Shown here: positions 1 to 64,000 of the stretch, in pieces
Position numbering within the stretch: the first letter of the stretch is position 1
Layout of the letters: every line of letters begins with the position of its first letter
Origin: Verrucomicrobium sp.
GTDB lineage: Bacteria; Verrucomicrobiota; Verrucomicrobiia; Methylacidiphilales; GAS474
NCBI GenBank assembly: GCA_028283855.1
Contig: JAPWJX010000003.1
Coordinates: 558,001-622,000, forward strand
DNA length: 64,000 bases
Direction of reading: 5' to 3'
Program-made: the position numbers and the translations under genes
Notes under the pieces: model-generated
Told to the model about the DNA's origin: nothing
The model's input: only the letters and a program-made list of their open reading frames with translations
The model's database searches: none

Positions 1-258
1 TGGATGCTGGAGATTGCGGCGTTCTTTCTGAGGACGGAGACGGAGCTGGTCCTGAAAAGCCGCTATGTGGTGCCGGGACGGCTGTTGCGGGAGGGCTTTG
101 CCTTTCAGCACCCGCAATGGGAAGAGGCCGCGCGCGATTTGCGGCGTTACCGCCGCTCGATCACGACCTGCTTCAGGCGGCCGCCGGGCATTTCCACGCT
201 GCGGGTGGCCACTTCGGGGTCGTCTTTGAAGGCCTGGTGCACGGTCCACCGCTCGTAG
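1..258 (+). CDS. TIGR01777-type NAD(P)-dependent epimerase, C-terminal end (partial)
   Basis: The window opens inside this gene, so only about 85 residues are visible. Its first 45 or so residues, including TETELVLKSRYVVPGRLL followed by a GFAFQHP stretch and a final RDL, look like the C-terminal segment (DUF1731) of the YfcH/SDR39U1 sugar-epimerase-like family. That family has an N-terminal Rossmann fold and mostly unknown substrates. The recognisable domain ends near base 145. The frame then stays open to a TGA at 258, which gives an unusual tail and a 112-base tail-to-tail overlap with the jag-like gene on the other strand. Such an overlap is long, so either the tail is real or a stop was lost. 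The family call rests on this short C-terminal pattern only. Confidence 0.6.
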   Translation, partial: WMLEIAAFFLRTETELVLKSRYVVPGRLLREGFAFQHPQWEEAARDLRRYRRSITTCFRRPPGISTLRVATSGSSLKAWCTVHRS

Positions 259-614
259 GCGTTCATGGGGGGCAGGGTCTCGGTCTCGCCGGTCTGGCGG
301 ACGCGCTCGGCCCGGACGCGGATCTGCTCCAGAAATTCGTGCTCTTCCTTCTGCCGGTAGCCCTCGACGTCGACGACGATGCGGCCGCCGTCCCCCTCTC
401 CCCGGTCGATCATCCGGTTGAGGAGGTATTGCAGGTCGTCGACGGTGCGCCCGTCGCGCCCGATGAGGCGCGCGGGCTCGCGCGTGCGGATGTTCAGCAG
501 CACGCGGTCGCGCGCGGTGTCGTGGCTCTCCTCGATCTCAAAGACGAGGCCGAGGTGACCCAGCATCAGTTCCAGGACTTCCCGCGGACTTTGCCCTTCC
601 TGTACGGTGCTCAT
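147..614 (-). CDS. jag: Jag/KhpB-type KH-R3H RNA-binding protein
   Basis: The 155-residue protein has a KH-like domain with the RNA-contact loop LIGRDGRTVDDLQYLLNRM near residues 51-70 and a C-terminal R3H domain containing NAYERWTVHQAF near 118-129. It ends in VVIERR, as is typical of the family. Jag/KhpB proteins bind RNA in the cytoplasm and affect envelope growth and division, and they almost always follow yidC. Here it is last in the rpmH-rnpA-yidD-yidC order, 40 bases after yidC. The N-terminal Jag_N domain seen in Firmicutes is absent, so this is the short form. An AAGGGGA stretch about 10 bases ahead of the ATG may serve as the ribosome binding site. Confidence 0.88.
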   Translation of the reverse strand: MSTVQEGQSPREVLELMLGHLGLVFEIEESHDTARDRVLLNIRTREPARLIGRDGRTVDDLQYLLNRMIDRGEGDGGRIVVDVEGYRQKEEHEFLEQIRVRAERVRQTGETETLPPMNAYERWTVHQAFKDDPEVATRSVEMPGGRLKQVVIERR

Positions 615-654
615 AAAAATCGTGTCCCCTTATCCTGCCCGCGCGCAGGGCGGC

Positions 655-2382
655 TTACGACTTCTTTTTCTTTTTGATGCGGTGCAGCAGCGGGATGGGT
701 TTGCGCAGGTTGTGGTAGGTCTGCACGGCGGTGACGAGGTTGTTAACTGTCCAGTAGAGGGCCAGCGCGGCGGCGAAGTTGTAGAAGAGGACCAGCATGA
801 CCAGGGGCATGAATTGCATGATTTTCATCTGCGGGTTTTCGGTGGCCTGCGGCGTCATCTTCATGACGACCCACTGGCTGACGGCCATGATGATGGGCAG
901 GGGGTTGACCGGCAGGTGCAGGCCGGGCAGGAGGGCGATGGTGTCCGGTTTCACCAGGTCGTGGACCCAGAGCCAGGACTGGTGGCGGAACTGCACCGCG
1001 CTCTGCAGCATGGTGTAGAAGCCGAAGAAGATGGGGATCTGGATGAGGACGGGCAGGCAGCCGCCGACGGGGTTGACTCCGTATTCCTTGTAGAGCTTCA
1101 TGACTTCCATCTGCATGCGCTGGGGGTCGCTCTTGTATTTCTCGGAAAGTTCTTTCTGTTTCGGCGCCAGGGCCTGCATCTGCTTCATGCTGTGGTTGGC
1201 GGCGGACTGGAGGGGCCAGAAGATGATTTTCAGCGCCAGGGTCAGGAAGACGATGACCCAGCCGTAGTTGGGGATGACGTGGTGGAGGGCTTCCAGGATG
1301 CTCATGAGCGGGATGGCGACCCAGCTCCAGAAGCCGAATTCCATCAGCTCTCCCGCGCCGTGGCCCAGGGCGGCCAGGCGGCCGTGCTCCTTGGGGCCGG
1401 CGTAGAGGACGTAGTGTTCCGTGCGGGTTTCCCCGGCGGCCAGCGTGAGGGGGGCGAAGCGGGCTTCCGCCTGGATGCCGGTGGCGGGGCGGAAGACGCC
1501 CGCGTCGACGCCGGGGGGGAAGACGGTGACGGGGCGGCCGACGACGGAGGAGATGGGCCGGTCGGCGGGGGGGACGACGACGAGGGCGAAGAAGCGGTTT
1601 TTCACCGCCGCCCAGCGCAGGTCGGTTTCCTTTTCCGGGCTGGAGACGGCGTCGCGCGCGGGGTGGGCGCCGAAGCTTAGAAAGCCGTTGGAGGGGTTGA
1701 ACTCGCCCGGGTTGACGCGGCCGTAGCGCTTGCCCTCGTCCTGGGCCCAGTTGGCGCTGACGGTCTGCGGCAGGTCGCCGTCGTAGAGGGGCAGGGCGGC
1801 GCCGATTTCCATGCCGTATTCCGGCAGGGTGACGGCCTGCGCGCCGGGGTTGGTGATCTTCTGTTCCAGCTCGATCTGGTAGCCGTCGCCGGGGGCCAGG
1901 GTGTAGCGGCGCTCCAGGCGGAGGCCGCCGGGAAGCGTGCGGGTGTAGGTGACCGACTGCGCGTCGGAGGACTGCGCGTACGCGGCGGGCGCGGCGTCCC
2001 AGCCGGTCAGGCTGAAAACGGGGGTGATGTCGTCCGCGCCGCCGTTGAGGACGACGGGGTCGGCGTTCTTCTGCGCCGCGTGCTGGAGGAGGTCGATGCG
2101 GGCCACGCCGCCGCCGCGGGAGGTGAAGATGGCGCGCAGGTTTCCGTTGGCCAGGGCGGTGCGGGTCTCCGGCGCCGTGTTTTTGGGCGCGGACTTGAGG
2201 CTGGGGGCAATTGCCGGAGCGGAGGCGGCCGGTTTTTGCGCCGCGGCTTCCGCGCGGGCGGCGGGCTTGGCCGGGGGCTGCGGCGTGGGCCAGCGGTAGG
2301 AGGAGTAGAGAAGCCAGCCGACGATGAGCGCCAGGGAAAGGCCGACGGCGAGCCAGTTCGGCTTGGGAGAGGTGTCGTTCAT
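655..2382 (-). CDS. yidC: Membrane protein insertase YidC
   Basis: The 575-residue protein has the Gram-negative YidC layout. One N-terminal membrane helix lies at about residues 11-28, followed by an Ala/Pro-rich linker and a large periplasmic domain to about 340. The conserved insertase core with its membrane helices fills about 350-560, and the tail is lysine-rich (KKKKKS). YidC inserts inner-membrane proteins alone or with SecYEG. Core landmarks are GGCLPVLIQIPIFFGFY and the ALYWTVNNL segment near the end. The hydrophilic-groove basic residue appears to be Lys (LALKIIFWPLQ) where E. coli has Arg. It sits 4 bases after yidD, within the ribosomal-protein/RNase P cluster. Confidence 0.96.
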   Translation of the reverse strand: MNDTSPKPNWLAVGLSLALIVGWLLYSSYRWPTPQPPAKPAARAEAAAQKPAASAPAIAPSLKSAPKNTAPETRTALANGNLRAIFTSRGGGVARIDLLQHAAQKNADPVVLNGGADDITPVFSLTGWDAAPAAYAQSSDAQSVTYTRTLPGGLRLERRYTLAPGDGYQIELEQKITNPGAQAVTLPEYGMEIGAALPLYDGDLPQTVSANWAQDEGKRYGRVNPGEFNPSNGFLSFGAHPARDAVSSPEKETDLRWAAVKNRFFALVVVPPADRPISSVVGRPVTVFPPGVDAGVFRPATGIQAEARFAPLTLAAGETRTEHYVLYAGPKEHGRLAALGHGAGELMEFGFWSWVAIPLMSILEALHHVIPNYGWVIVFLTLALKIIFWPLQSAANHSMKQMQALAPKQKELSEKYKSDPQRMQMEVMKLYKEYGVNPVGGCLPVLIQIPIFFGFYTMLQSAVQFRHQSWLWVHDLVKPDTIALLPGLHLPVNPLPIIMAVSQWVVMKMTPQATENPQMKIMQFMPLVMLVLFYNFAAALALYWTVNNLVTAVQTYHNLRKPIPLLHRIKKKKKS

Positions 2383-2386
2383 AAGA

Positions 2387-2647
2387 TTAGGAGGGGTAGA
2401 GGGAGGGGACGGGATCGTGTCCGCCGCCGCCCCAGGGATGGCAGCGGCAGATGCGGCGCGCGCCCAGGAGGGCGCCGCGCGCGGGGCCGTGAAGGCGGAT
2501 GGCCTGCTGGGCGTAGGCGGAGCAGGTGGGGGTGTAGCGGCAGGAGGCGCCCGCGCCGACGAGGGCCTTGAGCGGGCTTAGGAAGCGGCGGTAGCCCTCG
2601 ATGAGCGCGCAAAGGGCGCGGGCGAAGAGGTCAGAGACTGCGGGCAT
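2387..2647 (-). CDS. yidD: Membrane protein insertion efficiency factor YidD
   Basis: This 86-residue protein matches the YidD family. It has an amphipathic N-terminal helix (IEGYRRFLSPLKAL), the three-Cys segment CRYTPTCSAYAQQAI and a second Cys in RRICRCHPWGGGGHDP. YidD is a small peripheral inner-membrane protein that assists YidC-dependent insertion. The gene overlaps the end of rnpA by 17 bases and is followed 4 bases later by yidC, the usual order. The ATG at 2647 fits the normal length and places the conserved helix correctly. Confidence 0.93.
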   Translation of the reverse strand: MPAVSDLFARALCALIEGYRRFLSPLKALVGAGASCRYTPTCSAYAQQAIRLHGPARGALLGARRICRCHPWGGGGHDPVPSLYPS

Positions 2648-3014
2648 GCAGGTCTTTCATGGCGGCCAGGAGGCCGGGAAATTCAAGCCGGACGGCGGGA
2701 GCCTTGGCCAGCCAAAGAAGGCGGCGTTCCCGCTCGGGCTCGAAGTGGAGGCGGTAGGCTTCCCGCATCCGGCGGCGGATCCGGTTGCGCACCGCCGCGC
2801 AGCCCAGTTTCTTGGGGACGAGGAAGGCGACTTCCTCCGCGCCGGGCGCGGAAGCCGCTGGATCTTCCCGTTTCAGGATAAGGAGGGAAAGGGCGGCGCC
2901 GGTGATCCGGCGGGCCTCTCCCCGGGAGAAGGCGGCGTCCAGGAAGCGCCGGGCGCGCAGGATGCGGCGCCGCGGCAGCTTCTTCCTGGAACTAGGCCTG
3001 GGTGTGGCGGGCAA
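2631..3014 (-). CDS. rnpA: Ribonuclease P protein component
   Basis: The 127-residue protein carries the RnpA signature [16 protein letters not shown] near residues 78-93, here preceded by VPKKLGCA. The protein subunit helps the RNase P RNA bind and trim the 5' leader of precursor tRNAs. No ATG lies near the N terminus. The longest frame begins at a TTG at 3014 inside the end of rpmH, and a CTG about 12 codons later is the other option. The first 15 residues are therefore uncertain. It overlaps rpmH by up to 23 bases and yidD by 17, so expression is probably coupled. The RNase P RNA gene itself was not found in the window. Confidence 0.93.
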
Positions 3015-3165
3015 ACTTCTGGTCCGCGCCGACGGGGACCAGGCGGACGCGTCCCTTGCGGCGGCGGCGGCTCAGGATGGCGCGGCCAGACTTGGTACGG
3101 GTGCGGCTCAGAAAGCCGTACTGGCGCACGCGCCGCTTCTTGGAAGGCTGATAGGTCCGTTTCAT
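2992..3165 (-). CDS. rpmH: 50S ribosomal protein L34
   Basis: A short frame of 57 residues begins [20 protein letters not shown] and continues with [20 protein letters not shown], the diagnostic L34 sequence. L34 is a basic protein of the large ribosomal subunit. Compared with the usual 44-47 residues it has a C-terminal extension of roughly 10 residues ending in ARHTQA, seen in some lineages. It is first in the rpmH-rnpA-yidD-yidC-jag series and faces away from the gene at 3342. The start at 3165 is fixed by the family sequence. Confidence 0.95.
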
Positions 3166-3341
3166 ATGCTTGTCCTAAATTGTCGTGGGCCGGAGAAGAT
3201 GGCAGGGGCGGCGCGCGGAGACAAGGCATTTTACAAAGAAAAAACGTACAAACCCTCATTTCCTTAACCATTTCGTTTGCAAACTTTCAGATTACAGCAA
3301 TAGTACCGGGCATTCCGAATCGGTTCTAAACGATTTCCAAC
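3166..3341. promoter_or_regulatory. AT-rich divergent intergenic region upstream of rpmH
   Basis: This 176-base spacer between rpmH (leftward) and the beta-helix gene (rightward) is clearly richer in A+T than its surroundings from about 3225 to 3340. On the minus strand TGTAAAAT near 3229-3236 resembles an extended -10 box for rpmH. On the plus strand TTGCAA followed 16 bases later by AATAGT could drive the gene at 3342. The rpmH neighbourhood is often close to the replication origin, but I see no clear DnaA box (TTATCCACA type), so no origin is called. Confidence 0.45.
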
Positions 3342-4256
3342 ATGGAATTTGAAGAGATCCGGGGCCGCCTGAAGGGGTTAAGCGAATACGGCGACGATCT
3401 TGCCGGAGATCGGTGGCAGTGGCATCGCCACCCCAACCCGGACGGCTCCGTCGGCGGCTGGGTCCATAACCAATGCGTTCTCTATCCCGGCTCCGTCGTT
3501 GAGGCGGAGGCCATCGTCTTCGGCCGGGGCGTCTCTCTTTCCAAGGAGACGCGCGTCCGGGGCCGGTCCATCGTCGGCCCGGGGGTGGTGGCGGACGGGA
3601 AGGTCGACATCGTCGACTCCCACGTCTGCGGCTACAGCTGGGACCAGGACAAGCAGGGCCTCCCCCTCCACACCCAGCAGACGGGCTGGCCCCTGGACCA
3701 CACCCATTTGCGCGACTCGACCGTGACCGGGGCGAAGATCAACGCTTCCGGCATCGACCGCTCGGAGATCTCCGGCGCCACCCTCTTCGGCACCGGCGTC
3801 GACGCCAGCACCATCACCGGCCCAGACACCTGGGTGCGCGGCACGCTGGTGCGGGAGGGCTCCCACGTCGGCGGCGGCGCGGAGGCGGTCGCCTCCATTA
3901 TTGAGGACGGGTCCAGCCTGACCGGCCGCCACACCACCGCCCACCACTCCACCCTTACCGGCTCCTGCCAGGTGGCGGGCGGGGCGCGCGTCATCGATTG
4001 CGTGGTGGAGAAGGGCGCCCGGGTCGATCGTCCCAACCTTCAGCGGGTCAACGAGTTCATCGACAATGACCGCTATGCCGGTCCTCCCCGGCCCATCTCC
4101 TATGCGGAGATCCGGCTGGGTGCGGACCAGGTGGCGGGCCGCACCTTTAAGGAAGAATTGAAGCGGGGCCCCGTCCCCCTGGCCCGCTACGTCTACGGCG
4201 GGGAAAAGATGCCGGAAACGGTCATCCATCCTTGGAAGCTCGAACGCGCCAGCTAG
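3342..4256 (+). CDS. Beta-helix (hexapeptide-like) repeat protein of unknown function
   Basis: The 304-residue protein has no signal peptide. After an N-terminal region (MEFEEIRGRLKGLSEYG) and a WQWHRHPNPDGSVGGWV segment, it has many short V/I-x-x-G turns such as VFGRGVSLSKETRVRGRSIV and STITGPDTWVRGTLVREGS from about residue 50 to 240. This spacing suggests a left-handed or similar parallel beta-helix. No catalytic His of acyltransferases could be identified. The gene at 7885 has the same opening (DFQELRDRI, GGWVGPGARV, VGPGVV) and is a likely paralogue. The two genes flank the first ankyrin array, so they may belong to the same system. A structural or scaffold role is possible, but function is unknown. 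Confidence 0.6.
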   Translation: MEFEEIRGRLKGLSEYGDDLAGDRWQWHRHPNPDGSVGGWVHNQCVLYPGSVVEAEAIVFGRGVSLSKETRVRGRSIVGPGVVADGKVDIVDSHVCGYSWDQDKQGLPLHTQQTGWPLDHTHLRDSTVTGAKINASGIDRSEISGATLFGTGVDASTITGPDTWVRGTLVREGSHVGGGAEAVASIIEDGSSLTGRHTTAHHSTLTGSCQVAGGARVIDCVVEKGARVDRPNLQRVNEFIDNDRYAGPPRPISYAEIRLGADQVAGRTFKEELKRGPVPLARYVYGGEKMPETVIHPWKLERAS

Positions 4257-4306
4257 CGCGCGCTTTCTCTCTTTAAAATTCGCCCTTTTTCTCCCGGCGC
4301 GGGGAG

Positions 4307-4326
4307 AAAATAGCCGAATGTACCCT
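4307..4326 (+). promoter_or_regulatory. Shared upstream element ahead of ankyrin array A
   Basis: AAAATAGCCGAATGTACCCT ends 4 bases before the first ankyrin gene. It is nearly the same as AAAATAGGCGAATTGTACCC ahead of the second array at 34788, and related to elements at 32634-32649 (minus) and 40622-40639. No Shine-Dalgarno sequence is visible here, so the element may be a core promoter (GAAAAT as -10) giving a very short leader, or an operator. Confidence 0.5.
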
Positions 4327-4330
4327 ATCT

Positions 4331-5098
4331 ATGACGTCGCGCACCCCCCTGCCCATGACCTGGGAAGTCGGCCAGCGGCTCGGCGAGATGCTGCGCACCG
4401 GGCAGGATCTCGGCGCCTTGGCGAGGCAGTGGGCCGTGACCTCCCGGCATTTTCTCCTGCCGGACAAGACCGGCTGGACCCCGCTGCACGAGGCGGCGCG
4501 TCTGGGACGCCTCCCGTCCATCGTCCAGGTGACGGGCCCGGCGCAGGATTGGTTCACCCTGGCCGACCTGCATGCGCGGGCGGGCAGCGACGCCACCCCC
4601 CTCCATTACGCCGCGGGGAAGGGGTGCCTGCCGGACGCCGCCGCCCTCCTGGGGCCGGAGGCGAAGGGCCTGACCCAGGCGCAGTTGAACGTCTTCACCT
4701 CGGACCTGGGGGCCACGCCCCTGCACGAGGCGGTCGCCACGGACGAGCTGGCCTCCTACGTGGCGGTTCTCCGTCTGGCGGGGGAAGGGCTGACCGCCGC
4801 GCCCTTTTTGATCCCGGAACGGGACAATCCCGCGCGGACACCCCTGAACGTGGCGGAAAAGTGGCAGCGCTTGGAGAAACTCTTCGCCCCGGAACATTGG
4901 GCGGGCCGCCTGACGGAAATGATGGAGCTGTGGCGGCACGTTTCCGAGGAGGGGAGGCGGCAGCTCGACCTCGAGCGCGTGCTGAACGAGACGGCGCTCC
5001 TCAGCCGCCGCCGGATCGAGCCCGCCGTGTTTCACGGGGCGGCGCGGGCGGCGCTGCCGGGCCTGCCGGAGATTCCCACCCGGGAGGTGCGGCGATGA
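4331..5098 (+). CDS. Four-repeat ankyrin protein A1
   Basis: A 255-residue cytoplasmic-looking protein, first of four coupled paralogues. An N-cap of about 48 residues ends in TSRHFLLPDKTGW. Four ankyrin repeats then start at about residues 50 (TPLHEAARLG), 89 (TPLHYAAGKG), 129 (TPLHEAVATD) and 170 (TPLNVAEKW). They are spaced 39-41 residues apart instead of the canonical 33, because an extra LTxxxFLxP-like segment is inserted. The C-terminal domain (WAGRLTEMMELWRHVSEEGR through RRRIEPAVFHGAARAALP) is shared by all family members. The start at 4331 is chosen over an upstream ATG at 4318 because only this frame carries the repeats. Ankyrin repeats usually bind proteins; the partner is unknown. 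Confidence 0.85.
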   Translation: MTSRTPLPMTWEVGQRLGEMLRTGQDLGALARQWAVTSRHFLLPDKTGWTPLHEAARLGRLPSIVQVTGPAQDWFTLADLHARAGSDATPLHYAAGKGCLPDAAALLGPEAKGLTQAQLNVFTSDLGATPLHEAVATDELASYVAVLRLAGEGLTAAPFLIPERDNPARTPLNVAEKWQRLEKLFAPEHWAGRLTEMMELWRHVSEEGRRQLDLERVLNETALLSRRRIEPAVFHGAARAALPGLPEIPTREVRR

Positions 5099-5871
5099 AC
5101 GCGCCGGACCAAACACCGTTGCCGCTGACCCCGCAGATCGGATCCCTGCTTTGCGACGCGATGCAGAAAGGGAAGGTGGAGGTGCTGAAGGATTTGGGGA
5201 GCCGGCTCACCTCCCGGCACTTTCTCATCCCGAGCCATGAGGAATGCACGCCGCTGCACAAGGCGGCGATCTACGGGCTGTTCCCTTGGATGGCCTCGAT
5301 CCTTTCTCCGGCGCAGGATTGGCTCACCCTTGCCGACTTTCACCGGGGGGCTTTCCAGGGAGGAACCACGCCCCTTCATCCCGCGGCGGGGCAGGGAAGG
5401 CTGGAGGCGGCCGCCGCGCTTTTGGGGCCGGAAAAGAAAGGGTTTTCGCAGGAAGAGCTGACCGTTTTCACGACGAATCTGCGCTACACCCCCCTTCATG
5501 CCGCCGCGCAGAGGGGCGAGTTCGCCTCCTACGTCGCGGTCCTGAAAATGGCAGGAGAAGGGCCTGCCGCGGCGCCCCTCTTGATGCCCGGCTCGAACAA
5601 AAAGACGCCTTTGCAACTCGCGGAAGAGTCGGGTTGCCTGCGCACGCTCTTCGTGCCGGCATTGTGGGCGGGCCGGACTGCGGAGCTGATGGAATTGACG
5701 CGGCACGTTTCGGAAGAAGGACGGCGGCAAGTCGATCTCGACCGCGTGTTGCATGAAACGCTGCTCATCGGCCGCCGGAGAATCGAGCCCGCCGCGTTCC
5801 GCGGCGCGGCCCGGGCGGCGCTCCCCCTCACGGGGGCGGAGAGCTGGAAGGCGGGAGAGCGCCGTCCATGA
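5095..5871 (+). CDS. Four-repeat ankyrin protein A2
   Basis: A 258-residue paralogue of A1, joined to it by an ATGA overlap, so translation is probably coupled. Repeats begin TPLHKAAIYG, TPLHPAAGQG, TPLHAAAQRG and TPLQLAEESG; the fourth is degenerate, as in every member. The N-cap contains LTSRHFLIPSHEE. The C-terminal domain contains WAGRTAELMELTRHVSEEGR and RRIEPAAFRGAARAALPL. Segments such as AAALLGPEKKGFSQEELTVF are typical of the array A subfamily and are replaced by VREAG-type segments in array B. No signal peptide or membrane helix is seen. Confidence 0.85.
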   Translation: MNAPDQTPLPLTPQIGSLLCDAMQKGKVEVLKDLGSRLTSRHFLIPSHEECTPLHKAAIYGLFPWMASILSPAQDWLTLADFHRGAFQGGTTPLHPAAGQGRLEAAAALLGPEKKGFSQEELTVFTTNLRYTPLHAAAQRGEFASYVAVLKMAGEGPAAAPLLMPGSNKKTPLQLAEESGCLRTLFVPALWAGRTAELMELTRHVSEEGRRQVDLDRVLHETLLIGRRRIEPAAFRGAARAALPLTGAESWKAGERRP

Positions 5872-6677
5872 AACGCTTTCACAAGGAACAAGGCCCGCTG
5901 CCATTGACGCTGGAAGTCGCCCACCAGCTCTCCGCCGCGATCAAGGAAGCGCGGCTGAGCCTTTTTATGCAGGCGCACGAAAGCCTGACGCCGGCCCACT
6001 TCCTTATCCCCAATCCCGACGTGGACGGGCCGGAAGATCGGGGATGGACTCCCTTGCACGACGCCGCCAAGGACCGGGAGGCGCTGCGCCTTTTGGCCGA
6101 CTCGCCTTTTTCTCCGCTCCGCGACGGCGCCCGGTTCTCCGCCGCAGATTTTCTGACGCAGACCGGCGCGTCGGCGAGGCCGATCCACGCCGCGGCGGTG
6201 CACGGAAACCTCGCAAGGGTCGCGGCCCTCCTTCCCGCCGGCCAGCAGGGCTTTACCATGGAGCAACTGCTGGCCACCAGCATCACCGGCAGAACTGTCC
6301 TTCACTACACGGGGAGCAGCCTGGGGGATTACGCCTCCTGCGCCGCCGTGCTGCGCGCGGTGGGCGAGGGCTTTTCCGCGGCGCCCTTTTTGCAGCCCTG
6401 CCGCATGTTCAAGCGCACGGCCCTTCATGAGGCGGAACAACATTGCCATTTGGAAAGCCTCTTCGCGCCGGAACTCTGGGCGGGGGGGGTTGCGGAAATG
6501 GCGGAGCTGGCGCGGCACGTTTCGGAAGAAGGGCGGCAGCAGTCCGATCTCGACCGGCTTCTGCACGCGGCGGCGCTGCTCAGCCGCCGCCGCGTCTCGC
6601 CGGAACTCTTCCGGGCGGCCGCGCGCGCCGAAATGCCCCTGCCGACGGCGCAGGGCAGGGAGCGGGAGGGCCGATGA
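5868..6677 (+). CDS. Four-repeat ankyrin protein A3
   Basis: A 269-residue paralogue overlapping A2 by ATGA. It is the most diverged copy in array A. The repeat starts are TPLHDAAKDR, RPIHAAAVHG, TVLHYTGSSL and TALHEAEQHC, and the N-cap (LTPAHFLIPNPDVDGPED) is longer. The C-terminal domain is intact (WAGGVAEMAELARHVSEEGR, then RRRVSPELFRAAARAEMPL). The weaker repeat consensus suggests relaxed selection or a different partner from A1, A2 and A4. The frame is open throughout with no sign of decay. Confidence 0.82.
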   Translation: MKRFHKEQGPLPLTLEVAHQLSAAIKEARLSLFMQAHESLTPAHFLIPNPDVDGPEDRGWTPLHDAAKDREALRLLADSPFSPLRDGARFSAADFLTQTGASARPIHAAAVHGNLARVAALLPAGQQGFTMEQLLATSITGRTVLHYTGSSLGDYASCAAVLRAVGEGFSAAPFLQPCRMFKRTALHEAEQHCHLESLFAPELWAGGVAEMAELARHVSEEGRQQSDLDRLLHAAALLSRRRVSPELFRAAARAEMPLPTAQGREREGR

Positions 6678-7450
6678 GCTGGTTTCGGAAAGAGCCGCTG
6701 TCCCTGACCCCGGAGGCGGGGAAAATGTTGGAAAACGCCTTCAACAAAGGCGAGCTGGCCCGCTTTGCGCGGCGCTATGCTTTGACCTCCCGGCACTTTC
6801 TCATCCCGGATGACAGCGAAGACCGCAAGGGGTGGACGCCGCTCCATGAGGCGGGGCTCACCGGGCATCTAGACCAGGTGGCCGCCGCGCTCCCCAAAGG
6901 GGACCACTTCACGATCGCCGATTTCCTTACCCCCAGCGGGGACGGCTGGACGCCGCTCCACGCCGTGTCGGGGCGCAGCGATTTGCTGCGGGTCGCCGCG
7001 ATGCTGGGGCCGCAGCGCCAGGGGCTTTCCCAGGCGGAACTCAACGTCACGGACACCAGCGGCTACACCCCGCTCCACACCGCGGCGGCCCAGGGCTATT
7101 TCGACACCTACGCCGCCGTGCTGCGGCTGGCGGGGGAAGGGCTGACCGCCGCGCCGTTCCTGGTGAAGGAGCGCAACGCGAACGTGTGGAGCCCCCTGCG
7201 CTTCGCGGAAACCAACGGCCACCTGAAGAAACTTTTCGTGCCGGAATTATGGGCGGGCCGAGTGGGGGAGATGGCCGGCCTGTGGCGGCACGTCTCGCCC
7301 GAGGGGCGGGAGAAAGTCGACATCGGCCCGATTTTCGACGAGGCGGTGCGGCTCAGCCCCCGCCGGATCGAGCCGGGCGTCTTCCGCGCGGCGCGGCGGG
7401 CGGCGGCGCCTTTTCCGGCGCGGGAAGAACGGGGCCGGGACCGGGAGTAG
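6674..7450 (+). CDS. Four-repeat ankyrin protein A4
   Basis: A 258-residue paralogue overlapping A3 by ATGA, last of the array. Repeats start at TPLHEAGLTG, TPLHAVSGRS, TPLHTAAAQG and SPLRFAETNG. The region TSRHFLIPDDSEDRKGW precedes the first repeat, and the C-terminal domain includes WAGRVGEMAGLWRHVSPEGR and RRIEPGVFRAARRAAAPF. The start at 6674 (MSWFRKEPLSL) is fixed by the four-base overlap and by alignment with the other N-caps. About 45 bases follow before the next gene, which has its own promoter. Confidence 0.83.
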   Translation: MSWFRKEPLSLTPEAGKMLENAFNKGELARFARRYALTSRHFLIPDDSEDRKGWTPLHEAGLTGHLDQVAAALPKGDHFTIADFLTPSGDGWTPLHAVSGRSDLLRVAAMLGPQRQGLSQAELNVTDTSGYTPLHTAAAQGYFDTYAAVLRLAGEGLTAAPFLVKERNANVWSPLRFAETNGHLKKLFVPELWAGRVGEMAGLWRHVSPEGREKVDIGPIFDEAVRLSPRRIEPGVFRAARRAAAPFPAREERGRDRE

Positions 7451-7459
7451 CCCCGCGCC

Positions 7460-7488
7460 TTGTCGGAACGGGCGATTGTCCCTAGAAT
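7460..7488 (+). promoter_or_regulatory. Sigma70-type promoter giving a near-leaderless transcript
   Basis: TTGTCG (7460-7465), a 17-base spacer and TAGAAT (7483-7488) form a good housekeeping promoter. Only seven bases (AGCCGCC) separate the -10 box from the ATG at 7496, so the transcript would start at or next to the start codon and would lack a ribosome binding site. Confidence 0.6.
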
Positions 7489-7495
7489 AGCCGCC

Positions 7496-7885
7496 ATGAT
7501 CAGCCAGGGCTATGTCGCCGTTTTTGCCAAGCCGCTCAACCGCGCGCTCATTTCCGAGTGCGTCGAATCGTGGCTCAACCGCTTCGAGTCCCTGGAGCAG
7601 GTGGCTCCACACACGGGCAGCGGCCCCGGATTCACCCTGGCGGTGAAGAGCCCGGCCGACGTGATGTGGGCGTCCGATGCGCTCCAGTTCCGCGTCCTTC
7701 AACAAGGGGAGTTCACCTGGGTCTATCTGACGCAGGACCGCCGCGCGATGGAGACCAGCGGCATGCCCGACCCCGATTTGACCCTCCCCCTCGACGTTCT
7801 GCTGGAGCTGCCCCACGTCACGGAGATCGTGGGCGACCACGACGAGCAGCGCCTCGACGAGCTGGAGGAGGAGGGGCTCCTCTAA
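7496..7885 (+). CDS. Small acidic protein of unknown function
   Basis: The 129-residue protein (MISQGYVAVFAKPLNRALI) is not recognised. It has an alpha/beta look, a very acidic C-terminal tail (DHDEQRLDELEEEGLL), no signal peptide and no membrane helix. A longer frame from 7460 exists, but the promoter at 7460-7488 argues for the ATG at 7496. Its TAA overlaps the ATG of the following beta-helix gene (TAATG), so the two are likely co-translated. Its position between ankyrin array A and the second beta-helix gene suggests a role in the same accessory system. The function is unknown. Confidence 0.6.
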   Translation: MISQGYVAVFAKPLNRALISECVESWLNRFESLEQVAPHTGSGPGFTLAVKSPADVMWASDALQFRVLQQGEFTWVYLTQDRRAMETSGMPDPDLTLPLDVLLELPHVTEIVGDHDEQRLDELEEEGLL

Positions 7886-8586
7886 TGGATTTCCAGGAGT
7901 TGCGGGACCGGATCATCGAGCGGACGGGCCACGACCAGGCGGGCGAGGAAGCCGTTTGGAAGCGGCACGTCAACGTCATCGACGGACAGGTGCTCCTGGG
8001 CGGCTGGGTGGGGCCCGGCGCGCGGGTCGACGCGGGCGCGTTCCTGGACGAAGAAGCGGCGGTTTTTGGCGAGGGGACGGCGATCGGCCCCGGCACCGCG
8101 CTGGGGGAAGGCGTCCTCGTCGGCCCCGGCGTGGTCACCACGGGTGACGTGCCGATCGAGGGCGGCGCCTATGTCTCCGGCCAGCATCCGCGCGGTGGGG
8201 TCCGGCTGATGGAGGTCCAGCATTCCCGTATTCAGGGGGGCAAGGTCCTGGCCACGGACGTCATCCATTCCCAGGTTTTAAGCGGCGCGTGGGTGGAGGA
8301 TTCCCGCCTGGTCGGCGCCACGGTCGCCGGTCCCGGCACGGTCCTTTTGCAGGCCCGCGTGGAGGGGGGCGAGGTTTCGGGCGGCGCGTGGCTCTCCCGC
8401 TGCCGCGTCGGCCAGGAGGGGCGGATCGACACGCCCGTGGTTCTCCAGGGGGAGACGGTCGAGGATGACCGTTACGCGCGGGAGCGGTTTGAGCCTGTCG
8501 CGGAGGACGAGGCCCCCTTCCGCCGGGCGGAGCAGGTCATGGCCGAGGCCGACCGCGGCCCCGCGCCGACCCGCTGGATCAATTAG
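7885..8586 (+). CDS. Beta-helix (hexapeptide-like) repeat protein, paralogue of the gene at 3342
   Basis: A 233-residue protein with very regular short turns, for example GGWVGPGARVDAGAFLDEEA, GEGTAIGPGTALGEGVLVGP and VAGPGTVLLQARVEGGEVSG. These predict a parallel beta-helix over about residues 35-195. The N-terminal MDFQELRDRIIERTG matches the start of the 3342 gene, and both end with a charged tail after a DDRYA motif, which is a further sign of common origin. It overlaps the upstream gene by one base (TAATG) and the convergent VWA gene by 8 bases. No enzyme motif was identified, and function is unknown. Confidence 0.62.
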   Translation: MDFQELRDRIIERTGHDQAGEEAVWKRHVNVIDGQVLLGGWVGPGARVDAGAFLDEEAAVFGEGTAIGPGTALGEGVLVGPGVVTTGDVPIEGGAYVSGQHPRGGVRLMEVQHSRIQGGKVLATDVIHSQVLSGAWVEDSRLVGATVAGPGTVLLQARVEGGEVSGGAWLSRCRVGQEGRIDTPVVLQGETVEDDRYARERFEPVAEDEAPFRRAEQVMAEADRGPAPTRWIN

Positions 8587-10663
8587 TCCCGGCTTTCGGC
8601 GGCGGCGGCTCGATCCATCCCGCCGCGTTTTTCTGGAATTCCCGCACGGCGTTGGGGTTGACCTCGGCGCCTTCCGTCGCGGCGGCTTCGGGGCTGGGGG
8701 TTGGCGCGGGCGCGGCGGGGGCGGGCGCGCTGGGCGCGGAGCCCTTGGGGATTTGGGCCAGGCGGGCCTCCCAGCCCGCGATTTCCTCGTCGAAGGTGCG
8801 CGCGGCGGCCGGGGGCGAGGCCGATTCCTGTCCGGCCACCCGCGTCAGCGTTTCGTCCGGGGAGCCGGGGGGAAGGGCGCGGTGGTAGTGGAGCTTCATC
8901 TCGGCGGGGGCGGCGGAGCCGCCCGCCGCCCCGCCCAATTCGAAGACGGCGACGACGCCCTGCCCGGGCTGTGTGGGCAGGCCGCTGCCCGCGCGGGGCA
9001 GGCCGTTCTGGAAGCCCAGGAGGCGGTAGGTGCCGCCGGGAGCCAGGGCCAGTTCCAGCTTTAGGTCGCGCAGGGAGGCGGCGGGCGGAGCGGCGACCTC
9101 CCGGTCCAGGGCCAGCTCGATGGCGGAGACGGAGTGGGTGGCGCTGGCGCGGCCCTTGCCGGTGCGGACGAGCTTCCGCGCTTTTTCCCCCAGGACGAAT
9201 TCCCGGCCGACGCCCAGGACGCTCAGGGTGATGCCGTCCTGGGTGTGGCGGGAGACGTAGTCGTAGAGGCCGCCCGCTTCGCCGACGCCCAGGTTCAGGT
9301 CCCCGTCGCTGACGGCGATGACGCGGTTGAGGCCGGGGTTGCCGCTGGCGTCGCGGACGAAGTTGGCCCGCGCGATGTCGTAGGCGATCTGGAGGCTGGC
9401 GCCGGGCCGCCCGGTGGCCACGGCGGCCAGGCGGGAGAAGCCGGCCAAGATTGCCTGCTTGTCCTGCGCCGCCGTGGAGGGGAGGAGGAGCGCGGAGTCC
9501 CCCGCGTAGACGACGAGGGCGACGCGATCGTCCGGCTGGAGCCGGTCCAGGAAGCGGCTGAAGGCCTGGAGGAACATGGGGAGGCGGTCGGGGCCGCCCA
9601 TGGAGATCGAGTCGTCGACGAGGAAGACCAGGTTGGCCGGGGGGCGGCGGGTCTGCGCGGCGTCGACCGGCAGGAGGGCGACGAGGAGGAGGCGCCGGGA
9701 AGGGTCGAGCGGCGATTCCTCTTCCTTGCTCAGGAGGGCCAGGGGGAGCGGCGCGCGTTGGTCGGCCAGGTCGCCGCCGAAGTCGGCCGATTGGAAGCCG
9801 GGGCCGTCCTCGTCGATGCCGCCGTCGGCCGCGGGGGAGGGCGGCGGCGCGGCGGAGGAGGTGCCGAATTCGGGCAGGGAGAAGCCCGGGCCGCCGCCGT
9901 TTTCCGGCGCGGGGCGGAGCGGGCCGGGGGTAAGGCGGCGTTCCTGCGGCCCGGTGTTGGGCAGGGAGGGGGAGATGTTTTCGTCGGAGGCGGCGGGCGT
10001 GGTCTCGCTCGGAAAGGGCGGCGCGGGGCGGGGGGGAGCGGGAGGCGGCGCGGCGGCGCCGGGACCCCCGGCGGCGCGGGGGGGGAAGTGCGGGGGCCGG
10101 GAGGAGGGCGGCCCGCCGGCGGGGGGCCGGGGGGTAAAGGCGGGATGGGGCGGCGGCGCTTGCCGGATGGGCGCGCCGGCGCTGTCTTCGGGTGGGGCGG
10201 CGTCGGGCGGGGTGTCGGGCCGGTCCGGCAGCGGCGGCGCGGGAATCGCGGGCGCGGCGGCGGCGTGGTCGGGGCCGGGGCGGCCCTTTACCAGGGGGGA
10301 AAGGGGCTCCGCCTCTTTCTTCTCCAAATATTCGTAAGCGGCCACGGCCAGCAGGGCGGCCAGGGCGACGCCGCCGCCCCACCACCAGAGGGCGGCCCGG
10401 CGCTTCTTTTCCTCTTTCTTCCGCACGGCGGCCAGCGCGGGGCGGTGCTCCGGGGCGAAGAGGTCGTCTCCCGGCGCGGGCGGCGGGGGCTGGGGCGCGG
10501 ATTTTTGCGCCTGGCGGATCGCCTCCACCTGGTCCTCGATGTGGTCCAGGGCGGCGCGGGCTTCCGGGGAGGCGGCCAGGAGGCCGTCGATCCGGGCTTG
10601 CTGCGCGGGGGGGAGGGTTTCGACGGCGTGGGCCGTCAGGAGGGGGTTGTCCGCCGGTTTCAT
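8579..10663 (-). CDS. Membrane-anchored VWA-domain protein (YfbK-like), possible anti-sigma partner
   Basis: The 694-residue protein begins with a cytoplasmic segment of about 120 residues resembling anti-sigma N termini (LPPAQQARIDGLLAASPEAR). A single membrane helix follows at about 125-145, then a long Pro-rich linker. Around residue 365 a von Willebrand A domain begins with the MIDAS motif DDSISMG (DxSxS). YfbK-type proteins share this VWA plus C-terminal DUF3520-like layout. It overlaps the preceding sigma-like gene by ATGA, so the pair probably works together: the sigma factor may be held at the membrane while the periplasmic VWA domain senses a ligand. That mechanism is inferred from gene order only. 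Confidence 0.75.
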   Translation of the reverse strand: MKPADNPLLTAHAVETLPPAQQARIDGLLAASPEARAALDHIEDQVEAIRQAQKSAPQPPPPAPGDDLFAPEHRPALAAVRKKEEKKRRAALWWWGGGVALAALLAVAAYEYLEKKEAEPLSPLVKGRPGPDHAAAAPAIPAPPLPDRPDTPPDAAPPEDSAGAPIRQAPPPHPAFTPRPPAGGPPSSRPPHFPPRAAGGPGAAAPPPAPPRPAPPFPSETTPAASDENISPSLPNTGPQERRLTPGPLRPAPENGGGPGFSLPEFGTSSAAPPPSPAADGGIDEDGPGFQSADFGGDLADQRAPLPLALLSKEEESPLDPSRRLLLVALLPVDAAQTRRPPANLVFLVDDSISMGGPDRLPMFLQAFSRFLDRLQPDDRVALVVYAGDSALLLPSTAAQDKQAILAGFSRLAAVATGRPGASLQIAYDIARANFVRDASGNPGLNRVIAVSDGDLNLGVGEAGGLYDYVSRHTQDGITLSVLGVGREFVLGEKARKLVRTGKGRASATHSVSAIELALDREVAAPPAASLRDLKLELALAPGGTYRLLGFQNGLPRAGSGLPTQPGQGVVAVFELGGAAGGSAAPAEMKLHYHRALPPGSPDETLTRVAGQESASPPAAARTFDEEIAGWEARLAQIPKGSAPSAPAPAAPAPTPSPEAAATEGAEVNPNAVREFQKNAAGWIEPPPPKAGTN

Positions 10664-11058
10664 CGGGCGGCGGCCGCGGGTTCCGGCTGGGGCTTGTAGG
10701 CGCGGACGGCGGCGTGGAACCGCTCGGCGACTTGTTCCGGCTTCCAGTCGAAGAGGTCGCCGATCTGCTTCAGGGAGAGGCCGTGGCGGAATTTGAGGGC
10801 CAGCAGCTCTTCCTGGTTTGGCTTGGAGGGGGCCTTCGCCGCCTCCCGGGCGAAGCGGAAGAGGGTGGCCGCCGTGTCGGCGGGCGGCTTCAGGAGCGCC
10901 GCGTAGCGGAGGAAGGCGGCGTGGAGCGGGGCGCGGAGCGCGGCGGGGTCCTTGCGGCCTTGGAGGGTCCAAAGGTAGTCCCGCACATCGGCGCCGTGGG
11001 CGTGCCAGGTCTCCCGCAGGGCGGCGATGTCGTCTTCGGTGAGGGCGGAGGAAGCCAT
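10660..11058 (-). CDS. Small sigma70-like (ECF-type) factor
   Basis: The 132-residue protein is short for an ECF factor (usually 160-200). The second half, QEELLALKFRHGLSLKQIGD and FDWKPEQVAERFHAAVRAYK, looks like a sigma region 4 helix-turn-helix. The first half (DVRDYLWTLQGRKDPA) resembles a reduced region 2. The ATG at 11058 is used because the extra N-terminal residues of the longer frame look unrelated. It is the first gene of a two-gene operon with the VWA protein. An alternative is a LuxR/ECF-derived DNA-binding regulator that no longer binds polymerase. Confidence 0.6.
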   Translation of the reverse strand: MASSALTEDDIAALRETWHAHGADVRDYLWTLQGRKDPAALRAPLHAAFLRYAALLKPPADTAATLFRFAREAAKAPSKPNQEELLALKFRHGLSLKQIGDLFDWKPEQVAERFHAAVRAYKPQPEPAAAAR

Positions 11059-11141
11059 ACCGGGAAAGCCAGTTTCGCCCCTTGCCGGGAAAAAGAAAGA
11101 ACCGAGTTGGCGGCCCGGCCGTTTCAAAATAAGTTTTCCGG

Positions 11142-11972
11142 GTGCCCGGCCTTTCCTGGAAGACCTCCCGGCGCGTCCTCTCCTTTGGGACGCGGCCCCT
11201 GGTCATGGGCATCCTCAACGTGACGCCGGACTCCTTTTCCGACGGGGGCCGCTGGCTCGACCCGGAAAAGGCCGCCGCCCGCGCCCTGGAGATGGAGGCG
11301 GAGGGGGCCGACCTGATCGACATCGGTGCCGAGTCGACCCGCCCCGGCGCGGAGCCGGTGCCGGAGGCGGAGGAGTGCCGCCGCCTCTTCCCCGTCCTGG
11401 AGGCTTTGGCCGGAAGGCTCGCCGTCCCCCTCTCCGTCGACACGACGAAGGAGGCGGTCGCCGCCGGGGCGCTGGAGCGCGGGGCGGAGATCGTCAACGA
11501 CGTGGCCGCCCGGCCGGAGCTGCAGGCCCTGGCCGCCCGGACCGGCGCGGGCTACGTCCTCATGCACGCGCGGGGCACGCCGCGGACGATGCAGGCGCTG
11601 GCCGTCTACGGGAACGTGGCGGCGGAGGTCACCGCCTTCCTGCGGGAGGGGCTCGCGGAAGGGGCCCGCCGGGGCCTCGATCCGGCGCAGGTCGCCTGCG
11701 ATCCGGGCTTCGGCTTCGCCAAGACGGCGGAGCACAATTTGGCCCTTTTGCGGAGGCTCGGGGAGGTCGCCGCGGTGGGGCGGCCGGTCCTGGTCGGACT
11801 TTCGCGCAAGTCGTTCCTGAAAAGGATTGCGGGGGAGGCCGCGTTGCCGCTATCCACGGGCGTGGCGGAGGCGTGGGCCGCCTGGCAGGGGGCGCACCTC
11901 TGGCGGACGCACGATGTGCAAGCCGCCCGCGCGAACTCCCTCCTGGTCGAGGCCCTGGCAACCGCTCCCTAG
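11142..11972 (+). CDS. folP: Dihydropteroate synthase
   Basis: The 276-residue enzyme condenses 6-hydroxymethyl-dihydropterin diphosphate with p-aminobenzoate in folate synthesis. The diagnostic motifs are present in order: MGILNVTPDSFSDGG near 22-36, IDIGAESTRPGA near 60-71, SVDTTK, NDVAA, DPGFGFAKTAEHN and GLSRKSF. The start used is a GTG at 11142, and no better ATG lies nearby. It is followed 6 bases later by cdaA, so folP, cdaA, the cdaR-like gene and glmM form one unit, an arrangement known in several bacterial groups. Confidence 0.95.
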   Translation: MPGLSWKTSRRVLSFGTRPLVMGILNVTPDSFSDGGRWLDPEKAAARALEMEAEGADLIDIGAESTRPGAEPVPEAEECRRLFPVLEALAGRLAVPLSVDTTKEAVAAGALERGAEIVNDVAARPELQALAARTGAGYVLMHARGTPRTMQALAVYGNVAAEVTAFLREGLAEGARRGLDPAQVACDPGFGFAKTAEHNLALLRRLGEVAAVGRPVLVGLSRKSFLKRIAGEAALPLSTGVAEAWAAWQGAHLWRTHDVQAARANSLLVEALATAP

Positions 11973-11978
11973 CGTCGC

Positions 11979-12719
11979 ATGAACTGGCCCCACTTCCAAC
12001 CGAGCTGGCTGATCGAGATCCTCATCATCTCGACGGCCATCTATTACATTTGGAAGCTCTTCCACGGCACGCGCGGCGCGCGGGTCCTCACCGGGCTGAC
12101 CATCCTTTTGGTCACCCTGATCGCCGTCTCCCACTTCCTCCACCTTTCCGTGGTGAGCCGGATCCTTGACCTCTTCTCTCCCTCCTTCTTCATCGGCGTC
12201 GTCGTCCTTTTCCAGCCGGAGCTGCGGCAGATCCTGGCCGAGCTGGGCACCCGCCCCGTCCTCTCCGGCACCCGCCAGCAGAGCGAGGTGATCGAGCACA
12301 TCGTCAACGCGCTGGAGATCCTCCAGCGGGAGCGCCTGGGCGCGCTCATCGCCATCGAGGGGGACGACGTCTTCGCCCCCGGCCGCTCCACCGGCACCGA
12401 GCTGCGCTCCGCCGTGAGCGCCGACCTCCTGGCCACCCTCTTCTACCCGAAGACCCCGCTGCACGACGGTGGCGTCATCATCCGCGGGAGCGAGGTGGTC
12501 GTCGCGGCGGCCATCTTCCCCCTCACGCAGAAGGAGCACCTCGACCGCGCCCTGGGCCTGCGCCACCGCGCCGCCCTGGGCCTTTCGGAAGAGACCGACG
12601 CCGTCGTCGTCGTCCTCTCGGAGGAGACCGGCACCATCGCCCTGGCCCACCGGGGCAACCTGATCCGCCCGCTCTCCCCCGACGGCCTCCGCGCCGAGCT
12701 GACCCGCATCCTCCTGTAG
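11979..12719 (+). CDS. cdaA: Diadenylate cyclase CdaA
   Basis: The 246-residue protein has three N-terminal membrane helices (about residues 10-85) and a DisA_N/DAC catalytic domain (about 100-230). It makes cyclic di-AMP from two ATP molecules at the membrane. The DAC motifs are LHDGGVII near 165 (canonical DGA is here DGG) and GLRHRAALGLSEETDAVV, which holds the RHR triad. Next to it lie a cdaR-like gene and glmM, the well-known partners that regulate CdaA. The A-to-G change in the DGA motif deserves notice, but the surrounding active site looks intact. Confidence 0.94.
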   Translation: MNWPHFQPSWLIEILIISTAIYYIWKLFHGTRGARVLTGLTILLVTLIAVSHFLHLSVVSRILDLFSPSFFIGVVVLFQPELRQILAELGTRPVLSGTRQQSEVIEHIVNALEILQRERLGALIAIEGDDVFAPGRSTGTELRSAVSADLLATLFYPKTPLHDGGVIIRGSEVVVAAAIFPLTQKEHLDRALGLRHRAALGLSEETDAVVVVLSEETGTIALAHRGNLIRPLSPDGLRAELTRILL

Positions 12720-12723
12720 CGCC

Positions 12724-12945
12724 ATGCCTTCCCTTCACCATCTCCTCTTCACGAACTGGCGGCAAAAGCTGATCTCCCTCATCCTGGGCATCCTCATCTG
12801 GGCCTTCGTGAAGGAGTCGATCGACCCCGGCACCTTCGACCAGATCCTCTCCGGCACCGTGGTGAAGCCGGAGGACGTCACCCCGCTTCCCGCGGCGGGC
12901 CCCGCCGCGGCCCCGGCGCCCCACGTCCCCGCCGCCACGCCATGA
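12724..12945 (+). CDS. Short CdaR/YbbR-like membrane peptide
   Basis: The 73-residue protein sits where cdaR lies in other cdaA-glmM operons. Its start, LFTNWRQKLISLILGILIWA, matches the N-terminal membrane anchor of YbbR proteins. The repeated extracytoplasmic YbbR domains are missing; the frame ends after a Pro/Ala-rich stretch, overlapping the glmM ATG. There is no downstream remnant of YbbR domains in another frame, because glmM starts at once. It is therefore a naturally shortened form and not a frameshift product. It may regulate CdaA through the membrane helix alone. Confidence 0.7.
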   Translation: MPSLHHLLFTNWRQKLISLILGILIWAFVKESIDPGTFDQILSGTVVKPEDVTPLPAAGPAAAPAPHVPAATP

Positions 12946-14294
12946 AACTCTTCGGGACCGACGGGATCCGGGGGCGCGCCAACCACTACCCGATCACGCC
13001 GGAGGTGGCCTGCCGCCTCGGCGTCCTGGTGGGGGAACTCTTTCCCGGCCCGGAGGGGCGCGCGCGCGTCCTCATCGGGCGGGACACCCGCCTCTCCGGC
13101 CCCATGCTGGAGGCGGCGCTGGCCGCCGGGCTCCTCTCCGCCGGGGCGGAGGTGATCCCGCTGGGCGTCGTGCCGACGCCCGCCGTCGCCACCCTCGCCC
13201 GCTCCCTCTCCGCCACGGCAGGGATCGTCCTCTCCGCCTCCCACAACCCGTACGAGGACAACGGGATCAAGATCTTCCAGGCCAGCGGCTACAAGTGCGA
13301 CGACGCGCTGGAAGCCCGCATCGAGGCCGCGCTCCTTTCTCCCGAGCCGCCCGCCGCGCCCCGGCCGGACGGGGCCGCCCTGGGCCGGGTCAATCCGCGC
13401 GGCGACGCGGCCGACCTCTACGTGAAAGCGGTGCTGGCCTCCTGGCCCGCCGGGCTCTCCCTGGCCGGGACGCGCATCGTCGTCGACGCGGCCAACGGGG
13501 CCGCCTTCCAGACCACGCCCGCCGCGCTCCGCGCCCTCGGCGCGGAAGTCCTCGTCTTTCATGACCGCCCGGACGGGGTGAACATCAACGCCGGCTGCGG
13601 CAGCACCCACCCGGAGGTCGTCGAGGCCCTGGTGCGGGAGCACAAGGCCGACTTCGGCCTCTCCCATGACGGCGACGCCGACCGCCTCATCGCCTGCGAC
13701 GAGACGGGCGCCGCTCTGGACGGGGACGAGGTGCTGGCGGTCGTCGGCCTTCACCTGCTCCGCGCGGGGGCGCTGGACGGCGGCGGGATCGCCGCCACCG
13801 TCATGAGCAACCTGGCGCTCGACGAGCTGTTCGCCGCCCACGGGGCGGCGGTCCACCGCAGCGCGGTGGGCGACCGCGCGGTGCTCGAGCTCATGCGGGA
13901 GAAGGGCCTGGTCCTGGGCGGCGAGCCCTCCGGCCACATGATCTGCGCGGCCCACGCCACCACCGGGGACGGCCTCCTCTCCGCCCTCCAGCTCCTGCGC
14001 GTCATGCGGGAGACGGGCAAGCCCCTGAGCGCGCTGCGCGCCGTGCTGAAAAAATATCCGCAGCTCCTGGTCAACGTGAAGGTGCGGGAGCGCGTCCCCT
14101 TCTCCGACCTGCCGGAGGTCGGCGCCGCCCTGGCCGCCGTGGAGGCGGAGATGGGCGCGCAGGGCCGCGCGTTCCTGCGCTACTCCGGCACGGAGCCGAA
14201 GGTGCGCCTCCTGCTGGAGGCGAAGGAAGGGGAGCGGCTGCCCGTCCTGGCGGAAAAGATCCTGGGGCCGCTTAAGAAGGCCATCGGCGCCTAG
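12942..14294 (+). CDS. glmM: Phosphoglucosamine mutase
   Basis: The 450-residue enzyme interconverts glucosamine-6-phosphate and glucosamine-1-phosphate, feeding UDP-GlcNAc for peptidoglycan and lipopolysaccharide. It begins with the family hallmark MKLFGTDGIRGRAN. The active-site serine lies in SASHNPYEDNGIK near residue 102, the Mg-binding loop DGDADR follows near 243, and the phosphate-binding RYSGTEPKVRLL lies near 406. It overlaps the cdaR-like gene by ATGA. GlmM is known to bind and inhibit CdaA in other bacteria, consistent with co-transcription. Confidence 0.96.
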   Translation: MKLFGTDGIRGRANHYPITPEVACRLGVLVGELFPGPEGRARVLIGRDTRLSGPMLEAALAAGLLSAGAEVIPLGVVPTPAVATLARSLSATAGIVLSASHNPYEDNGIKIFQASGYKCDDALEARIEAALLSPEPPAAPRPDGAALGRVNPRGDAADLYVKAVLASWPAGLSLAGTRIVVDAANGAAFQTTPAALRALGAEVLVFHDRPDGVNINAGCGSTHPEVVEALVREHKADFGLSHDGDADRLIACDETGAALDGDEVLAVVGLHLLRAGALDGGGIAATVMSNLALDELFAAHGAAVHRSAVGDRAVLELMREKGLVLGGEPSGHMICAAHATTGDGLLSALQLLRVMRETGKPLSALRAVLKKYPQLLVNVKVRERVPFSDLPEVGAALAAVEAEMGAQGRAFLRYSGTEPKVRLLLEAKEGERLPVLAEKILGPLKKAIGA

Positions 14295-14311
14295 GCCTTA
14301 GGCTTAAGGCC
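14294..14311. terminator. Possible short hairpin between glmM and the receiver gene
   Basis: GGCCTTA, a 4-base loop and TAAGGCC form a 7-base stem at the junction of two convergent genes, followed by GGTTCTTTT on the plus strand. The stem is small and overlaps both stop codons, so terminator activity is only possible. Confidence 0.35.
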
Positions 14312-14687
14312 GGTTCTTTTCCAAAACCGCCGCCAACTCCTGCGGGCGGAACGGCTTGGCCAAGACGTCGGCGAAGCCCTCCCGCAGCAGTTGGGCGTTG
14401 AGCGTCTCCTCGCAGAAGCCGCTGCAGGCGATGAGGCGGAGCGCCGCGTCGAGCTCCTTGAGCTTCGGGACGATTTCCCGGCCCCCCAGCCCCCCTTCGA
14501 TCGTCAGGTCCAGGAGGGCGAGCTGGAAGGGTTCCCCCTGGTCCCGGTGCGCGCGGCAGGCGTCGAGCGCCGCGCCGCCGTGCCGGGCCAGGACGGCGAC
14601 GTAGCCGAGCGCGCCGAGCATGGCCACCTGGATTTCCCCGATCGCCGGGTCGTCCTCCAGGATGAGGACCTTGAGGGAGGAGGCCAT
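14304..14687 (-). CDS. Stand-alone response regulator receiver domain
   Basis: The 127-residue protein is a single CheY-like receiver with no output domain. The acidic pair lies in VLILEDDPAIG, the phospho-accepting Asp in LALLDLTIEGG near residue 55, the conserved hydroxyl position in LIACSGF and the Lys in VLAKPF near 108. Such proteins act as phosphorelay shuttles or bind a partner when phosphorylated. No histidine kinase is visible nearby. The ATG at 14687 (MASSLKVLIL) is preferred over a longer frame because it matches the domain start. Confidence 0.88.
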   Translation of the reverse strand: MASSLKVLILEDDPAIGEIQVAMLGALGYVAVLARHGGAALDACRAHRDQGEPFQLALLDLTIEGGLGGREIVPKLKELDAALRLIACSGFCEETLNAQLLREGFADVLAKPFRPQELAAVLEKNRP

Positions 14688-14765
14688 TTTCCCAGTCTCG
14701 CGCAGCTCCCGTGCCAAATAAAGCTTTTCCCGGGAGGCCTCCCTCTCCTAAATCAAGGAAGCCTC

Positions 14766-17639
14766 TTGAAGAAGAAGTCTCCCCAACGCCCCGCCGGCCG
14801 CCAGGCCGTGCTCGAGGCCGGCTTGGCCAAGGTCGACCGCGATCTCGGCTTTCTCATCGAGACGTTCGCCAACGTCCTCCGCCGTTTGGGCGAGGGCTCC
14901 CTGGCCGACCACCTTCCCTGGTCGCCCGGCGCGGCGCGGAAAAAGGCCCGCCTGGTGAAGGGCGGCGAGCTGCCCCCGCGCCTCGGCCAGGCCTACTCCA
15001 TCGCCTTCCAGCTCCTCAACCTGGTGGAGGAAAACGCCGCCGCCCAGTCCCGCCGCGCGCGGGAGACGGCCTACGGCGTCGCCGCGGAGTCGGGCCTCTG
15101 GGGCGACCAGCTCTCCCGCCTCAAGAGCCTGCGCCTGCCCGCCGCCAAACTCGCGGAGGCCCTGGGCCGCGTCCGCATCGAGCCGGTCCTCACCGCCCAC
15201 CCCACGGAGGCCAAGCGCTCCACCGTCCTGGAGCAGCACCGCGTCCTCTACCTTCTGCTCCAGCAGCGGGAGAACCCCATCTTCACCCCGGGCGAGCAGG
15301 AGGAGCTGGTCCGGCAGATCGAGACGGTGCTCGAGCGCATCTGGCGGACGGGCGAGGTCCTCACCATCAAGCCCGACGTCGCCGCCGAGCGGGCCGCCGC
15401 CCTCCACTACCTGCGCGACGTCTTCCCGGAGGTGCTGCCCGATCTGGACAACCGCCTTCGCCTGGCCTGGGAAAGCCTGGGCCACGACCCCGAGCTTCTG
15501 GCCGATCCGCTGGCGCGCCCGCGCGTTTCCTTCGGCTCGTGGGTCGGCGGGGACCGGGACGGCCACCCCCTCGTCACCGCGCAGACGACGAAGGAGACCT
15601 TGAAGGAGCTGCGCCTGGGCGCCCTGGTCGTCCTCAAGCGCCACCTGGACGAGCTGACCGGCGCCCTCTGCCTTTCCGCCGCCGACCAGCCGCCCCCCGC
15701 CTACCTCCTGCAGCGCATCGGGCGCCTGGCCGCCGACCTGCCGGAGGAAGCCGGGGAAACCCTCCTGCGCCGCCACGCGCAGGAGCCGTGGCGGCAGTTC
15801 GCCTCCCTCGTCACGGCGAAGCTGCCGCTCGAGCTGGCCGAAGGGATCGACCCCCGCATCAGCGAGGCCTCCGGCCGCTACCACCACGCCCGCCAGCTCC
15901 AGGCCGATCTCCAATTGCTGCGCCGCTCCCTGGTCGACGTCGGCGCGCGGCGGATCGCCGCGCAGGACCTCGATCCCGTCATCCGCCTGGTCGACGTCGT
16001 CGGCTTCCACCTGGCCGCGCTCGACATCCGGCAGAACAGCCGCTTCCACGATCTGGCGCTGGCCCAGCTCATGAACGCCGCCGGCATGGACGGCGACGGG
16101 TTTCTGAAGATGGGCGAAGAGGAGCGGCTCGAGTTCCTCCGCATGGAGCTGGCCTCCCCGCGCCCCTTCACCCACCCGCACACCTTCCTGGGGCCGGAGT
16201 CGGAGGCGGTGCAGAGCTGCTACGTCGTCCTCGTCTCCCACCTGCGCAAATACGGCGCGGAAGGCGTCGGCGCGCTCATCGTCAGCATGACGCGGCGGCT
16301 GTCCGACCTGCTCGTCGTCTACCTCCTGGCGCGGGAGGCCGGTCTGGCCCGCACCACGGAGGAGGGCCTCGTCTGCCTCCTGCCCGTCGTCCCCCTCTTC
16401 GAGACGATCGACGACCTCCAGCACAGCCCGCAGATCCTGGAGGAGTTCCTCCAGCACCCGATCACCCGCCGCAGCCTCCAGGCGCAGCAAAACGGCACCG
16501 TTCTTCACCTCCTGGACCGCGCCATCCACGGCCCGTCCCACGTGGAGGAAAAGCCGCTGACCCATCCCGGCCCCCTCGTCCAGCAGGTGATGATCGGCTA
16601 CAGCGACAGCAACAAGGACTCCGGCATCCTCTCCAGCCAGTGGAACCTCCACCGCGCGCAGGAGACCCTCACCGCGGTGGGGAAGCGGTGCGGCGTCCGG
16701 CTCCGCTTCTTCCACGGGCGCGGCGGCACCATCAGCCGCGGCGGCGGCCCCACCCACCGCTTCCTGGAAGCGGTCCCCGTCGGCAGCCTTCAGGGGGACC
16801 TGCGCCTGACCGAGCAGGGGGAAACCATCGCGCAGAAATACGCCAACCGCATCACGGCCACCTACAATTTGGAAATCCTCCTGGCGGGCACCGCGGGCGT
16901 CACCCTCCGGCAGGAGCACCAGCCCCGCAAGCCGCACCGGCTGGAGCCGCTCCTCGACACCCTGGCGGAGTGGAGCGGGGAGCACTACCGGCGGCTCCTC
17001 CAGCGGGAACACTTCATGGAGTTCTACGCGCAGGCCACGCCGATCGACGCGCTGGAGGTCAGCGGCATCGGCTCCCGCCCCTCCCGCCGCACCGGCCAGC
17101 GGAATTTGGAAGACCTGCGCGCGATCCCCTGGGTCTTTTCCTGGACGCAGTCCCGCTTCTACCTGCCGGGATGGTACGGCGTCGGCACCGCGCTGGAAAC
17201 GCTCAAGGAAAAGGACCCGGCCACCTTCCGCGCCCTGGCCGGGCACGCGCGGGAATGGCCCTTTTTGGGCTACGTCCTCATGAACGTGGAGACGAACGTG
17301 GCCAGCGCCGACGCGGAGACGATGCGCAGCTACGCCGCGCTGGTCACCCGGAAGAAGGTGCGGGAGACGTTTTTGGGAATCATCCTGGAGGAGTTCGAGC
17401 GGACCCGCTCCCTCTTCGAGGAAATCTTCCAGGGCTCCTTCGCCGCGCGGCGGCCGCGCATGGTGAAGACCCTCCAGATGCGGGAGGAGCCCCTGGCCTT
17501 CCTCCACCGGGAGCAGATCGCGCTCCTGGCGAAGTGGCGCAAGCTGCGGGAGGGCGACCCGGCTTCCGCCGAGCAGCTCCGGCCCACGCTCCTCCTCTCG
17601 ATCAACGCGATTGCGAGCGGCCTGCGGACGACGGGGTAG
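14766..17639 (+). CDS. ppc: Phosphoenolpyruvate carboxylase
   Basis: The 957-residue enzyme adds bicarbonate to PEP to make oxaloacetate, refilling the TCA cycle. The catalytic His lies in VLTAHPTEAKRS near residue 145. Other signatures are SFGSWVGGDRDGHP, GYSDSNKDSGILSSQWNL, RFFHGRGGTISRGGGPTHRF and the C-terminal NAIASGLRTTG, which ends in the usual TG. The start is placed at the TTG at 14766 because AAGGAAG lies at ribosome-binding distance and the next residues are KKKSPQR; a longer open frame upstream overlaps the receiver gene antisense. It is somewhat longer than the E. coli enzyme (883). Confidence 0.95.
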   Translation: MKKKSPQRPAGRQAVLEAGLAKVDRDLGFLIETFANVLRRLGEGSLADHLPWSPGAARKKARLVKGGELPPRLGQAYSIAFQLLNLVEENAAAQSRRARETAYGVAAESGLWGDQLSRLKSLRLPAAKLAEALGRVRIEPVLTAHPTEAKRSTVLEQHRVLYLLLQQRENPIFTPGEQEELVRQIETVLERIWRTGEVLTIKPDVAAERAAALHYLRDVFPEVLPDLDNRLRLAWESLGHDPELLADPLARPRVSFGSWVGGDRDGHPLVTAQTTKETLKELRLGALVVLKRHLDELTGALCLSAADQPPPAYLLQRIGRLAADLPEEAGETLLRRHAQEPWRQFASLVTAKLPLELAEGIDPRISEASGRYHHARQLQADLQLLRRSLVDVGARRIAAQDLDPVIRLVDVVGFHLAALDIRQNSRFHDLALAQLMNAAGMDGDGFLKMGEEERLEFLRMELASPRPFTHPHTFLGPESEAVQSCYVVLVSHLRKYGAEGVGALIVSMTRRLSDLLVVYLLAREAGLARTTEEGLVCLLPVVPLFETIDDLQHSPQILEEFLQHPITRRSLQAQQNGTVLHLLDRAIHGPSHVEEKPLTHPGPLVQQVMIGYSDSNKDSGILSSQWNLHRAQETLTAVGKRCGVRLRFFHGRGGTISRGGGPTHRFLEAVPVGSLQGDLRLTEQGETIAQKYANRITATYNLEILLAGTAGVTLRQEHQPRKPHRLEPLLDTLAEWSGEHYRRLLQREHFMEFYAQATPIDALEVSGIGSRPSRRTGQRNLEDLRAIPWVFSWTQSRFYLPGWYGVGTALETLKEKDPATFRALAGHAREWPFLGYVLMNVETNVASADAETMRSYAALVTRKKVRETFLGIILEEFERTRSLFEEIFQGSFAARRPRMVKTLQMREEPLAFLHREQIALLAKWRKLREGDPASAEQLRPTLLLSINAIASGLRTTG

Positions 17640-18060
17640 CCCCCACCTCGCGGGCGCGGCGCCCGTTCTCCTCGATAGCGAGGAAGTCGAGGGCCGCCAT
17701 CGGCACCCCGATGGCGGTGGAAATCACCCCGGCGACGACGAGGTCGGACGGCTGCTGGTGCGGCCGCGTGGCGGCGGCGACGATGCCGCTCAAAAGATTC
17801 ATCGAGCCCAGGGCCTGGACTTGGAGCTTCTCTTCCTTGATCCGCGCGCGCAGGAGCGCGGCTTCCTCCGCCTGGCCCGCTTTTTCCAGCCGGTGCGCCT
17901 GCCCTTGGTGCAGGAGGATGGCCGCGCCCTTGGCGGCGGTGCCAACGAAGGGGACCAGGTTCAGGAAGGCCAGGGCGGCTTCCTTCGGGTGCGCGCGGGA
18001 GAGCTGGACGATCTCGCGGGCGTAGTCGCGGACGCCGTGGGCGGCTTCGGTGAGGGTCAT
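17602..18060 (-). CDS. Unknown protein with hydrophobic small-residue segments
   Basis: The 152-residue protein is not recognised. It has two weakly hydrophobic Ala/Gly/Val stretches (AALAFLNLVPFVGTAAKGAA near 28-47 and LVVAGVISTAIGVPMAALDF near 107-126) separated by a charged, coiled-coil-like segment (EKAGQAEEAALLRARIKEEK). Similar composition occurs in the Ala/Gly-rich unknown at 37660. It ends 38 bases inside the convergent ppc gene and lies 3 bases after a membrane-protein gene that follows miaB. A membrane-associated role is possible, but nothing firmer can be said. Confidence 0.5.
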   Translation of the reverse strand: MTLTEAAHGVRDYAREIVQLSRAHPKEAALAFLNLVPFVGTAAKGAAILLHQGQAHRLEKAGQAEEAALLRARIKEEKLQVQALGSMNLLSGIVAAATRPHQQPSDLVVAGVISTAIGVPMAALDFLAIEENGRRAREVGATPSSAGRSQSR

Positions 18061-18063
18061 GGG

Positions 18064-18615
18064 TTAGTAGGCCAGCCAGCCGAGGAGCAGGAGGACGGCG
18101 CCGAAGGCGGCGCCCGCCCAGGCGGCAAGGCGGAGACGGCGGGGGTTTTTCTGCAGCGTCCCGGCGAGGTCCCGCATCAGGTAGGGGGAAAAGAGAAGGG
18201 CCAGCCCCGCGACGATCCAGACGTAGGCGAAGGAGACCAGGACGAGCTTCGACGGCTCGTCGCGCAGGAAGCAGGCGTCCAGGAGGACGTTGGCCCCCAG
18301 GAGGAGGAGCGCCGCCAGCCCGCGCACGGCCAGGAACTCCTGGGAATAGGCGGTCATGAAGACGCCCAGAATCAGCGTCACCCAGAGGATCGCGGGCCGC
18401 ATGGGGGTGAAGTCGCCCAGGTCGACCGTCGCGCCGAGCCAGAGGCCCCAGATCGTCACCAGGCCCATGAGGAGGACGCCCAGCGGGCGGCTGCGCGGAA
18501 AGCGGACCAGGAAGGCCGCAGCCCGGTCCGGGGCCAGCGCGGCGGGCAGGTGGAGGACGATCCAGAGCGCGCCGACGGCCAGCGCCACGGCCTGCAGGGA
18601 AAAGGAATAGATCAT
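18064..18615 (-). CDS. Multi-span membrane protein of unknown function
   Basis: The 183-residue protein has five or so predicted membrane helices (for example AVALAVGALWIVLHLPAALA at the start and AAWAGAAFGAVLLLLGWLAY at the end). No family motif was recognised. It overlaps the end of miaB by ATGA, so it is translated from the same message. The start at 18615 (MIYSFSLQAVAL) is set by this overlap. It may be a lineage-specific membrane gene carried with miaB. Confidence 0.65.
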   Translation of the reverse strand: MIYSFSLQAVALAVGALWIVLHLPAALAPDRAAAFLVRFPRSRPLGVLLMGLVTIWGLWLGATVDLGDFTPMRPAILWVTLILGVFMTAYSQEFLAVRGLAALLLLGANVLLDACFLRDEPSKLVLVSFAYVWIVAGLALLFSPYLMRDLAGTLQKNPRRLRLAAWAGAAFGAVLLLLGWLAY

Positions 18616-19964
18616 ACGGAAAGAGTCTCGGTTTCTAAAATGGCGGGCTCGGCGTAGTCGGTGAAGCCGGTCGACTCCGTGATGCGGACGGGCAGGAGCT
18701 GGCCGCGCCACCGCTCCTCGCGGGGGAGGATGACCAGCTGGTTGCCGCGCGTGCGGCCCTGGAAGCGGGCGGGGTTGGTCTTGCTCTCCCCCTCGACGAG
18801 GATCTCGACGGTGGTGCCGACGCGCGCGCGGCTCTTTTCCGCCACCAGGCGGTCGAGCAGCGCCAGGAGGTCCTGGTTGCGCGTCCTCTTCACCTCCTCG
18901 GAAAGCTGGCCCTCCATCGTGGCGGCGGGGGTGTCCCGGCGCGGAGAGTAGCGGAAGACGTAGGCCTGGTCGAAGGCGGCCTCCTCCATCACCGCGCGCG
19001 TGGCGGCGAAGTCCTCCTCCGTCTCCCCGGGGAAGCCGACGATGATGTCCGTGCTGATCGAGACGTTGGGGATGGCGGCGCGCAGCCGCCGGACCAGGTC
19101 GAGGTATTTGGCGGCGGTGTAGCCGCGGTGCATCGCCTTCAGGATCCGGTCGCTGCCGGATTGGAGCGGCAGGTGGACCTGCTCGCAGAGGTTCGGCAGG
19201 TCGCGGATCGCCTCGATCACGTCGTCCTTGAAGCCGATCGGGTGGGGAGAGGTGAAGCGCAGCCGCTCCAGCCCCGGCACGGCGGCCACCGCGCGCAGGA
19301 GCTGGGTGAAGGGGGTCTGGTTGCCGACCTTCGGGAACTCGTGGCGGCCGTAGAGATTCACGATCTGGCCCAGGAGCGTCACCTCCTTCACCCCCTGGGC
19401 GACGAGGCCGCGCACCTCCTCCACGATGTGGGGGATCGGGCGGCTCCGTTCCGGCCCGCGCGTGGAGGGGACGATGCAGAAGGTGCAGTGCATGTTGCAC
19501 CCCTGCATGATGGAGACGAAGGCGGTCACCTGCTGCGGGGCCAGCGTGTGGTCCCGGATCGCGTTCTGGGAGCCGGCCTCGGCTTCCGTGTCGGCGATGG
19601 GGGCCTCCCCGGCGCGCAGCCGGTCGACGTAGCCCGCCACCTCGTGAAACTTCTGCGTGCCGACGACGAGGTCGAGGTCGGGCAGCGCGTCGAAAAGCTC
19701 CGCCCCGCGGCTCTGCGCCATGCAGCCCAGGAGGCCGAGGACGAGGTGGGGCTTCTTTTTCTTCAGCCGCTGGAGCTGGTCCATCTGGCCCAGGGCCTTC
19801 TGCTCCGCCATGTCGCGGACGCTGCAGGTGTTGAGGAGGACGACGTCGGCGTCCTCCGGGCTCTGCGCCAGGCCGTAGCCGCGCGCCGCCAGGTCGCGCG
19901 CGACCTGCTCGGCGTCGCGCACGTTCATCTGGCAGCCGTAGGTTTTGATGTAGACCGAGGGCAT
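18612..19964 (-). CDS. miaB: tRNA-2-methylthio-N6-isopentenyladenosine-37 synthase MiaB
   Basis: The 450-residue radical-SAM methylthiotransferase modifies A37 of tRNAs reading UNN codons. An N-terminal UPF0004 domain carries cluster cysteines in YGCQMNVRD, LNTCSVR and LGCMAQ. The radical-SAM CxxxCxxC motif is in MQGCNMHCTFCIVPSTRG near residue 155-170, and a C-terminal TRAM domain ends the protein. Length matches the family. It is the first gene of a short operon with the membrane gene at 18064. Confidence 0.95.
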   Translation of the reverse strand: MPSVYIKTYGCQMNVRDAEQVARDLAARGYGLAQSPEDADVVLLNTCSVRDMAEQKALGQMDQLQRLKKKKPHLVLGLLGCMAQSRGAELFDALPDLDLVVGTQKFHEVAGYVDRLRAGEAPIADTEAEAGSQNAIRDHTLAPQQVTAFVSIMQGCNMHCTFCIVPSTRGPERSRPIPHIVEEVRGLVAQGVKEVTLLGQIVNLYGRHEFPKVGNQTPFTQLLRAVAAVPGLERLRFTSPHPIGFKDDVIEAIRDLPNLCEQVHLPLQSGSDRILKAMHRGYTAAKYLDLVRRLRAAIPNVSISTDIIVGFPGETEEDFAATRAVMEEAAFDQAYVFRYSPRRDTPAATMEGQLSEEVKRTRNQDLLALLDRLVAEKSRARVGTTVEILVEGESKTNPARFQGRTRGNQLVILPREERWRGQLLPVRITESTGFTDYAEPAILETETLSV

Positions 19965-19992
19965 GGGCGGGAACCGCCCTTTCTAGCGGAGG

Positions 19993-22035
19993 CTAGCCGC
20001 GTACGGAATCGAAAATCTCGGTCCCGTCCGGCGCGGGCGCGGGCCATCCGGCCCCGCAGGCGGGGCAAAGGTCCCGGTCGACGGGCCGCTTGCGCCCGCA
20101 GGACGGGCAGGGTTCTTCCACGGGCCAGGGAGCGGCCAGCAGGAAGACGACGAACCCGCCAAGGTTCAGGGCGAAGACGAGAAGGGCCCAGTTCCGGGCG
20201 CTCCGCGCCGAAAAGTGCCGCCGCCGGGCCAGAATATAAGACGTGGCGGAAAAAAGCGCCGCCGCGCCGCAGACCCAGGCCATGTGGCGCAGCTGCCAGC
20301 GGCGAGCCTTGGGCGTGCCGAAGTCGTACTGGAGGCGGTCATGGAGCCTCTTGATGTGGAGGGCGCTCCCCGCCGCGTTGTAGGCCCAGTTGCCCACGAT
20401 GTAGGCGGGAGAGCGGAGCGCGCCGTTGAGCCGCTCGACGAGGGTGACGGGGCCGCGTTTATGTGGTGGAGCGGGGGGGATTTCGTAGCTGCGGAGCGGT
20501 TTGCCCTGCGCGTCGAACACGTCGAGGTAGGAGGGCGTGGTGTCCCTTTGCTCCTCAGGAATCCATGCGCTGGGGCTGGCGTGGACGTAATAGCGCTGGA
20601 GCTTTTTCCAGTAAGCAAAGCTCAGGGTGCCCCAATGATCGCTATCGCGCACATAGGGAAGACGGACCACGGGCGTGGCTCCGGGGAGGGAATAGACCGC
20701 GAGGTCGCTCTCGCCGGCGATGACCACGCCCGTTTCTTCCGTTCTGGAGTTTCGCTCTCCGAGCGGGACAAGACGGAACCCATAAATAGGGGTCGTCTGG
20801 GGAAGGTGCGAGAATTGGTGTCGGTAGGCGTCAAAGACATAAACGGCACCGCCGCTTTCGGCCATGAACGGGTTGAAAGAGTTCCACGGTTCGTAAATAA
20901 CCGGCGCCGCCAAGGGGGTGGCGGCTGTTCCTAAGGCATGGAAGCCGGTTTGGTCAGCCACGCCCGTGGGACGGCGGGAGTGTCCGTCATATCCGCGCAA
21001 TAGTCGCTGGCTGGGGATGTAATACCACGGTTCCTCAAAAGAACGCCCGAGAGAAGTGGCGTAGCAGGTGGCCCCTCGATAGGCCTCCGGTGAAGGAGTG
21101 CGCGAAAGCCCGTGGCTGTCGCCGACGAGGAAGCAAACCCGCTCGAATGTTTTCAGATGATTGTATCGGTCGAAGGCGGTGTAGCGGGGGTCGCGCAGGG
21201 GCTGGTCTTGCAGGTCGACGATGGTTTGGCGGCCGTTGCTGAACTTAAGCCAGACGGGATCCCCGTCCTCGGTGACGATCAGCTCTCTGCCGGAATAATT
21301 GTCGCGGGAGACCAAAAGGCTGTGGATGGCTAGAAGAAGGCCCCCGGCACCGCAGGCGCCGTAGAAAAGGACGGCGAAGAGGGCAATCCTTCCCGCGCGA
21401 GAGTTGGCCGGGCCGCCCATCGACGCCCAGGCTGCGAGGAGGAGAACGAGGGACATGGCGGTGGTCGCCTCCAGAGCCACGCGGAAGGACCCTTCGCTTA
21501 GGGAGACGCCGATAGTTAGGGCGGCGGCCAGGATGCCCAGGATGCGCGCGGCCCAGCGGCGTTCCAGCACTAGGAAGATAGCCGCGCCGTAGAAGGCGAA
21601 GCCCGCCACCAGGTCGGCCGCGGCGGGGCGAACCATGCCCGGCAGGAACGGATAGGCGAAGTGCCCCGGCGTCGCCGCGTAAAGGACGGAGGCGGCCAAG
21701 GCGGGAGCCGCCGCGAGGAGGTAGAGCGCCAGTCCGGCCAGGACTTTGCCCAGGAAGAGCGCGGAACGCGGGGCGGGCCGGTGAAGGAGGACAGCCCAGC
21801 GGTCCCGGTTCTGCTCGGGCCGAAACTGAGTAAGGCCCAGCAGGAATCCGACGGTCGCGTGGCCGAACGTGGTGGCCAAAAGGAAGGCCGAACGAAGGAG
21901 GCCGTTCTCTCCCATGTAGCTGGTCGTCTGCGATTCACCCAGAAGCCCGTAAAACTCCGCCGCGCCGAGGGCGAGCATGGCCAGGGCGGCCCACTTCCAG
22001 TTCTCGCGCCATTCCTTCCAGAAGATCGCTTTCAT
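19993..22035 (-). CDS. ABC transporter permease with large extracytoplasmic domain and C-terminal zinc ribbon
   Basis: The 680-residue protein starts MKAIFWKEWRENWKWAALAM, typical of ABC-2-type exporter permeases, and has about six helices in residues 15-245. A domain of about 300 residues follows outside the membrane (about 255-570), then more helices. The end is a zinc ribbon, CPSCGRKRPVDRDLCPACG. It overlaps the ATPase gene by ATGA, and the set is controlled by the GntR gene upstream. Substrate is unknown. Bases 20,400-21,400, encoding the outside domain, look lower in GC than neighbours, which suggests a transferred or fast-evolving segment. Confidence 0.75.
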   Translation of the reverse strand: MKAIFWKEWRENWKWAALAMLALGAAEFYGLLGESQTTSYMGENGLLRSAFLLATTFGHATVGFLLGLTQFRPEQNRDRWAVLLHRPAPRSALFLGKVLAGLALYLLAAAPALAASVLYAATPGHFAYPFLPGMVRPAAADLVAGFAFYGAAIFLVLERRWAARILGILAAALTIGVSLSEGSFRVALEATTAMSLVLLLAAWASMGGPANSRAGRIALFAVLFYGACGAGGLLLAIHSLLVSRDNYSGRELIVTEDGDPVWLKFSNGRQTIVDLQDQPLRDPRYTAFDRYNHLKTFERVCFLVGDSHGLSRTPSPEAYRGATCYATSLGRSFEEPWYYIPSQRLLRGYDGHSRRPTGVADQTGFHALGTAATPLAAPVIYEPWNSFNPFMAESGGAVYVFDAYRHQFSHLPQTTPIYGFRLVPLGERNSRTEETGVVIAGESDLAVYSLPGATPVVRLPYVRDSDHWGTLSFAYWKKLQRYYVHASPSAWIPEEQRDTTPSYLDVFDAQGKPLRSYEIPPAPPHKRGPVTLVERLNGALRSPAYIVGNWAYNAAGSALHIKRLHDRLQYDFGTPKARRWQLRHMAWVCGAAALFSATSYILARRRHFSARSARNWALLVFALNLGGFVVFLLAAPWPVEEPCPSCGRKRPVDRDLCPACGAGWPAPAPDGTEIFDSVRG

Positions 22036-22946
22036 GATTGGGGGATGAAGAAGCTCGTCTCGCCGCGGTCGCCGACGTAGCGGACGAAGGCGTCCTCCAG
22101 GGTGAGGGCGCACGGCTCGATCGACTCGGGTTGCAGCGCCTCCAGCGCCCGTTCGGTCTCGGCGTCGGGATTGGCGACGGTGAGGGCCAGCTCGTTTCCG
22201 GCGCGGAAGCTCTCGACCAGGCCGGGGAGCGGGGGCGTGGCGGGCGGAGCCCCGGCGAAGCGGAGGAGGTAGTGGCGGAGCCGCTCGCGGAAGGTTTCCA
22301 CGGTGCAGTCCGCCCGCAGGACACCGCCGTCGAGGACGGCGATCCGGTCGGCGACGCGCTCGACGTCGGAGAGGATGTGGGAGGAGAAGAAGACGGTTCG
22401 GTCGGCCCGGCGGGTGACGTAGAGGATGGTCTGGAGGAGGCCGCGCCGCGCCACCGGGTCGAGGCCGAGGGCGGGATCGTCCAGGACGAGGAGCTCCGGT
22501 TCCGGGGCCAGGGTCATGGCCAGGCAGAGCCCGGCGCGCTGGCCGCGGGAGAGGCGCCCGGCCTTCATTTTCGGCGTCAGGCGGAAGTGGGTGAGGACGG
22601 CGTGGAAGACGTCGTCGTTCCAGGCGGGCTGCGCGGCGCGCTGGAAGGCGGCGCATTCGGCCACGGTCATCCAGCCGTAGACGTGGTGGCCCTCCGGCAG
22701 GTAGCCGATGCGGGCGCGGGTTTCCGGGGAGAGGGTGCGGGAATCGTGGCCGAGGACGGCGGTGCGGCCCCGGGTGGGCGCCTCGAAGCCGAGGAAGGTG
22801 CGGATTGTCGTCGTCTTCCCCATGCCGTTCCGGCCCAGGAAGCCGTAGACGGCGCCGCGCGGGACGCGGAGGGTCAGGTCGCGGACGACGGGGCGGGCCC
22901 CGTAGTATTTTGTCAGGTGGTCGATTTCGATGGCGGGGGGATTCAT
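22032..22946 (-). CDS. ABC transporter ATP-binding protein
   Basis: The 304-residue ATPase has Walker A (GRNGMGKTTTIRTFLG near 38-53), a signature LSRGQRAGL, Walker B (LLVLDDPALGLD) and the switch His in FFSSHILSDVE. The signature is LSRGQ where LSGGQ is common. A C-terminal accessory region of about 90 residues follows, as in CcmA/YtrB-type exporters. It overlaps both the GntR regulator upstream and the permease downstream by ATGA. YtrA-type GntR regulators usually sit ahead of such exporters, often linked to envelope stress. Confidence 0.92.
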   Translation of the reverse strand: MNPPAIEIDHLTKYYGARPVVRDLTLRVPRGAVYGFLGRNGMGKTTTIRTFLGFEAPTRGRTAVLGHDSRTLSPETRARIGYLPEGHHVYGWMTVAECAAFQRAAQPAWNDDVFHAVLTHFRLTPKMKAGRLSRGQRAGLCLAMTLAPEPELLVLDDPALGLDPVARRGLLQTILYVTRRADRTVFFSSHILSDVERVADRIAVLDGGVLRADCTVETFRERLRHYLLRFAGAPPATPPLPGLVESFRAGNELALTVANPDAETERALEALQPESIEPCALTLEDAFVRYVGDRGETSFFIPQS

Positions 22947-23329
22947 CGCGGGCTCCTTTTCCAGTGTTTGTCGAGGGCGGCGCGGGCGGCGGCCGGGGAA
23001 AATCCAAGGAGGGCGACCTCCTGCGCGAAGCGGGCGGCGGCCTCGGCGAGGCGGCGTTCCCGTTCCGCCTCGGAAAGGAGGGGCCGCCGCTCGACGACGA
23101 AGACGCCGACGCCCGGGCGGCTTTCCAGGAGGCCCTCGCGGATGAGGTCCTGGTAGGCGCGGGCGACGGTGTTGGGGTTGACGACGTGGGCTTCCGCCAG
23201 GGCGCGGACGGCGGGCAGCTGCTCCCCGACGGCGAGGCGGCCCGAGGCGACGGCCTGGGCCACTTGGAGGACGATTTGCCGGTAGAGCGGCGCGTCGGAG
23301 GCCGGGGAAAGGGTGAGAGCCAGCGGCAT
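22943..23329 (-). CDS. GntR-family regulator, YtrA type
   Basis: The 128-residue protein has a winged helix at about residues 10-78 (PLYRQIVLQVAQAVASGRLA, LPAVRALAEAHVVNPNTVAR, EGLLESRPGVGVFV). A short helical tail follows in place of a large ligand domain, which is the YtrA subfamily layout. It is first in the operon with the ABC ATPase and permease, overlapping the ATPase by ATGA. A perfect inverted repeat lies just upstream across its own promoter, so it very likely represses its operon. Confidence 0.92.
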   Translation of the reverse strand: MPLALTLSPASDAPLYRQIVLQVAQAVASGRLAVGEQLPAVRALAEAHVVNPNTVARAYQDLIREGLLESRPGVGVFVVERRPLLSEAERERRLAEAAARFAQEVALLGFSPAAARAALDKHWKRSPR

Positions 23330-23334
23330 GGCTA

Positions 23335-23356
23335 GTGTATTAATCTAATAATACAC
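23335..23356. promoter_or_regulatory. Palindromic operator for the GntR regulator
   Basis: GTGTATTA (23335-23342), a 6-base spacer and TAATACAC (23349-23356) form a perfect inverted repeat 6 bases upstream of the GntR start codon. Size, symmetry and position match a GntR dimer site. It covers the likely -10 region, so binding would block transcription of the regulator and transporter. Confidence 0.75.
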
Positions 23357-23374
23357 CAGAACACCCTTTGTCAA
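23345..23374 (-). promoter_or_regulatory. Promoter of the GntR-ABC operon
   Basis: On the minus strand TTGACA (23374-23369) is a consensus -35 box. TTATTA or TATTAG, 17-18 bases downstream and inside the operator, serves as -10. The -35 box overlaps the stop codon of the NUDIX gene. The leader before the GntR ATG would be short. Confidence 0.65.
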
Positions 23375-23811
23375 GGCCGCGCCAACCGCCGGAGGGCGGC
23401 GGGCAGGTCGGCGGGGAAGACGGGTTCCGGGGTTTGGGCCAGTTCCTCGGCGGTCCACCAGCGGAGGTCTTGCAGGACGGCGCGCTCCGCCTCCGTGGGG
23501 GCGCTTAGGACCGGGGCTTCCGGCGCGCAGCGGCCCAGGAAGAAGACGTCGTCGCTGATGAGCTCGTCGTGCGCCGGGCCGACGCGGGAGCCCGCGGCGT
23601 GGACGGGGCCGGTCAGGGGGACTTCCAGGCCCAATTCCTCCCGCAGCTCGCGGCGGGCGGCGTCCAGGTCGCTCTCCCCCGGCTCGACGCCGCCGCCGGG
23701 CGTGGCCCAGAAACGGAAGAGGGCGCCCCCGCGCCAGACGGCGAAGTGAAGCAGGAGGACGCGGTCCTGCGGGTCCAGGAGAAGGACGCGCGCGGCCCGG
23801 CGGGCGGGCAT
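23371..23811 (-). CDS. NUDIX hydrolase
   Basis: The 146-residue protein carries a full Nudix box in two overlapping pieces, GGGVEPGESDLDAARRELRE and REELGLE, near residues 38-61. NUDIX enzymes hydrolyse nucleoside diphosphates linked to another group; the substrate cannot be told from the sequence. The WATPGGGVEPGE context is common in MutT-like and sugar-nucleotide enzymes. It starts one base after the FIST gene ends, so the two are probably co-transcribed. Confidence 0.9.
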   Translation of the reverse strand: MPARRAARVLLLDPQDRVLLLHFAVWRGGALFRFWATPGGGVEPGESDLDAARRELREELGLEVPLTGPVHAAGSRVGPAHDELISDDVFFLGRCAPEAPVLSAPTEAERAVLQDLRWWTAEELAQTPEPVFPADLPAALRRLARP

Positions 23812-23812
23812 G

Positions 23813-25003
23813 CTATTCCGCCGCCTCGCGAAAGATGGCGAGGGCCACGGAGTAGCCGTGGACGTAGCTGCGGCCGCCGACGGGGCCGATCTCGCCGTTG
23901 GCGAAGAAGCCCGCCACGGGCATGCCGGGGAAGTGCTCGTCGAGGGCGTGGGCGTCGTGGTCGACGTCGCCGAAGAGGCCGGTGCCGCGCCCGTTGCAGG
24001 TGCAGAGGAGGGCGGCGAATGGGACGGGCCCGTTGGCCATTTCCGTCTGCAGTTCTTCCAGGCGGTAGTGGAGGTCGGCGGAGGCCGCCTCGGCGTCCCG
24101 CAGCTGGTATTGGAGGGTCTGGCCGACGCGCGGCTTGGCCGCGATGGCGACGGCGCCGGTGTTCGGGTCGGCGCCCAGGATGCTGCGGACGAGGAAGTCG
24201 CCGCGCTTGAATTCCTCGACGTATTCGCTCATGGCCAGCCCGGCGAAGAGGTGGCCCCGCGCGCGTTCCTTTTCCGACTCCGTCAGGGCCTGGAAGGCGC
24301 CGTCGAGGATCTGGTAGGCGGGCTGGGAGCCGAGGGTGTAGAGGACGTTCTGGTCGACGCTGGTGATGGTGTAGGGCTCGCCGATCGGCTTGCAGCCTTG
24401 GGAGACGAGGGTCTTTACCTCCACGGGGCCGTCCAGGGAGACGGCGACGCCGCCTTCCACGGTGTCCCCGTCCAGGAAGACCCAGGCTTCTTCCGCCGCG
24501 GTCGAGTTGCTGGCCAGGCCGCCCACGGTGGGGATGCCCGGATAGGCCTCGTTCCAGCGGGCCATCCAGCGCTCGATGTGGACGGAGAAGGGGTCGATGA
24601 AGGTGAGCCAGGCCTTGGTCTGGCCGGGCTTCACGCCGGTGGCGCGGTGCCAGGAGCTGGCGTTGGCCTCGGCGTCGTCGCAGCGGGCGGGGGAGAGGAT
24701 GGAGGCCTTGGCGGTGACGCCGGGCATGGAGAGGAGCAGGATGGAGAAGCCGGGCTTTTCCTCGCTCTCCTTGTCGATGCCGATCAGTCCCTGGCCGGAC
24801 GCGCCGACGAGGAGCGGGATGTGGGCGTGGAGCCGGAGCAGCTCCAGGAAGTCGGACTTGAAGGAGAGATAGTCGGGCGTCGCGAAGACGATGCCCAAGG
24901 TGGGATTGGTCCCCAGTTTTTCGAGCGCTTCATGCGCGGCGGTCCGAACGGCGGTCTCGTCGTAAGGGCCGGCGTAAAGATGGGAGGAGGCTCGCATCGG
25001 CAT
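23813..25003 (-). CDS. FIST N/C domain sensory protein
   Basis: The 396-residue protein has the FIST layout. The N-terminal part includes LVGASGQGLIG and the PTVGGLASN motif near residue 175. The C-terminal part includes ARGHLFAGLAMSE, CTCNGRGTGLFG and MPVAGFFANGEIGPVGG. FIST domains are thought to bind small ligands such as amino acids, usually upstream of signalling domains, but here the protein is FIST only. The neighbouring NUDIX gene begins immediately after. No signal peptide is present, so it is probably cytoplasmic. Confidence 0.85.
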   Translation of the reverse strand: MPMRASSHLYAGPYDETAVRTAAHEALEKLGTNPTLGIVFATPDYLSFKSDFLELLRLHAHIPLLVGASGQGLIGIDKESEEKPGFSILLLSMPGVTAKASILSPARCDDAEANASSWHRATGVKPGQTKAWLTFIDPFSVHIERWMARWNEAYPGIPTVGGLASNSTAAEEAWVFLDGDTVEGGVAVSLDGPVEVKTLVSQGCKPIGEPYTITSVDQNVLYTLGSQPAYQILDGAFQALTESEKERARGHLFAGLAMSEYVEEFKRGDFLVRSILGADPNTGAVAIAAKPRVGQTLQYQLRDAEAASADLHYRLEELQTEMANGPVPFAALLCTCNGRGTGLFGDVDHDAHALDEHFPGMPVAGFFANGEIGPVGGRSYVHGYSVALAIFREAAE

Positions 25004-25086
25004 ACCTAAATTTGGGGGAGGAAGGCCGGGTTGTCAATGGGTCCTCCTGCGGCTTTTCTCTCTCCGGGAGAGGGGGTTAGGTAAAC

Positions 25087-26127
25087 CTACGGAGGGCCGG
25101 AAACGGCGGAGAATTCCCCGCCCCACAGTTCCCCGGCCAGGCGGAAGCTCTCCGGCAGCAGGCGGTAGCCGATGTGGCCTTGGGGGAACTCGTAGAAATG
25201 GGAGCCGCGCCATTTTTCGTGCAGGGCGCGGATGACGCCCGGCGGGGCGACGCGGTCGTATTGCCCGGCCAGGAGGAGGACCCGCTCCGGCGGGAGCGCG
25301 GGCGCGCCGGCGTGGAGGGGGGAGCAGAGGCGCATGTGGGGCGCGGTCATCTCCGGGGTCACGCCGCGGCGGCGCAGCCAGCGGCGCAGGACGGCGCAGG
25401 CGGGGGAGTGCCAGACGGCCGCGTCGATGTCCAGGATCGGCTCGATGAGGGCCAGGTGGCTTTCGGCCAACAGCGGCTCGACGCAGCCCAGGAGGCCCAG
25501 GACCCAGGCTCCGTAGCTGGTGCCCCATCCGGCGAAGCGCGTGCCTCCCTGCGCCGCCAGCCAGCGCAGGAGCATCCGCAGTTCGACGACGGCCTGGCGG
25601 GCCCCTTCCACGGTGCGGAGGAGGTCGGCGGTGACGCAGAGCTCGCCGGAGAAGGTGCCGCGCGGCCGCCGCGCGTAGTGGTAGGGCAGGTGGACGAAGA
25701 CGACGTTCCAGCCCGCCTTGTTCCAGCGGGCGGCCCAGTAGCGGTAGCCCGCGTCGCTCACCGACATGAGGCCGTGGGTGAGCAGGAGGGTGGGCGCGCT
25801 CCACCCGGCGGGCCCGGCGTAGAGGTCGTAGACGGCGTGGCCGTTGGCGGGGTGGGCGCCGGGCAGCGGGCTGGGAAAGCGCAGGCGGCCGCGCTGGCCG
25901 GGGGCGGGCGGCTGGAAGTCGAGCGCGGCCAGCGCGGCCTCCGCCGCTGTCTCTTGCGGGACGGCCAGGTATTCCTCCATGGTGGCCTGCCGCCAGCCGC
26001 CGACGTAAGCGTCGAGCCGCGCGGCGAAATCGCGCGCGGGCCGCTGCCGGGCATGGAGCAGGTTGATCGCGCCGAAGCCGACTTCGTCGACGACCCGTGC
26101 GGCGGCGCGGTGGAGGTGGCGGAACAT
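25087..26127 (-). CDS. Alpha/beta hydrolase
   Basis: The 346-residue protein has an alpha/beta hydrolase core: TLLLTHGLMSVSDAG (oxyanion strand and HG), a nucleophile elbow-like GWGTSYGAWVLGLLG near residue 210, the acid region LLLAGQYDRVAPP near 290 and a C-terminal His in FPQGHIGYRL. The elbow reads GTSYG (GxSxG), so it is probably active. It faces away from the CrtI-like gene across 81 bases. The closeness to carotenoid genes hints at ester hydrolysis or acyl transfer on carotenoids, but this is a guess from position. Confidence 0.75.
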   Translation of the reverse strand: MFRHLHRAAARVVDEVGFGAINLLHARQRPARDFAARLDAYVGGWRQATMEEYLAVPQETAAEAALAALDFQPPAPGQRGRLRFPSPLPGAHPANGHAVYDLYAGPAGWSAPTLLLTHGLMSVSDAGYRYWAARWNKAGWNVVFVHLPYHYARRPRGTFSGELCVTADLLRTVEGARQAVVELRMLLRWLAAQGGTRFAGWGTSYGAWVLGLLGCVEPLLAESHLALIEPILDIDAAVWHSPACAVLRRWLRRRGVTPEMTAPHMRLCSPLHAGAPALPPERVLLLAGQYDRVAPPGVIRALHEKWRGSHFYEFPQGHIGYRLLPESFRLAGELWGGEFSAVSGPP

Positions 26128-26208
26128 GGGGCCTCCACTTTTAGGCTCCGCCGCGCGCGCGCGAAAGCCCTTTCGCGGCGGCGCGCTTCGGTCTATCACC
26201 TCGTACCG

Positions 26209-27651
26209 ATGAGCAAGAACGTCGTCGTGGCCGGAGCGGGCCTGGGCGGGATCGCCGCGGCGCTGCGCCTGGCCTGCGCGCGCCACGCCGTCCAGGTGTG
26301 GGAGCCGGGCGCCGTGCCGGGAGGCAAGCTGCGGGAGCGCCGGGAGCACGGCTACCGCTGGGATCTGGGCCCCTCTCTTCTGACGATGCCGCACGTGCTG
26401 GAGGAACTGTTCGCCGCCGCCGGGGAGCGGTTGGAGGACCACCTTGCCTTGGAGCGGCTGCCTGGCGCCTGCCGCTATTTCTGGCGGGACGGCACGGTGA
26501 TCGACGAGGATGAGCGCTTTTGGGCGCGGCCCGAAGTGGCCCGCTACCTGCGCCGCGCCAAAGGGATCTACGACCTTTCCGGCGAGGCGTATTTGAGCCG
26601 CCCGCCCGCGCAATTCGCCCGCGCCCTCGCCTCCCCGCGCGGGCTGCCCCGCCTGCGCCATCTGCCGAAGGTGGCGGCCCGGCGGACCCTGGCGGAGCTG
26701 TCCCGCAAAAGCTTCCGGGACATCCACCTGCGCCAGCTTTTCGACCGCTTCGCCACCTATAACGGGTCCTCCCCCTACCGGACGCCCGCGACTTTCTCGA
26801 TCATTCCCTACGTGGAGGCTCGCTTCGGCGCGTGGTATGTCCGGGGCGGCATGGCGGAGATCGCCCGGGCTCTGGCCCGGCTGGCGGAGGCGCGCGGCGT
26901 TCGCTTTTGCCACGGCGTGGCGGCGGCGCGGTGGGGGCGCGGCGTCCTGACCGGATCGGACGGGAGGACGGCGCGGCCCGACGTGCTGGTCTGCAACCAG
27001 GATGTCCTGGCCGCCGCGCAGACGTGGCTGGACGGCCACTTTTCCGCGCGGGAGATGGCCGCGCTGCGGCGGCCGGAGCTTTCCAGCTCCGCCTTCGTCC
27101 TCACCTTCGGCCTGCCCCGGCGCTACTCCCAGCTGCGCCACCACAACCTCTTTTTCTCCGACGACTACCGGGCGGAGTTCGACGACCTCTTCATCCGCCG
27201 CCGCCTGCCGGAGGACCCCTCGCTCTACGTCGCCCTCACCGCGCGGACCGACCCGGGCGACGCGCCGGAGGGGTGCGACAATTACTTCGTCCTGGCCAAC
27301 GCGCCCGCGCTGCCGCCCGGCTCCCTTTCCCCGGAGGATGCGGCGGCCTACGCCGACCGCATCCTGGCGCGGCTCGAGTCGAGCGGCCTGCCCGCCCTGC
27401 GCCGGATGGCCGTGGGGCTGAAGATCCAGGCGCCGGAGGACTTCGCCGCGCGGGACGGCAGCCTCCACGGGGCGCTCTACGGCTGGGCCTCCCATTCCCT
27501 GCGCGCGGCGCTGCTGCGTCCGCCGCTTTGGAGCGCGCGGCGGCCTGGGCTCTACTTCGTCGGCGGGACGACCCACCCGGGCGGCGGCATCCCGCTGGTC
27601 CTGCGCGGGGCGGGAATGGTCGCGGCACGGATCGCGGAGGAAAAGCGATGA
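26209..27651 (+). CDS. CrtI-family carotenoid desaturase/oxidase
   Basis: The 480-residue flavoprotein starts with the FAD-binding VVVAGAGLGGIAAALRLACA and has the family landmarks GGKLRERREHGYRWDLGPSL near 34-53, ATYNGSSPYRTPA near 185 and the C-terminal FVGGTTHPGGGIPLVLRGAG. CrtI-type enzymes desaturate or otherwise oxidise C30 or C40 carotenes at the membrane. The exact step (phytoene desaturase, CrtD-like or oxygenase) cannot be assigned by eye. A CruF-like gene overlaps its end by ATGA, which favours a C40 or longer acyclic carotenoid route with hydrated ends. Confidence 0.88.
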   Translation: MSKNVVVAGAGLGGIAAALRLACARHAVQVWEPGAVPGGKLRERREHGYRWDLGPSLLTMPHVLEELFAAAGERLEDHLALERLPGACRYFWRDGTVIDEDERFWARPEVARYLRRAKGIYDLSGEAYLSRPPAQFARALASPRGLPRLRHLPKVAARRTLAELSRKSFRDIHLRQLFDRFATYNGSSPYRTPATFSIIPYVEARFGAWYVRGGMAEIARALARLAEARGVRFCHGVAAARWGRGVLTGSDGRTARPDVLVCNQDVLAAAQTWLDGHFSAREMAALRRPELSSSAFVLTFGLPRRYSQLRHHNLFFSDDYRAEFDDLFIRRRLPEDPSLYVALTARTDPGDAPEGCDNYFVLANAPALPPGSLSPEDAAAYADRILARLESSGLPALRRMAVGLKIQAPEDFAARDGSLHGALYGWASHSLRAALLRPPLWSARRPGLYFVGGTTHPGGGIPLVLRGAGMVAARIAEEKR

Positions 27652-28289
27652 CGAGGGCGCGGGTCGAGCGGGCGGTTTTCGGCCTTTACGCGGTTTGGAT
27701 GGCGGTCGGCCTGGCGCTGACCTGGCGGCGCGCGGCGGTCGGGCCGTGGGGGGACGTCGTCCTCATGGCGTTGGCGGCGGCGGTCGTCCACCTGGCTTTG
27801 GAGGCGCGCTGGGGCGCGGGCCCCGCGCGGCGGTGGCTGGCGCTGGTGCTGGCCGCCAGCGCGGCGGTGGAGATCCTCGGCGTGCGGACGGGGTTTCCCT
27901 TTGGCGCTTACGCGTATACCGGCGCGTTCGGGTTCCGGCTGGGGCCGCTGCCGGCGGCCATTCCTCTGGCCTGGTATGCGGTGCTCGGCGGCTGGCTGGC
28001 GGCGGTCGCGCCCGCGCCCCGGCTTTCCCGCGCGCTCCTGGCGGGCGGCTGGGCGGCGGTTTTCGACGCGCTCCTGGAGCCGTTCGCCGTCCAGGTGAAA
28101 GGCTACTGGATTTGGCAAACGCCGGACGGCCAGCCGCCGGCGCAAAACTTCATCGCCTGGGCCGCCGTCGGCTTTCTCCTGGCCCTGGCCGCGCCGCGCG
28201 ACGCGGGCCGCGCCTCCCGGCGTCCCGCCGCGGTGCTGGGGTCGATGCTTGTCCTCTTCGAGCTGGCCCGCTTTCGCTACGGGATTTGA
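27648..28289 (+). CDS. CruF-like carotenoid biosynthesis membrane protein (DUF422)
   Basis: The 213-residue protein has about six membrane helices and the DUF422 pattern: EILGVRTGFPFGAYAYTGAF near residue 78, IPLAWYAV near 105, DALLEPFAVQVKGYWIW near 140 and NFIAWAAVGF. CruF-type proteins hydrate the terminal double bond of acyclic carotenoids. It is coupled to the CrtI-like gene by ATGA and overlaps the convergent glycosyltransferase by 13 bases. Hydroxylated carotenoid ends are often glycosylated, which would fit the neighbouring glycosyltransferase. Confidence 0.8.
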   Translation: MTRARVERAVFGLYAVWMAVGLALTWRRAAVGPWGDVVLMALAAAVVHLALEARWGAGPARRWLALVLAASAAVEILGVRTGFPFGAYAYTGAFGFRLGPLPAAIPLAWYAVLGGWLAAVAPAPRLSRALLAGGWAAVFDALLEPFAVQVKGYWIWQTPDGQPPAQNFIAWAAVGFLLALAAPRDAGRASRRPAAVLGSMLVLFELARFRYGI

Positions 28290-29528
28290 CGCTCGATCTG
28301 CCGCCAGCGGGCTTCCCAGGTGTGGCGTTCCAAAAAGGCGCGCCGGGCGGCGGCGCCGGTTTCCCGCAGGAGCTCCGGCGGCCCGCCGAGGAGCGCGGCG
28401 GCGCGTTCCGCCAGGGCCGCCTCGTCCGGCGCGTAGAATATTTCTTTCTCCGGGGCGAAGAGCGCCGGGTAGCCGGGCCGCGCGTCGGAGAGGAGGGGCG
28501 TGCCCGCGGCGGCGGTCTCGAACATCCGCCAGGGCGCGCCCGACTCGATGCTCTGCGGGTCGGTCCATTGGACGTGGAAGGCGCCGCTGCGGAAGAGGCC
28601 GGGCCAGGCGGCGGCGGGGATCTCCGTCGTGTCGTGGAAGGCGAGGGCCGCCCCTGGCGGGAGCGCGGCGCGCAGCTCCGCCTCCCCGGCGAAGGATTCC
28701 CGCCGGTGGCCGGAAAGGACGGCGACGGGGACCCGCGCGGCCAGGGCGCGCAGGCCGCGCAGGCGGGCGGTCCGCTTGCCCAGGCGCCACAGGTGGCTCA
28801 CGGCCAGCCAGAGGCCGCGCGGGTCCTCCCGCAGCTTGTCGACGAGGAGCCGGTCCTTGGCGCTTAAAGGAGGGAAGGATTTCCTCCGCCAGATCGTAGG
28901 GGCGGAGCGGCCAGGGGGCCGTCTCCAGCGCCTCGGCGGCGGCGGCCAGCCAGCGGCGGGCGGGGGGAGAAAACGCGGCGGTTTCCGCTTCCAGGGAGGC
29001 GGCGGAGGGAATGGTGCCGAGCATCACGGCGTGGCGGGAAAGCTCGGGGAAGGCGGGAGCGGCTTCCGGCGCGCCGCGGAAGGTTTCCGGGTCGGCGGCC
29101 AGGTCGACGGGCCGCGCGGGCGCTCCGGTGTGGGCGGCCCAGGCTTCCCGCCAGTGGCCGTCGTGAACGAAGGCGGCGACGCGCCGCTCCGCCTGCCAGC
29201 GCCGCCAGACGGCGGGCCGCTCCATGGTCAGCGGGCTGCGGACGAAGTCGTCGAACCAGAAGGAGAGCTTCGGCAGGGGGGCCAGGAGGGGGTCGTCGAA
29301 GAGGGGCTCCCATTCCAGGGGGGCGTCCATGAGGAAGGCCAGGGCGTCCGGACGCAGGGCGCGGAGCCGCCCGGCCAGCGCGGGGACGGGCTCCGGCGCG
29401 CCGTCCGGGCGGCGGAGGAATTCGACGCGGGTGTCCCATCCGCAGGCGGCGGCGCCGCCGCGCAGGCCGCGGGTGAGGAGGGATTCGGCGCCGTGCCGCG
29501 ATTCGAGGAAGACGATCCGGCGGGCCAT
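28277..29528 (-). CDS. CgeB-type glycosyltransferase, frameshifted
   Basis: Two frames together give one protein of about 416 residues. The N-terminal part (29528 to about 28868; MARRIVFLESRHGAESLL, LSFWFDDFVRSPL) resembles the DUF3880/CgeB N domain. The C-terminal part, in another frame (HVQWTDPQSIESGAPWRMFE, AAAGTPLLSDARPGYPALFA), is the nucleotide-sugar-binding half. The frame moves by one extra base near 28865-28871 (AAAGGAGGG on the plus strand). Deleting one base restores DLAEEILPSLSAKDRLL. It may be a sequencing error or a real lesion. Acceptor is unknown; the neighbouring carotenoid genes make a carotenoid glycoside conceivable. Confidence 0.7.
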
Positions 29529-29543
29529 CGGGAGCGCCCTGGG

Positions 29544-30242
29544 CTAGGCGCGGCTCTTCAAGCCGCCGCGGCGGAGGCGGAAGACGTTGTTGAAGGTCTT
29601 CTTGAAGGCGTCACGGGGGGAAATGTAGCGCTTTTCCAGGGTTGAGTTGCCCTGGATGGCCCGGAGCACGCCGGCGACGGAGAATTCGTCGGCGTCCAGG
29701 ATGGTGTGGGCGATGCCGATGGGGTCGCAGTGGTGCGCGTCGCTGGCGGCGATCATCGGCAGCCCGCGCCGGACGGCGTAGGCGTGGGCCTGGTTGTTGC
29801 AGCGGCGGAAGGTGGTGGCGGCGTTGAAGGTTTCGATGGCGTCGACGGGCAGGGTGTCGAGGACCGCCTCCCGGATGCCGGCGCGGAAGTAGTCGTAGGG
29901 ATGGGCGGGGACGGCCAGGCCGCCCGCCTGGTGGACCAGGTCGACCGCCTCGCGGGCGGGGATCCCCTTCAGGTCGGGCATGCGGACGCCCAGGGCCAGG
30001 AGGTGCCCCTCCGCGGTGGTGATTTCCTGGCCGGGGACAATGAGGAATCCGTCGACGGGCAGGCCGTCGGCGCGCAGGAGGCCGCGGCTCTCAAAGTAGT
30101 CGACGCAGGCGCAGGTGTTGTGGTCGGTGATCGCAAATCCGTGCAGGCCGCGCTTCTTCGCGGCGGCCACCATCTCTTCCGGCTCGGCGATGCCGTCGGC
30201 GGAGAACTTCGAGTGGACGTGCAGGTCGATGTTCAGCTTCAT
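29544..30242 (-). CDS. PHP-domain metal-dependent phosphoesterase
   Basis: The 232-residue protein has the four PHP motifs: DLHVHSKFSADG at the start, ITDHNTC near 40, PAHPYDYFR near 110 and ASDAHH near 165. PHP enzymes hydrolyse phosphoesters with a metal cluster; this size fits the stand-alone TrpH-like/histidinol-phosphatase-like group. The ATG at 30242 places LNIDLHVHS at the N terminus. A longer open frame upstream runs through the divergent promoter of the methyltransferase gene and is not used. Confidence 0.88.
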   Translation of the reverse strand: MKLNIDLHVHSKFSADGIAEPEEMVAAAKKRGLHGFAITDHNTCACVDYFESRGLLRADGLPVDGFLIVPGQEITTAEGHLLALGVRMPDLKGIPAREAVDLVHQAGGLAVPAHPYDYFRAGIREAVLDTLPVDAIETFNAATTFRRCNNQAHAYAVRRGLPMIAASDAHHCDPIGIAHTILDADEFSVAGVLRAIQGNSTLEKRYISPRDAFKKTFNNVFRLRRGGLKSRA

Positions 30243-30279
30243 GAATGCGGAGCGGTACGATACGCTCCCCCCAATATAC

Positions 30280-30975
30280 ATGAAAAGCGAATCCGGCACA
30301 CCCGTCGCGCGGGAGGTCCAGGGCATGTTCGGGCGCGTCGCGCCCCGCTACGACTTTCTCAACGCCCTCCTTTCCGGCGGCCTGGACCGGGGCTGGCGGC
30401 GCGCCTTGGTCCGCCAGGTGGCGGCCCAGAGGCCGGAGGGGCTCCTGGACCTGGCGACCGGCAGCGGGGAGGTCCTGGCCGCCCTGCGGCGGGGAAGGGC
30501 GTTCACCGGACTGGGGGTGGGGGCCGATTTTTGCGCGCCGATGCTCGACCAGGCGCGCCGCAAGGGCGTCGGCCCCCTGGCGCAGGCGGACGGGCTTCGC
30601 CTCCCCTTTGCCGACGGGTCTTTTCAGGCCGTGACGATCGCCTTCGGCCTGCGGAATCTGGAGGACCGGCCCCGGGCGCTGCGGGAGATTGCCCGCGTGC
30701 TGGCGCCGGGCGGCGTGCTTTACGTGCTGGAATTTTCCCACCCGTGGGCGGCGCTGGCCCCGGCCTATTTCTTTTACCTGCGCCGGATTCTGCCCGGCCT
30801 GGCCGCGCGCGTGGGAGCGCCGCGGGAGGCGTATGAATACCTGGGGGACTCGATCGCGGCCTTCCCGGGGCAGCGGGCCCTGGCCGCCCTCCTGCGGGAA
30901 AGCGGCTACGCCGCGGTCAGTTGGCGGAATCTGGCAGGGGGGATTGTGGCCCTCCACGCGGCGCGGAAGGGGTAA
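30280..30975 (+). CDS. ubiE: UbiE/MenG-type quinone methyltransferase
   Basis: The 231-residue SAM-dependent enzyme begins near VQGMFGRVAPRYDFLNALLS, the UbiE/MenG signature, followed by motif I LLDLATGSGEVL near 56-67 and ADGLRLPFADGSFQAVTIAF near 103. FGLRNLEDRPRALREIARVL and the GEYLxxSI-like YLGDSIAAFP are also typical. It methylates demethylmenaquinone or the ubiquinone precursor; no other quinone genes are nearby to choose between them. It starts in a 37-base divergent region shared with the PHP gene and overlaps the convergent gene at 30917 by 59 bases. Confidence 0.88.
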   Translation: MKSESGTPVAREVQGMFGRVAPRYDFLNALLSGGLDRGWRRALVRQVAAQRPEGLLDLATGSGEVLAALRRGRAFTGLGVGADFCAPMLDQARRKGVGPLAQADGLRLPFADGSFQAVTIAFGLRNLEDRPRALREIARVLAPGGVLYVLEFSHPWAALAPAYFFYLRRILPGLAARVGAPREAYEYLGDSIAAFPGQRALAALLRESGYAAVSWRNLAGGIVALHAARKG

Positions 30976-31843
30976 GGGACGGGGAGAGGGGCTCGAAGGT
31001 CGGCTGGGCCGACTTCACCCGGCCCTGCACTTCGGAAAGGCGCTCGCGGCGGGTCCCCTCCGTCTGCAGCCGCCCTCCGGCGACGAGGACGGAGCCGTCG
31101 GCCGCCGCCTGGAGGCGGGGCGGGTTTTCCGGCAGGGAATCGTAGAGTTTCTGGGAGAGGGGCGCCCCGTCCTGGCCCGCGCGGACGTAGCGGTAGACGG
31201 CGTTGCCGGTGAGGAAGAGGACGTGGAGCCGGCCTTCGGCGTCGAAGGCGGTCTGGGGCTTGCCCAGGTCGACGATTTCCCCCAGCCGCGCGGTGGAATA
31301 GACGAGGTTCTGGGCGGGCTCCTCCGCGCGGAGGTAGAGGAAGGTGCCCTGCATCGTCGGCGCGAAGCGCAGGAGGGAGAAGATGCGGGGGGAGCCGTCG
31401 ACGGTCCGCGTCTCCGACCAAATGCGCCGCCCGGCGGAAAGGGTCACTTCGATGGGGGCGGAGAGGTATTCCCGGCCCCCCACGTCGACGACGGCGCGCA
31501 CCTTGTAGGAGCCGGTTTCCCGCATGGCGTAAAGGGGCGTCAGGTCGACGTCCAGGGAGACGCTGCCGCCTTCCGGCAGCTTCAGCTCCCGGCCGGGGAT
31601 GTGGCGGTCGGCGGAAACGACGGAGCGGTCCGCCCGCGTGACCAGGAAGGAGAGCCACGGGTGCTCCCCGGCGTCCTGGAAGACCAGGTCGAACCCGGCG
31701 TCGTTCTGCAGGGTGAGGTGGAGGGGGACCGGCTCGTAGAGGAGGTAGCTGCTCCGCTCGGCGGTCAGGCCCAGGCGGAGCTGGGCGTGGGCGGAGAGGG
31801 CGCAGGCGGCCAGGAGGGCCAGGGAGAGCAGGAGGCGCTTCAC
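30917..31843 (-). CDS. Secreted protein of unknown function
   Basis: The 308-residue protein begins with a clear signal peptide (MKRLLLSLALLAACALSAHA, probable cut before QLRLGL). The mature part starts like a beta-sandwich (LTAERSSYLLYEPVPLHLTL), a pattern seen in bacterial proteins that discuss vertebrate-like Ig folds, and continues with propeller-like pieces (YLRAEEPAQNLVYSTARLGE). The Pro/Ser-rich tail of about 30 residues overlaps the end of ubiE. Location is probably periplasmic or outer membrane. No enzyme motif was seen. Confidence 0.65.
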   Translation of the reverse strand: MKRLLLSLALLAACALSAHAQLRLGLTAERSSYLLYEPVPLHLTLQNDAGFDLVFQDAGEHPWLSFLVTRADRSVVSADRHIPGRELKLPEGGSVSLDVDLTPLYAMRETGSYKVRAVVDVGGREYLSAPIEVTLSAGRRIWSETRTVDGSPRIFSLLRFAPTMQGTFLYLRAEEPAQNLVYSTARLGEIVDLGKPQTAFDAEGRLHVLFLTGNAVYRYVRAGQDGAPLSQKLYDSLPENPPRLQAAADGSVLVAGGRLQTEGTRRERLSEVQGRVKSAQPTFEPLSPSLTPSAPRGGPQSPLPDSAN

Positions 31844-31886
31844 GCAGGCGGAAGGGTAAACGGCCCGCCGCCTGCGGCAAACCTAT

Positions 31887-32480
31887 TTAACCTGTGATGG
31901 AAGCGCAGAAGGCTTCTTCGCGCAGCGCGTCGTGGGCCTTTCTTCCCTCCGCCGCCGCCTGCTGGGCGGGGCGCTGGAAGGCGGGCGGCAGCTGGCCGGC
32001 GAGCCAGGCGGCCACGTCGGGCTTGGCCAGGGAGAATTGGCGGAAGTCGAGGCCCCGTTGAGAGCGGGGCTGGGCGGCGGCTTCCTCGATGGCGGCGACG
32101 GCCTGGACCGTGTCGGCGCGGGCGTGGGGATTGGCTTCCTTGTCGGCCAGCACCAGGAGGACGTCGGCGATGGCCTGGCGGCGGGGCTCGCCGGGGGAGA
32201 CGCGCAGCGCGGCGCGCATGGCGATGGAGGGGTCGTCGGCCAGGCTGCGGCCCAGGGCGGCGCCGGCCAGGGCGGCGTCCCGGTCCCGGCCGGTGAAAAG
32301 CTGCGCGTAGTCGACGGCCAGCGGGGTCTTGGCGCCCCATTCGCTGAAGACGTCGATCAGGCCGGTGTGGCGGAGAGTCTCGACGGGGAATTCCGCCAGG
32401 AGGTCGGCGGCGGCGTGGTAATCCTGGTGGCGGATCGCGTCGGCGATGCGCTCTTTTTTCTGGGTAAGGGTCGTGATCAT
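31887..32480 (-). CDS. Helical-repeat protein of unknown function
   Basis: The 197-residue protein is almost entirely alpha-helical by composition (KKERIADAIRHQDYHAAADL, AALAGAALGRSLADDPSIAM), suggestive of HEAT/TPR-like packing. No signal peptide is present. Its ATG follows the stop codon of the 43-residue frame upstream with no gap, so the two are read from one message, or were once one gene. It is the second gene of a unit that starts behind the shared AATAGCCGAATT element at 32634-32649. Confidence 0.6.
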   Translation of the reverse strand: MITTLTQKKERIADAIRHQDYHAAADLLAEFPVETLRHTGLIDVFSEWGAKTPLAVDYAQLFTGRDRDAALAGAALGRSLADDPSIAMRAALRVSPGEPRRQAIADVLLVLADKEANPHARADTVQAVAAIEEAAAQPRSQRGLDFRQFSLAKPDVAAWLAGQLPPAFQRPAQQAAAEGRKAHDALREEAFCASITG

Positions 32481-32612
32481 TTAGCGGCGGGGAGACTTCA
32501 GGCAATCGGCGACGATGGCCAGCGCGCGTTCGCGCATCTTCCCGCGCGGGAGCTGGAGGGCCAGCGTCACGGCGGCTTGCGGATCTTCTTTGGCGAGCTT
32601 GTTGAAGTTCAT
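32481..32612 (-). CDS. 43-residue helical peptide ahead of the helical-repeat gene
   Basis: The peptide MNFNKLAKEDPQAAVTLALQ continues LPRGKMRERALAIVADCL. The DPQAAVxLALQLPRGKxRERAL pattern resembles single units of helical repeats common in Verrucomicrobiota-type secreted proteins. It directly abuts the next gene (TAA then ATG). It may be a real small protein, or the first repeat of a longer ancestral gene split by a stop. A longer frame starting at 32666 runs through the shared upstream element and is not preferred. Confidence 0.5.
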   Translation of the reverse strand: MNFNKLAKEDPQAAVTLALQLPRGKMRERALAIVADCLKSPRR

Positions 32613-32633
32613 CGGGGTTTTAGTCGTTGTATC

Positions 32634-32649
32634 TACCAATTCGGCTATT
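32634..32649 (-). promoter_or_regulatory. Shared upstream element (minus strand)
   Basis: Read on the minus strand this is AATAGCCGAATTGGTA, matching the elements ahead of both ankyrin arrays (4307, 34788) and the unknown gene at 40640. It lies in the 59-base gap after the DciA-like gene and 21 bases before the 43-residue frame, so it probably starts a separate transcription unit. Confidence 0.45.
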
Positions 32650-32671
32650 CCCCGGTGCCGCGCCAAAAATT

Positions 32672-33388
32672 TCAGTACATCACCTTGAGGAGCCGCACCG
32701 GCACGCGCAGGGCCTTGGCCAGCTGGGCGGGCAGCTCCGGCCGGCGCTGGAGCTGGTAGGAGAGGGCGCTGTTCAGGCAGCGGAAGTAGGCGATGCCCTG
32801 GTCGACCTTTTCCAGCTGGCTTTGCTGGGCCAGTTCCGGGCCGATCAGCTGGGCCCAGACGGTTTGGTAGCGGGCGGGATTGTGCGCCTGGCGGCGCTGC
32901 ACGCTGCCGACGAGGGAGTCGAGGAGGCCGCCACGGTAGTCCGCGTAGGTGGGCGCGGCGGCGATGGGGGGCAGGGCGGCGCGCTCCTCCGGCGTGGGGG
33001 CGCGGCCGTGGAGGCGCTGGAAGGCGGCGTCCAGGCGCGGCCCGTGATGGTGGGCGCGGGCCAGGCGGTCGTAGGTTTCCCGCTCCACGCGGGGGCGCAG
33101 GGCGTCGAGGACCTCTTCCTTCCCCACGCCGGAGGCGCCGCCCAGCCCGGCGCGGACCTCCAAAAGGAGGGCGCGAAGGACTTCCGCGCGGGTGCGCTGG
33201 TAGGCCTCCCGGGTGACGATGAGGGGCGGCCGGGCGGGTTCCTCCCCGCCGATGAGCAGGCGCGGGCCGCCGCCGGAGAGGCGGCGCCGGGCGCGGAAGG
33301 ATTTCGTCTCCCGGTCCAGGCCCAGTTCCCGGTAGGTCTTCAGCTCCTCCCGCTTGGCGGGGGGCGGGCCGGGCCGGAAGGGCTTCAC
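32672..33388 (-). CDS. DciA-like (DUF721) protein
   Basis: The 238-residue protein has a C-terminal region (about 145-238) that fits DUF721: RYQTVWAQLIGPELAQQSQL, then a GIAYFRCLNSALSYQLQ segment and a terminal LRVPVRLLKVMY. DUF721 proteins include DciA, the ancestral helicase operator that helps load DnaB. The N-terminal 140 residues are basic and not recognised, and DciA usually has DUF721 first or in the middle, so the call is moderate. The start is the GTG at 33388, which overlaps the sufE stop codon. Confidence 0.55.
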   Translation of the reverse strand: MKPFRPGPPPAKREELKTYRELGLDRETKSFRARRRLSGGGPRLLIGGEEPARPPLIVTREAYQRTRAEVLRALLLEVRAGLGGASGVGKEEVLDALRPRVERETYDRLARAHHHGPRLDAAFQRLHGRAPTPEERAALPPIAAAPTYADYRGGLLDSLVGSVQRRQAHNPARYQTVWAQLIGPELAQQSQLEKVDQGIAYFRCLNSALSYQLQRRPELPAQLAKALRVPVRLLKVMY

Positions 33389-33852
33389 GCCGCGGCCTCG
33401 GCGGCGCGCTTGCGGTCGAGGTAGACCTTGCAGATCCCCTTGATGCGGGAGAGGACGTAGTAGGTGGTCTGGCTGCGGGCGCGGATGAGTTCCCCGCCGA
33501 CGATGCGGGGGACGAAGTCGCTGGGCACCTCCAGGATGTGGCGCGGGGTGGTCCCGGCCAGGCCGCGGCAGAGGATGGTGGTCATCGCCTTGGTCAGGGT
33601 CTGCACCTGGGGCCCCAGGGTGACGCGGACGGTGGCGGCCTCCGTGGCGGGATCGACGCGCAGGAAGATGCCGACGGTGTCGGCGCATTCCTCGTCCTTG
33701 CGGATGTCTTCCAGGTCGAAGGATTCCCCTTCCTTCGGCGCGCAGCCCTTGGCCGAGTCGCTGTAGAGGATGAGGTTTTCCCGCTTCTCCTCCTCCGGGA
33801 GGGAGGCAAAGAGATCGACGATTTCCTCGAGCTTGGGAGGGAGCGCGCTCAC
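33385..33852 (-). CDS. sufE: SufE-family sulfur acceptor
   Basis: The 155-residue protein has a SufE layout: PPKLEEIVDLFASLPEEEKR at the start, a DSAKGCAPKEG stretch that may hold the sulfur-accepting Cys near residue 37, and the C-terminal GLAGTTPRHILEVPSDFVPR. SufE takes persulfide sulfur from a cysteine desulfurase for Fe-S cluster assembly. The CxS/VWL context of canonical SufE (usually near residue 51) is replaced, so the Cys assignment is uncertain. It lies one base after the rhodanese gene, and a cysteine desulfurase lies at 53084. Confidence 0.75.
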   Translation of the reverse strand: MSALPPKLEEIVDLFASLPEEEKRENLILYSDSAKGCAPKEGESFDLEDIRKDEECADTVGIFLRVDPATEAATVRVTLGPQVQTLTKAMTTILCRGLAGTTPRHILEVPSDFVPRIVGGELIRARSQTTYYVLSRIKGICKVYLDRKRAAEAAA

Positions 33853-33853
33853 C

Positions 33854-34708
33854 TTACGAACGCTCGATGGGGGCGCGGACGCGGTTGCCCCACTCCGTCC
33901 AGGAGCCGTCGTAGTTGCGGACCTTTTCGTGGCCCAGCAAGTAGTGGAGGACGAACCAGGTGTGGCTGGACCGCTCGCCGATGCGGCAGTAGACGACGGT
34001 GTCGCCCCCCTTGGCCAGGCCGCAGCCTTCCTCGTAGATCTTGGCCAGCTCGTCGGCGCTCTTGAAGGTGCCGTCGTCGTTGGCCGCCGTCTTCCAGGGG
34101 ACGCTCTTGGCGCCCGGGATGTGGCCGCCGCGCAGGACGCCCTCCTGGGGATACTCGGGCATGTGGGTGACGTCTCCCTTGAACTCGGCGGGGGAACGGA
34201 CGTCGATGAGGGGCTTCTTCGCCTGGCTGTGGGCCAGGGTGTCCTCGTAAAAGGCGCGGATCTCCGCGTCGCGCCGCTGGGCGGGGACGGGATACGGCGC
34301 GGCGGGGTGGGACGGCTTCTGGCGGGTGAGGGGGCGGCCCTCCTTCACCCATTTGTCCCGGCCGCCGTTGAGGATCTTGGTCTTCGTGTGGCCGTAGAGG
34401 TGGAAGGCCCAGAAGGCGTAGCAGGCCCACCAGTTGGACTTGTCGCCGTAGAAGACGACGGTCGTCTCCGGCGTGATGCCGTGCTTGGAACAGAGGGCGG
34501 CGAAGGCCTCGGGGGAGATGTAGTCGCGCTGGACGGGGTCCTGGAGGTCGGCGCGCCAGTCGATGTGGGCGGCGCCCTCGATGTGGCCCGTGTCGTAGAG
34601 GAGGACGTCCTCGTTGCTCTCCACGATGCGGAGGCCGGGATCGTTCAGGTGCTCGGCCAGCCAGGCGGTTTCGACGAGCGTTTCGGGATGGGCGTAGGGG
34701 CGGCTCAT
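33854..34708 (-). CDS. sseA: Thiosulfate/3-mercaptopyruvate sulfurtransferase (tandem rhodanese)
   Basis: The 284-residue enzyme has two rhodanese domains. The first (about 5-125; [20 protein letters not shown]) lacks a catalytic Cys. The second (about 160-280) has the active loop [12 protein letters not shown] near residue 242. This loop is typical of the SseA/CysA-type thiosulfate sulfurtransferases. It moves sulfur from thiosulfate to acceptors in the cytoplasm. The downstream sufE gene suggests sulfur trafficking as its role here. Confidence 0.93.
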
Positions 34709-34787
34709 AGTCTAGTAATTTTGTGGGATATTCAATTTACCCCACCCCCCACCCTTGCCAAGCCTGATCGGTAGGGCTTTTCCGGGT

Positions 34788-34807
34788 AAAATAGGCGAAT
34801 TGTACCC
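34788..34807 (+). promoter_or_regulatory. Shared upstream element ahead of ankyrin array B
   Basis: AAAATAGGCGAATTGTACCC ends 3 bases before the array B start codon. It differs from the array A element by one substitution and one inserted T over the shared part. TAAAAT at 34787-34792 could be a -10 box, which would give a leader of about 12 bases without a ribosome binding site. Confidence 0.5.
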
Positions 34808-34810
34808 CTT

Positions 34811-35563
34811 ATGGGGTCCTCTGCCGCCAAACCGCGCCTGGAAACGGGCGGAGCGTGGCTGATTTCCCTGATTAACAAGGGGGAAGCCTTTGCCTGGGCG
34901 GAGCGGTACGGTTTTCCCAGGGCTGTCGTCCTCGAGCCGGACGAGCGGGGGTGCACGCCGCTCCACGTTGCGGCCACCCAGCACTGCCTCCCCGTTGTCG
35001 CCGCGGCGGTCCGGGAGGCCGGGGACATGCTGACGACCCAGGACTTTCTGACGCCGAACCGCCGGGGGTGGACGCCCCTGCACAATGCCGCCGCCGCCGA
35101 GGGGATGTGGGAGGTGGCGGCCATCTTGCGGGAAGCGGGGGAAACCCTTCTGGTCCGGCACCTCCTGACGCCCGACCTGGACGGGGACACGCCCCTCCAC
35201 GCGGCCGCTCACGCGAAGGGCCTGGCCTCTCTCCACGTCGCGGTGCGGAAGGCGGGGCAGCGGCTGGGGGTGCAGGATTGGCTGGCCGAAAACGAGGAGG
35301 GGATTTCCCCCATGGAAGCGGCGGCCTTCGCCGAAAATTTGCGCGAGGTTTTTTGGCCGGAGGAATGGCAAGGGCGGCTGGCGGAGATGGCGGAGCTGTG
35401 GCGCCACGTCCCGGAGAAATACCGGGAGCAGGTCGATTTCGAAAAGGCCGCCCATGAGGCGGCGCTTCTGAGCCGCCCGCGCTTGGAGGCGGCATCGTTC
35501 CGCGGCGCGGCGCGGCCGTCCATCCCGCTTCCGGAAAAGGAGGGCCATGGCCGCCGCTGGTAA
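34811..35563 (+). CDS. Four-repeat ankyrin protein B1
   Basis: The 250-residue protein is the first gene of the second ankyrin array. Repeats start TPLHVAATQH, TPLHNAAAAE, TPLHAAAHAK and the degenerate SPMEAAAFAE, again about 40 residues apart. The extra segment is of the B type: VREAGDMLTTQDFLTPNRRG and LREAGETLLVRHLLTPDLDG. The C-terminal domain (WQGRLAEMAELWRHVPEKYR, EQVDFEKAAHEAALLSRPRL, FRGAARPSIPLP) matches array A. No signal peptide is seen. It is followed by B2 with a 17-base overlap. Confidence 0.85.
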   Translation: MGSSAAKPRLETGGAWLISLINKGEAFAWAERYGFPRAVVLEPDERGCTPLHVAATQHCLPVVAAAVREAGDMLTTQDFLTPNRRGWTPLHNAAAAEGMWEVAAILREAGETLLVRHLLTPDLDGDTPLHAAAHAKGLASLHVAVRKAGQRLGVQDWLAENEEGISPMEAAAFAENLREVFWPEEWQGRLAEMAELWRHVPEKYREQVDFEKAAHEAALLSRPRLEAASFRGAARPSIPLPEKEGHGRRW

Positions 35564-36329
35564 GGAATTTCTTCCCGCGACGCAGCAGGTGCGGGAGTGG
35601 CTGGACGACGCGGTGCGCCGGGAGGACGCCTCGACCCAGTTCGCCCGGTTCACCCACTGCCGGATCCCGCTGGCCTGTTTCCTGGTCCCGGACAAGGACG
35701 GGATGACGCCGCTGCACGCGGCCGCCGCCTGCCATAATTTGGACAAGGTTGCCGCCAAGGTGCGGGAGGCGGGGGACCGGGTGACGCTCGACGCCCTCTT
35801 GCGGCCCAATGGGCGCGGGGAGACGGCCCTCCACGTGGCCGCCGCCGGCCGCGACAGCCTGGAGCAGGCGGTCGAGGTTCTTGAGGCGGCGGGGGAGACG
35901 CTCCGGAAGGAGCATCTCCTCGTCGAGGACGACAATGGAGTCACGCCGCTGCAGGCGGCCTCCCGGGAAGGGCGTTTGAACTTCCTGCTCGCCGTCGTGC
36001 GCCGGTCCGGAGAGCGGTTCGGCGCCGGGGATTGGCTGGCCAGGAATCGATCGGGCTGGTCTTCCCTGGACGCGGCGGGAACCCGCGGAATTCTGTTCCA
36101 GGTCTTCGATCCGCGGGATTGGCGCGGGCGGATGGGGGAGATGCTGGAGCTGTGGGGCCACGTCCCGGAGGGGGCCCGGAGCCAGGTCGATTTCGAGCGC
36201 GTCTCCCATGAGGTGGCGCTGGCCGGACGCCGCGCGCCCCGCGTGGAGCCGGAAAGTTTCAAGGCCGCCGCGCGGCCGGAAGTCGGCCCGCCGCCGGGGA
36301 AGGCCCCGGAGACGGAGCTCCGCCGCTAA
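35547..36329 (+). CDS. Four-repeat ankyrin protein B2
   Basis: The 260-residue paralogue starts inside the end of B1. An AAGGAGGGCC stretch immediately upstream is a strong ribosome binding site, unlike the array leader. Repeats begin TPLHAAAACH, TALHVAAAGR, TPLQAASREG and SSLDAAGTRG. The C-terminal domain reads WRGRMGEMLELWGHVPEGAR, then SQVDFERVSHEVAL and FKAAARPEVGPP. The array B repeat insert (VREAGDRVTLDALLRPNGRG) is clear. Confidence 0.85.
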   Translation: MAAAGKEFLPATQQVREWLDDAVRREDASTQFARFTHCRIPLACFLVPDKDGMTPLHAAAACHNLDKVAAKVREAGDRVTLDALLRPNGRGETALHVAAAGRDSLEQAVEVLEAAGETLRKEHLLVEDDNGVTPLQAASREGRLNFLLAVVRRSGERFGAGDWLARNRSGWSSLDAAGTRGILFQVFDPRDWRGRMGEMLELWGHVPEGARSQVDFERVSHEVALAGRRAPRVEPESFKAAARPEVGPPPGKAPETELRR

Positions 36330-36334
36330 CCTTT

Positions 36335-37111
36335 ATGGGCGATTCCGATCCCAAGCCGCTGATGCGGGCCTCCTGGGAATCCAGGGGCTGGCTGATCGAC
36401 GCGATGCGCCAGGGCACCTTCCCCGCCGTGGCCGCGCTCTACCGGATTCCCCTGGCCTGCTTCCTGGAGGGCGGCCAGGGCAACGCCACGCCGCTCCACA
36501 CGGCGGCGTTCACCGGCTACCTGCCGCAGGTCGCGGCCTGCGTCGGCGAGGTGGGGGAGAGCCTTTCCCTGGCCGATTTGTCCCGCCCCACGCTGGGCGG
36601 TTGGACGCCGCTGCACGAGGCCGCCCACGGCGGCCGCTTCCGGGACGTGATCCGCGTCTTGCGGGAGGCGGGGGAAGAGCCCGGCCTCGACGCGCTTTTG
36701 GTGCCGGACGGTTTTTCCGCCCGCACGCCCCTGCACGTGGCGGCGCAGCGCCGCCAGATCGCCGCGCTGGCCGCGGCGGTGCGGGAGGCCGGATGGGAGC
36801 TGCGGCCCCGGCACTGGCTGGCCGCCAACCGGGACGGGAAGACGGCCCTCGACGAGGCCGCCCTCCACGGAAATTTGGACCAGGTGTTCGAGCCCTCCCT
36901 CTGGACGCGCCGCGTGGGGGAGATGGGGAAACTCTGGAGCTACGTGCGGGAGGAGAGCCGGGGCGGGGTCGATTTTGAGCGCCTCTCCCACGAGGCGGCG
37001 CTGGCCAGCCGCGCGCCGCGCGTGCCCGCGGCGGCCTTCCGCGGCGCGGCCCGGCCGGAGCTGTCCGGGCCGGGGCGGGCGGAAAAGGGCGGGCCGCTCC
37101 GGGAAAATTAA
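36335..37111 (+). CDS. Four-repeat ankyrin protein B3
   Basis: The 258-residue paralogue starts 5 bases after B2 and overlaps the convergent CAP gene by 4 bases. Repeats begin TPLHTAAFTG, TPLHEAAHGG, TPLHVAAQRR and TALDEAALHG. Inserts include VGEVGESLSLADLSRPTLGG and LREAGEEPGLDALLVPDGFS. The C-terminal domain contains RRVGEMGKLWSYVREESRGG, VDFERLSHEAALASR and FRGAARPELSGP. The basic architecture is the same as in the other six. Confidence 0.85.
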   Translation: MGDSDPKPLMRASWESRGWLIDAMRQGTFPAVAALYRIPLACFLEGGQGNATPLHTAAFTGYLPQVAACVGEVGESLSLADLSRPTLGGWTPLHEAAHGGRFRDVIRVLREAGEEPGLDALLVPDGFSARTPLHVAAQRRQIAALAAAVREAGWELRPRHWLAANRDGKTALDEAALHGNLDQVFEPSLWTRRVGEMGKLWSYVREESRGGVDFERLSHEAALASRAPRVPAAAFRGAARPELSGPGRAEKGGPLREN

Positions 37112-37620
37112 GGCCCGGTGTATTCGCCGCCCAGGCCGAGCTTGTCGCCCAGGCTGAAGCCCCGCTTGGCCGCCACGCCCGCGCCGTTGAAGACGGCGTA
37201 GAACCACCCCTCGCCGGAAACGGCGGTGCCCAGGCCGATGCGGTCGATGTTGTCCTGCAGCAAATTCGCCCGGTGGACGGGGCTGTTCTTCCATGCCGTG
37301 ACGACGGTGGAGGCCGCGGAGGCGGGCCGGGATTGGAAGAGGTTCTCGTTGATCGAGGTCCAGGCGTTCTCGTGCAGCAGCGCGCGCAGGCTGCTCCGGT
37401 CGCGGTGGACCATCTGGCCGACGCCGGTCAAATGCTTGGCCCAGTCGAGGGCGGTGCCGTTGAGGGTGGGGTCGAGTTTCACCGCGCCCTTGCCCTGTTC
37501 CTGGCGGAAGGCGTTGATTTGTTTCAGCGCGTCGGCGCGGAAGGCGTCGAGGTCGTCGGCCCGCAGCGCGGGGGCCAGGCAGAGCAGGGCGAGGAGGAAG
37601 AGGGGGAGGCGGGCTTTCAT
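37108..37620 (-). CDS. Secreted CAP (SCP/PR1-like) domain protein
   Basis: The 170-residue protein has a signal peptide (MKARLPLFLLALLCLAPALR, cut near ALRA-DD) and a bacterial CAP domain: NAFRQEQGKGAVKLDPTLNG, ALDWAKHLTG, MVHRDR, the ENLFQSR motif and SPVHRANLLQDNIDRIGLGT. CAP proteins are stable extracytoplasmic modules with varied, often unknown functions. The ATG at 37620 gives a normal signal peptide. It is convergent with ankyrin B3. Confidence 0.9.
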   Translation of the reverse strand: MKARLPLFLLALLCLAPALRADDLDAFRADALKQINAFRQEQGKGAVKLDPTLNGTALDWAKHLTGVGQMVHRDRSSLRALLHENAWTSINENLFQSRPASAASTVVTAWKNSPVHRANLLQDNIDRIGLGTAVSGEGWFYAVFNGAGVAAKRGFSLGDKLGLGGEYTGP

Positions 37621-37659
37621 GCCGCCAAAGCTAACCCGGGACGGGCGCCGGGGCAAACG

Positions 37660-38541
37660 TCAGTGGCTGAGGACCGGCTGGAGGCCGGGCGCGGCGGCGA
37701 GGTCGGGCCGGGCGTGGGCCGCTCCGGCGGTGGAGAAGAAGCTCATCGCCTCGTCCCTCCAGCGGGAGACTTGGTTGTGGGCGGAAGCCAGGAGGCCGAT
37801 GCCCCGGTCGGTCAAAGTCGGGCTTTGGCCGGAGGGAGTCTGGCTGACGGGGGAGACGCCGTGGAGCGCGGCGTCCTTCGCCTTCGCGGCGGCGCCGGCC
37901 ACGCTGTGCCAGGTGTCGACGGCGGCGGCCGCGGTGACCTTGCCCTTGGCCACGTCGCCCCAGGTCGCCGCCTGGCCGTTCTTGCGCATCGTTTCCAGCT
38001 GGGCGGCGGTCGCCTCCGCGCCGATGCCCGCGGCGGTGACGCCGATGGCGACCGGGGTGGCGACGCCCGCCGTGCCCAGCGCGGCGACGTCGGCGGCCAG
38101 GCCCGCGCCGCCGCCCGCCAGGCGCAGCACGCCCTGCATGGCAAAGCTCTTGGCGTCGCGCCCGCCGCGTGCGGCGGCGATGCCCGCCTTGCCCAGGTCC
38201 CACAGTCCTTCCCCGACCATGATGCCGGAGCAGACGATGGGGACTTTCTTCAAAAGGGCGGTGCCCGCGACGCGGGCGCCGGCCACGGCGGCGGTGCGGC
38301 CCGCTTCCTCCCCCGCCACGCGGCTGACGGCGCGGACGCCCGCCTCGCTGGTGGCGATGCGGGCGGCGCTGCTCATCTTCTGCGTGCCGCTGCGGACGGT
38401 GCTGGCCGTCCGGCTGCCGGCGTGGATGAGGCGGCTGGCCTGGTCCAGTTCCTTGGCCCGCTCCAGGCGCTGGCGCAGGGCGACGGCCTGGGCCGCGTCC
38501 TGGACCACTTCCTTCCCGGAAAGCTGGGCGGAGGAACTCAT
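37660..38541 (-). CDS. Ala/Gly-rich protein with hydrophobic core, unknown function
   Basis: The 293-residue protein has a charged helical N terminus (VALRQRLERAKELDQASRLI) followed by long Ala/Gly/Val stretches (ARVAGTALLKKVPIVCSGIM near 88-107; AALGTAGVATPVAIGVTAAG near 153-172). Such glycine-zipper-like segments are seen in membrane-inserting effectors and translocators. There is no signal peptide. The Pro/Ser-rich part near 230 is followed by an SFFSTAGAAHARP tail. It lies between ankyrin array B and the small peptide/mutL region. A secreted pore-like or membrane-active protein is one idea, without direct support. Confidence 0.5.
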   Translation of the reverse strand: MSSSAQLSGKEVVQDAAQAVALRQRLERAKELDQASRLIHAGSRTASTVRSGTQKMSSAARIATSEAGVRAVSRVAGEEAGRTAAVAGARVAGTALLKKVPIVCSGIMVGEGLWDLGKAGIAAARGGRDAKSFAMQGVLRLAGGGAGLAADVAALGTAGVATPVAIGVTAAGIGAEATAAQLETMRKNGQAATWGDVAKGKVTAAAAVDTWHSVAGAAAKAKDAALHGVSPVSQTPSGQSPTLTDRGIGLLASAHNQVSRWRDEAMSFFSTAGAAHARPDLAAAPGLQPVLSH

Positions 38542-38560
38542 CCTTAAAATGAGTTAACGA

Positions 38561-38677
38561 TCAATGGCGCTGACGCTTGATCGGAATCGGTTGCAGCTGA
38601 AGCTTCCGCAGGAAAACTCCCAGCAGAAGGGTCATGGAGAGGAGAGCGGTTCCGGCGAGAAGCGTTTCAGTCTGCAT
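38561..38677 (-). CDS. 38-residue single-span membrane peptide
   Basis: MQTETLLAGTALLSMTLLLG continues with VFLRKLQLQPIPIKRQRH. It has one hydrophobic helix (about residues 6-23) and a basic tail, so the C terminus should face the cytoplasm. A GAAGGGAG ribosome binding site 7-8 bases ahead of the ATG supports real translation. It points away from mutL across a palindrome-rich 103-base spacer. Size and layout recall small regulatory membrane proteins such as the KdpF type, but no partner gene is nearby. Confidence 0.6.
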   Translation of the reverse strand: MQTETLLAGTALLSMTLLLGVFLRKLQLQPIPIKRQRH

Positions 38678-38694
38678 AGTAACTCCCTTCAAGC

Positions 38695-38735
38695 ATGGGC
38701 GATGCCAGGTACCTCGCCGTACCGGTACAATTTCC
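38695..38735. promoter_or_regulatory. Palindrome-rich divergent promoter between the small peptide and mutL
   Basis: The region holds GGTACC (38708-38713) and the perfect palindrome GTACCGGTAC (38718-38727). The palindrome runs into TACAAT, a good -10 box for mutL. On the opposite strand the same bases read GAAATTGTACCGG, similar to the GAATTGTACC core of the shared upstream element. A regulator binding here could affect both directions. Confidence 0.45.
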
Positions 38736-38780
38736 GTAGCCAAACCGCCGCGCGCGCCCCATTTTAAGGGGCTTTCCGCC

Positions 38781-40622
38781 ATGCCGCGCATCCAGCTTCT
38801 TTCCGAAAACGTCGCCAACCAGATCGCGGCGGGCGAGGTGATCGAGCGGCCCGCGTCCGTCCTGAAGGAGCTTTTGGAAAACTCCCTGGACGCGGGGGCG
38901 CGGCAGGTTTCCGTCCGCACGCGCGACGGCGGCCGGACGCTGCTCGAAATCACCGACGACGGCTGCGGCATGGGCCGGGACGACGCGCTCCTCTGCCTGG
39001 AGCGGCACGCCACCAGCAAGCTGAAGGAAACGGACGACCTCCGCCGCCTGGCCTCCTACGGCTTCCGCGGGGAGGCGCTGCCCTCCATCGCCTCCGTCTC
39101 CCGCTTCCTCCTTCAGACCTGCGAGCCCGGCGCCCTGGCCGGGACGGAGGTCTCCGTGCAGGGGGGCAAGCTGGCCTCCGTCCGGGAGGCGGGCCTGGCT
39201 CCCGGCACGCGGATCGAGGTCCGCTCCCTTTTCTACAACCTGCCCGCGCGGCGGAAGTTCCTCCGGGGCGACCGGACGGAGCTGGCTCACCTTCAGCACG
39301 TCCTCCTTTTGGCGGGATTGGCCCGGCCCGACGTGGGCTTCCAGATCGTCCATGACGACGCGGCCCCCCTGCGCTGGCCGGCCGGGCAGGACCTGGAGCG
39401 GCGGATCGCCACCCTCTTCGGCGAGGGGTGGCGGAAGGAGCTGGTCCCTGTCGAGGCTCAGGCCGAGGGGCTGCGCCTGCGCGGCTTCGTCGGCCAGCCG
39501 GGCGTCAGCCGCGGCACGCGGCAGGAGCAGTTCCTCTTCGTCAACCACCGGCCGGTGGAGAGCCGGACCCTCCACTTCGCCCTTCAGGAGGGCTACCACA
39601 ACTCCCTCATGCGGGGCCGCTATCCGGTCACCGTCCTTTTCCTCGACCTCGATCCCGCCGGGGTTGACGTGAACATCCACCCGGCCAAGCGGGAAGTCCG
39701 CTTCCACGACGACGCCCAGATCCGTTTCTTCGTGAAGCGCGCGGTGCAGGAGGCCCTCCAGGGCTACGCCGCCGCGCCGGTTTCCGTCCCCCTCTCCGTG
39801 CGGGAGGAGCCCCCCGCCTACGCCGCGCTGACGGAAGTGCCGCCCGCCCGGCAGGAGACCTTCCTCAGCCCGGAGATCGCGCGGACGCCGGAGCGGCCCG
39901 CGCCCGCCTTCGTTCCCGAGGCGCGCCCGGCGGAGCCGGTCCCCGAGCATGTTTCCGCCCCCGCGCCCAGCGCGCTGCGGAGCGCCGCGCCTCTCCTGCC
40001 GCCGGAGGAAGCCGCCGCCAACCCCCTGGGCTTGCGCATCCTGGGGATCGTCGCCCGTCTCTATATCGTCGCGGAAAGCCCGGAGGGCCTGGTCCTCATC
40101 GACCAGCACGCCGCGCACGAGCGGGTCCTCTTCGAGCAGATGCTGGAGCGGATGCGCGCCGGGGAGGTTCCCTCCCAGCGGCTCCTGTTGCCCGCCACCG
40201 TCGAGCTGCCGCCGCGCGAGGCCGAGTTCCTTTCCCGCCAGCTGGAGCCCCTGGCCGCGGTGGGCGTTTCCTTGAGCGCCTTCGGCGGGAACGGCGCGGG
40301 CGGCCAGGCCTTCCTGGTCGACGCCCTGCCGCCGATGGTCGCCCAGAAGAACGTGCCGGAGCTGATCCGCGACCTGGTCGCCGACCTCCAGCAGGAGGGC
40401 GGCCAGACGCGGAAGGACCGCCACCTTTCGGAAGAAGTCGTGGCCAAGACCGTCTGCCGCCGCGCCGTGAAGGCCAACGACCGCCTCTCCCTGCCGGAGG
40501 CCGAGCGGCTCGTCACCGACCTCCTGGCCTGCGCCCTGCCCTACACCTGCCCGCACGGCCGCCCCACCATGATCCAGATCACCAAGGGGGAGCTGGAAAA
40601 GAAGTTCGGGCGGGTCGTCTGA
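38781..40622 (+). CDS. mutL: DNA mismatch repair protein MutL
   Basis: The 613-residue protein has the GHKL ATPase motifs NQIAAGEVIERPASVLKELL and NSLDAGA at residues 16-42, DDGCGM near 59 and YGFRGEAL near 94. The C-terminal endonuclease motif DQHAAHERVLFE near residue 439 matches DQHAx2Ex4E, together with the late CPHGRP motif. This means it is the nicking type of MutL found in bacteria without MutH. It couples MutS mismatch recognition to strand removal. A proline-rich linker of about 120 residues separates the two halves. The gene has its own promoter region. Confidence 0.96.
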   Translation: MPRIQLLSENVANQIAAGEVIERPASVLKELLENSLDAGARQVSVRTRDGGRTLLEITDDGCGMGRDDALLCLERHATSKLKETDDLRRLASYGFRGEALPSIASVSRFLLQTCEPGALAGTEVSVQGGKLASVREAGLAPGTRIEVRSLFYNLPARRKFLRGDRTELAHLQHVLLLAGLARPDVGFQIVHDDAAPLRWPAGQDLERRIATLFGEGWRKELVPVEAQAEGLRLRGFVGQPGVSRGTRQEQFLFVNHRPVESRTLHFALQEGYHNSLMRGRYPVTVLFLDLDPAGVDVNIHPAKREVRFHDDAQIRFFVKRAVQEALQGYAAAPVSVPLSVREEPPAYAALTEVPPARQETFLSPEIARTPERPAPAFVPEARPAEPVPEHVSAPAPSALRSAAPLLPPEEAAANPLGLRILGIVARLYIVAESPEGLVLIDQHAAHERVLFEQMLERMRAGEVPSQRLLLPATVELPPREAEFLSRQLEPLAAVGVSLSAFGGNGAGGQAFLVDALPPMVAQKNVPELIRDLVADLQQEGGQTRKDRHLSEEVVAKTVCRRAVKANDRLSLPEAERLVTDLLACALPYTCPHGRPTMIQITKGELEKKFGRVV

Positions 40623-40639
40623 TAGCCGAATTACGTACC
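40622..40639 (+). promoter_or_regulatory. Shared upstream element ahead of the 40640 gene pair
   Basis: ATAGCCGAATTACGTACC lies directly against the ATG at 40640 and overlaps the mutL stop codon. It matches the array A and B elements in the ATAGSCGAATT core and the GTACC end. No Shine-Dalgarno sequence is visible. Confidence 0.45.
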
Positions 40640-41341
40640 ATGAGCCTCGACCTGAAAAAGTCGTTCGACGAGACCACCGGCTTCATCCACGACTCCAAGG
40701 TTCACGACGTCGACCTGGCCGCCCTGGGGCGCAACCTCGACGTCCCCGCGCTGGCCGCCGCCAAGCCGGAGGAAATCTCCGTCCCGCCCTACTTCGGCTA
40801 CCGGCAGGGCTACTACGCCGCCGCACTGGCCGCCCTGGCCTACATGAAGGGCTCCCTTTCCCAGGCGGACGGGGCCTCCCGCGCCGAGCTGGAAACCCTT
40901 TCCAAGGCGGGGGCCAACGTCGCCGCCTCCTTCTTCCGCTTCGCGAAGGAGCCGGTCTACCTCCACCCGGAGCCGGGAGAGGCGCGCCAGACCGCGCCGG
41001 TCGTCACCGCCGCCCTCTTTGAAACGATGCGCTCTGTGCTGACCGCCAACATCGGGGACGAGTTGAAGGTGCCCTGTTCCGTCCGCACGGGCGAAACCCG
41101 CTACCTGGAAAACGAGGCCGCCGTGCGCGCCACCCCCTGGTTCCGCGCGTGTCACGCGGCCTTGGCCGAGTTCGAGGCGGCGGGCCGCTCCCGGGAAGGG
41201 CTGGCGGAAAAGCTCCAGCCGTCGAAGGTCGTCGCGGCGCTCCAGGAAGTCGCCGCCGGATTCCGTCCCGCCCGCCCCGTCCCCGCTCCCGGCACGGCGG
41301 AAGCGGTCGACGCCGCCGTCAGCGTCGGCGGGGTGCTTTAA
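40640..41341 (+). CDS. Unknown protein, first of a pair
   Basis: The 233-residue protein (MSLDLKKSFDETTGFIHDSK) is not recognised. The composition suggests a mostly helical cytoplasmic protein (GYYAAALAALAYMKGSLSQA, AELETLSKAGANVAASFFRF). There is no signal peptide or membrane helix. The last 40 residues are rich in Ala/Pro. It follows the shared upstream element and precedes another unknown gene by 10 bases. It may belong to the same regulon as the ankyrin arrays. Confidence 0.6.
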   Translation: MSLDLKKSFDETTGFIHDSKVHDVDLAALGRNLDVPALAAAKPEEISVPPYFGYRQGYYAAALAALAYMKGSLSQADGASRAELETLSKAGANVAASFFRFAKEPVYLHPEPGEARQTAPVVTAALFETMRSVLTANIGDELKVPCSVRTGETRYLENEAAVRATPWFRACHAALAEFEAAGRSREGLAEKLQPSKVVAALQEVAAGFRPARPVPAPGTAEAVDAAVSVGGVL

Positions 41342-41351
41342 GAAAGGGCGT

Positions 41352-41858
41352 ATGGGCTGGCGCGACACGTTGAAGACCGAGTGGGCGCAGGCCTACGTCA
41401 GCCTCATGCGGAACATCAACGAGGAGGGGCCTTATCACTCTCCGCGCGACCTCCAATACGCCGTCGGCTCCCTGAAGCTGGCCGGGCTGCACGCCGCCAA
41501 TTCCCTGGGGAAGGGGGAGGAGGAGCTGGCCGCCGCCCTGAAGGAGGCGGAGAGCTGGGACCCGATCGGGGACCTCGACCATTTTTTCCGCCGGGACTGG
41601 CGGGTCTTCCAGGAGCTGATCGGGCGGAACCCCAATTACGGCAAGCCGGAGGAGCCGCAAACGGAGATGGAGAGGAACCTGTCTGGGTATGTCACCGCCT
41701 TCGCCAAGATCGGCGCGGACGCCGCCCGGCTGACGGCGCTGGAAGAGACTCTGGCCAACCCGGAGAAGCTGGCGGCCTTGAAGCTGCAGGCGGCCACCCG
41801 CTCCAGCTCCATGCCGCAGCCGGGCCCGGGCCAGGAGCCGCCCGTTCGGGAGAAATGA
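41352..41858 (+). CDS. Unknown protein, second of a pair
   Basis: The 168-residue protein (MGWRDTLKTEWAQAYVSLMR) is not recognised. It looks helical throughout, with a Trp/Phe-rich middle (DPIGDLDHFFRRDWRVFQEL) and a Pro-rich end (SSSMPQPGPGQEPPV). AAAGGG lies 5 bases ahead of the ATG. It ends one base before the convergent L,D-transpeptidase stop. No function can be proposed beyond its link to the upstream gene. Confidence 0.6.
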   Translation: MGWRDTLKTEWAQAYVSLMRNINEEGPYHSPRDLQYAVGSLKLAGLHAANSLGKGEEELAAALKEAESWDPIGDLDHFFRRDWRVFQELIGRNPNYGKPEEPQTEMERNLSGYVTAFAKIGADAARLTALEETLANPEKLAALKLQAATRSSSMPQPGPGQEPPVREK

Positions 41859-41859
41859 T

Positions 41860-42468
41860 TTAGGGAACGATGTCGACGGGGGTGTCGACGGTGACGGCGT
41901 CGTAGAGATCCTTGGAGAATCCCTTGGGCAGGCGGATGCAGCCGTGGGAGGCGGCGTAGCCGGGCAGGTAGCCGGCGTGGAGGCCCACCCCGTCCCAGGT
42001 CAGCCGCAGGAAGTTGGGCATCGGCGCGGGTTCGTAGTGGGCGCCTTCCGGCGGCGTCATCGTCGGCGTGGCGTTGGCTTCCAGCAGGTCTCCCTTGGCG
42101 TTGTAGAAGCCGCCGTATTCGGTCGAGTGGTGGTTGGGGTCCTTTTCCAGCACCTTGTAGCGGCCGGTCGGCGTGGAGTGGCCTTCCTTGCCGGTGGAGA
42201 CGGGGGCGATGCCGACGAGGGCGTCGCCCTGGAAGGCGTAGAGCTTGAGGGTGGAGAGGCGGACCTCGATGCGGCTAAGGGGGACGCCCGGCTGCGGATT
42301 CCACCAGACGGCGGAGAGGGAGCGGTCGAAGTAGTAGTCCCGCCCCCGCGGCACGACGGGGCGCGGCTGGTTCGGCACGGTGCCCGGCATGGGCAGGACC
42401 AAGGGCGGCGGCGCGGAGGCCAGGGCGGCCGCCGGCAGGAGGAGGGCGAGGAGGAGCGCCGCGCGCAT
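41860..42468 (-). CDS. L,D-transpeptidase (YkuD family)
   Basis: The 202-residue protein has a signal peptide ([19 protein letters not shown]) and a YkuD domain over about residues 65-200. The domain includes [33 protein letters not shown] and the catalytic HGCIRLP near residue 180. These periplasmic enzymes form 3-3 peptidoglycan cross-links or anchor lipoproteins. Here the conserved His/Cys context ([20 protein letters not shown]) is complete. It starts 29 bases after the ychF gene on the same strand. Confidence 0.92.
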
Positions 42469-42497
42469 GGGAGGGAGGGGTTGGACGCCGGGAACGC

Positions 42498-43610
42498 CTA
42501 AACGTTGAAGCGGAATTCGAGGACGTCGCCGTCCGCGACGACGTATTCCTTCCCTTCCACGCGCCATTTGCCGGCTTCCTTGGCCTTGGCCATGGTGCCG
42601 AGGCTTTGGAGGGCGTCGTAGGCGACGCATTCGGCGGCGATGAAGCCGCGCTCGAAGTCGGAGTGGATGACGCCGGCGGCCTGCGGGGCGGTGTCCCCCT
42701 GGTGGATGGTCCAGGCGCGGGTTTCCTTTTCCCCGGTGGTGAAGTAGGTGCGCAGGCCCAGCAGGTGGTAGGTGGCGCGGATGAGCGCCCCGACGCCCGA
42801 TTCCGGCACGCCGAGTTCCTTGAGGAAGGCGGCCCCTTCCTCTTCGGAGAGGTCGATGAGGTCGGCCTCGATCTGGGCGGAGATGACGACGGCTTCCGTG
42901 GCGTGGTGGGCCTTCACGTATTCGCGCACGCGCTGGACCATGGGCTGGGAGTCGCCCTGGGCCAGCTCGCTCTCCGCCACGTTGCAGGCGAAGAGGGTGG
43001 GCTTGCTGGTGAGGAGGCAGAGCTGTTTGGCGATCGGCTTTTCCGTGTCGGAAAGTTCCAGGAGGAGGGCGGGCTTGCCCTCGTTCAGGTGGGGTTCCAG
43101 CCGTTCCAGGAGGGCCAGCTCCACCTTGGCGTCCTTCGCGTCGGCGCCGCTGCCGCGGGCGGTCTTGGCGGTGCGCTCCTTGCGCTTTTGCACGCTGGAG
43201 AGGTCGGCCAGGACCAGCTCGGTGGTGATGACCTCGATGTCGCGCAGGGGGTCGATGGAGCCGGAGACGTGGTGGATGTCGTCGTTCTCGAAGCAGCGGA
43301 CGACCTGGACGATGGCGTCGACTTCCCGGATGTGGGAGAGGAACTGGTTGCCGAGGCCTTCGCCCTGGCTGGCGCCGCGGACCAGGCCGGCGATGTCGAC
43401 CATCTCGATGACGGCGGGGACGGTCTTCTGCGTCTTCGACATCTCGGAGAGGAAGGCCAGCCGCGGATCGGGCACGGTGACGACGCCGACGTTCGGGTCG
43501 ATGGTGCAGAAGGGGTAATTCGCCGCCTGGGCCTTGCGGGTCCGGGTCATGGCGTTGAAGAGGGTGCTTTTCCCGACGTTCGGGAGACCGACGATTCCGG
43601 CGCGCAACAT
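42498..43610 (-). CDS. ychF: Redox-linked P-loop NTPase YchF
   Basis: The 370-residue protein has the OBG-family GTPase fold with G1 [15 protein letters not shown] at residues 7-21, switch region [29 protein letters not shown] near 70 and the G4-type NVAE near 208. A C-terminal TGS domain ends the protein ([20 protein letters not shown], then [19 protein letters not shown]). YchF proteins prefer ATP and bind ribosomes or respond to oxidative stress. Length and motifs match the universal family. It is divergent from gmd. Confidence 0.96.
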
Positions 43611-43685
43611 AAGGTGGGCTGGCACCCTGCCGGGAGCGGAAAGGCTTGTCAAAGCCCTCCTGCGGAGGACAACGTTCCCGCCCCC

Positions 43686-44699
43686 ATGAAAAAGGCGTTT
43701 ATCACCGGCATCACGGGCCAGGACGGCTCCTACCTGGCGGAGCTGCTCCTGCAAAAGGGCTACGAGGTGCACGGCCTGATCCGCCGCGCCAGCACGTTCA
43801 ACACCGCCCGCCTGGACGACATTTACCGGGACCCGCACGACGCCAAGGCCCGCCTCTTCCTCCACTACGGCGACCTGGCGGAGGCCAGCTCCCTTTCCCG
43901 CCTGCTGCAAAAGATCGCCCCGGACGAGGTCTACAACCTGGCCGCCCAGAGCCACGTCCGCGTCAGCTTCGACTCCCCGGAATACACCGGCGACATCACC
44001 GGCACGGGCACGGTCCGCCTGCTGGAAGCCCTCCGGGAGCTGGACCGGCCGCCGCGTTTCTACCAGGCCTCCTCCAGCGAGATGTACGGCCTGGTGCAGG
44101 AGGTGCCCCAGAAGGAGTCGACCCCCTTTTACCCCCGCAGCCCTTACGGCTGCGCCAAGGTGTTCAGCTACTGGCTGACGGTCAATTACCGGGAGTCTTA
44201 CGGGCTGCACGCCTCCAACGGGATCCTCTTCAACCACGAGTCGCCCCGGCGCGGGGAGACGTTCGTGACGCGGAAGATCACCCGCGCGGTGGCCGCCATC
44301 AAGCTGGGCCTCCAGGAAAAGCTCTTCCTGGGCAACCTGGACGCCAAGCGGGACTGGGGCTACGCCAAGGAATACGTGGAGGCGATGTGGCTCATGCTCC
44401 AGCAGGAGAAGCCGGACGACTACGTCATCGCCACGGGGGAGACGCACTCCGTCCGGGAGTTTTTGGAGGTCGCCTTCCAGCACGCGGAACTTGATTGGAA
44501 GAAGCACGTCGAGATCGACCCGCGCTATTACCGGCCCGCCGAGGTGGAGCTGCTCATCGGTGACGCCTCCAAGGCCAAGCGCCAGCTCGGCTGGGAACCG
44601 AAGGTGAAGTTCGAGGAATTGACCCGCCTGATGGTCGACGCCGACTTGGAAAAATTACGCAACCAGTTGGCGGGCAAGGTTTTTCACCACGGCGAATAG
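43686..44699 (+). CDS. gmd: GDP-mannose 4,6-dehydratase
   Basis: The 337-residue SDR enzyme converts GDP-mannose to GDP-4-keto-6-deoxymannose, the first step to GDP-fucose, rhamnose or perosamine. It starts [20 protein letters not shown] and has [17 protein letters not shown], the catalytic SSSEMYG near 136 and [15 protein letters not shown] near 158, and [20 protein letters not shown]. No GMER/fcl or Rmd partner lies nearby, so the final sugar is unknown. The SD-like spacing before ATG 43686 is acceptable (CGCCCCC context is unusual). Confidence 0.95.
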
Positions 44700-44723
44700 C
44701 CCTGCCGACCCGGGGAGAAGGCC

Positions 44724-44751
44724 TTGACCGGCCTGGGGGGCGCGGCATAAT
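44724..44751 (+). promoter_or_regulatory. Promoter of the TolC-MacAB-like export operon
   Basis: TTGACC (44724-44729), a 16-base spacer and CATAAT (44746-44751) make a good sigma70 promoter between gmd and the first TolC-like gene. Transcription would start near 44758, leaving a leader of about 60 bases. Confidence 0.6.
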
Positions 44752-44775
44752 CCGTTGGCTTTTAGATGGAATGCG

Positions 44776-44806
44776 TACTTTTTAACCCTTTGGGGGATAA
44801 AAAGTA
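44776..44806 (+). other. Leader hairpin ahead of the export operon
   Basis: TACTTTTT (44776-44783) and AAAAAGTA (44799-44806) are perfect inverted copies in the predicted 5' leader, with a CCC...GGG pair inside. The hairpin ends 10 bases before the start codon, where it could influence ribosome access or message stability. Confidence 0.45.
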
Positions 44807-44816
44807 GCCCCCCGCC

Positions 44817-46697
44817 ATGTGTCGTCGAAAACCGCTTAGCTTCGCTTGGATCGGTGCGCTCCTGCTCGCCGGGACGCTCCATGCCGCCGACCTGACGCCG
44901 AACGAGGGCGGGGCGGGCATCGTCTCGACGATCACTCCCGCGCCCGACGTTCCGGTCTCCCCCGCGCCGACGGTCGTCTCCTATCCGGAGAATCAGATCA
45001 CCGCCCGGGACGAGAACCCCGACCTGGTCCATCCCCCCGTCGACGGGCCGTCCCTCTCTTCCCGGCCGGTCTACACCCTGCGCGACTGCCTCGACTTGGC
45101 CCTGCGCCAAAACCCCGACCTCCTTATCGCCAAAAAGGGAATCGAGGGGGCCGCCGGCGGCGTCATCGAGGCGCGGGCCGCCTTCCTGCCGCAGCTCTCC
45201 ACCTCCGGCCTCTACCAGAAGCGGGAGCAGGGCACCCTGACCAGCACCCAGCAGGACCCTAATCTCCGCGACGAGAACTGGTACGTCACCCTCCGCCTGA
45301 CGGAGAACGTCTTTTCTGCCGGGGAAAACACCAGCCGGATGCGGATGGCCCGCCTGGCCCAGTCCTCCAAGATGCTCGGCTACCAGGCGGCGGTGGACGA
45401 CGTGCTGCTCAGGGTCCGCCTGGCTTACTACGAGCTGCTCCTGGCGCAGTCCAACATCGAGGTGCGGCGGCAGGCCGTCGACCTCCTGGACCAGCAGCTC
45501 AAGGCGGAGGAGGACCGCTACAAGGCGGGCCTCACCAGCCAGACCAGCGTGCTCCGCGCCCAGGTCTCCCGCGCCAACGAGCTGCCCTCCCTCCTGGAGG
45601 CGGAGAACCGGCTGCTCAACGGCTACGTGAAGCTCAGCCAGCTCCTGAACATCCCCTACCAGCCCTCCTCCAGCGCGCCGCCCTTCGCCGTCACCGGCTC
45701 CCTCGGCTACGACCCGCGCGCCTACAGCCTGGCCGACTGCCTGGCCAAGGCCGTCTCCTCCCGCCCGGAGCTGCGCGTCCAGGCCAACAACGTGGAGAGC
45801 CAGGAAAAGCAGCTCATCGTCGACCGTTCCGCCCTCCTCCCCCGCGTCGACCTCTTCCTGGGCTACGACTTCACCAGCGACCCGGCCCGCAGCGACCTGA
45901 ACAGCTACAACGACGGCTACGTGGCCGGCGTCTCCGGCAGCTGGGCCATCTTCGACGGCCTGGCCACCACCGGCCGCATGCGGCAGACGCGGGCGAAGAT
46001 CGCCGCGGCCAAGATGAGCCGCACCCAGGCCCGCCTGGGGGTGGAGGCGGAGGTGCGCCAGGCCTTCAACACCCTGGCCCAGGCGGCCTCCACGGTGGAG
46101 TCCCAGATCAAGAACGTCGTCCAGGCGCGGGAGAGCTACGTCCTCTCCCAGGCCAGCTACGAGGCGGGCCTGGCCACCCAGCTCGACGTGCTGCAAAGCC
46201 GCGTCGACCTGACCACCGCGCAGACCACCGAGTTCCAGGCCCGTTACGACTACCTGGCCGCCACCGCCAACCTCCAGCGCGCCCTTTCCAGCCAGTTCCA
46301 GATCGTCAACGACAACCTCCCCCCGCCCGCTCCCGCCACGGAGCCCCTGGCCGCGCCTTCCGCCTCCGCCGCGCCGGACCAGGCCCAGGGCCCCGCTCAG
46401 GCCCCGCCGCAAAGCGCCGCCAGCGGCATGGCCGCCCCCTCCTTCCCGCCGCCCTCCACGCCGCTGCCGCCCCTGCCCACGGGGGCCGACGTTCCCATCA
46501 CCGGCCCCGCCGCCATCCCCGCCCTGCCCCCCATGCCCGGCCCCGCGCCGATGCCGCCGCCCTCCCTCGCGCCGACGCCGACTTCCCCGATGCCCACGGC
46601 GCCCCCGCCGCCTTCCTCCGTCCCGTCGCCCCTGGCCCCGCCCGGCGCGGCGCCGTCGACGCCCTTCGGCTCTTCCTTCGGAGGCTACAACCGATGA
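44817..46697 (+). CDS. TolC-like outer membrane efflux protein with Pro-rich tail
   Basis: The 626-residue protein has a signal peptide (MCRRKPLSFAWIGALLLAGT, cut after LHA) and two OEP repeats: YTLRDCLDLALRQNPDLLIA near residue 87 and YSLADCLAKAVSSRPELRVQ near 303. Coiled-coil segments run through each. TolC trimers form the outer-membrane duct of efflux pumps and type I exporters. The last 120 residues, after DNLPPPAP, are almost all Pro/Ala/Ser and end GSSFGGYNR. This tail is absent from canonical TolC and would sit in the periplasm. The next TolC-like gene overlaps by ATGA. Confidence 0.88.
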   Translation: MCRRKPLSFAWIGALLLAGTLHAADLTPNEGGAGIVSTITPAPDVPVSPAPTVVSYPENQITARDENPDLVHPPVDGPSLSSRPVYTLRDCLDLALRQNPDLLIAKKGIEGAAGGVIEARAAFLPQLSTSGLYQKREQGTLTSTQQDPNLRDENWYVTLRLTENVFSAGENTSRMRMARLAQSSKMLGYQAAVDDVLLRVRLAYYELLLAQSNIEVRRQAVDLLDQQLKAEEDRYKAGLTSQTSVLRAQVSRANELPSLLEAENRLLNGYVKLSQLLNIPYQPSSSAPPFAVTGSLGYDPRAYSLADCLAKAVSSRPELRVQANNVESQEKQLIVDRSALLPRVDLFLGYDFTSDPARSDLNSYNDGYVAGVSGSWAIFDGLATTGRMRQTRAKIAAAKMSRTQARLGVEAEVRQAFNTLAQAASTVESQIKNVVQARESYVLSQASYEAGLATQLDVLQSRVDLTTAQTTEFQARYDYLAATANLQRALSSQFQIVNDNLPPPAPATEPLAAPSASAAPDQAQGPAQAPPQSAASGMAAPSFPPPSTPLPPLPTGADVPITGPAAIPALPPMPGPAPMPPPSLAPTPTSPMPTAPPPPSSVPSPLAPPGAAPSTPFGSSFGGYNR

Positions 46698-48062
46698 GGC
46701 GCGCCGCCTTGCTCCTGGCCGTCCTGGGAGCCGCGGTCCTTCCGCTCCGGGCGGAGGAGGCGGTGACGCTGGAATCCTGCTACGCGGAGGCCCTGGCGAA
46801 GAGTCCCGCCATCCTGGCGGCCAAGGGCGCCCTGCAGGAGGCGGCGGGCGCGCAGCTCGTCCTCCAGGCGCGCGCCCTTCCCAGCGCCCGCGTCGGCTTC
46901 CTGGCCGGCCAGCAGGGCCCGCGCAACGGCGCGCAGAACCCGCACACCCGCTTCTTCATCCTGGCCACGGGCAACTTCAGCCAGCCCCTTTACGACGCGG
47001 CCATCCCCGCCTCCTTCCGGCGCGGGCGCGTCGGCATCGCCCTGGCGCAGCAGCAGTTCAACCGGGCCGTCCTGGCGGAGCTCTACGCGCTGCGGCTCGA
47101 CTTCTACATCGCCCAGCAGGCCCGCGCCGCCGTGGAGATCCAGGAATCGATCAAGGTCCGCCTCCAGGCCAACCTCAAGGCGCAGGAAGACCAGCTCTCC
47201 GTCGGCAAGGTGAGCAGCCGGGAGGTGACGCAGGCGCGCGCCCAGCTGGCCGCCCTGGAGCCGGGGCTGGCCGCCTCCCGCGCCGCCTACGCGCAGGCCC
47301 GCATCGACCTGGCCCAGCGGCTCGGCCGGGACCTCTCCGCCGCCGCGGTGGAGGGCGCCGACCCCCAACGACCCCGCCGCCGGGCTCCCCGTTCCCGCCG
47401 GGGAACTGGAACCGGTCACCGCCTCCATCGACTACCCGACGGAGACCGCCTACGCCCTCTCCCACCGGCCCGATCTCCTGGCCCTGCGCCAATTGATCGA
47501 GGCGGCCAAGCAGGACTCGGAAATCGTCCACGCCGGTTACATGCCGCGCATCGCCTTCCAGGCCGACGGGCAATACATCCCGCAAAGCTCGATCCAGAAG
47601 AGCGGCACCGTCGTCCAGGCGGGCAACAGCACGGAATTGACCCAGGTCCTCTTCGGCCCCGGCTACACCTGGGTGCCGGTCGACGGCGGCGCCATCCACG
47701 GCCGCGCGCAGCAGGTCGACGCCGGGCGGGACGCGTACGAGATCGACCTGAAGCGGCTGGAGCAGGACGTCCCGCGCCAGCTCAAGCAGGTGGAGGCCGG
47801 CCTGGCCCGCGCCGCCTCAGCCCTCCAGGGGACCGAGCAGAACATCGCCCTGGCCGACCGCAACCTGCGCCAGGTGGAGGCCCAGGTGCAGAACGGCGAC
47901 CTGCCGCAGCTTGATTTTCTCAACGCCCAGAGCAATCTGTTGCAGGCCCGGTTCAACCGGCTCAACGCCTTGCTGCAAAACAACATCGCCATCGCCCAGT
48001 ACGACGTGATCACCGGCCGCACCCTCCAGTTCGCCGAAGCCCCTTCTCCCAGCGCCCCATGA
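46694..48062 (+). CDS. Second TolC-like outer membrane protein, frameshifted
   Basis: Two frames combine into a TolC-like protein of about 455 residues. The first part has a signal peptide (MRRAALLLAVLGAAVLPLRA) and the OEP start VTLESCYAEALAKSPAILAA. The second part resumes with LEPVTASIDYPTETAYALSH and continues to VQNGDLPQLDFLNAQSNLLQ. The frame moves by one extra base in a five-C run at 47362-47366. Removing one C joins VEGADP to NDPAAGLPV. It overlaps both neighbours by ATGA, which argues for an intact gene and a sequencing error. Having two TolC paralogues in one operon is unusual. Confidence 0.78.
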
Positions 48063-49252
48063 CCCCCATTCCTCCTCCCGTGCCCGTCGCCCCGCCGTCC
48101 CGGCCCGCCCGCAAGGGGTGGGTGCCCCTTCTGCTTCTGGCCGCCGCGGCGGCCGGCATCGCGGTTTGGATCTACCTTTCCCGGCCGGTGGTGGAGGTCT
48201 ACCGCGCCCAGCGCGGCACCGCCATCTCCGCCGTCTACGGCACGGTGAAGATCCAGTGGACCTACTCCGTCGGCGTCCGCACGCAGAACGACGGCTACAT
48301 CCAGCTGGCCAACGGCATCTCCTCCGGCCAGGCCTCCATCGGCCTCCACGTGAAGAAGGGCCAGCTCCTGGCCACCATCGTCGACGAGGACAACATCCGC
48401 AGCCTTAACCAGGCCAAGATCGACCTCCAGGCCGCCCAGGCCCGCGCCGCCGTCGGCCCCGCGGACGAGGGGGCCCTGCGCACGGCGGAGGACACCCTCT
48501 CCCGCCTGGAGAAGCTGGAGTCCCTCAACGCCGTCTCCGCCTCCCAGCTCCAGCAGGCCCGCAACGACGTGCGCCGCTATTCGGACGCGGTGAAGGGGGA
48601 GCAGATCGAGCTGGACCAGGCCGTGCAGACCAACCGGCAGAACCTCAAGACCCTGCAGGACAAGCTGGCCAAGACCGACATCCGCGCCCCCATCGACGGC
48701 GTGCTGACCGCCGTCTCCAACAACGACGGCGAGCTGGTCAGCGCCAACAGCGTCCTCTTCACCGTGGCGGTCAACAGCACCTACGTCAGCGGCGAGGTGA
48801 ACGAGGAGGACGTCGGCCAGATCCACGAGAAAATGAAGGCCAAGGTCCGCCTCTATTCCTTCCCGGACAACCAGTTCACCGCCACCGTCACGCAGATCCT
48901 GCCCTACCCCGACCCGGCCAGCCAGCGCTACACCGTCATCCTGAGCCTGGACAACCCGCCGCAGAACCTCATGGCGGGCATGACCGGGGAGATGAACATC
49001 ATCATCGGCGAGCGGCCCAACGCCATTCTCATCCCCACCCGCGCGGTGGTGAACCGGGACAAGGCCTACGTCGTCGACCACGGCATGATCAAGCGCCGGG
49101 AGGTCGAGATGGGCTACCACAGCATGCAGACGACGGAGATCGTCCGCGGCCTGCGGGAGGGGGAGAAGGTCATCATCGGCGACCAGGACTCCTACCACAG
49201 CGGGGAGCGGGTGCGCGCGATCGAGATCAACCCCGACCTGGACGCCAAGTAG
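48059..49252 (+). CDS. Membrane fusion (HlyD/MacA-like) protein
   Basis: The 397-residue adaptor has a Pro-rich cytoplasmic start, one membrane helix (about 20-40) and a periplasmic body. A lipoyl half lies near 80-115 (VKKGQLLATIVDEDNIRSLN), followed by a helical hairpin near 120-215 and the second lipoyl half with KTDIRAPIDGVLTAVSNNDG. A beta-barrel and membrane-proximal domain complete it (VRLYSFPDNQFTATVTQILP, PQNLMAGMTGEMNIIIGERP). It would link the ABC permease to a TolC duct. It overlaps the second TolC-like gene by ATGA. Confidence 0.9.
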   Translation: MTPIPPPVPVAPPSRPARKGWVPLLLLAAAAAGIAVWIYLSRPVVEVYRAQRGTAISAVYGTVKIQWTYSVGVRTQNDGYIQLANGISSGQASIGLHVKKGQLLATIVDEDNIRSLNQAKIDLQAAQARAAVGPADEGALRTAEDTLSRLEKLESLNAVSASQLQQARNDVRRYSDAVKGEQIELDQAVQTNRQNLKTLQDKLAKTDIRAPIDGVLTAVSNNDGELVSANSVLFTVAVNSTYVSGEVNEEDVGQIHEKMKAKVRLYSFPDNQFTATVTQILPYPDPASQRYTVILSLDNPPQNLMAGMTGEMNIIIGERPNAILIPTRAVVNRDKAYVVDHGMIKRREVEMGYHSMQTTEIVRGLREGEKVIIGDQDSYHSGERVRAIEINPDLDAK

Positions 49253-49264
49253 CCGACTGCGCGG

Positions 49265-50563
49265 GTGAAGCCTTCCCTGTACATCGCCCTCCGGTTCACC
49301 GCCGCGCGGAAGCGCGCGCTGACCATGAGCCTTTCCGGCGTCGTCCTCGGCGTCGCCTTCTTCATTTCCACCCAGGCGCAGACGGAGGGCTTCGAGCAGT
49401 TCTTCATCGACACCGTGCTGGGCAGCTCCGGCGCCATCGTCGTCAGCGACCGCTTCCAGAACCGCTACTCCTCCATGCTGGACGGGGAGAAGGCCAAGGC
49501 CCAGGACGTCGACACGGACGGGGACGGCGTGGCCGACCGCCGGGGGCCCGCCATGGTGGCGGTCAGCGGCCAGCAGCCGCGCAAGTATTACAGCGGCCTT
49601 TCCAACCCCAACCTCCTCCTGCGCACGGTGCAGGAATACAACGGCGTCGTCGCCGTCGCCCCCGTGGTGGAGGGGAACGTCACCGCCCGCACCGACTTCA
49701 AGGACGAGGTGATCAAGCTCGACGGCATCGACCTGGAGGCCCACCTCCGCGCCACCAGCCTGGGCGGCCAGATCGTCCAGGGCTCCATCGAGCGCTTCCG
49801 CCGCAAGCCCTACGGCATCATGATGGGCGCCCTCATCGCCGACAAGTTGCAGGTGAAAATCGGCGACATCCTCTACCTCACCGGCGCGGCGGGGACGCGG
49901 CCTTTCAGCCTGGAGGCCGTCTTCCAGACCGGCATCAACGTCATCGACGAGACGCGCGGCTACGTCCACAAGCCCGCCGCCCAGAGCATCATGAAGATGC
50001 CCTACGCCGTCTCCACCGCCATCGTCCGCCTGCGCGACCCGGACCGCGCGCCGGAGCTGGCCGTGCAGCTGGAAAGCCAGCTCTCCCACCGCGCGCGCTC
50101 CTGGCAGGAGCGGGAGCAGGGGAACCTGGCCGTCTTCCGCACCCTGCGCCTCTCCGCCGCCATCACCGTCTCCCTCATCATCCTCCTGGCCGGCTTCGGC
50201 ATCTTCAACATCCTGACCATGACGGTGCTCAACAAGGTGCGGGAAATCGCCATCCTCCGCTCCATGGGCTACCGCCGGAGCGACATCCAGAACATCTTCC
50301 TCTTCCAGGGGCTCATCGTCGCCAGCATCGGCTCCCTCCTCGGCTGCGTTCTGGGGGCGATCCTCACCTTCGGCATGTCGCGCATCCCGGTGAAGATCCG
50401 CGGCATCATCCACGCGGACTACTTCGTCGTCGCCTGGTCGTGGCGCCACTACGTCATGGCGGCGGTCATCGCCTTTGCCTCCGTGCTCATCGCCAGCTAC
50501 TTCCCGGCCCGCCGCGCCGCCTCCCTGCCGCCCGTCGACACCCTGCGCGGCTCCGGGCAATAA
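49265..50563 (+). CDS. ABC transporter permease, MacB/LolCE type
   Basis: The 432-residue permease (GTG start at 49265) has an N-terminal helix (LTMSLSGVVLGVAFFISTQA), a periplasmic domain of about 230 residues and three C-terminal helices around the FtsX domain (FGIFNILTMTVLNKVREIAI, LRSMGYRRSDIQNIFLFQGL). MacB/LolE-type proteins move molecules between the membrane and periplasm by mechanotransmission. An insert at about residue 78-90, QDVDTDGDGVADRRG, matches a calcium-binding DxDxDG loop, which is not usual in this family. Together with the adaptor, ATPase and TolC-like genes it forms a tripartite exporter. Confidence 0.9.
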   Translation: MKPSLYIALRFTAARKRALTMSLSGVVLGVAFFISTQAQTEGFEQFFIDTVLGSSGAIVVSDRFQNRYSSMLDGEKAKAQDVDTDGDGVADRRGPAMVAVSGQQPRKYYSGLSNPNLLLRTVQEYNGVVAVAPVVEGNVTARTDFKDEVIKLDGIDLEAHLRATSLGGQIVQGSIERFRRKPYGIMMGALIADKLQVKIGDILYLTGAAGTRPFSLEAVFQTGINVIDETRGYVHKPAAQSIMKMPYAVSTAIVRLRDPDRAPELAVQLESQLSHRARSWQEREQGNLAVFRTLRLSAAITVSLIILLAGFGIFNILTMTVLNKVREIAILRSMGYRRSDIQNIFLFQGLIVASIGSLLGCVLGAILTFGMSRIPVKIRGIIHADYFVVAWSWRHYVMAAVIAFASVLIASYFPARRAASLPPVDTLRGSGQ

Positions 50564-50569
50564 AAGACC

Positions 50570-51289
50570 ATGGATTCCCTGCCCTGTCTCACCTGCGTCA
50601 ACCTGGAGCGCTGGCTCGGCCAGGAGGAGTCCCGCGTCCACGTCCTGCGCGGCGTCTCCCTGACCCTGGAGCCGGGGAGCGTCCACGCCATCGTCGGCCC
50701 CTCCGGCTGCGGGAAAAGCTCCCTCCTCTACCTGCTGGGCCTCCTGGACACGCCGGACGCGGGGGAGATCTGGATCGGCCAAAGCCCGGTTTGGACGCTC
50801 GACGACCGCTCCGCCTCCCTCAAGCGGAACGAGCTGATCGGCTTTGTCTTCCAGTTCCACTTTCTCCTGGAAGACTTCACGGCGGAGGAGAACGTCATGA
50901 TCCCGATGCGGCAGCTCGGCCATCTTTCCGAGCAGGCGATGCGGGAGCGCGCCCGGCATCTCCTGGGGGAGGTCGGCCTGGCGGCCAAGGCGGCCCGTCC
51001 CAGCCGCCACCTTTCCGGCGGCGAGCAGCAGCGCGTCGCCATTGCCCGCTCCCTGGCGAACGATCCCACCGTGCTCCTGGCGGACGAGCCGACCGGCAAC
51101 CTCGATTCGGTCAACTCCGAGCGCATCTTCAACCTGCTCACCCGCCTGGTGCACGAGCAGCAGAAGGCCCTTCTCCTCGTGACGCACAACCCCGCCATCG
51201 CCGAGCGGTGCGACTGGGTGCACGAGATGAAGGACGGACTTATTGTGCAGACGACCCGCAATGAAAACGTGGTTTCGGGAAGGCGTTGA
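50570..51289 (+). CDS. ABC transporter ATP-binding protein, LolD/MacB type
   Basis: The 239-residue ATPase has Walker A GPSGCGKSSLLYLLG near residue 43, Q-loop VFQFHFLLEDFTAEENVMIP, signature LSGGEQQRVAIARSLA near 146 and Walker B LLADEPTGNLDS. This pattern is typical of the LolD/MacB (MJ0796) group that powers FtsX-like permeases. It starts 6 bases after the permease gene and overlaps the PAP2 gene by 29 bases. Confidence 0.94.
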   Translation: MDSLPCLTCVNLERWLGQEESRVHVLRGVSLTLEPGSVHAIVGPSGCGKSSLLYLLGLLDTPDAGEIWIGQSPVWTLDDRSASLKRNELIGFVFQFHFLLEDFTAEENVMIPMRQLGHLSEQAMRERARHLLGEVGLAAKAARPSRHLSGGEQQRVAIARSLANDPTVLLADEPTGNLDSVNSERIFNLLTRLVHEQQKALLLVTHNPAIAERCDWVHEMKDGLIVQTTRNENVVSGRR

Positions 51290-51971
51290 TCTGGCCGCCG
51301 CCGCATGGCGGCGCCGTCCCTCCGGGCGGTTCTGGCTTTTCCTTGCGCTGGCCGTCGCGGCGGCGGCGTGCGCCGCCCACCCGTTCGAGCCCGTTTTGGA
51401 GGCGCGCTGCCCCGGCGCGTCTGGGCGCGCCGGCGTCTGGGCGCGGGGCTTTAGTTTCTGGGGCGATTTCCTGCCCGGCACCATGGCGCTGGTGCTGCTC
51501 TGCTTCCTGGCGGGAGCCGCCGGGCCGCGGTGGCGGCAATGGCGCCGCATCGGCTGGGCGCTCTTCCTCGCCGCGGCGGTGGCGGGCGTTCCGGCCACGC
51601 TGCTGCGCGTCTCGCTGGGGCGGCCCCGGCCCTGCGCCACGGCGGAGGGCGTCCGCGACGGGCTTTGCGGCTTCCGTTCCTCCGACCGCTACCACAGCTT
51701 TCCCTCCGGCCACGCGGCGACGTCCTTTGCCACGGCGGGCGCGCTCGGCGCGGCAGTGCCGCCGCTCATGCCGATCGCCTTGGCGGGCGCGGCGGGGGTC
51801 TGCTGGTCGCGCGCTTACTTGCAGCGCCACCACCTTTCCGACCTGATCGTCGGCGGGGCGTGGGGCCTTGCCGTCGGCTTCCACTTCGGGCGGACGGCGC
51901 GCGGATTCCGCGAGGAGCGGCGTCAGGCCAGGATTTCCGCCGTCTCTTCCAGCTCGCGGTCGGTGTTGTAG
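51261..51971 (+). CDS. PAP2-family membrane phosphatase
   Basis: The 236-residue protein has about five membrane helices and the PAP2 phosphatase motifs. The first is RVSLGRPRP near residue 118, where the usual leading Lys is Arg. The second is SFPSGHAA near 150, and the third is SRAYLQRHHLSDLI near 190. Such enzymes remove phosphate from lipid phosphates or undecaprenyl diphosphate. The start at 51261 (MKTWFREG) lies within the end of the ATPase gene. Its last 49 bases overlap the convergent aminotransferase gene. Confidence 0.88.
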   Translation: MKTWFREGVDLAAAAWRRRPSGRFWLFLALAVAAAACAAHPFEPVLEARCPGASGRAGVWARGFSFWGDFLPGTMALVLLCFLAGAAGPRWRQWRRIGWALFLAAAVAGVPATLLRVSLGRPRPCATAEGVRDGLCGFRSSDRYHSFPSGHAATSFATAGALGAAVPPLMPIALAGAAGVCWSRAYLQRHHLSDLIVGGAWGLAVGFHFGRTARGFREERRQARISAVSSSSRSVL

Positions 51972-53081
51972 AAGTGGGGGGAGAAGCGCAGGTAGCCGTT
52001 CCCCTTGGCGTCCCAGCGCAGGGAGGCGGCGATGTTCCGCGCCTCCAGCCGGTCGAAGAGCGGCTTTAGGTCGGTTCCCGGCTTGTGCGCGGTGATGATG
52101 CCGCTCTTGGCCTCCTCCGGGAACGCGTCGGAGAGGACGGTGAACCCGGCGTGGCGCAGGAGGTCGGCCGCGTAGGCGTGCAGGGAGAGGAGCCGTTCGG
52201 CGATCCGCTCGACGCCGACCGCGCCGAGCAGCCCGGCGGCGGCGTTGAGCCCGGCGATGCCCGCCACGTTTAGCCCGCCCGCCTCATAGCGCCGGGCGTG
52301 GGCGGGGAAGGCGATCTCCTTCTGCGGGATGAAGCGGGGGGAGACGACGTTCATCGAGCCGAGGAGTATGGGCCGCAGGAGGTCGAAACGGCTTTTCTTC
52401 ACGTAGAAAACGCCGGAACCCAGGGGCCCCAGCAGCCACTTGTGCGCCCCGGCGGAGAGGAAGTCGAAGTCGGCGGCGTCCAGCGGGGTGGCGCCGAGGG
52501 ACTGGATGGCGTCGACGCAGAAGAGGATGTCCCGGCGCGCCAGCTCCCGGCCGATCGTCTTCACGTCGACGCGGTAGCCGGTGAGGAAGTGGCAGCTGGG
52601 CAGGGCGACGAGGCGGGTCCGGGACGTCAGCGCGGCGAAGACCAATTCCGGCGTGAGGTGGCCGGAGACCGGCGTCTCGACGGCCACGGGCTTCACGCCC
52701 TGGCGGGCCAGGTCGGTCCAGGGATAGACGTTGGAGGGGTAGTCCTCCGCGTAGTAGACGACCTCGTCCCCCGGCTGCCAATCGATCCCGGCGGCGACCA
52801 GGCTGAGGCCGACGGCGGTGGGCCCGACGAAGGCGATCTCCTCCGCCTGGGCGCCGAAGAGGGCGGCGCAGGAGGCGCGCGCCTCCTCCACCATCCGCTT
52901 GGCGGCCTCCGGCTCCTGCGTCTCCGCCATGCCGCCCAGGGCCGTCTGGGCGACGGCCTCCGCCACCGCGCGGGGGGAGCGGGGAGACCCCGGCGTGGCC
53001 CAGGAAGATGCGGTTGCGCGTGACGGGGAAGAACTGCTGGCGGGCCGCCTCGTCGAAGAAGACCTGGGTTTGCGCGGGCAT
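51923..53081 (-). CDS. Class V aminotransferase (cysteine desulfurase-like), frameshifted
   Basis: The N-terminal 35 residues (MPAQTQVFFDEAARQQFFPV, then GHAGVSPLP) lie in one frame. The remaining part (EAVAQTALGGMAETQEPEAA to the end) lies in another. A six-G run at 52972-52977 carries one base too many; removing it joins PLP to RAVAEA. The PLP-lysine is in SAGAHKWLLGPLGSG, and CVDAIQSLGATP holds the cofactor Asp. The fold is that of class V enzymes such as CsdA, kynureninase or isopenicillin-N epimerase-like proteins; no catalytic Cys loop is seen. Substrate is unknown. Confidence 0.78.
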
Positions 53082-53083
53082 GG

Positions 53084-54250
53084 CTACTTCGGCTGGAGCG
53101 TGGCGGGCAGGTGGCTGCGGACCTCGGCGATCGCCTCCGGGATCGCGCCCAGGGCGTAGTCGATCTCCGCGTCGGTCGTCATGTGGGAAAGGGAGAAGCG
53201 GAGGGTGCCGCGCGCGTCGGCGGCGGAAAGGCCCATGGCGGTGAGGACGTGGGAGGGGGCGAGGTTCCCCGTGGTGCACGCCGACCCGGCGGAGGCGCAG
53301 ATGCCGCGCTTGTTGAGGGCCAGGAGGGCCGCCTCGGCCTCCACCCCCTCGAAGCGGAGGCTGGCCGTGTTCGGCAGGCGGAGCGTGGCGTGGCCGTTGC
53401 GGGCCGCGCCGGGGACGCGCAGGAGGGCGGCCTCCAGCTTGTCGCGCAGGGCGCGGGTGCGGGTTTCCTCCTCCAGCAGATTCTCGGCGGAAAGCTCCGC
53501 CGCGCGGCCCAGGCCGACGATGTAGGGGACGTTTTCCGTGCCGCCGCGCCGTTCCCGTTCCTGCCCGCCGCCGATCTGGAAGGGGACGAAGCGGACGCCG
53601 GAGCGGATGTAGAGGGCGCCGATGCCCTTGGGGGCGTGGAGCTTGTGGCCGGAGAGGGCCAGGAAGTCGGGCCCCTGGCCGCCGGAGAGGTCGATGGGGA
53701 GCTTGCCGACGGTCTGCACCGCGTCGGTGTGGAAGAGGACGCCGCGCGTGCGGCAGAGGGCGGCGATCTCCTCCACGGGGAAGAGGACGCCGGTCTCGTT
53801 GTTGGCCCACATGACGCTGACGACGGCGGTGTCGTCGTGGATCGCCTCGTCGACCTGGGAGGGGTCGAGCGTGCCGTCCTCGGCGACGGGCAGCCAGGTC
53901 ACCCGGTAGCCGCGCGTCTCCAGGTCCTCGCAGAGCTTGTGGACGGCGGAATGCTCCACCTGCGTGGTGACGAGGTGCTTCTTCCCCGTCGTGCGCAGGG
54001 CGGAGAGGATGGCGGCATTGTCGGACTCGGTGCCGCAGCTGGTGAAGAGGAGTTCGCGCGGCTCGCAATTGAGGAGGGAGGCGAGCTGCTCCCGCGCGCG
54101 GGCGACGGCGGCCCCGGCGCTTTTGCCGAAGTCGTAGGCGCTGGAGGGGTTGCCGTACTGCTCGGTGAGGAAGGGGACCATGGCCTCGAAGACCTCGGGG
54201 GCGATGGGGGTGGTCGCGTTGTGGTCGAGGTAGGCCCGAGGCGTCGTCAT
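53084..54250 (-). CDS. Cysteine desulfurase, NifS/IscS type
   Basis: The 388-residue PLP enzyme has AYLDHNATTPIAPEV at the start, the PLP-lysine motif SGHKLHAPKGIGALY near residue 200, and the persulfide Cys in CASAGSACTTGN near 322. It removes sulfur from cysteine for Fe-S clusters and tRNA thiolation. The RGGTENVPYIVGLG segment is diagnostic. The short active loop (GSACTTG) is typical of NifS/IscS and not of SufS. The next gene begins 2 bases later, and sufE is at 33385. Confidence 0.94.
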   Translation of the reverse strand: MTTPRAYLDHNATTPIAPEVFEAMVPFLTEQYGNPSSAYDFGKSAGAAVARAREQLASLLNCEPRELLFTSCGTESDNAAILSALRTTGKKHLVTTQVEHSAVHKLCEDLETRGYRVTWLPVAEDGTLDPSQVDEAIHDDTAVVSVMWANNETGVLFPVEEIAALCRTRGVLFHTDAVQTVGKLPIDLSGGQGPDFLALSGHKLHAPKGIGALYIRSGVRFVPFQIGGGQERERRGGTENVPYIVGLGRAAELSAENLLEEETRTRALRDKLEAALLRVPGAARNGHATLRLPNTASLRFEGVEAEAALLALNKRGICASAGSACTTGNLAPSHVLTAMGLSAADARGTLRFSLSHMTTDAEIDYALGAIPEAIAEVRSHLPATLQPK

Positions 54251-54298
54251 AGGCTCCTAGTGTCGATCGGCATTGGCGGCCTGACAAGCGGGAAGCGG

Positions 54299-54404
54299 GG
54301 ATCCAAGGGGGGGCTGCGCCCCCCCTTGCGTCTGTAAGCGTTTTGTTTGGAAGAGGGCGCGTTGGCGCTGGCGCGGTAAAGTTGGGCCCTTGGGTCGCTT
54401 CCTG
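54299..54404 (+). repeat. Left arm of a 418-base inverted-repeat element
   Basis: This arm begins with a strong hairpin (AAGGGGGGG and CCCCCCCTT), then GCGTCTGTAA and a diverged stretch. After these come 27 bases at 54363-54389 that are perfectly repeated in reverse at 54624-54650. It ends with CGCTTCCTG, also shared. Confidence 0.75.
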
Positions 54405-54608
54405 ACTCCTTGGGTGGCCTGGGCCGTGGGGCGCCGTCTCCGGTCTGCGGGTCGGGGCCCGCCGGTCCGGCAGGAGGTGAGTCCGCCCGGGCAGCGGCCC
54501 GCCGGGCGAAGAGGACGCGGGAAGGACGACCCTAAATTCAAAGGAAAGCCCACGACGCACTCAACTGAGCCGGAACGGAATCATGCGGCCATAAGTGACG
54601 CGCCAGCG

Positions 54609-54716
54609 CAGGAAGCGATCTGGGGGCCCAACTTTACCGCGCCAGCGCCAGCGCGCCGCCCACCGGAAGCGGGGTGTTTACAGACGCATGAGGGGGCGGG
54701 CGCCCCCTCCTGGACC
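54609..54716 (-). repeat. Right arm of the inverted-repeat element
   Basis: This arm is the reverse of the left arm: CAGGAAGCG first, the perfect 27-base match, the TTACAGACGC box at 54678-54687 and an outer hairpin (GAGGGGGC and GCCCCCTC). About 26 bases between the shared blocks have diverged, so the arms are related but not recent copies. Confidence 0.75.
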
Positions 54717-54766
54717 TCCCCGCCGCGTCGGCCCGGCCCTTGCGCGATGACCAGTCCGTCCGGCTC

Positions 54767-55495
54767 CTACGGCCTTGTTGCCCGTTTCGAGAAAAGCCGC
54801 CGCAACCCGAGCCGGAAGACCTCCCACACCGCTTCGCGGACGATGGCGCCGGACATCTTGGAGTCGCCCTCGTGCCGGTCGGTGAAGACGATCGGCACTT
54901 CGGCGAGGCGGAAGCCTTTCCACCAGGCCAGGAAGTTCATTTCGATCTGGAAGGCGTAGCCGGTGGAGTGGACGCGGCCCAGGTCGATCCGCTCCAGGAC
55001 CCGGCGGCGGAAGCCCTTGAACCCGCTCGTGGGGTCGGTCAGCGGCAGCCCGGTGAGAAAGCGGGCGTATTGGGCGGCGGTGAGGGAGAGGAGGAGGCGG
55101 GAGATGGGCCAGTTGAGGATGCGGACCCCTTCCAGGTAGCGGGAGCCGACGACGACGTCGCACGTCTCCAGGGCGGCCAGGAGCGCGGGCAGGGCGTCGG
55201 GCGCGTGGGAGAGGTCGGCGTCCATCTCGAAGACGGAGGCGTAGTCCCGCGCCAGCGCCCAGCGGAAGCCTTCCCGGTAGGCGGTGCCCAGGCCCTGCTT
55301 GCCGGGGCGTTCCAAAAGGAAAAGGGTCTGGCCGTAGTCGGGATGGGTGCGGACCCAGTCGCCGGTGCCGTCCCCGGCCTCGTCGTTGACCAGAAGGATG
55401 TCGAAGCGGTCCCGGTACGCGGCCAGGTGCGGGAGAAGCTCCCGGAGGTTGTTCAGCTCCCGGTAGGTCGGGATGACGATCAGCGCGCGGCCCAC
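54767..55495 (-). CDS. Dolichol-phosphate-mannose-synthase-like glycosyltransferase (GT2)
   Basis: The 242-residue protein begins RALIVIPTYRELNNLRELLP, has the metal-site FEMDADLSHAPDALPALLAA near residue 88-107 and the family segment GSRYLEGVRILNWPISRLLL. This is the polyprenyl-monophosphomannose synthase pattern, transferring mannose from GDP-mannose to a lipid carrier on the cytoplasmic side. It has no membrane tail. The start is a GTG at 55495 behind a GGAGGG site. Gmd at 43686 also uses GDP-mannose. Confidence 0.9.
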   Translation of the reverse strand: MGRALIVIPTYRELNNLRELLPHLAAYRDRFDILLVNDEAGDGTGDWVRTHPDYGQTLFLLERPGKQGLGTAYREGFRWALARDYASVFEMDADLSHAPDALPALLAALETCDVVVGSRYLEGVRILNWPISRLLLSLTAAQYARFLTGLPLTDPTSGFKGFRRRVLERIDLGRVHSTGYAFQIEMNFLAWWKGFRLAEVPIVFTDRHEGDSKMSGAIVREAVWEVFRLGLRRLFSKRATRP

Positions 55496-55553
55496 TCCCT
55501 CCAAGCTAATCGGCCTTCCGCAGAGCGCCAGAACTATGTTATGCCAGGACCTG

Positions 55554-56633
55554 ATGGCAAAGGCCCTCGTCTTCAACCTCTCCGGCCTGGGTGACACCCT
55601 TTTCTTTCTCCCCGCCCTGGCCGCCTGGAAGCGGGCCGATCCCGGGCTGCGCGTCACGGCGCTGACCATGTTCCCCTCCGTGCGGGAGCTTTTGGAAAAC
55701 GTCGACTTGGTGGACGAGGTGATCGACCACGATTTCCTGGCCGGGTCGAAGGCGGGGGGTCTCGCCTTTTTCCTGGGGCTGCGGCGGCGGCGCTTCGACT
55801 GGGGCGTCATCCCCTACGGCTCCAACCGCCTGGAATACAACCTGGCCAATTTCCTTTCCGGTCCCGCCCGCCGCCTGGCCCACCGCTACCGCCGGGACCC
55901 GCTCGGCAGCCTCGGCTTTCTCAACCAGGTCCGCGCCCCGCAGCGGCCGGACCGCCACGCGGTGGAGGGAAACCTCGACCTCCTGGCCGCGGCGGGGCTC
56001 AGGCCGGCCGGGTTGTCCGGGGAGTGGCCGCGCGCCGCCCTCCGCATCCCGGCGGCGGCGGAGGCGGCCGCCGCGCGGCGCTGGGCGGAGATGGAGGCGT
56101 GGCGCGCGGGGCGCGCGGTCGTCGCCGTCCATGCGGGGTCCAATCCGCTTAAAAACCAGAACCGCCGCTGCTACCCGCCGAGGCGCTTCGCCGAGGCGCT
56201 GCGGGAAATCGCGCGGCACCGGCCCGGCGCCGCCTTCCTCCTCTTCGAGGGGGCGAGCGACCGGGAGCGGACCGACCTTTTGGCCGCCGCGCTGCCGCCG
56301 GAGCTGGCCCGCCGCGCCGCGCCGGAGAGCATCCTGGAGTGCGCCGCGCTTCTCGACCGCTGCGCCGCCTTCATCGGGAATGACGCGGGGCTCCTCCATT
56401 TGGCTTCCTTCCGGGGGCTCCCCTCCGTGGCGCTCTTCGGGCCGACGAACCCGGCCTACGTCCGCCCCTGGGGCGTGCCGCACCGGGTCGTCTCCCTGGG
56501 GTTGCCCTGCCAGCCCTGCTTCGAATATTCCGCCAAGCCCCTCTCCTGCCCGGCGGGCATCGACTTCGCCTGCGTCCAGGACCTGCCGCCGCAGCGGGTG
56601 GCGGAGGCGTTTTTAGACCTGCGTCCGGCGTAG
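55554..56633 (+). CDS. Glycosyltransferase family 9 (heptosyltransferase-like)
   Basis: The 359-residue protein fits the ADP-heptose:LPS heptosyltransferase family. It has an N-terminal LVFNLSGLGDTLFFLPALAA, a VVAVHAGSNPLKNQNRRCYP segment near residue 185-204, and the diagnostic FIGNDAGLLHLASFRGLPSV followed by FGPTNP near 275-300. It would add a sugar to a lipid-linked core on the cytoplasmic face. An in-frame ATG at 55536 would add six residues. It overlaps the convergent membrane gene by 21 bases. Confidence 0.88.
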   Translation: MAKALVFNLSGLGDTLFFLPALAAWKRADPGLRVTALTMFPSVRELLENVDLVDEVIDHDFLAGSKAGGLAFFLGLRRRRFDWGVIPYGSNRLEYNLANFLSGPARRLAHRYRRDPLGSLGFLNQVRAPQRPDRHAVEGNLDLLAAAGLRPAGLSGEWPRAALRIPAAAEAAAARRWAEMEAWRAGRAVVAVHAGSNPLKNQNRRCYPPRRFAEALREIARHRPGAAFLLFEGASDRERTDLLAAALPPELARRAAPESILECAALLDRCAAFIGNDAGLLHLASFRGLPSVALFGPTNPAYVRPWGVPHRVVSLGLPCQPCFEYSAKPLSCPAGIDFACVQDLPPQRVAEAFLDLRPA

Positions 56634-58928
56634 CCAGGCTAGAAGGGAGGCCACCCACGCCAGCGCGGCGGCCAAAAGCGCGCCGTTGTACCACCAGGGC
56701 GGCGTGAAGCGGAACGTGATTCCCGCGCCTTCCCGCGCCGCGCGCGCGGCCAAAAGGCACCCGGCCGCCCGGTAGACGGGGACGGGGCGCCCGTCGGACT
56801 CGGCCTTCCAGTCCGGGTGGTAAGACTCCGGCAGGATGACCCACGGCTGGCCCGGCGGCGTGAAGGAAAAGGAGACGGTGTGGTAATCGGCGGCGCGGGG
56901 CCGGGCGGGGCGCAGGCGGATGCTGCCTTCCTCGCTCCCCGGCGCGGGCGCGGGCGCGTCTGGCGGCGTGCCGGGGCCCCGGTCGATCGGCCAGCGGTCC
57001 TGGCCGATTTCTCCCAGGGCGCGGCCCATCGGCGCGCGGGGCGGCAGGGAGACGACGCGCCCCGTCGCCAGCGCGGGGGCGATGCTGCGCGGGGAGCCGA
57101 AGACGGTGAACCCCGCGTTCTCGAAGAGCGTGGGCCGCCGCTGCTTGAGGTAGGCGAAGAGGGAGGGATCGAAGATCGGGTCGAGCCGGTCGACCAGGAC
57201 GTAGCCGACGCCGGAGGCGGGCAGCATCGTGTCGAAGGCGTCGCCGTTGTCCCGCGCCAGGTTCTGGTAGGGGCGGATCCAGCGGGGCTGAAAGTAGCTG
57301 GTCGCGGCCTCGCAGGTCAGCGGCTTGTTCGCCCACTGCGGCAGGAGAAGGTCGAAGTAGCGGCCGGAGATGGACTGGACGTAGCCCCACGGCTGCGCCT
57401 TGAGGAAGGCCGCCGCTTCCTGGAAGTCGCGCCAGACCGGTTCCGGCAGCCCCTGGCGGGAAAAGGCGGCGAGGTAGGGGGAAAAGTCGAGCCAGAGCAG
57501 GGCCACGACCGCGGCGAGGATCGCCGCGCGGACGCGGGCGCGCCGCCGGGGATCGGGCAGGGGCGTCAGCCGGGCGACGGCGGCCCGCAGCGCCAGCGCG
57601 CCCGCCACCGCCACGCAGAACGTGCCGTTGAGCATCCAGAACGCGGAAGGAGCGCGCACCTGCCCGAAGGGCGGGATCATCTGCAGCGCCGCGAATCCGG
57701 AGACGAAGACGAAGACGAGCGTCGCCAGGAGGCGGTGCGCCCGTCCGGCGAGCCAGAACGCCGCCAGCCGGTAGACCAGCGCCGCCTGCAGGAGCAGCGC
57801 GGCCCAGAGGACCGGCATGGCCCAGCCCGGCATCAGGGTCCCCGCCTGCAGGAGGACGCGCTGCCCCATCCAGGGGGAAAGAAAGCCGTAGGAGAGCCAG
57901 GCGAAGCCGAGCGCCAGCGCGGTGAAGAGGCGGCACTGCCGCCCGGCGGGCGTGGCCAGCCATCCGCGCCACGGCCCGCGGGCCAGGAAGGCCCCGGCCA
58001 GCGCCGCCGCCCAGAGGAGGCCGACGTAGAAGGCCTTGCCGGAGAACTGCATCGTCGGCGGCGCGTGGAGGAGGAGGTCGCCGCCGCGGTCGAGCCAGGA
58101 GAAGGGGGTCTTCAGCGTGAATACCGACTGCCATTGGAGGAGCGGATCGGTGGAGAAGAGGGTCATCCACGGCTCTTCCCGCAGGAGGGGCAGGAGCGGC
58201 AACCCGCCCAGGACGCCGCCCCAGAAAAGCCCCGCCAGCGCGGCCCAGGTGAAGCGGTGGCGCGCGTAGGCGTCCCGCAGGTCGCCCCGCAGCCAGAGCG
58301 CGTAGAGGCCCAGGAGCGGCAGGGAGAGGACGGCCATCTTCGTTGCCAGGAGGAAGAACGCGCCGACGGGCAGCGCCACCGCCAGCCGCCCTCCGGGGAA
58401 AACCTTTTCCTCCGCCCCGCGCCGCAGGCGCAGGAGACCCCGGCAGGCCAGGGGCAGCATGGCAAAGCAAAGCCCCGCGCCGCCGAAGGCCAGATGCTCG
58501 TTCTCCCCCAGGGCGAGGCAGGTTTCCGGGGCGAGGAGGTAGAAAAACCCGGCCGCCGCCGCGGTCCAGGCGGAGCCGGCCAGCTCTTCGACAAAGGCGT
58601 ACATCGCCGCCCCCGCCGCCAGGAGAGCCAAAAGCGCGGCCATCTTGTAGCCGACCAGCGGCCCCCACGGATGGAAGAGGAGGCGGCCCGCCTCCAGCCA
58701 GGCCACGCTCAGGGGCGTCGACCAAAAACCGGCCCAGCTCTGCCCCTGGAGGTAGAAGGGCGTCCACCAGACCGGCCCGTGGACGGAGAGGCAGCCGCGC
58801 TCGAAGTCGGCCGCCTTCGCCAGGGGGACGAAGATCTCTTTTTTGCTGGGCCCCTCCGGCAGCCAGAGGCAGGCCAGGACGCCGACGAGCGCCAGGGCGC
58901 TGCCAAGGAAAAGGAGCCGGGGACGCAT
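56613..58928 (-). CDS. Large multi-span membrane protein, GT-C/YfhO-like
   Basis: The 771-residue protein has about twelve helices in residues 5-505 and a soluble domain at the end (about 515-745), then a last helix. The layout resembles YfhO-type and related lipid-linked sugar transferases of the GT-C fold; the soluble part includes PWVILPESYHPDWKAESDGR, typical of the YfhO C-terminal beta domain. Near the N terminus, AADFERGCLSVHGPVWWTPF sits in the loop where GT-C enzymes have an acidic motif. It is surrounded by envelope glycosyltransferases, so a role in surface polysaccharide is likely. Confidence 0.7.
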   Translation of the reverse strand: MRPRLLFLGSALALVGVLACLWLPEGPSKKEIFVPLAKAADFERGCLSVHGPVWWTPFYLQGQSWAGFWSTPLSVAWLEAGRLLFHPWGPLVGYKMAALLALLAAGAAMYAFVEELAGSAWTAAAAGFFYLLAPETCLALGENEHLAFGGAGLCFAMLPLACRGLLRLRRGAEEKVFPGGRLAVALPVGAFFLLATKMAVLSLPLLGLYALWLRGDLRDAYARHRFTWAALAGLFWGGVLGGLPLLPLLREEPWMTLFSTDPLLQWQSVFTLKTPFSWLDRGGDLLLHAPPTMQFSGKAFYVGLLWAAALAGAFLARGPWRGWLATPAGRQCRLFTALALGFAWLSYGFLSPWMGQRVLLQAGTLMPGWAMPVLWAALLLQAALVYRLAAFWLAGRAHRLLATLVFVFVSGFAALQMIPPFGQVRAPSAFWMLNGTFCVAVAGALALRAAVARLTPLPDPRRRARVRAAILAAVVALLWLDFSPYLAAFSRQGLPEPVWRDFQEAAAFLKAQPWGYVQSISGRYFDLLLPQWANKPLTCEAATSYFQPRWIRPYQNLARDNGDAFDTMLPASGVGYVLVDRLDPIFDPSLFAYLKQRRPTLFENAGFTVFGSPRSIAPALATGRVVSLPPRAPMGRALGEIGQDRWPIDRGPGTPPDAPAPAPGSEEGSIRLRPARPRAADYHTVSFSFTPPGQPWVILPESYHPDWKAESDGRPVPVYRAAGCLLAARAAREGAGITFRFTPPWWYNGALLAAALAWVASLLAWLRRTQV

Positions 58929-58959
58929 GGGGGCTGACGTTACCCGGCGCGGACGGGCC

Positions 58960-58988
58960 TTGTTAATTCAAAAGGGCCGCTCTAGAAA
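58960..58988 (+). promoter_or_regulatory. Promoter of kdsD-efp
   Basis: TTGTTA (58960-58965), a 17-base spacer and TAGAAA (58983-58988) fit the sigma70 pattern. The start codon at 59000 lies 11 bases after the -10 box, leaving a leader of only about 5 bases. Confidence 0.55.
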
Positions 58989-58999
58989 AACACTTCCCC

Positions 59000-59971
59000 A
59001 TGAACGCCCTGCAAAAGGCCCGCCGCGTCATCCAGATCGAGCTGGAAGGCCTCCGCCTTGTCCAACGCCACCTGGGCCCCTCTTTTCCGGAGGCGGTCGG
59101 CATCCTGGCCGCCGCCCTCAAGCGGGGGCGGAAAATCGTCGTCTGCGGCATCGGCAAGTCGGGCGCCATCGGCCAGAAGCTGGCCGCCACCCTGACCAGC
59201 ACCGGCGCGCCCGCCGTCGTCCTCGACCCGGTCAACGCCATCCACGGCGACCTGGGCGTCGTCTCGGAAGGGGACGCCCTCATCCTCTTGAGCTACAGCG
59301 GGGAGACCGACGAGCTGCTCCGCCTCCTTCCCGTCCTGGACCGGGACGACCTGAAGATCGTCGCCCTCACCGGCCGCGCCCATTCCACCCTGGCCCGCCA
59401 CGCCGACGCCGTCCTGGACGTCCGCGTGCCGAAGGAGGCCTGCCCGCACAACCTGGCTCCCACCGCCAGCACCACCGCCATGCTGGCCATGGGCGACGCC
59501 CTGGCCATGGTCCTTTTGGAGGAGCGGGGCTTCCGCAAGGACGACTTCGCCCGCCTCCACCCCGGCGGAAACCTGGGGAAGAGCCTCCTCCTGAAAGTCT
59601 TCGACGTCATGCGCCCGGCCGCCAGCCTGGCCGTCCTGCCGGAGGAGGCCCGCGTGCGCGACGCCCTCAAGCAGTGGAATCTGAAGCGGACCGGCGCCGT
59701 CGTCGTCGTGAAGAAAAACGGCAAGCTGGCCGGCATCTTCACCCACGGCGACTTCATCCGCCGCTACGAGCGGGACGCCAAGGTGGGCGACCTGCCCTTG
59801 AAGGCCGTCATGACGCCGAAGCCCGTCACCGTCCGCGTCGACAAGCTGGCCGTCGAGGTCCTCTCCCTCTTCCAGAAAAATCGGATCGACGACCTGGTGG
59901 TCGTCGACGATACTAACCGGCCCGTCGGCCTGGTCGACGCCCAGGACATCACCAAACACCGCATCGTTTAA
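59000..59971 (+). CDS. kdsD: D-arabinose-5-phosphate isomerase
   Basis: The 323-residue enzyme converts ribulose-5-phosphate to arabinose-5-phosphate for Kdo synthesis. An N-terminal SIS domain ([20 protein letters not shown] near 46-65, [13 protein letters not shown] near 95) carries the HPGGNLGK segment near 189, and two CBS domains fill 205-323. Kdo is a lipopolysaccharide core sugar, consistent with the other envelope genes. It is followed 17 bases later by efp. Confidence 0.95.
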
Positions 59972-59988
59972 GGAAAAGAGAGACTATT

Positions 59989-60546
59989 ATGCCCAACGCC
60001 AACGACATCGGCCGCGGCCAGGCCATCAAGTTCAACGGGGCCGTCTGCATCGTGCTGGAAACCCAGCACCGCACCCCCGGCAACCTGCGCGCCTTCGTCC
60101 AGATGACCATCCGCAACCTGAAGACCGGCAAGTCCTCCGTCGAGCGCTTCGGCTCCACGGACAAGCTCGACGTCGTCCCCATCACCCGCAAGAAGTACGA
60201 GTTCTCCTACAAGGACGGCGACGACTACAACTTCATCGACCCCGTCACCTTCGACTCCCTCACCCTGTCGAGCGAGCTGGTGGGCAAGATCAAGGACTAC
60301 CTGACGGAAAACCAGTCCGTCGACGTCCTCTTCACCGACGAGGTGGCCGCCGAGGTCGAGCTGCCCTCCAGCGTCACCCTCAAGGTCACCGATTCCCCCG
60401 AAGGCGTTCGCGGCGACTCCGCCAACAACGTCCAGAAGATGGCCGTCATGGAAACCGGCCTGGCCGTCCAGGTCCCCCTCTTCATCAAGGAAGGGGAGCT
60501 GCTCAAGATCAGCACGGAAGACGGCCGCTACCTGGGCCGCGCCTAA
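59989..60546 (+). CDS. efp: Elongation factor P
   Basis: The 185-residue protein has the three EF-P beta domains and helps ribosomes through polyproline stretches. Many proteins here are Pro-rich. The tip loop of domain I reads [11 protein letters not shown]. The site that is Lys34 in E. coli (KPGKG, lysylated) is Asn32 here, and the Arg32 of EarP-type proteins is also not in the tip. The C-terminal [20 protein letters not shown] is standard. An AGAGAG sequence is 5-10 bases before the ATG. Confidence 0.94.
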
Positions 60547-60561
60547 TCTCTTAGGCAAAAG

Positions 60562-60600
60562 AAAGCCGCCGCCTCCCTCCGGGGAAGCGGCGGCTTTTTT
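60562..60600. terminator. Intrinsic terminator after efp
   Basis: GCCGCCGC and GCGGCGGC form a strong GC stem with a 14-base loop, preceded by AAA and followed by a run of seven T. It ends kdsD-efp transcription and may serve the convergent gene at 60599 too, since its minus-strand face ends in CTTTCTTTT. Confidence 0.9.
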
Positions 60601-61156
60601 ATGCCCGCGCCGCCGCGAGCGATTCCCGGCAGCGGCCCACGAAGTAGTTGCACGCCTCCGGGCAGAGGAGGGGGAGACCCTCCGCGCGGGCCGGGCCGCC
60701 GCTCCAGAGGCGCTGGCGCAGGCAGCCCGCGTCGCAGACCTCCTCGATCGTCCGCCGCGCCTGTTCCGGCGTCGCCGCGTGGAGCAGGCGGTACATCCCG
60801 GTCTGCCGCCGGGCGGTCTCCTCAAAGGGGGTGACGGGAAGCGCCCCGCCCAGCTCCGCGAAGGCCAGCGCCCCGGGGTAGAGGACGTTGAGCCACCGCG
60901 CCAGCGCGGGCGCGGCCAGGATGGGGGAGCGCCAGCCGCGCCGCAGCGTCGGCGCGCCGCGCAGGGGGCGGAAATTTCCGCCGTCGTCCGTCTTCACCGT
61001 CTCCCGCAGGGCGGCCAGATCGGCCAGGGGGGCGAGGGAGCCTTCCGCGGCGTCCCGGTCGTCGATGTGGCGGAGCGCGCCGCCCGCGATCCAGATCTGG
61101 CCCAGCTGTTGCGGGCCTTCCCCTAGCCGCGCCTCAAGCCACGCCGTGCCGCGCAT
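60599..61156 (-). CDS. DR2241-type 4Fe-4S domain protein
   Basis: The 185-residue protein has a cysteine pattern at its end: CDAGCLRQRLW near 142-152, then CPEACNYFVGRCRE near 165-178, which suggests a 4Fe-4S cluster. In Deinococcus-like DR2241 proteins this domain follows a CbiX domain in the same chain. Here it is a separate gene overlapping the CbiX-like gene by 23 bases. The first half (RHIDDRDAAEGSLAPLADLA) matches the stabilising domain. The function may be a chelatase or tetrapyrrole-related step, but that is not established. Confidence 0.75.
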   Translation of the reverse strand: MRGTAWLEARLGEGPQQLGQIWIAGGALRHIDDRDAAEGSLAPLADLAALRETVKTDDGGNFRPLRGAPTLRRGWRSPILAAPALARWLNVLYPGALAFAELGGALPVTPFEETARRQTGMYRLLHAATPEQARRTIEEVCDAGCLRQRLWSGGPARAEGLPLLCPEACNYFVGRCRESLAAARA

Positions 61157-61935
61157 CGAAATTCTCCACTTGGGCCAGGACCACCTCGGCGATCCGGGGA
61201 TCGGTGCCGATCGCGCTGGCGTACCAGAGCGTCCGGCCGCCGATCGGGTGCGGGTTGCGGAAGCCGTGCTCCCGCACGTTCTCCGTCATCCCCAGGAGGA
61301 CGGGGATGTCCTCGTAGGAATGGAGCCCGTCGGCGATGAAAAAGGGGACGGCGATGACGTGCGGCAGCGCCGTCGTCTCCCGCCAGTCCTTGATGAAGGG
61401 GGCCTGCTCCATGAAGGCCGCGTGGCACTCCGCGTAGGGGCCGCGTTCCCGGATGCGGGCGGCCTGCTCGTAGACCACCTTCGTCGAGTTGTCGTTCAGG
61501 CCCGTGCCGTGGCCGATGAGGAAGAGGGCGGTCCGCGCCGGATCGGGCGGCGCGCCCGCCGTCACCTCCGCCGCGCGCTCCAGGAGGACGCCGGTCATCG
61601 CTGGGTGGAGGCCCACCGGCTCGCAGTAATAGATCTCCTGCTCCCCCCGGCGGGTGACGGGGCCGGAGAGGCCCAGCTCCCGGGGGATCACCTCCTCCGT
61701 GAAATAGCCGGAGCTGATGAAGTCGGGCACCACGTAGACGCGGGGCGCGTCGACCCCCTCTAATACGTGGCGGAAGTTTGGCTCCTCCTTCCAGAAGCAC
61801 TCGTGCACTTCCGCGAAGAGGCCGCTTTCCCGCAGCAGGTCGGCGTGGCGGTAGGTCGGCCCTGCTGGAGTCGGCGTTGACGGTGGAGCCGTGCCCGGCG
61901 AGGACCAGGGCGGTGTCGGGGCGGGGGCGCGGCAT
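61134..61935 (-). CDS. CbiX/DR2241-type chelatase-like protein, frameshifted
   Basis: The N terminus (MPRPRPDTALVLAGHGSTVN, ADSS) lies in one frame and the rest (PTYRHADLLRESGLFAEVHE to FDARHGVA) in another. One extra base near 61855-61865 explains it. CbiX landmarks are AGHGST at the start, PDFISSGYFTEEVIPRELG near 75 and FLIGHGTGLNDNSTK near 145. Such proteins chelate a metal into sirohydrochlorin or act in related chemistry. The following gene encodes the matching Fe-S domain. Confidence 0.78.
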
Positions 61936-61944
61936 GAGGGAGGG

Positions 61945-61973
61945 ATTCTAGAATGCGGCGGGCCCTTTGAAAA
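61945..61973 (-). promoter_or_regulatory. Promoter of the CbiX-DR2241 operon
   Basis: Read on the minus strand: TTTTCA, a 17-base spacer and TAGAAT, then nine bases to the ATG at 61935. The predicted leader is only 2-3 bases. Confidence 0.55.
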
Positions 61974-62034
61974 GAGCCCCGGCTTGCGAAACTTGCCAAA
62001 AGGCCCCTTTTGGCGTTTTGTTGAGGGCCCACCT

Positions 62035-62990
62035 ATGATCGTCACCACCGCGCAGCTCTTCAAGGTCGCCTACGGCAAGTTCGCCATCGGCGCCTACAAC
62101 GTGAACAACATGGAGCAGATCCTCGGCCTCTTCAAAGGCTGTTCCGACTCCAAGGCCCCCTTCATCATCCAGCTTTCCAAGGGCGCGCGGAAATACGCCG
62201 ACAAGCGCATGCTTGAGGCCCTCATCCGCACCGCCTCGGAGATGTATCCGGAGAACATCTTCGCCGTCCACCTCGACCACGGCGACGAGGAGACCTGCTA
62301 CGACTGCATCGATTCCGGCTTCTACAGCTCGGTCATGATCGACGCCTCCCATGAGGACTTCGCGCACCAACGTCGCCATCACCAAGCGCGTCGTGGAGCG
62401 GGCCCACGCCAAGGGCCTGAGCGTCGAGGCGGAGCTGGGCAAGCTCGGCGGCGTCGAGGAGGACATCAAGGTCGACGAGGGCCACGCCTGCCTGACCGAC
62501 CCCACGGAAGCCGTCGAGTTCGTGAAGCAGACCGGCTGCGATTCCCTGGCCGCCGCGATCGGCACCAGCCACGGCGCCTACAAGTTCAAGGGGCACCAGT
62601 CCCTCCACTTCGACGTGATCAAGGAGATCCAGGAGAAGATTCCCGGCACCCCCATCGTCATGCACGGCAGCTCCAGCGTCCCCGCGGAGGAGGTCCGCCG
62701 GATCAACGCCGCCGGCGGCAAGCTCGACCCGAGCGCCTGCGGCGTCGACGAGAACGAGTACCTGCCCGCCGCCAAGCTGGGCGTGACCAAGATCAACATC
62801 GACACGGACGGCCGCCTGGTCTGGACCCGCGTTCACCGCGAATACTTCCGCGACCACGCGGACGCACTTCGACTTCCGTCCCCCCGGCAAGACCTTCGTC
62901 GAGGAATACGCCAAGTTCATCGCGCACAAGAATGAAAAGCTCGGCGCCGCCGGGACGCTCGAGACGGTGCGCGCCTCGCTGAAGAAGTAA
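62035..62990 (+). CDS. fba: Class II fructose-bisphosphate aldolase, two frameshifts
   Basis: Three frames together encode a full aldolase of about 317 residues. Segment one holds GAYNVNNMEQILGLFKGC and the metal-binding HLDHGDEETCYDCI. Segment two (from about 62366) holds VAITKRVVERAHAKG, the GTSHGAYKFKG phosphate site and VMHGSSSVP. Segment three (from about 62865) ends FDFRPPGKTFVEEYAKF and SLKK. Each joint has one base too many, near 62362-62366 and 62862-62865. As a core glycolytic gene, it is most likely intact in the cell and broken by sequence errors. Confidence 0.85.
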
Positions 62991-63010
62991 GGCTCCCCCG
63001 CCGGAACACG

Positions 63011-63050
63011 AAAAAAGCCCGCCCGCGGAAAACGCGGCGCGGGCTTTTTT
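63011..63050. terminator. Bidirectional intrinsic terminator
   Basis: AAAAAAGCCCGC and GCGGGCTTTTTT pair as an outer 12-base stem with an inner CCGCG/CGCGG stem and one bulged C. The A- and T-runs on the two sides allow termination of both fba and the convergent HtrA-like gene. Confidence 0.92.
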
Positions 63051-63060
63051 CTGTTCGGGA

Positions 63061-64000
63061 TCAGTCCTGGGAAGCGGCCACGGCGCTGGCCTTCAGGACG
63101 TGGACGGCGGGCGCGCCGGGGGCGGGCTGGGCGCCGCGGGCCACGGCCACGGGCATCCGTTCCGGCCGCTCGCCGACGGGGAAGGCGAAGGTCAGGGTCT
63201 TGCCCCCGCGGTCGACGACGACGCTCATCTCCTCCCCCACGCGGGAAAAGAAGGAGGCGTCGATCACGTCGCACGGGTGGCGCATGGCGCGGCCGTCGAT
63301 CTTCAGCACGGTGTCCCCCGGCTCCAGGCCGCTGGCGGCGGCGGGCGTGCCGGTGAAGATCTGGGCGATGCGGACGCCGTCGGCCCCCGGATCGACGCCG
63401 ACGCCGACCCAGCCGTGCAGGACGCGTCCGTGGAGGCGCAGGTCCTCCGCCACCTTGCCCAGGGCGGCGGCGGGCAGGGCGTAGGTGGTCTTCCGCTCGT
63501 CGGCGGAGACGACCATCATGCCCAGGACGTTCCCCTTGCCGTCCAAAACCGGCCCGCCGAGCTGCCCGGGGGCGACGGCCAGGGTGGTGCGCAGGTGGCT
63601 GGTGGCGAAGAAGCGGCCCAGGCACTGGCTGTCGCACCCCGTCACCATGCCGAAGAGGGGCGCGGCGGGGAGGTCGAAGGGGAAGCCCGCGCCGACGACC
63701 GGCGTGGCGGGCTTGACGGCGGCCGCGTCGGCGGCGACCGGCAGGGTCAGGTAGGGGTGGCTGCCCGCCACCTTCAGCACGGCCACGCCGGTGCGCGGGT
63801 CGACGCCGACGATCGCGGCGGGGAGAACCTTGCCGCCCGTCTCGACGGTGACGGCGGGCTTGTCCGCGGGAAAGGGGGCCTGCGGCGGCAGGAGAAGGGA
63901 GGCGGTGGTGAGCAGCGTGCCGTCCCCGTCGATGAAGAAGCCGGTGCCCGCGGTGCGGAAGCTTTCCTGCTGCGCGCGGACGAGGGCCAGGGCGGGCTTG
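63061..64000 (-). CDS. HtrA-like trypsin-fold protein with PDZ domain, catalytic residues lost (partial)
   Basis: The N terminus lies outside the window; 312 codons are visible. The protease fold is clear: GTGFFIDGDGTLLTTASLLL, then GVDPRTGVAVLKVAG and APGQLGGPVLDGKGNVLGMM. A PDZ domain follows (GVRIAQIFTGTPAAASGLEP, GDTVLKIDGRAMRHP). In HtrA/DegP the positions are NNHVV (His), DLAVL (Asp) and NSGGP (Ser). Here they read TASLL, GVAVL and QLGGP, so all three catalytic residues are gone. It is probably a binding or chaperone-like pseudoprotease in the periplasm. Confidence 0.82.
   Translation of the reverse strand, partial: KPALALVRAQQESFRTAGTGFFIDGDGTLLTTASLLLPPQAPFPADKPAVTVETGGKVLPAAIVGVDPRTGVAVLKVAGSHPYLTLPVAADAAAVKPATPVVGAGFPFDLPAAPLFGMVTGCDSQCLGRFFATSHLRTTLAVAPGQLGGPVLDGKGNVLGMMVVSADERKTTYALPAAALGKVAEDLRLHGRVLHGWVGVGVDPGADGVRIAQIFTGTPAAASGLEPGDTVLKIDGRAMRHPCDVIDASFFSRVGEEMSVVVDRGGKTLTFAFPVGERPERMPVAVARGAQPAPGAPAVHVLKASAVAASQD

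Follow-up and report, generated by a model that had tools for sequence, protein, structure and literature searches.

The four ankyrin genes at positions 4331–7450 of the window (the whole 64,000-nucleotide stretch of DNA that was analysed) make up one of the four tandem arrays of an ankyrin family particular to this species, which probably serves as a repertoire of distinct binders carried on a common frame. These genes, here called array A, are real and lie where the initial annotation had placed them, all on the plus strand: A1 (4331–5098, 255 amino acids), A2 (5095–5871, 258 amino acids), A3 (5868–6677, 269 amino acids) and A4 (6674–7450, 258 amino acids). All four proteins matched Pfam ankyrin models, and they share one plan, with an N-cap that resembles the end of a repeat, three ankyrin repeats of 39 residues (against the usual 33), a terminal half-repeat and a C-terminal helical domain, into which the half-repeat runs on and which can be aligned across the family. 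The four repeats with a degenerate fourth that had been described earlier are, more exactly, three full repeats followed by the terminal half, and A3 has a disruption in one of its repeats. As had been claimed, each gene overlaps the next by the 4 nt ATGA. Among 137 co-directional pairs of adjacent genes in the host genome (by crude gene calls), only 12 could have an ATGA overlap, so that three such joins in a row are unlikely to have arisen by chance. Shine–Dalgarno-like sequences of their own precede A2–A4, and GGGAGGTG lies upstream of the A2 ATG. An AlphaFold2 model of A4, made from an alignment of 14 family members, had a mean pLDDT of 89.3 and the ankyrin fold; its best structural matches were ankyrins and DARPins (best Foldseek E value 8e-7, to ankyrins; VIA-align Z 12.1, rmsd 2.9 over 151 residues).

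A family profile search of the host genome (2.56 Mb in 9 contigs; assembly 95.6% complete) found 14 members in four arrays: A (four genes), B (three), C (four) and D (three). Array B, at 34811–37111, belongs to the same family and the same window and is absent from the initial annotation. It consists of the plus-strand genes B1 (34811–35563, 250 amino acids), B2 (35547–36329, 260 amino acids), which overlaps B1 by 17 nt, and B3 (36335–37111, 258 amino acids), which follows B2 after a gap of 5 nt and abuts a convergent CAP-domain gene. Array C lies on another contig than the window's (locus L009), and array D further along the window's own contig (L010). All members passed the curated cut-off of Pfam PF12796 except the two-repeat D1, which passed PF00023. 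In every array the genes are distant paralogues in tandem on one strand, separated by –17 to +14 nt, and the array interiors hold family members only, with no toxin genes between them.

The regularity of array A does not extend to the family. Full repeats, each time followed by the terminal half, number three in ten of the 14 members, four in three members and one in the remaining member; they are 3+1 throughout A and B, 4+1, 3+1, 4+1 and 3+1 in C, and 1+1, 3+1 and 4+1 in D. ATGA joins are the rule in array A only (junctions of –4, –4 and –4 nt) and are mostly missing from B (–17 and +5), C (–4, +2 and +4) and D (+14 and +14). In a tree of the 14 members, the A genes form one clade (100/100) and the B genes another (97/92), C and D genes are intermixed, and there is neither a conserved order nor a one-to-one relation between arrays. 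Because A and B genes are nearest to their own array mates, we favour local tandem duplication over the copying of a whole array as an ordered unit. A fixed repeat count with conserved gene order is ruled out by arrays B, C and D. Varied repeat numbers and unconserved order, which the initial annotation had named as observations that would count against it, are largely what the host genome itself holds. Its picture of tandem ankyrin proteins of one plan that resemble binders stands, and its use of repeat constancy as a sign of one assembly is not supported.

Comparison of the paralogues revealed that the frame (N-cap, 39-residue repeats and C-terminal helical domain) is under purifying selection and that the copies differ by replacements at the concave positions, which face the ligand. 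We defined the face as the equivalents of the positions randomized in DARPins (2, 3, 5, 13 and 14), a correspondence that we take from general knowledge. Repeats of the same index within one array were 3–24% identical at face positions and 44–57% identical at other positions. At the face, pN exceeded pS (0.68 against 0.52), and 19 of 20,000 randomly drawn column sets gave a difference this large, although these NG86 estimates are rough, with dS about 1 and near saturation, and the pair comparisons are not independent. Over the remainder of the repeat pN was well below pS. The excess at the face was present in arrays A, B and C, and in array D, with 14 codons only, pN equalled pS; the exposed convex positions of arrays A–C had no such excess. 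As a control, imperfect for paralogues, we compared orthologues of a single-copy ankyrin gene from other genomes of the class, for which pN and pS were 0.23 and 0.50 at the face and 0.23 and 0.48 at the remaining positions. Variation of the binding face is common to all ankyrin families, and relaxed constraint together with saturation could mimic part of the pN excess. The most direct reading of the sequences is that ligand specificity may have diversified on a conserved frame: with the concave positions replaced between paralogues, every copy would be expected to have a ligand of its own.

The C-terminal domain is the more constant part of the protein, with a mean identity of 0.50 against 0.35 for the repeats, and was the more conserved of the two in all 91 pairs. 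It had no match in Pfam or among PDB sequences and, when predicted alone (pLDDT 81.5), no Foldseek match in the PDB; a known fold is therefore ruled out as far as these searches reach. We infer that this domain either docks on a common partner or merely caps the fold. The array proteins have no obvious signal peptide, which suggests that they are cytoplasmic, and each would be a binder with its own ligand. They may neutralize or sequester changing foreign or self proteins, for which the variable face would serve as the recognition surface.

The family appears to be confined to the host genome. No homologues of array A were found in the relatives that we searched, comprising two congeners, the order and the phylum. 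At an E value of 1e-10 the full model matched none of the two congeners and none of 57 further relatives, and among 62 genomes of the order (the host's own included) it matched only two others, both generic ankyrins at 28–32 bits. The C-terminal model gave a single 21-bit match, to a 51-residue frame with a stop, in 388 genomes from the phylum, the host's among them, and only weak matches in the congeners (E 0.26–0.70, in G001). Scanning peptide patterns against 84,980 species and against viral contigs, an approach that detects close relatives only, returned no member; it gave either nothing or ordinary 33-residue betaproteobacterial ankyrins without the C-terminal domain. A plasmid search also yielded no family member, and in the literature we found no account of arrays of this kind from this lineage. 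A phage or defence origin was rejected, as PHROGs and PADLOC matched at the repeat level only; the PADLOC defence models, in a scan of arrays A–C, gave weak matches to repeats and none to a whole protein. In congener G002 the block that flanks array B (mutL and the CAP-protein neighbour) and the block that flanks array D (genes for gmhA, an LptF-like permease and a Bcp-like peroxiredoxin) are both present and hold no ankyrin genes. The simplest reading of these two blocks is a lineage-specific gain at the sites of B and D, with loss in the congeners as the alternative.

Upstream of array A, the plus-strand gene at 3342–4256, which ends 74 nt before A1, encodes a left-handed beta-helix (hexapeptide-like) protein from a paralogous family that is specific to this species. 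Downstream on the same strand are a gene of no assigned function (7460–7885, with a start probably near 7496) and a second beta-helix paralogue (7885–8586). The beta-helix query matched 13 places in the host genome and none in either of the two congeners.

Several of the ankyrin genes share a short upstream motif with other genes. When the regions preceding the start codons were compared, AATAGCCGAATTA emerged upstream of A1, B1, D1, D2 and D3, and the motif ATAGCCGAATTA occurs 17–38 nt upstream of the ATG of these five genes, of an AAA-like and a vWA-like gene beside array C, of beta-helix paralogues and of others. Each of D1–D3 has a separate copy, and the first gene of array C has none. In the window, AATAGCCGAATGT (4309–4321, plus strand) lies 21 nt before the A1 ATG, counted from the A of ATAG, and AATAGGCGAATTG (34790–34802, plus strand) 20 nt before the B1 ATG; two further copies precede a gene of no assigned function at 40640–41341 (motif at 40621–40633, plus strand) and a short minus-strand reading frame of no assigned function (motif at 32637–32649, minus strand). 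The core ATAGCCGAAT has 25 exact copies in 668 kb of the host genome, against 0.3 expected, and none of 200 10-mers made by shuffling its letters occurred more than 3 times; it is absent from 504 kb of the congeners (400 kb of G002 and 104 kb of G001). Counting the one-letter variant at B1, there are 26 sites in the 668 kb, every one of which has an ATG in the same orientation 17–38 nt downstream, most often at 18–21 nt. Of 29 genes with the motif, one is preceded by a Shine–Dalgarno-like tetramer, compared with 51 among 275 other gene calls (with crude start sites). Eight of ten further motif genes had no Pfam match, one was PcfJ-like and one ChaN/TraB-like, and the vWA-like protein had no relative in 61 genomes of the order. 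Stretches totalling 400 kb that had not been picked for ankyrin or beta-helix genes contained nine sites, from which we estimate about 60 in the host genome.

We found no description of this motif in the literature. A viral or mobile element was rejected as its source, since no viral contig held more than a single copy, a number that chance would seem to explain. The core GCCGAA resembles a sigma-28 promoter, but we discarded this identity because no fixed –35 element was visible by eye and the flagellar operon that we read carries no copy. The ankyrin arrays seem to be part of a larger lineage-specific gene set under a common signal, together with which they would be expressed. A tentative extension, possible but by no means probable, is that this set comprises some 60 or more mostly unassigned genes, in which the near-invariant AATAGCCGAATTA would replace the Shine–Dalgarno sequence and mark a dedicated system of transcription or translation initiation (for example, an alternative sigma factor, or a phage-type polymerase from which leaderless messages would come). 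Such a system would switch on a private programme of conflict or symbiosis, with the arrays as its variable recognition arm.

Among the roles that such a repertoire might have, one like that of polyimmunity loci seems by analogy the least unlikely and leads by a little. Polyimmunity loci are tandem same-strand paralogues with small gaps and no internal toxin, and ankyrins are among their classes (Zhang et al. 2012, PMC3482391). In its strict form, in which each array protein would confer immunity to a polymorphic toxin of competitors or kin, we regard this reading as somewhat improbable. The layout of the arrays would fit it, as would their absence from the congeners, the diversified interface and the fact that arrays of the immunity class Imm-ank have been described (PMC3482391). 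Against it, no toxin, RHS-like or recombinase gene was recognized beside the four arrays, in gene calls that are crude and a reading that covered stretches amounting to about a quarter of the genome; a recombinase near such loci is frequent and not obligatory. Moreover, extended loci have been reported only in proteobacteria, bacteroidetes, firmicutes and actinobacteria, usually with one locus per organism (PMC3482391). Because toxin neutralization is suggested only by analogy and no toxin was recognized nearby, we have not filed the arrays as a polyimmunity member, although this is the described kind that would appear to fit them best.

The neighbours of array C point to another role, which we consider unlikely: the proteins could be adaptors of an AAA/vWA remodelling machine, with the ankyrin face picking substrates and the C-terminal domain docking on one of the two proteins encoded beside that array, AAA-like or vWA-like. 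On one side of array C is the vWA-like gene, with a DGSGS MIDAS-type motif and an HEIAH motif; on the other, 24 nt downstream of C4, is a gene that encodes a Walker-A-like GPPGMGKS sequence. Both of these genes carry the upstream motif of A1, B1 and D1–D3, and a constant C-terminal domain would suit docking. However, the AAA and vWA labels come from motifs only, with no confident match in Pfam, NCBIfam or the PDB, and the pair adjoins just one of the four arrays.

Symbionts and pathogens often use ankyrin proteins as effectors, and the array genes are lineage-specific and marked together with other unassigned genes. A role as secreted effectors, with a eukaryotic host or other cells as the target, is nevertheless a less likely explanation, to which we give little weight: the only FHIPEP gene (PF00771) sits inside a flagellar operon, which by that marker leaves no separate type III system, both congeners likewise have one FHIPEP copy each, and the array proteins lack obvious signal peptides. 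Least likely of all is the initial annotation's reading, in which A1–A4 would be produced at a fixed ratio as parts of a single hetero-oligomer, a reading which the ATGA coupling and common plan within array A favour but which is hard to reconcile with gene numbers, repeat numbers and junctions that vary among arrays, with the lack of positional orthology between them, with a separate upstream signal on each of D1–D3 and with faces that change most freely where they would need to fit partners.

If the repertoire reading is correct, this bacterium has a home-made set of ankyrin binders in which duplication and selection have varied the ligand face. The set would be a natural counterpart of DARPin libraries, tied to a larger private gene set by a short DNA signal. 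The motif would then be a handle on that programme, since it lists other members whose function can be tested jointly.

Several known systems resemble the arrays in part. Legionella AnkY/LegA9 shares the ankyrin repeats, with a weak NCBIfam match (15 bits, against a cut-off of 600) that covers repeat positions only, but the array proteins have neither an effector-domain match nor an identified secretion signal. A single-copy ankyrin of about 350 residues in the same class (family f12, loci L045–L063) has the same repeat sub-type, LTxENLLxxNxxGxTPLHxAAxxGHLDQ; it differs in having 33-residue repeats and more of them, no C-terminal domain and a binding face that is conserved between orthologues. 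With ankyrin proteins in general (PF12796 and PF00023) and with DARPins, the arrays share the fold, the TPLH repeat core and the binding-face positions, whereas the array repeat is a natural one of 39 residues rather than 33 and is followed by an added C-terminal helical domain without a recognizable relative. Like polyimmunity loci, the arrays are tandem, co-directional sets of distant paralogues with small gaps, no internal toxins and a diversified interface; unlike them, they occupy four loci in one genome, carry a private C-terminal domain and share an upstream motif. New here are that private domain, the diversified binding face and the common upstream signal.

A near-invariant motif, AATAGCCGAATTA, lies 17–38 nt 5′ of the ATG in lineage-specific genes of the window and of further loci. 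In the window it occurs at 4309–4321, 34790–34802 and 40621–40633 on the forward strand and at 32649–32637 on the reverse strand; beyond it, we found the motif at loci L009 (ankyrin array C), L010 (array D), L011, L100, L101, L103, L104 and L125–L142. The stretches read from two congeners contained no copies. No fixed −35 element was seen at the motif sites, and Shine–Dalgarno sequences were scarce at the associated genes. A copy with one mismatch stands 5′ of a forward-strand gene encoding a 714-amino-acid protein with a PcfJ-like match (L126 3324–5465).

Array C lies between an AAA-like gene (L009 5380–7890) and a vWA-like gene (L009 11436–14069), both on the reverse strand, and the motif precedes both. 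Their proteins, which contain GPPGMGKS and DGSGS plus HEIAH, respectively, had no confident database match. The motif also stands 5′ of several members of a second species-specific paralogous family, a left-handed, hexapeptide-like beta-helix with 13 matching places and no matches in either congener. Two members (window 3342–4256 and 7885–8586) bracket array A; loci L100–L106 and L133 hold others.

Between a CAP-domain gene and mutL, a reverse-strand gene (window 37660–38541) encodes an Ala/Gly-rich protein with hydrophobic stretches and no Pfam or PHROG matches.

In one family of the same class (L045–L063), a single-copy ankyrin protein of about 350 amino acids, conserved in many genera, has the highly regular repeat LTxENL...TPLHxAAxxGHLDQ.
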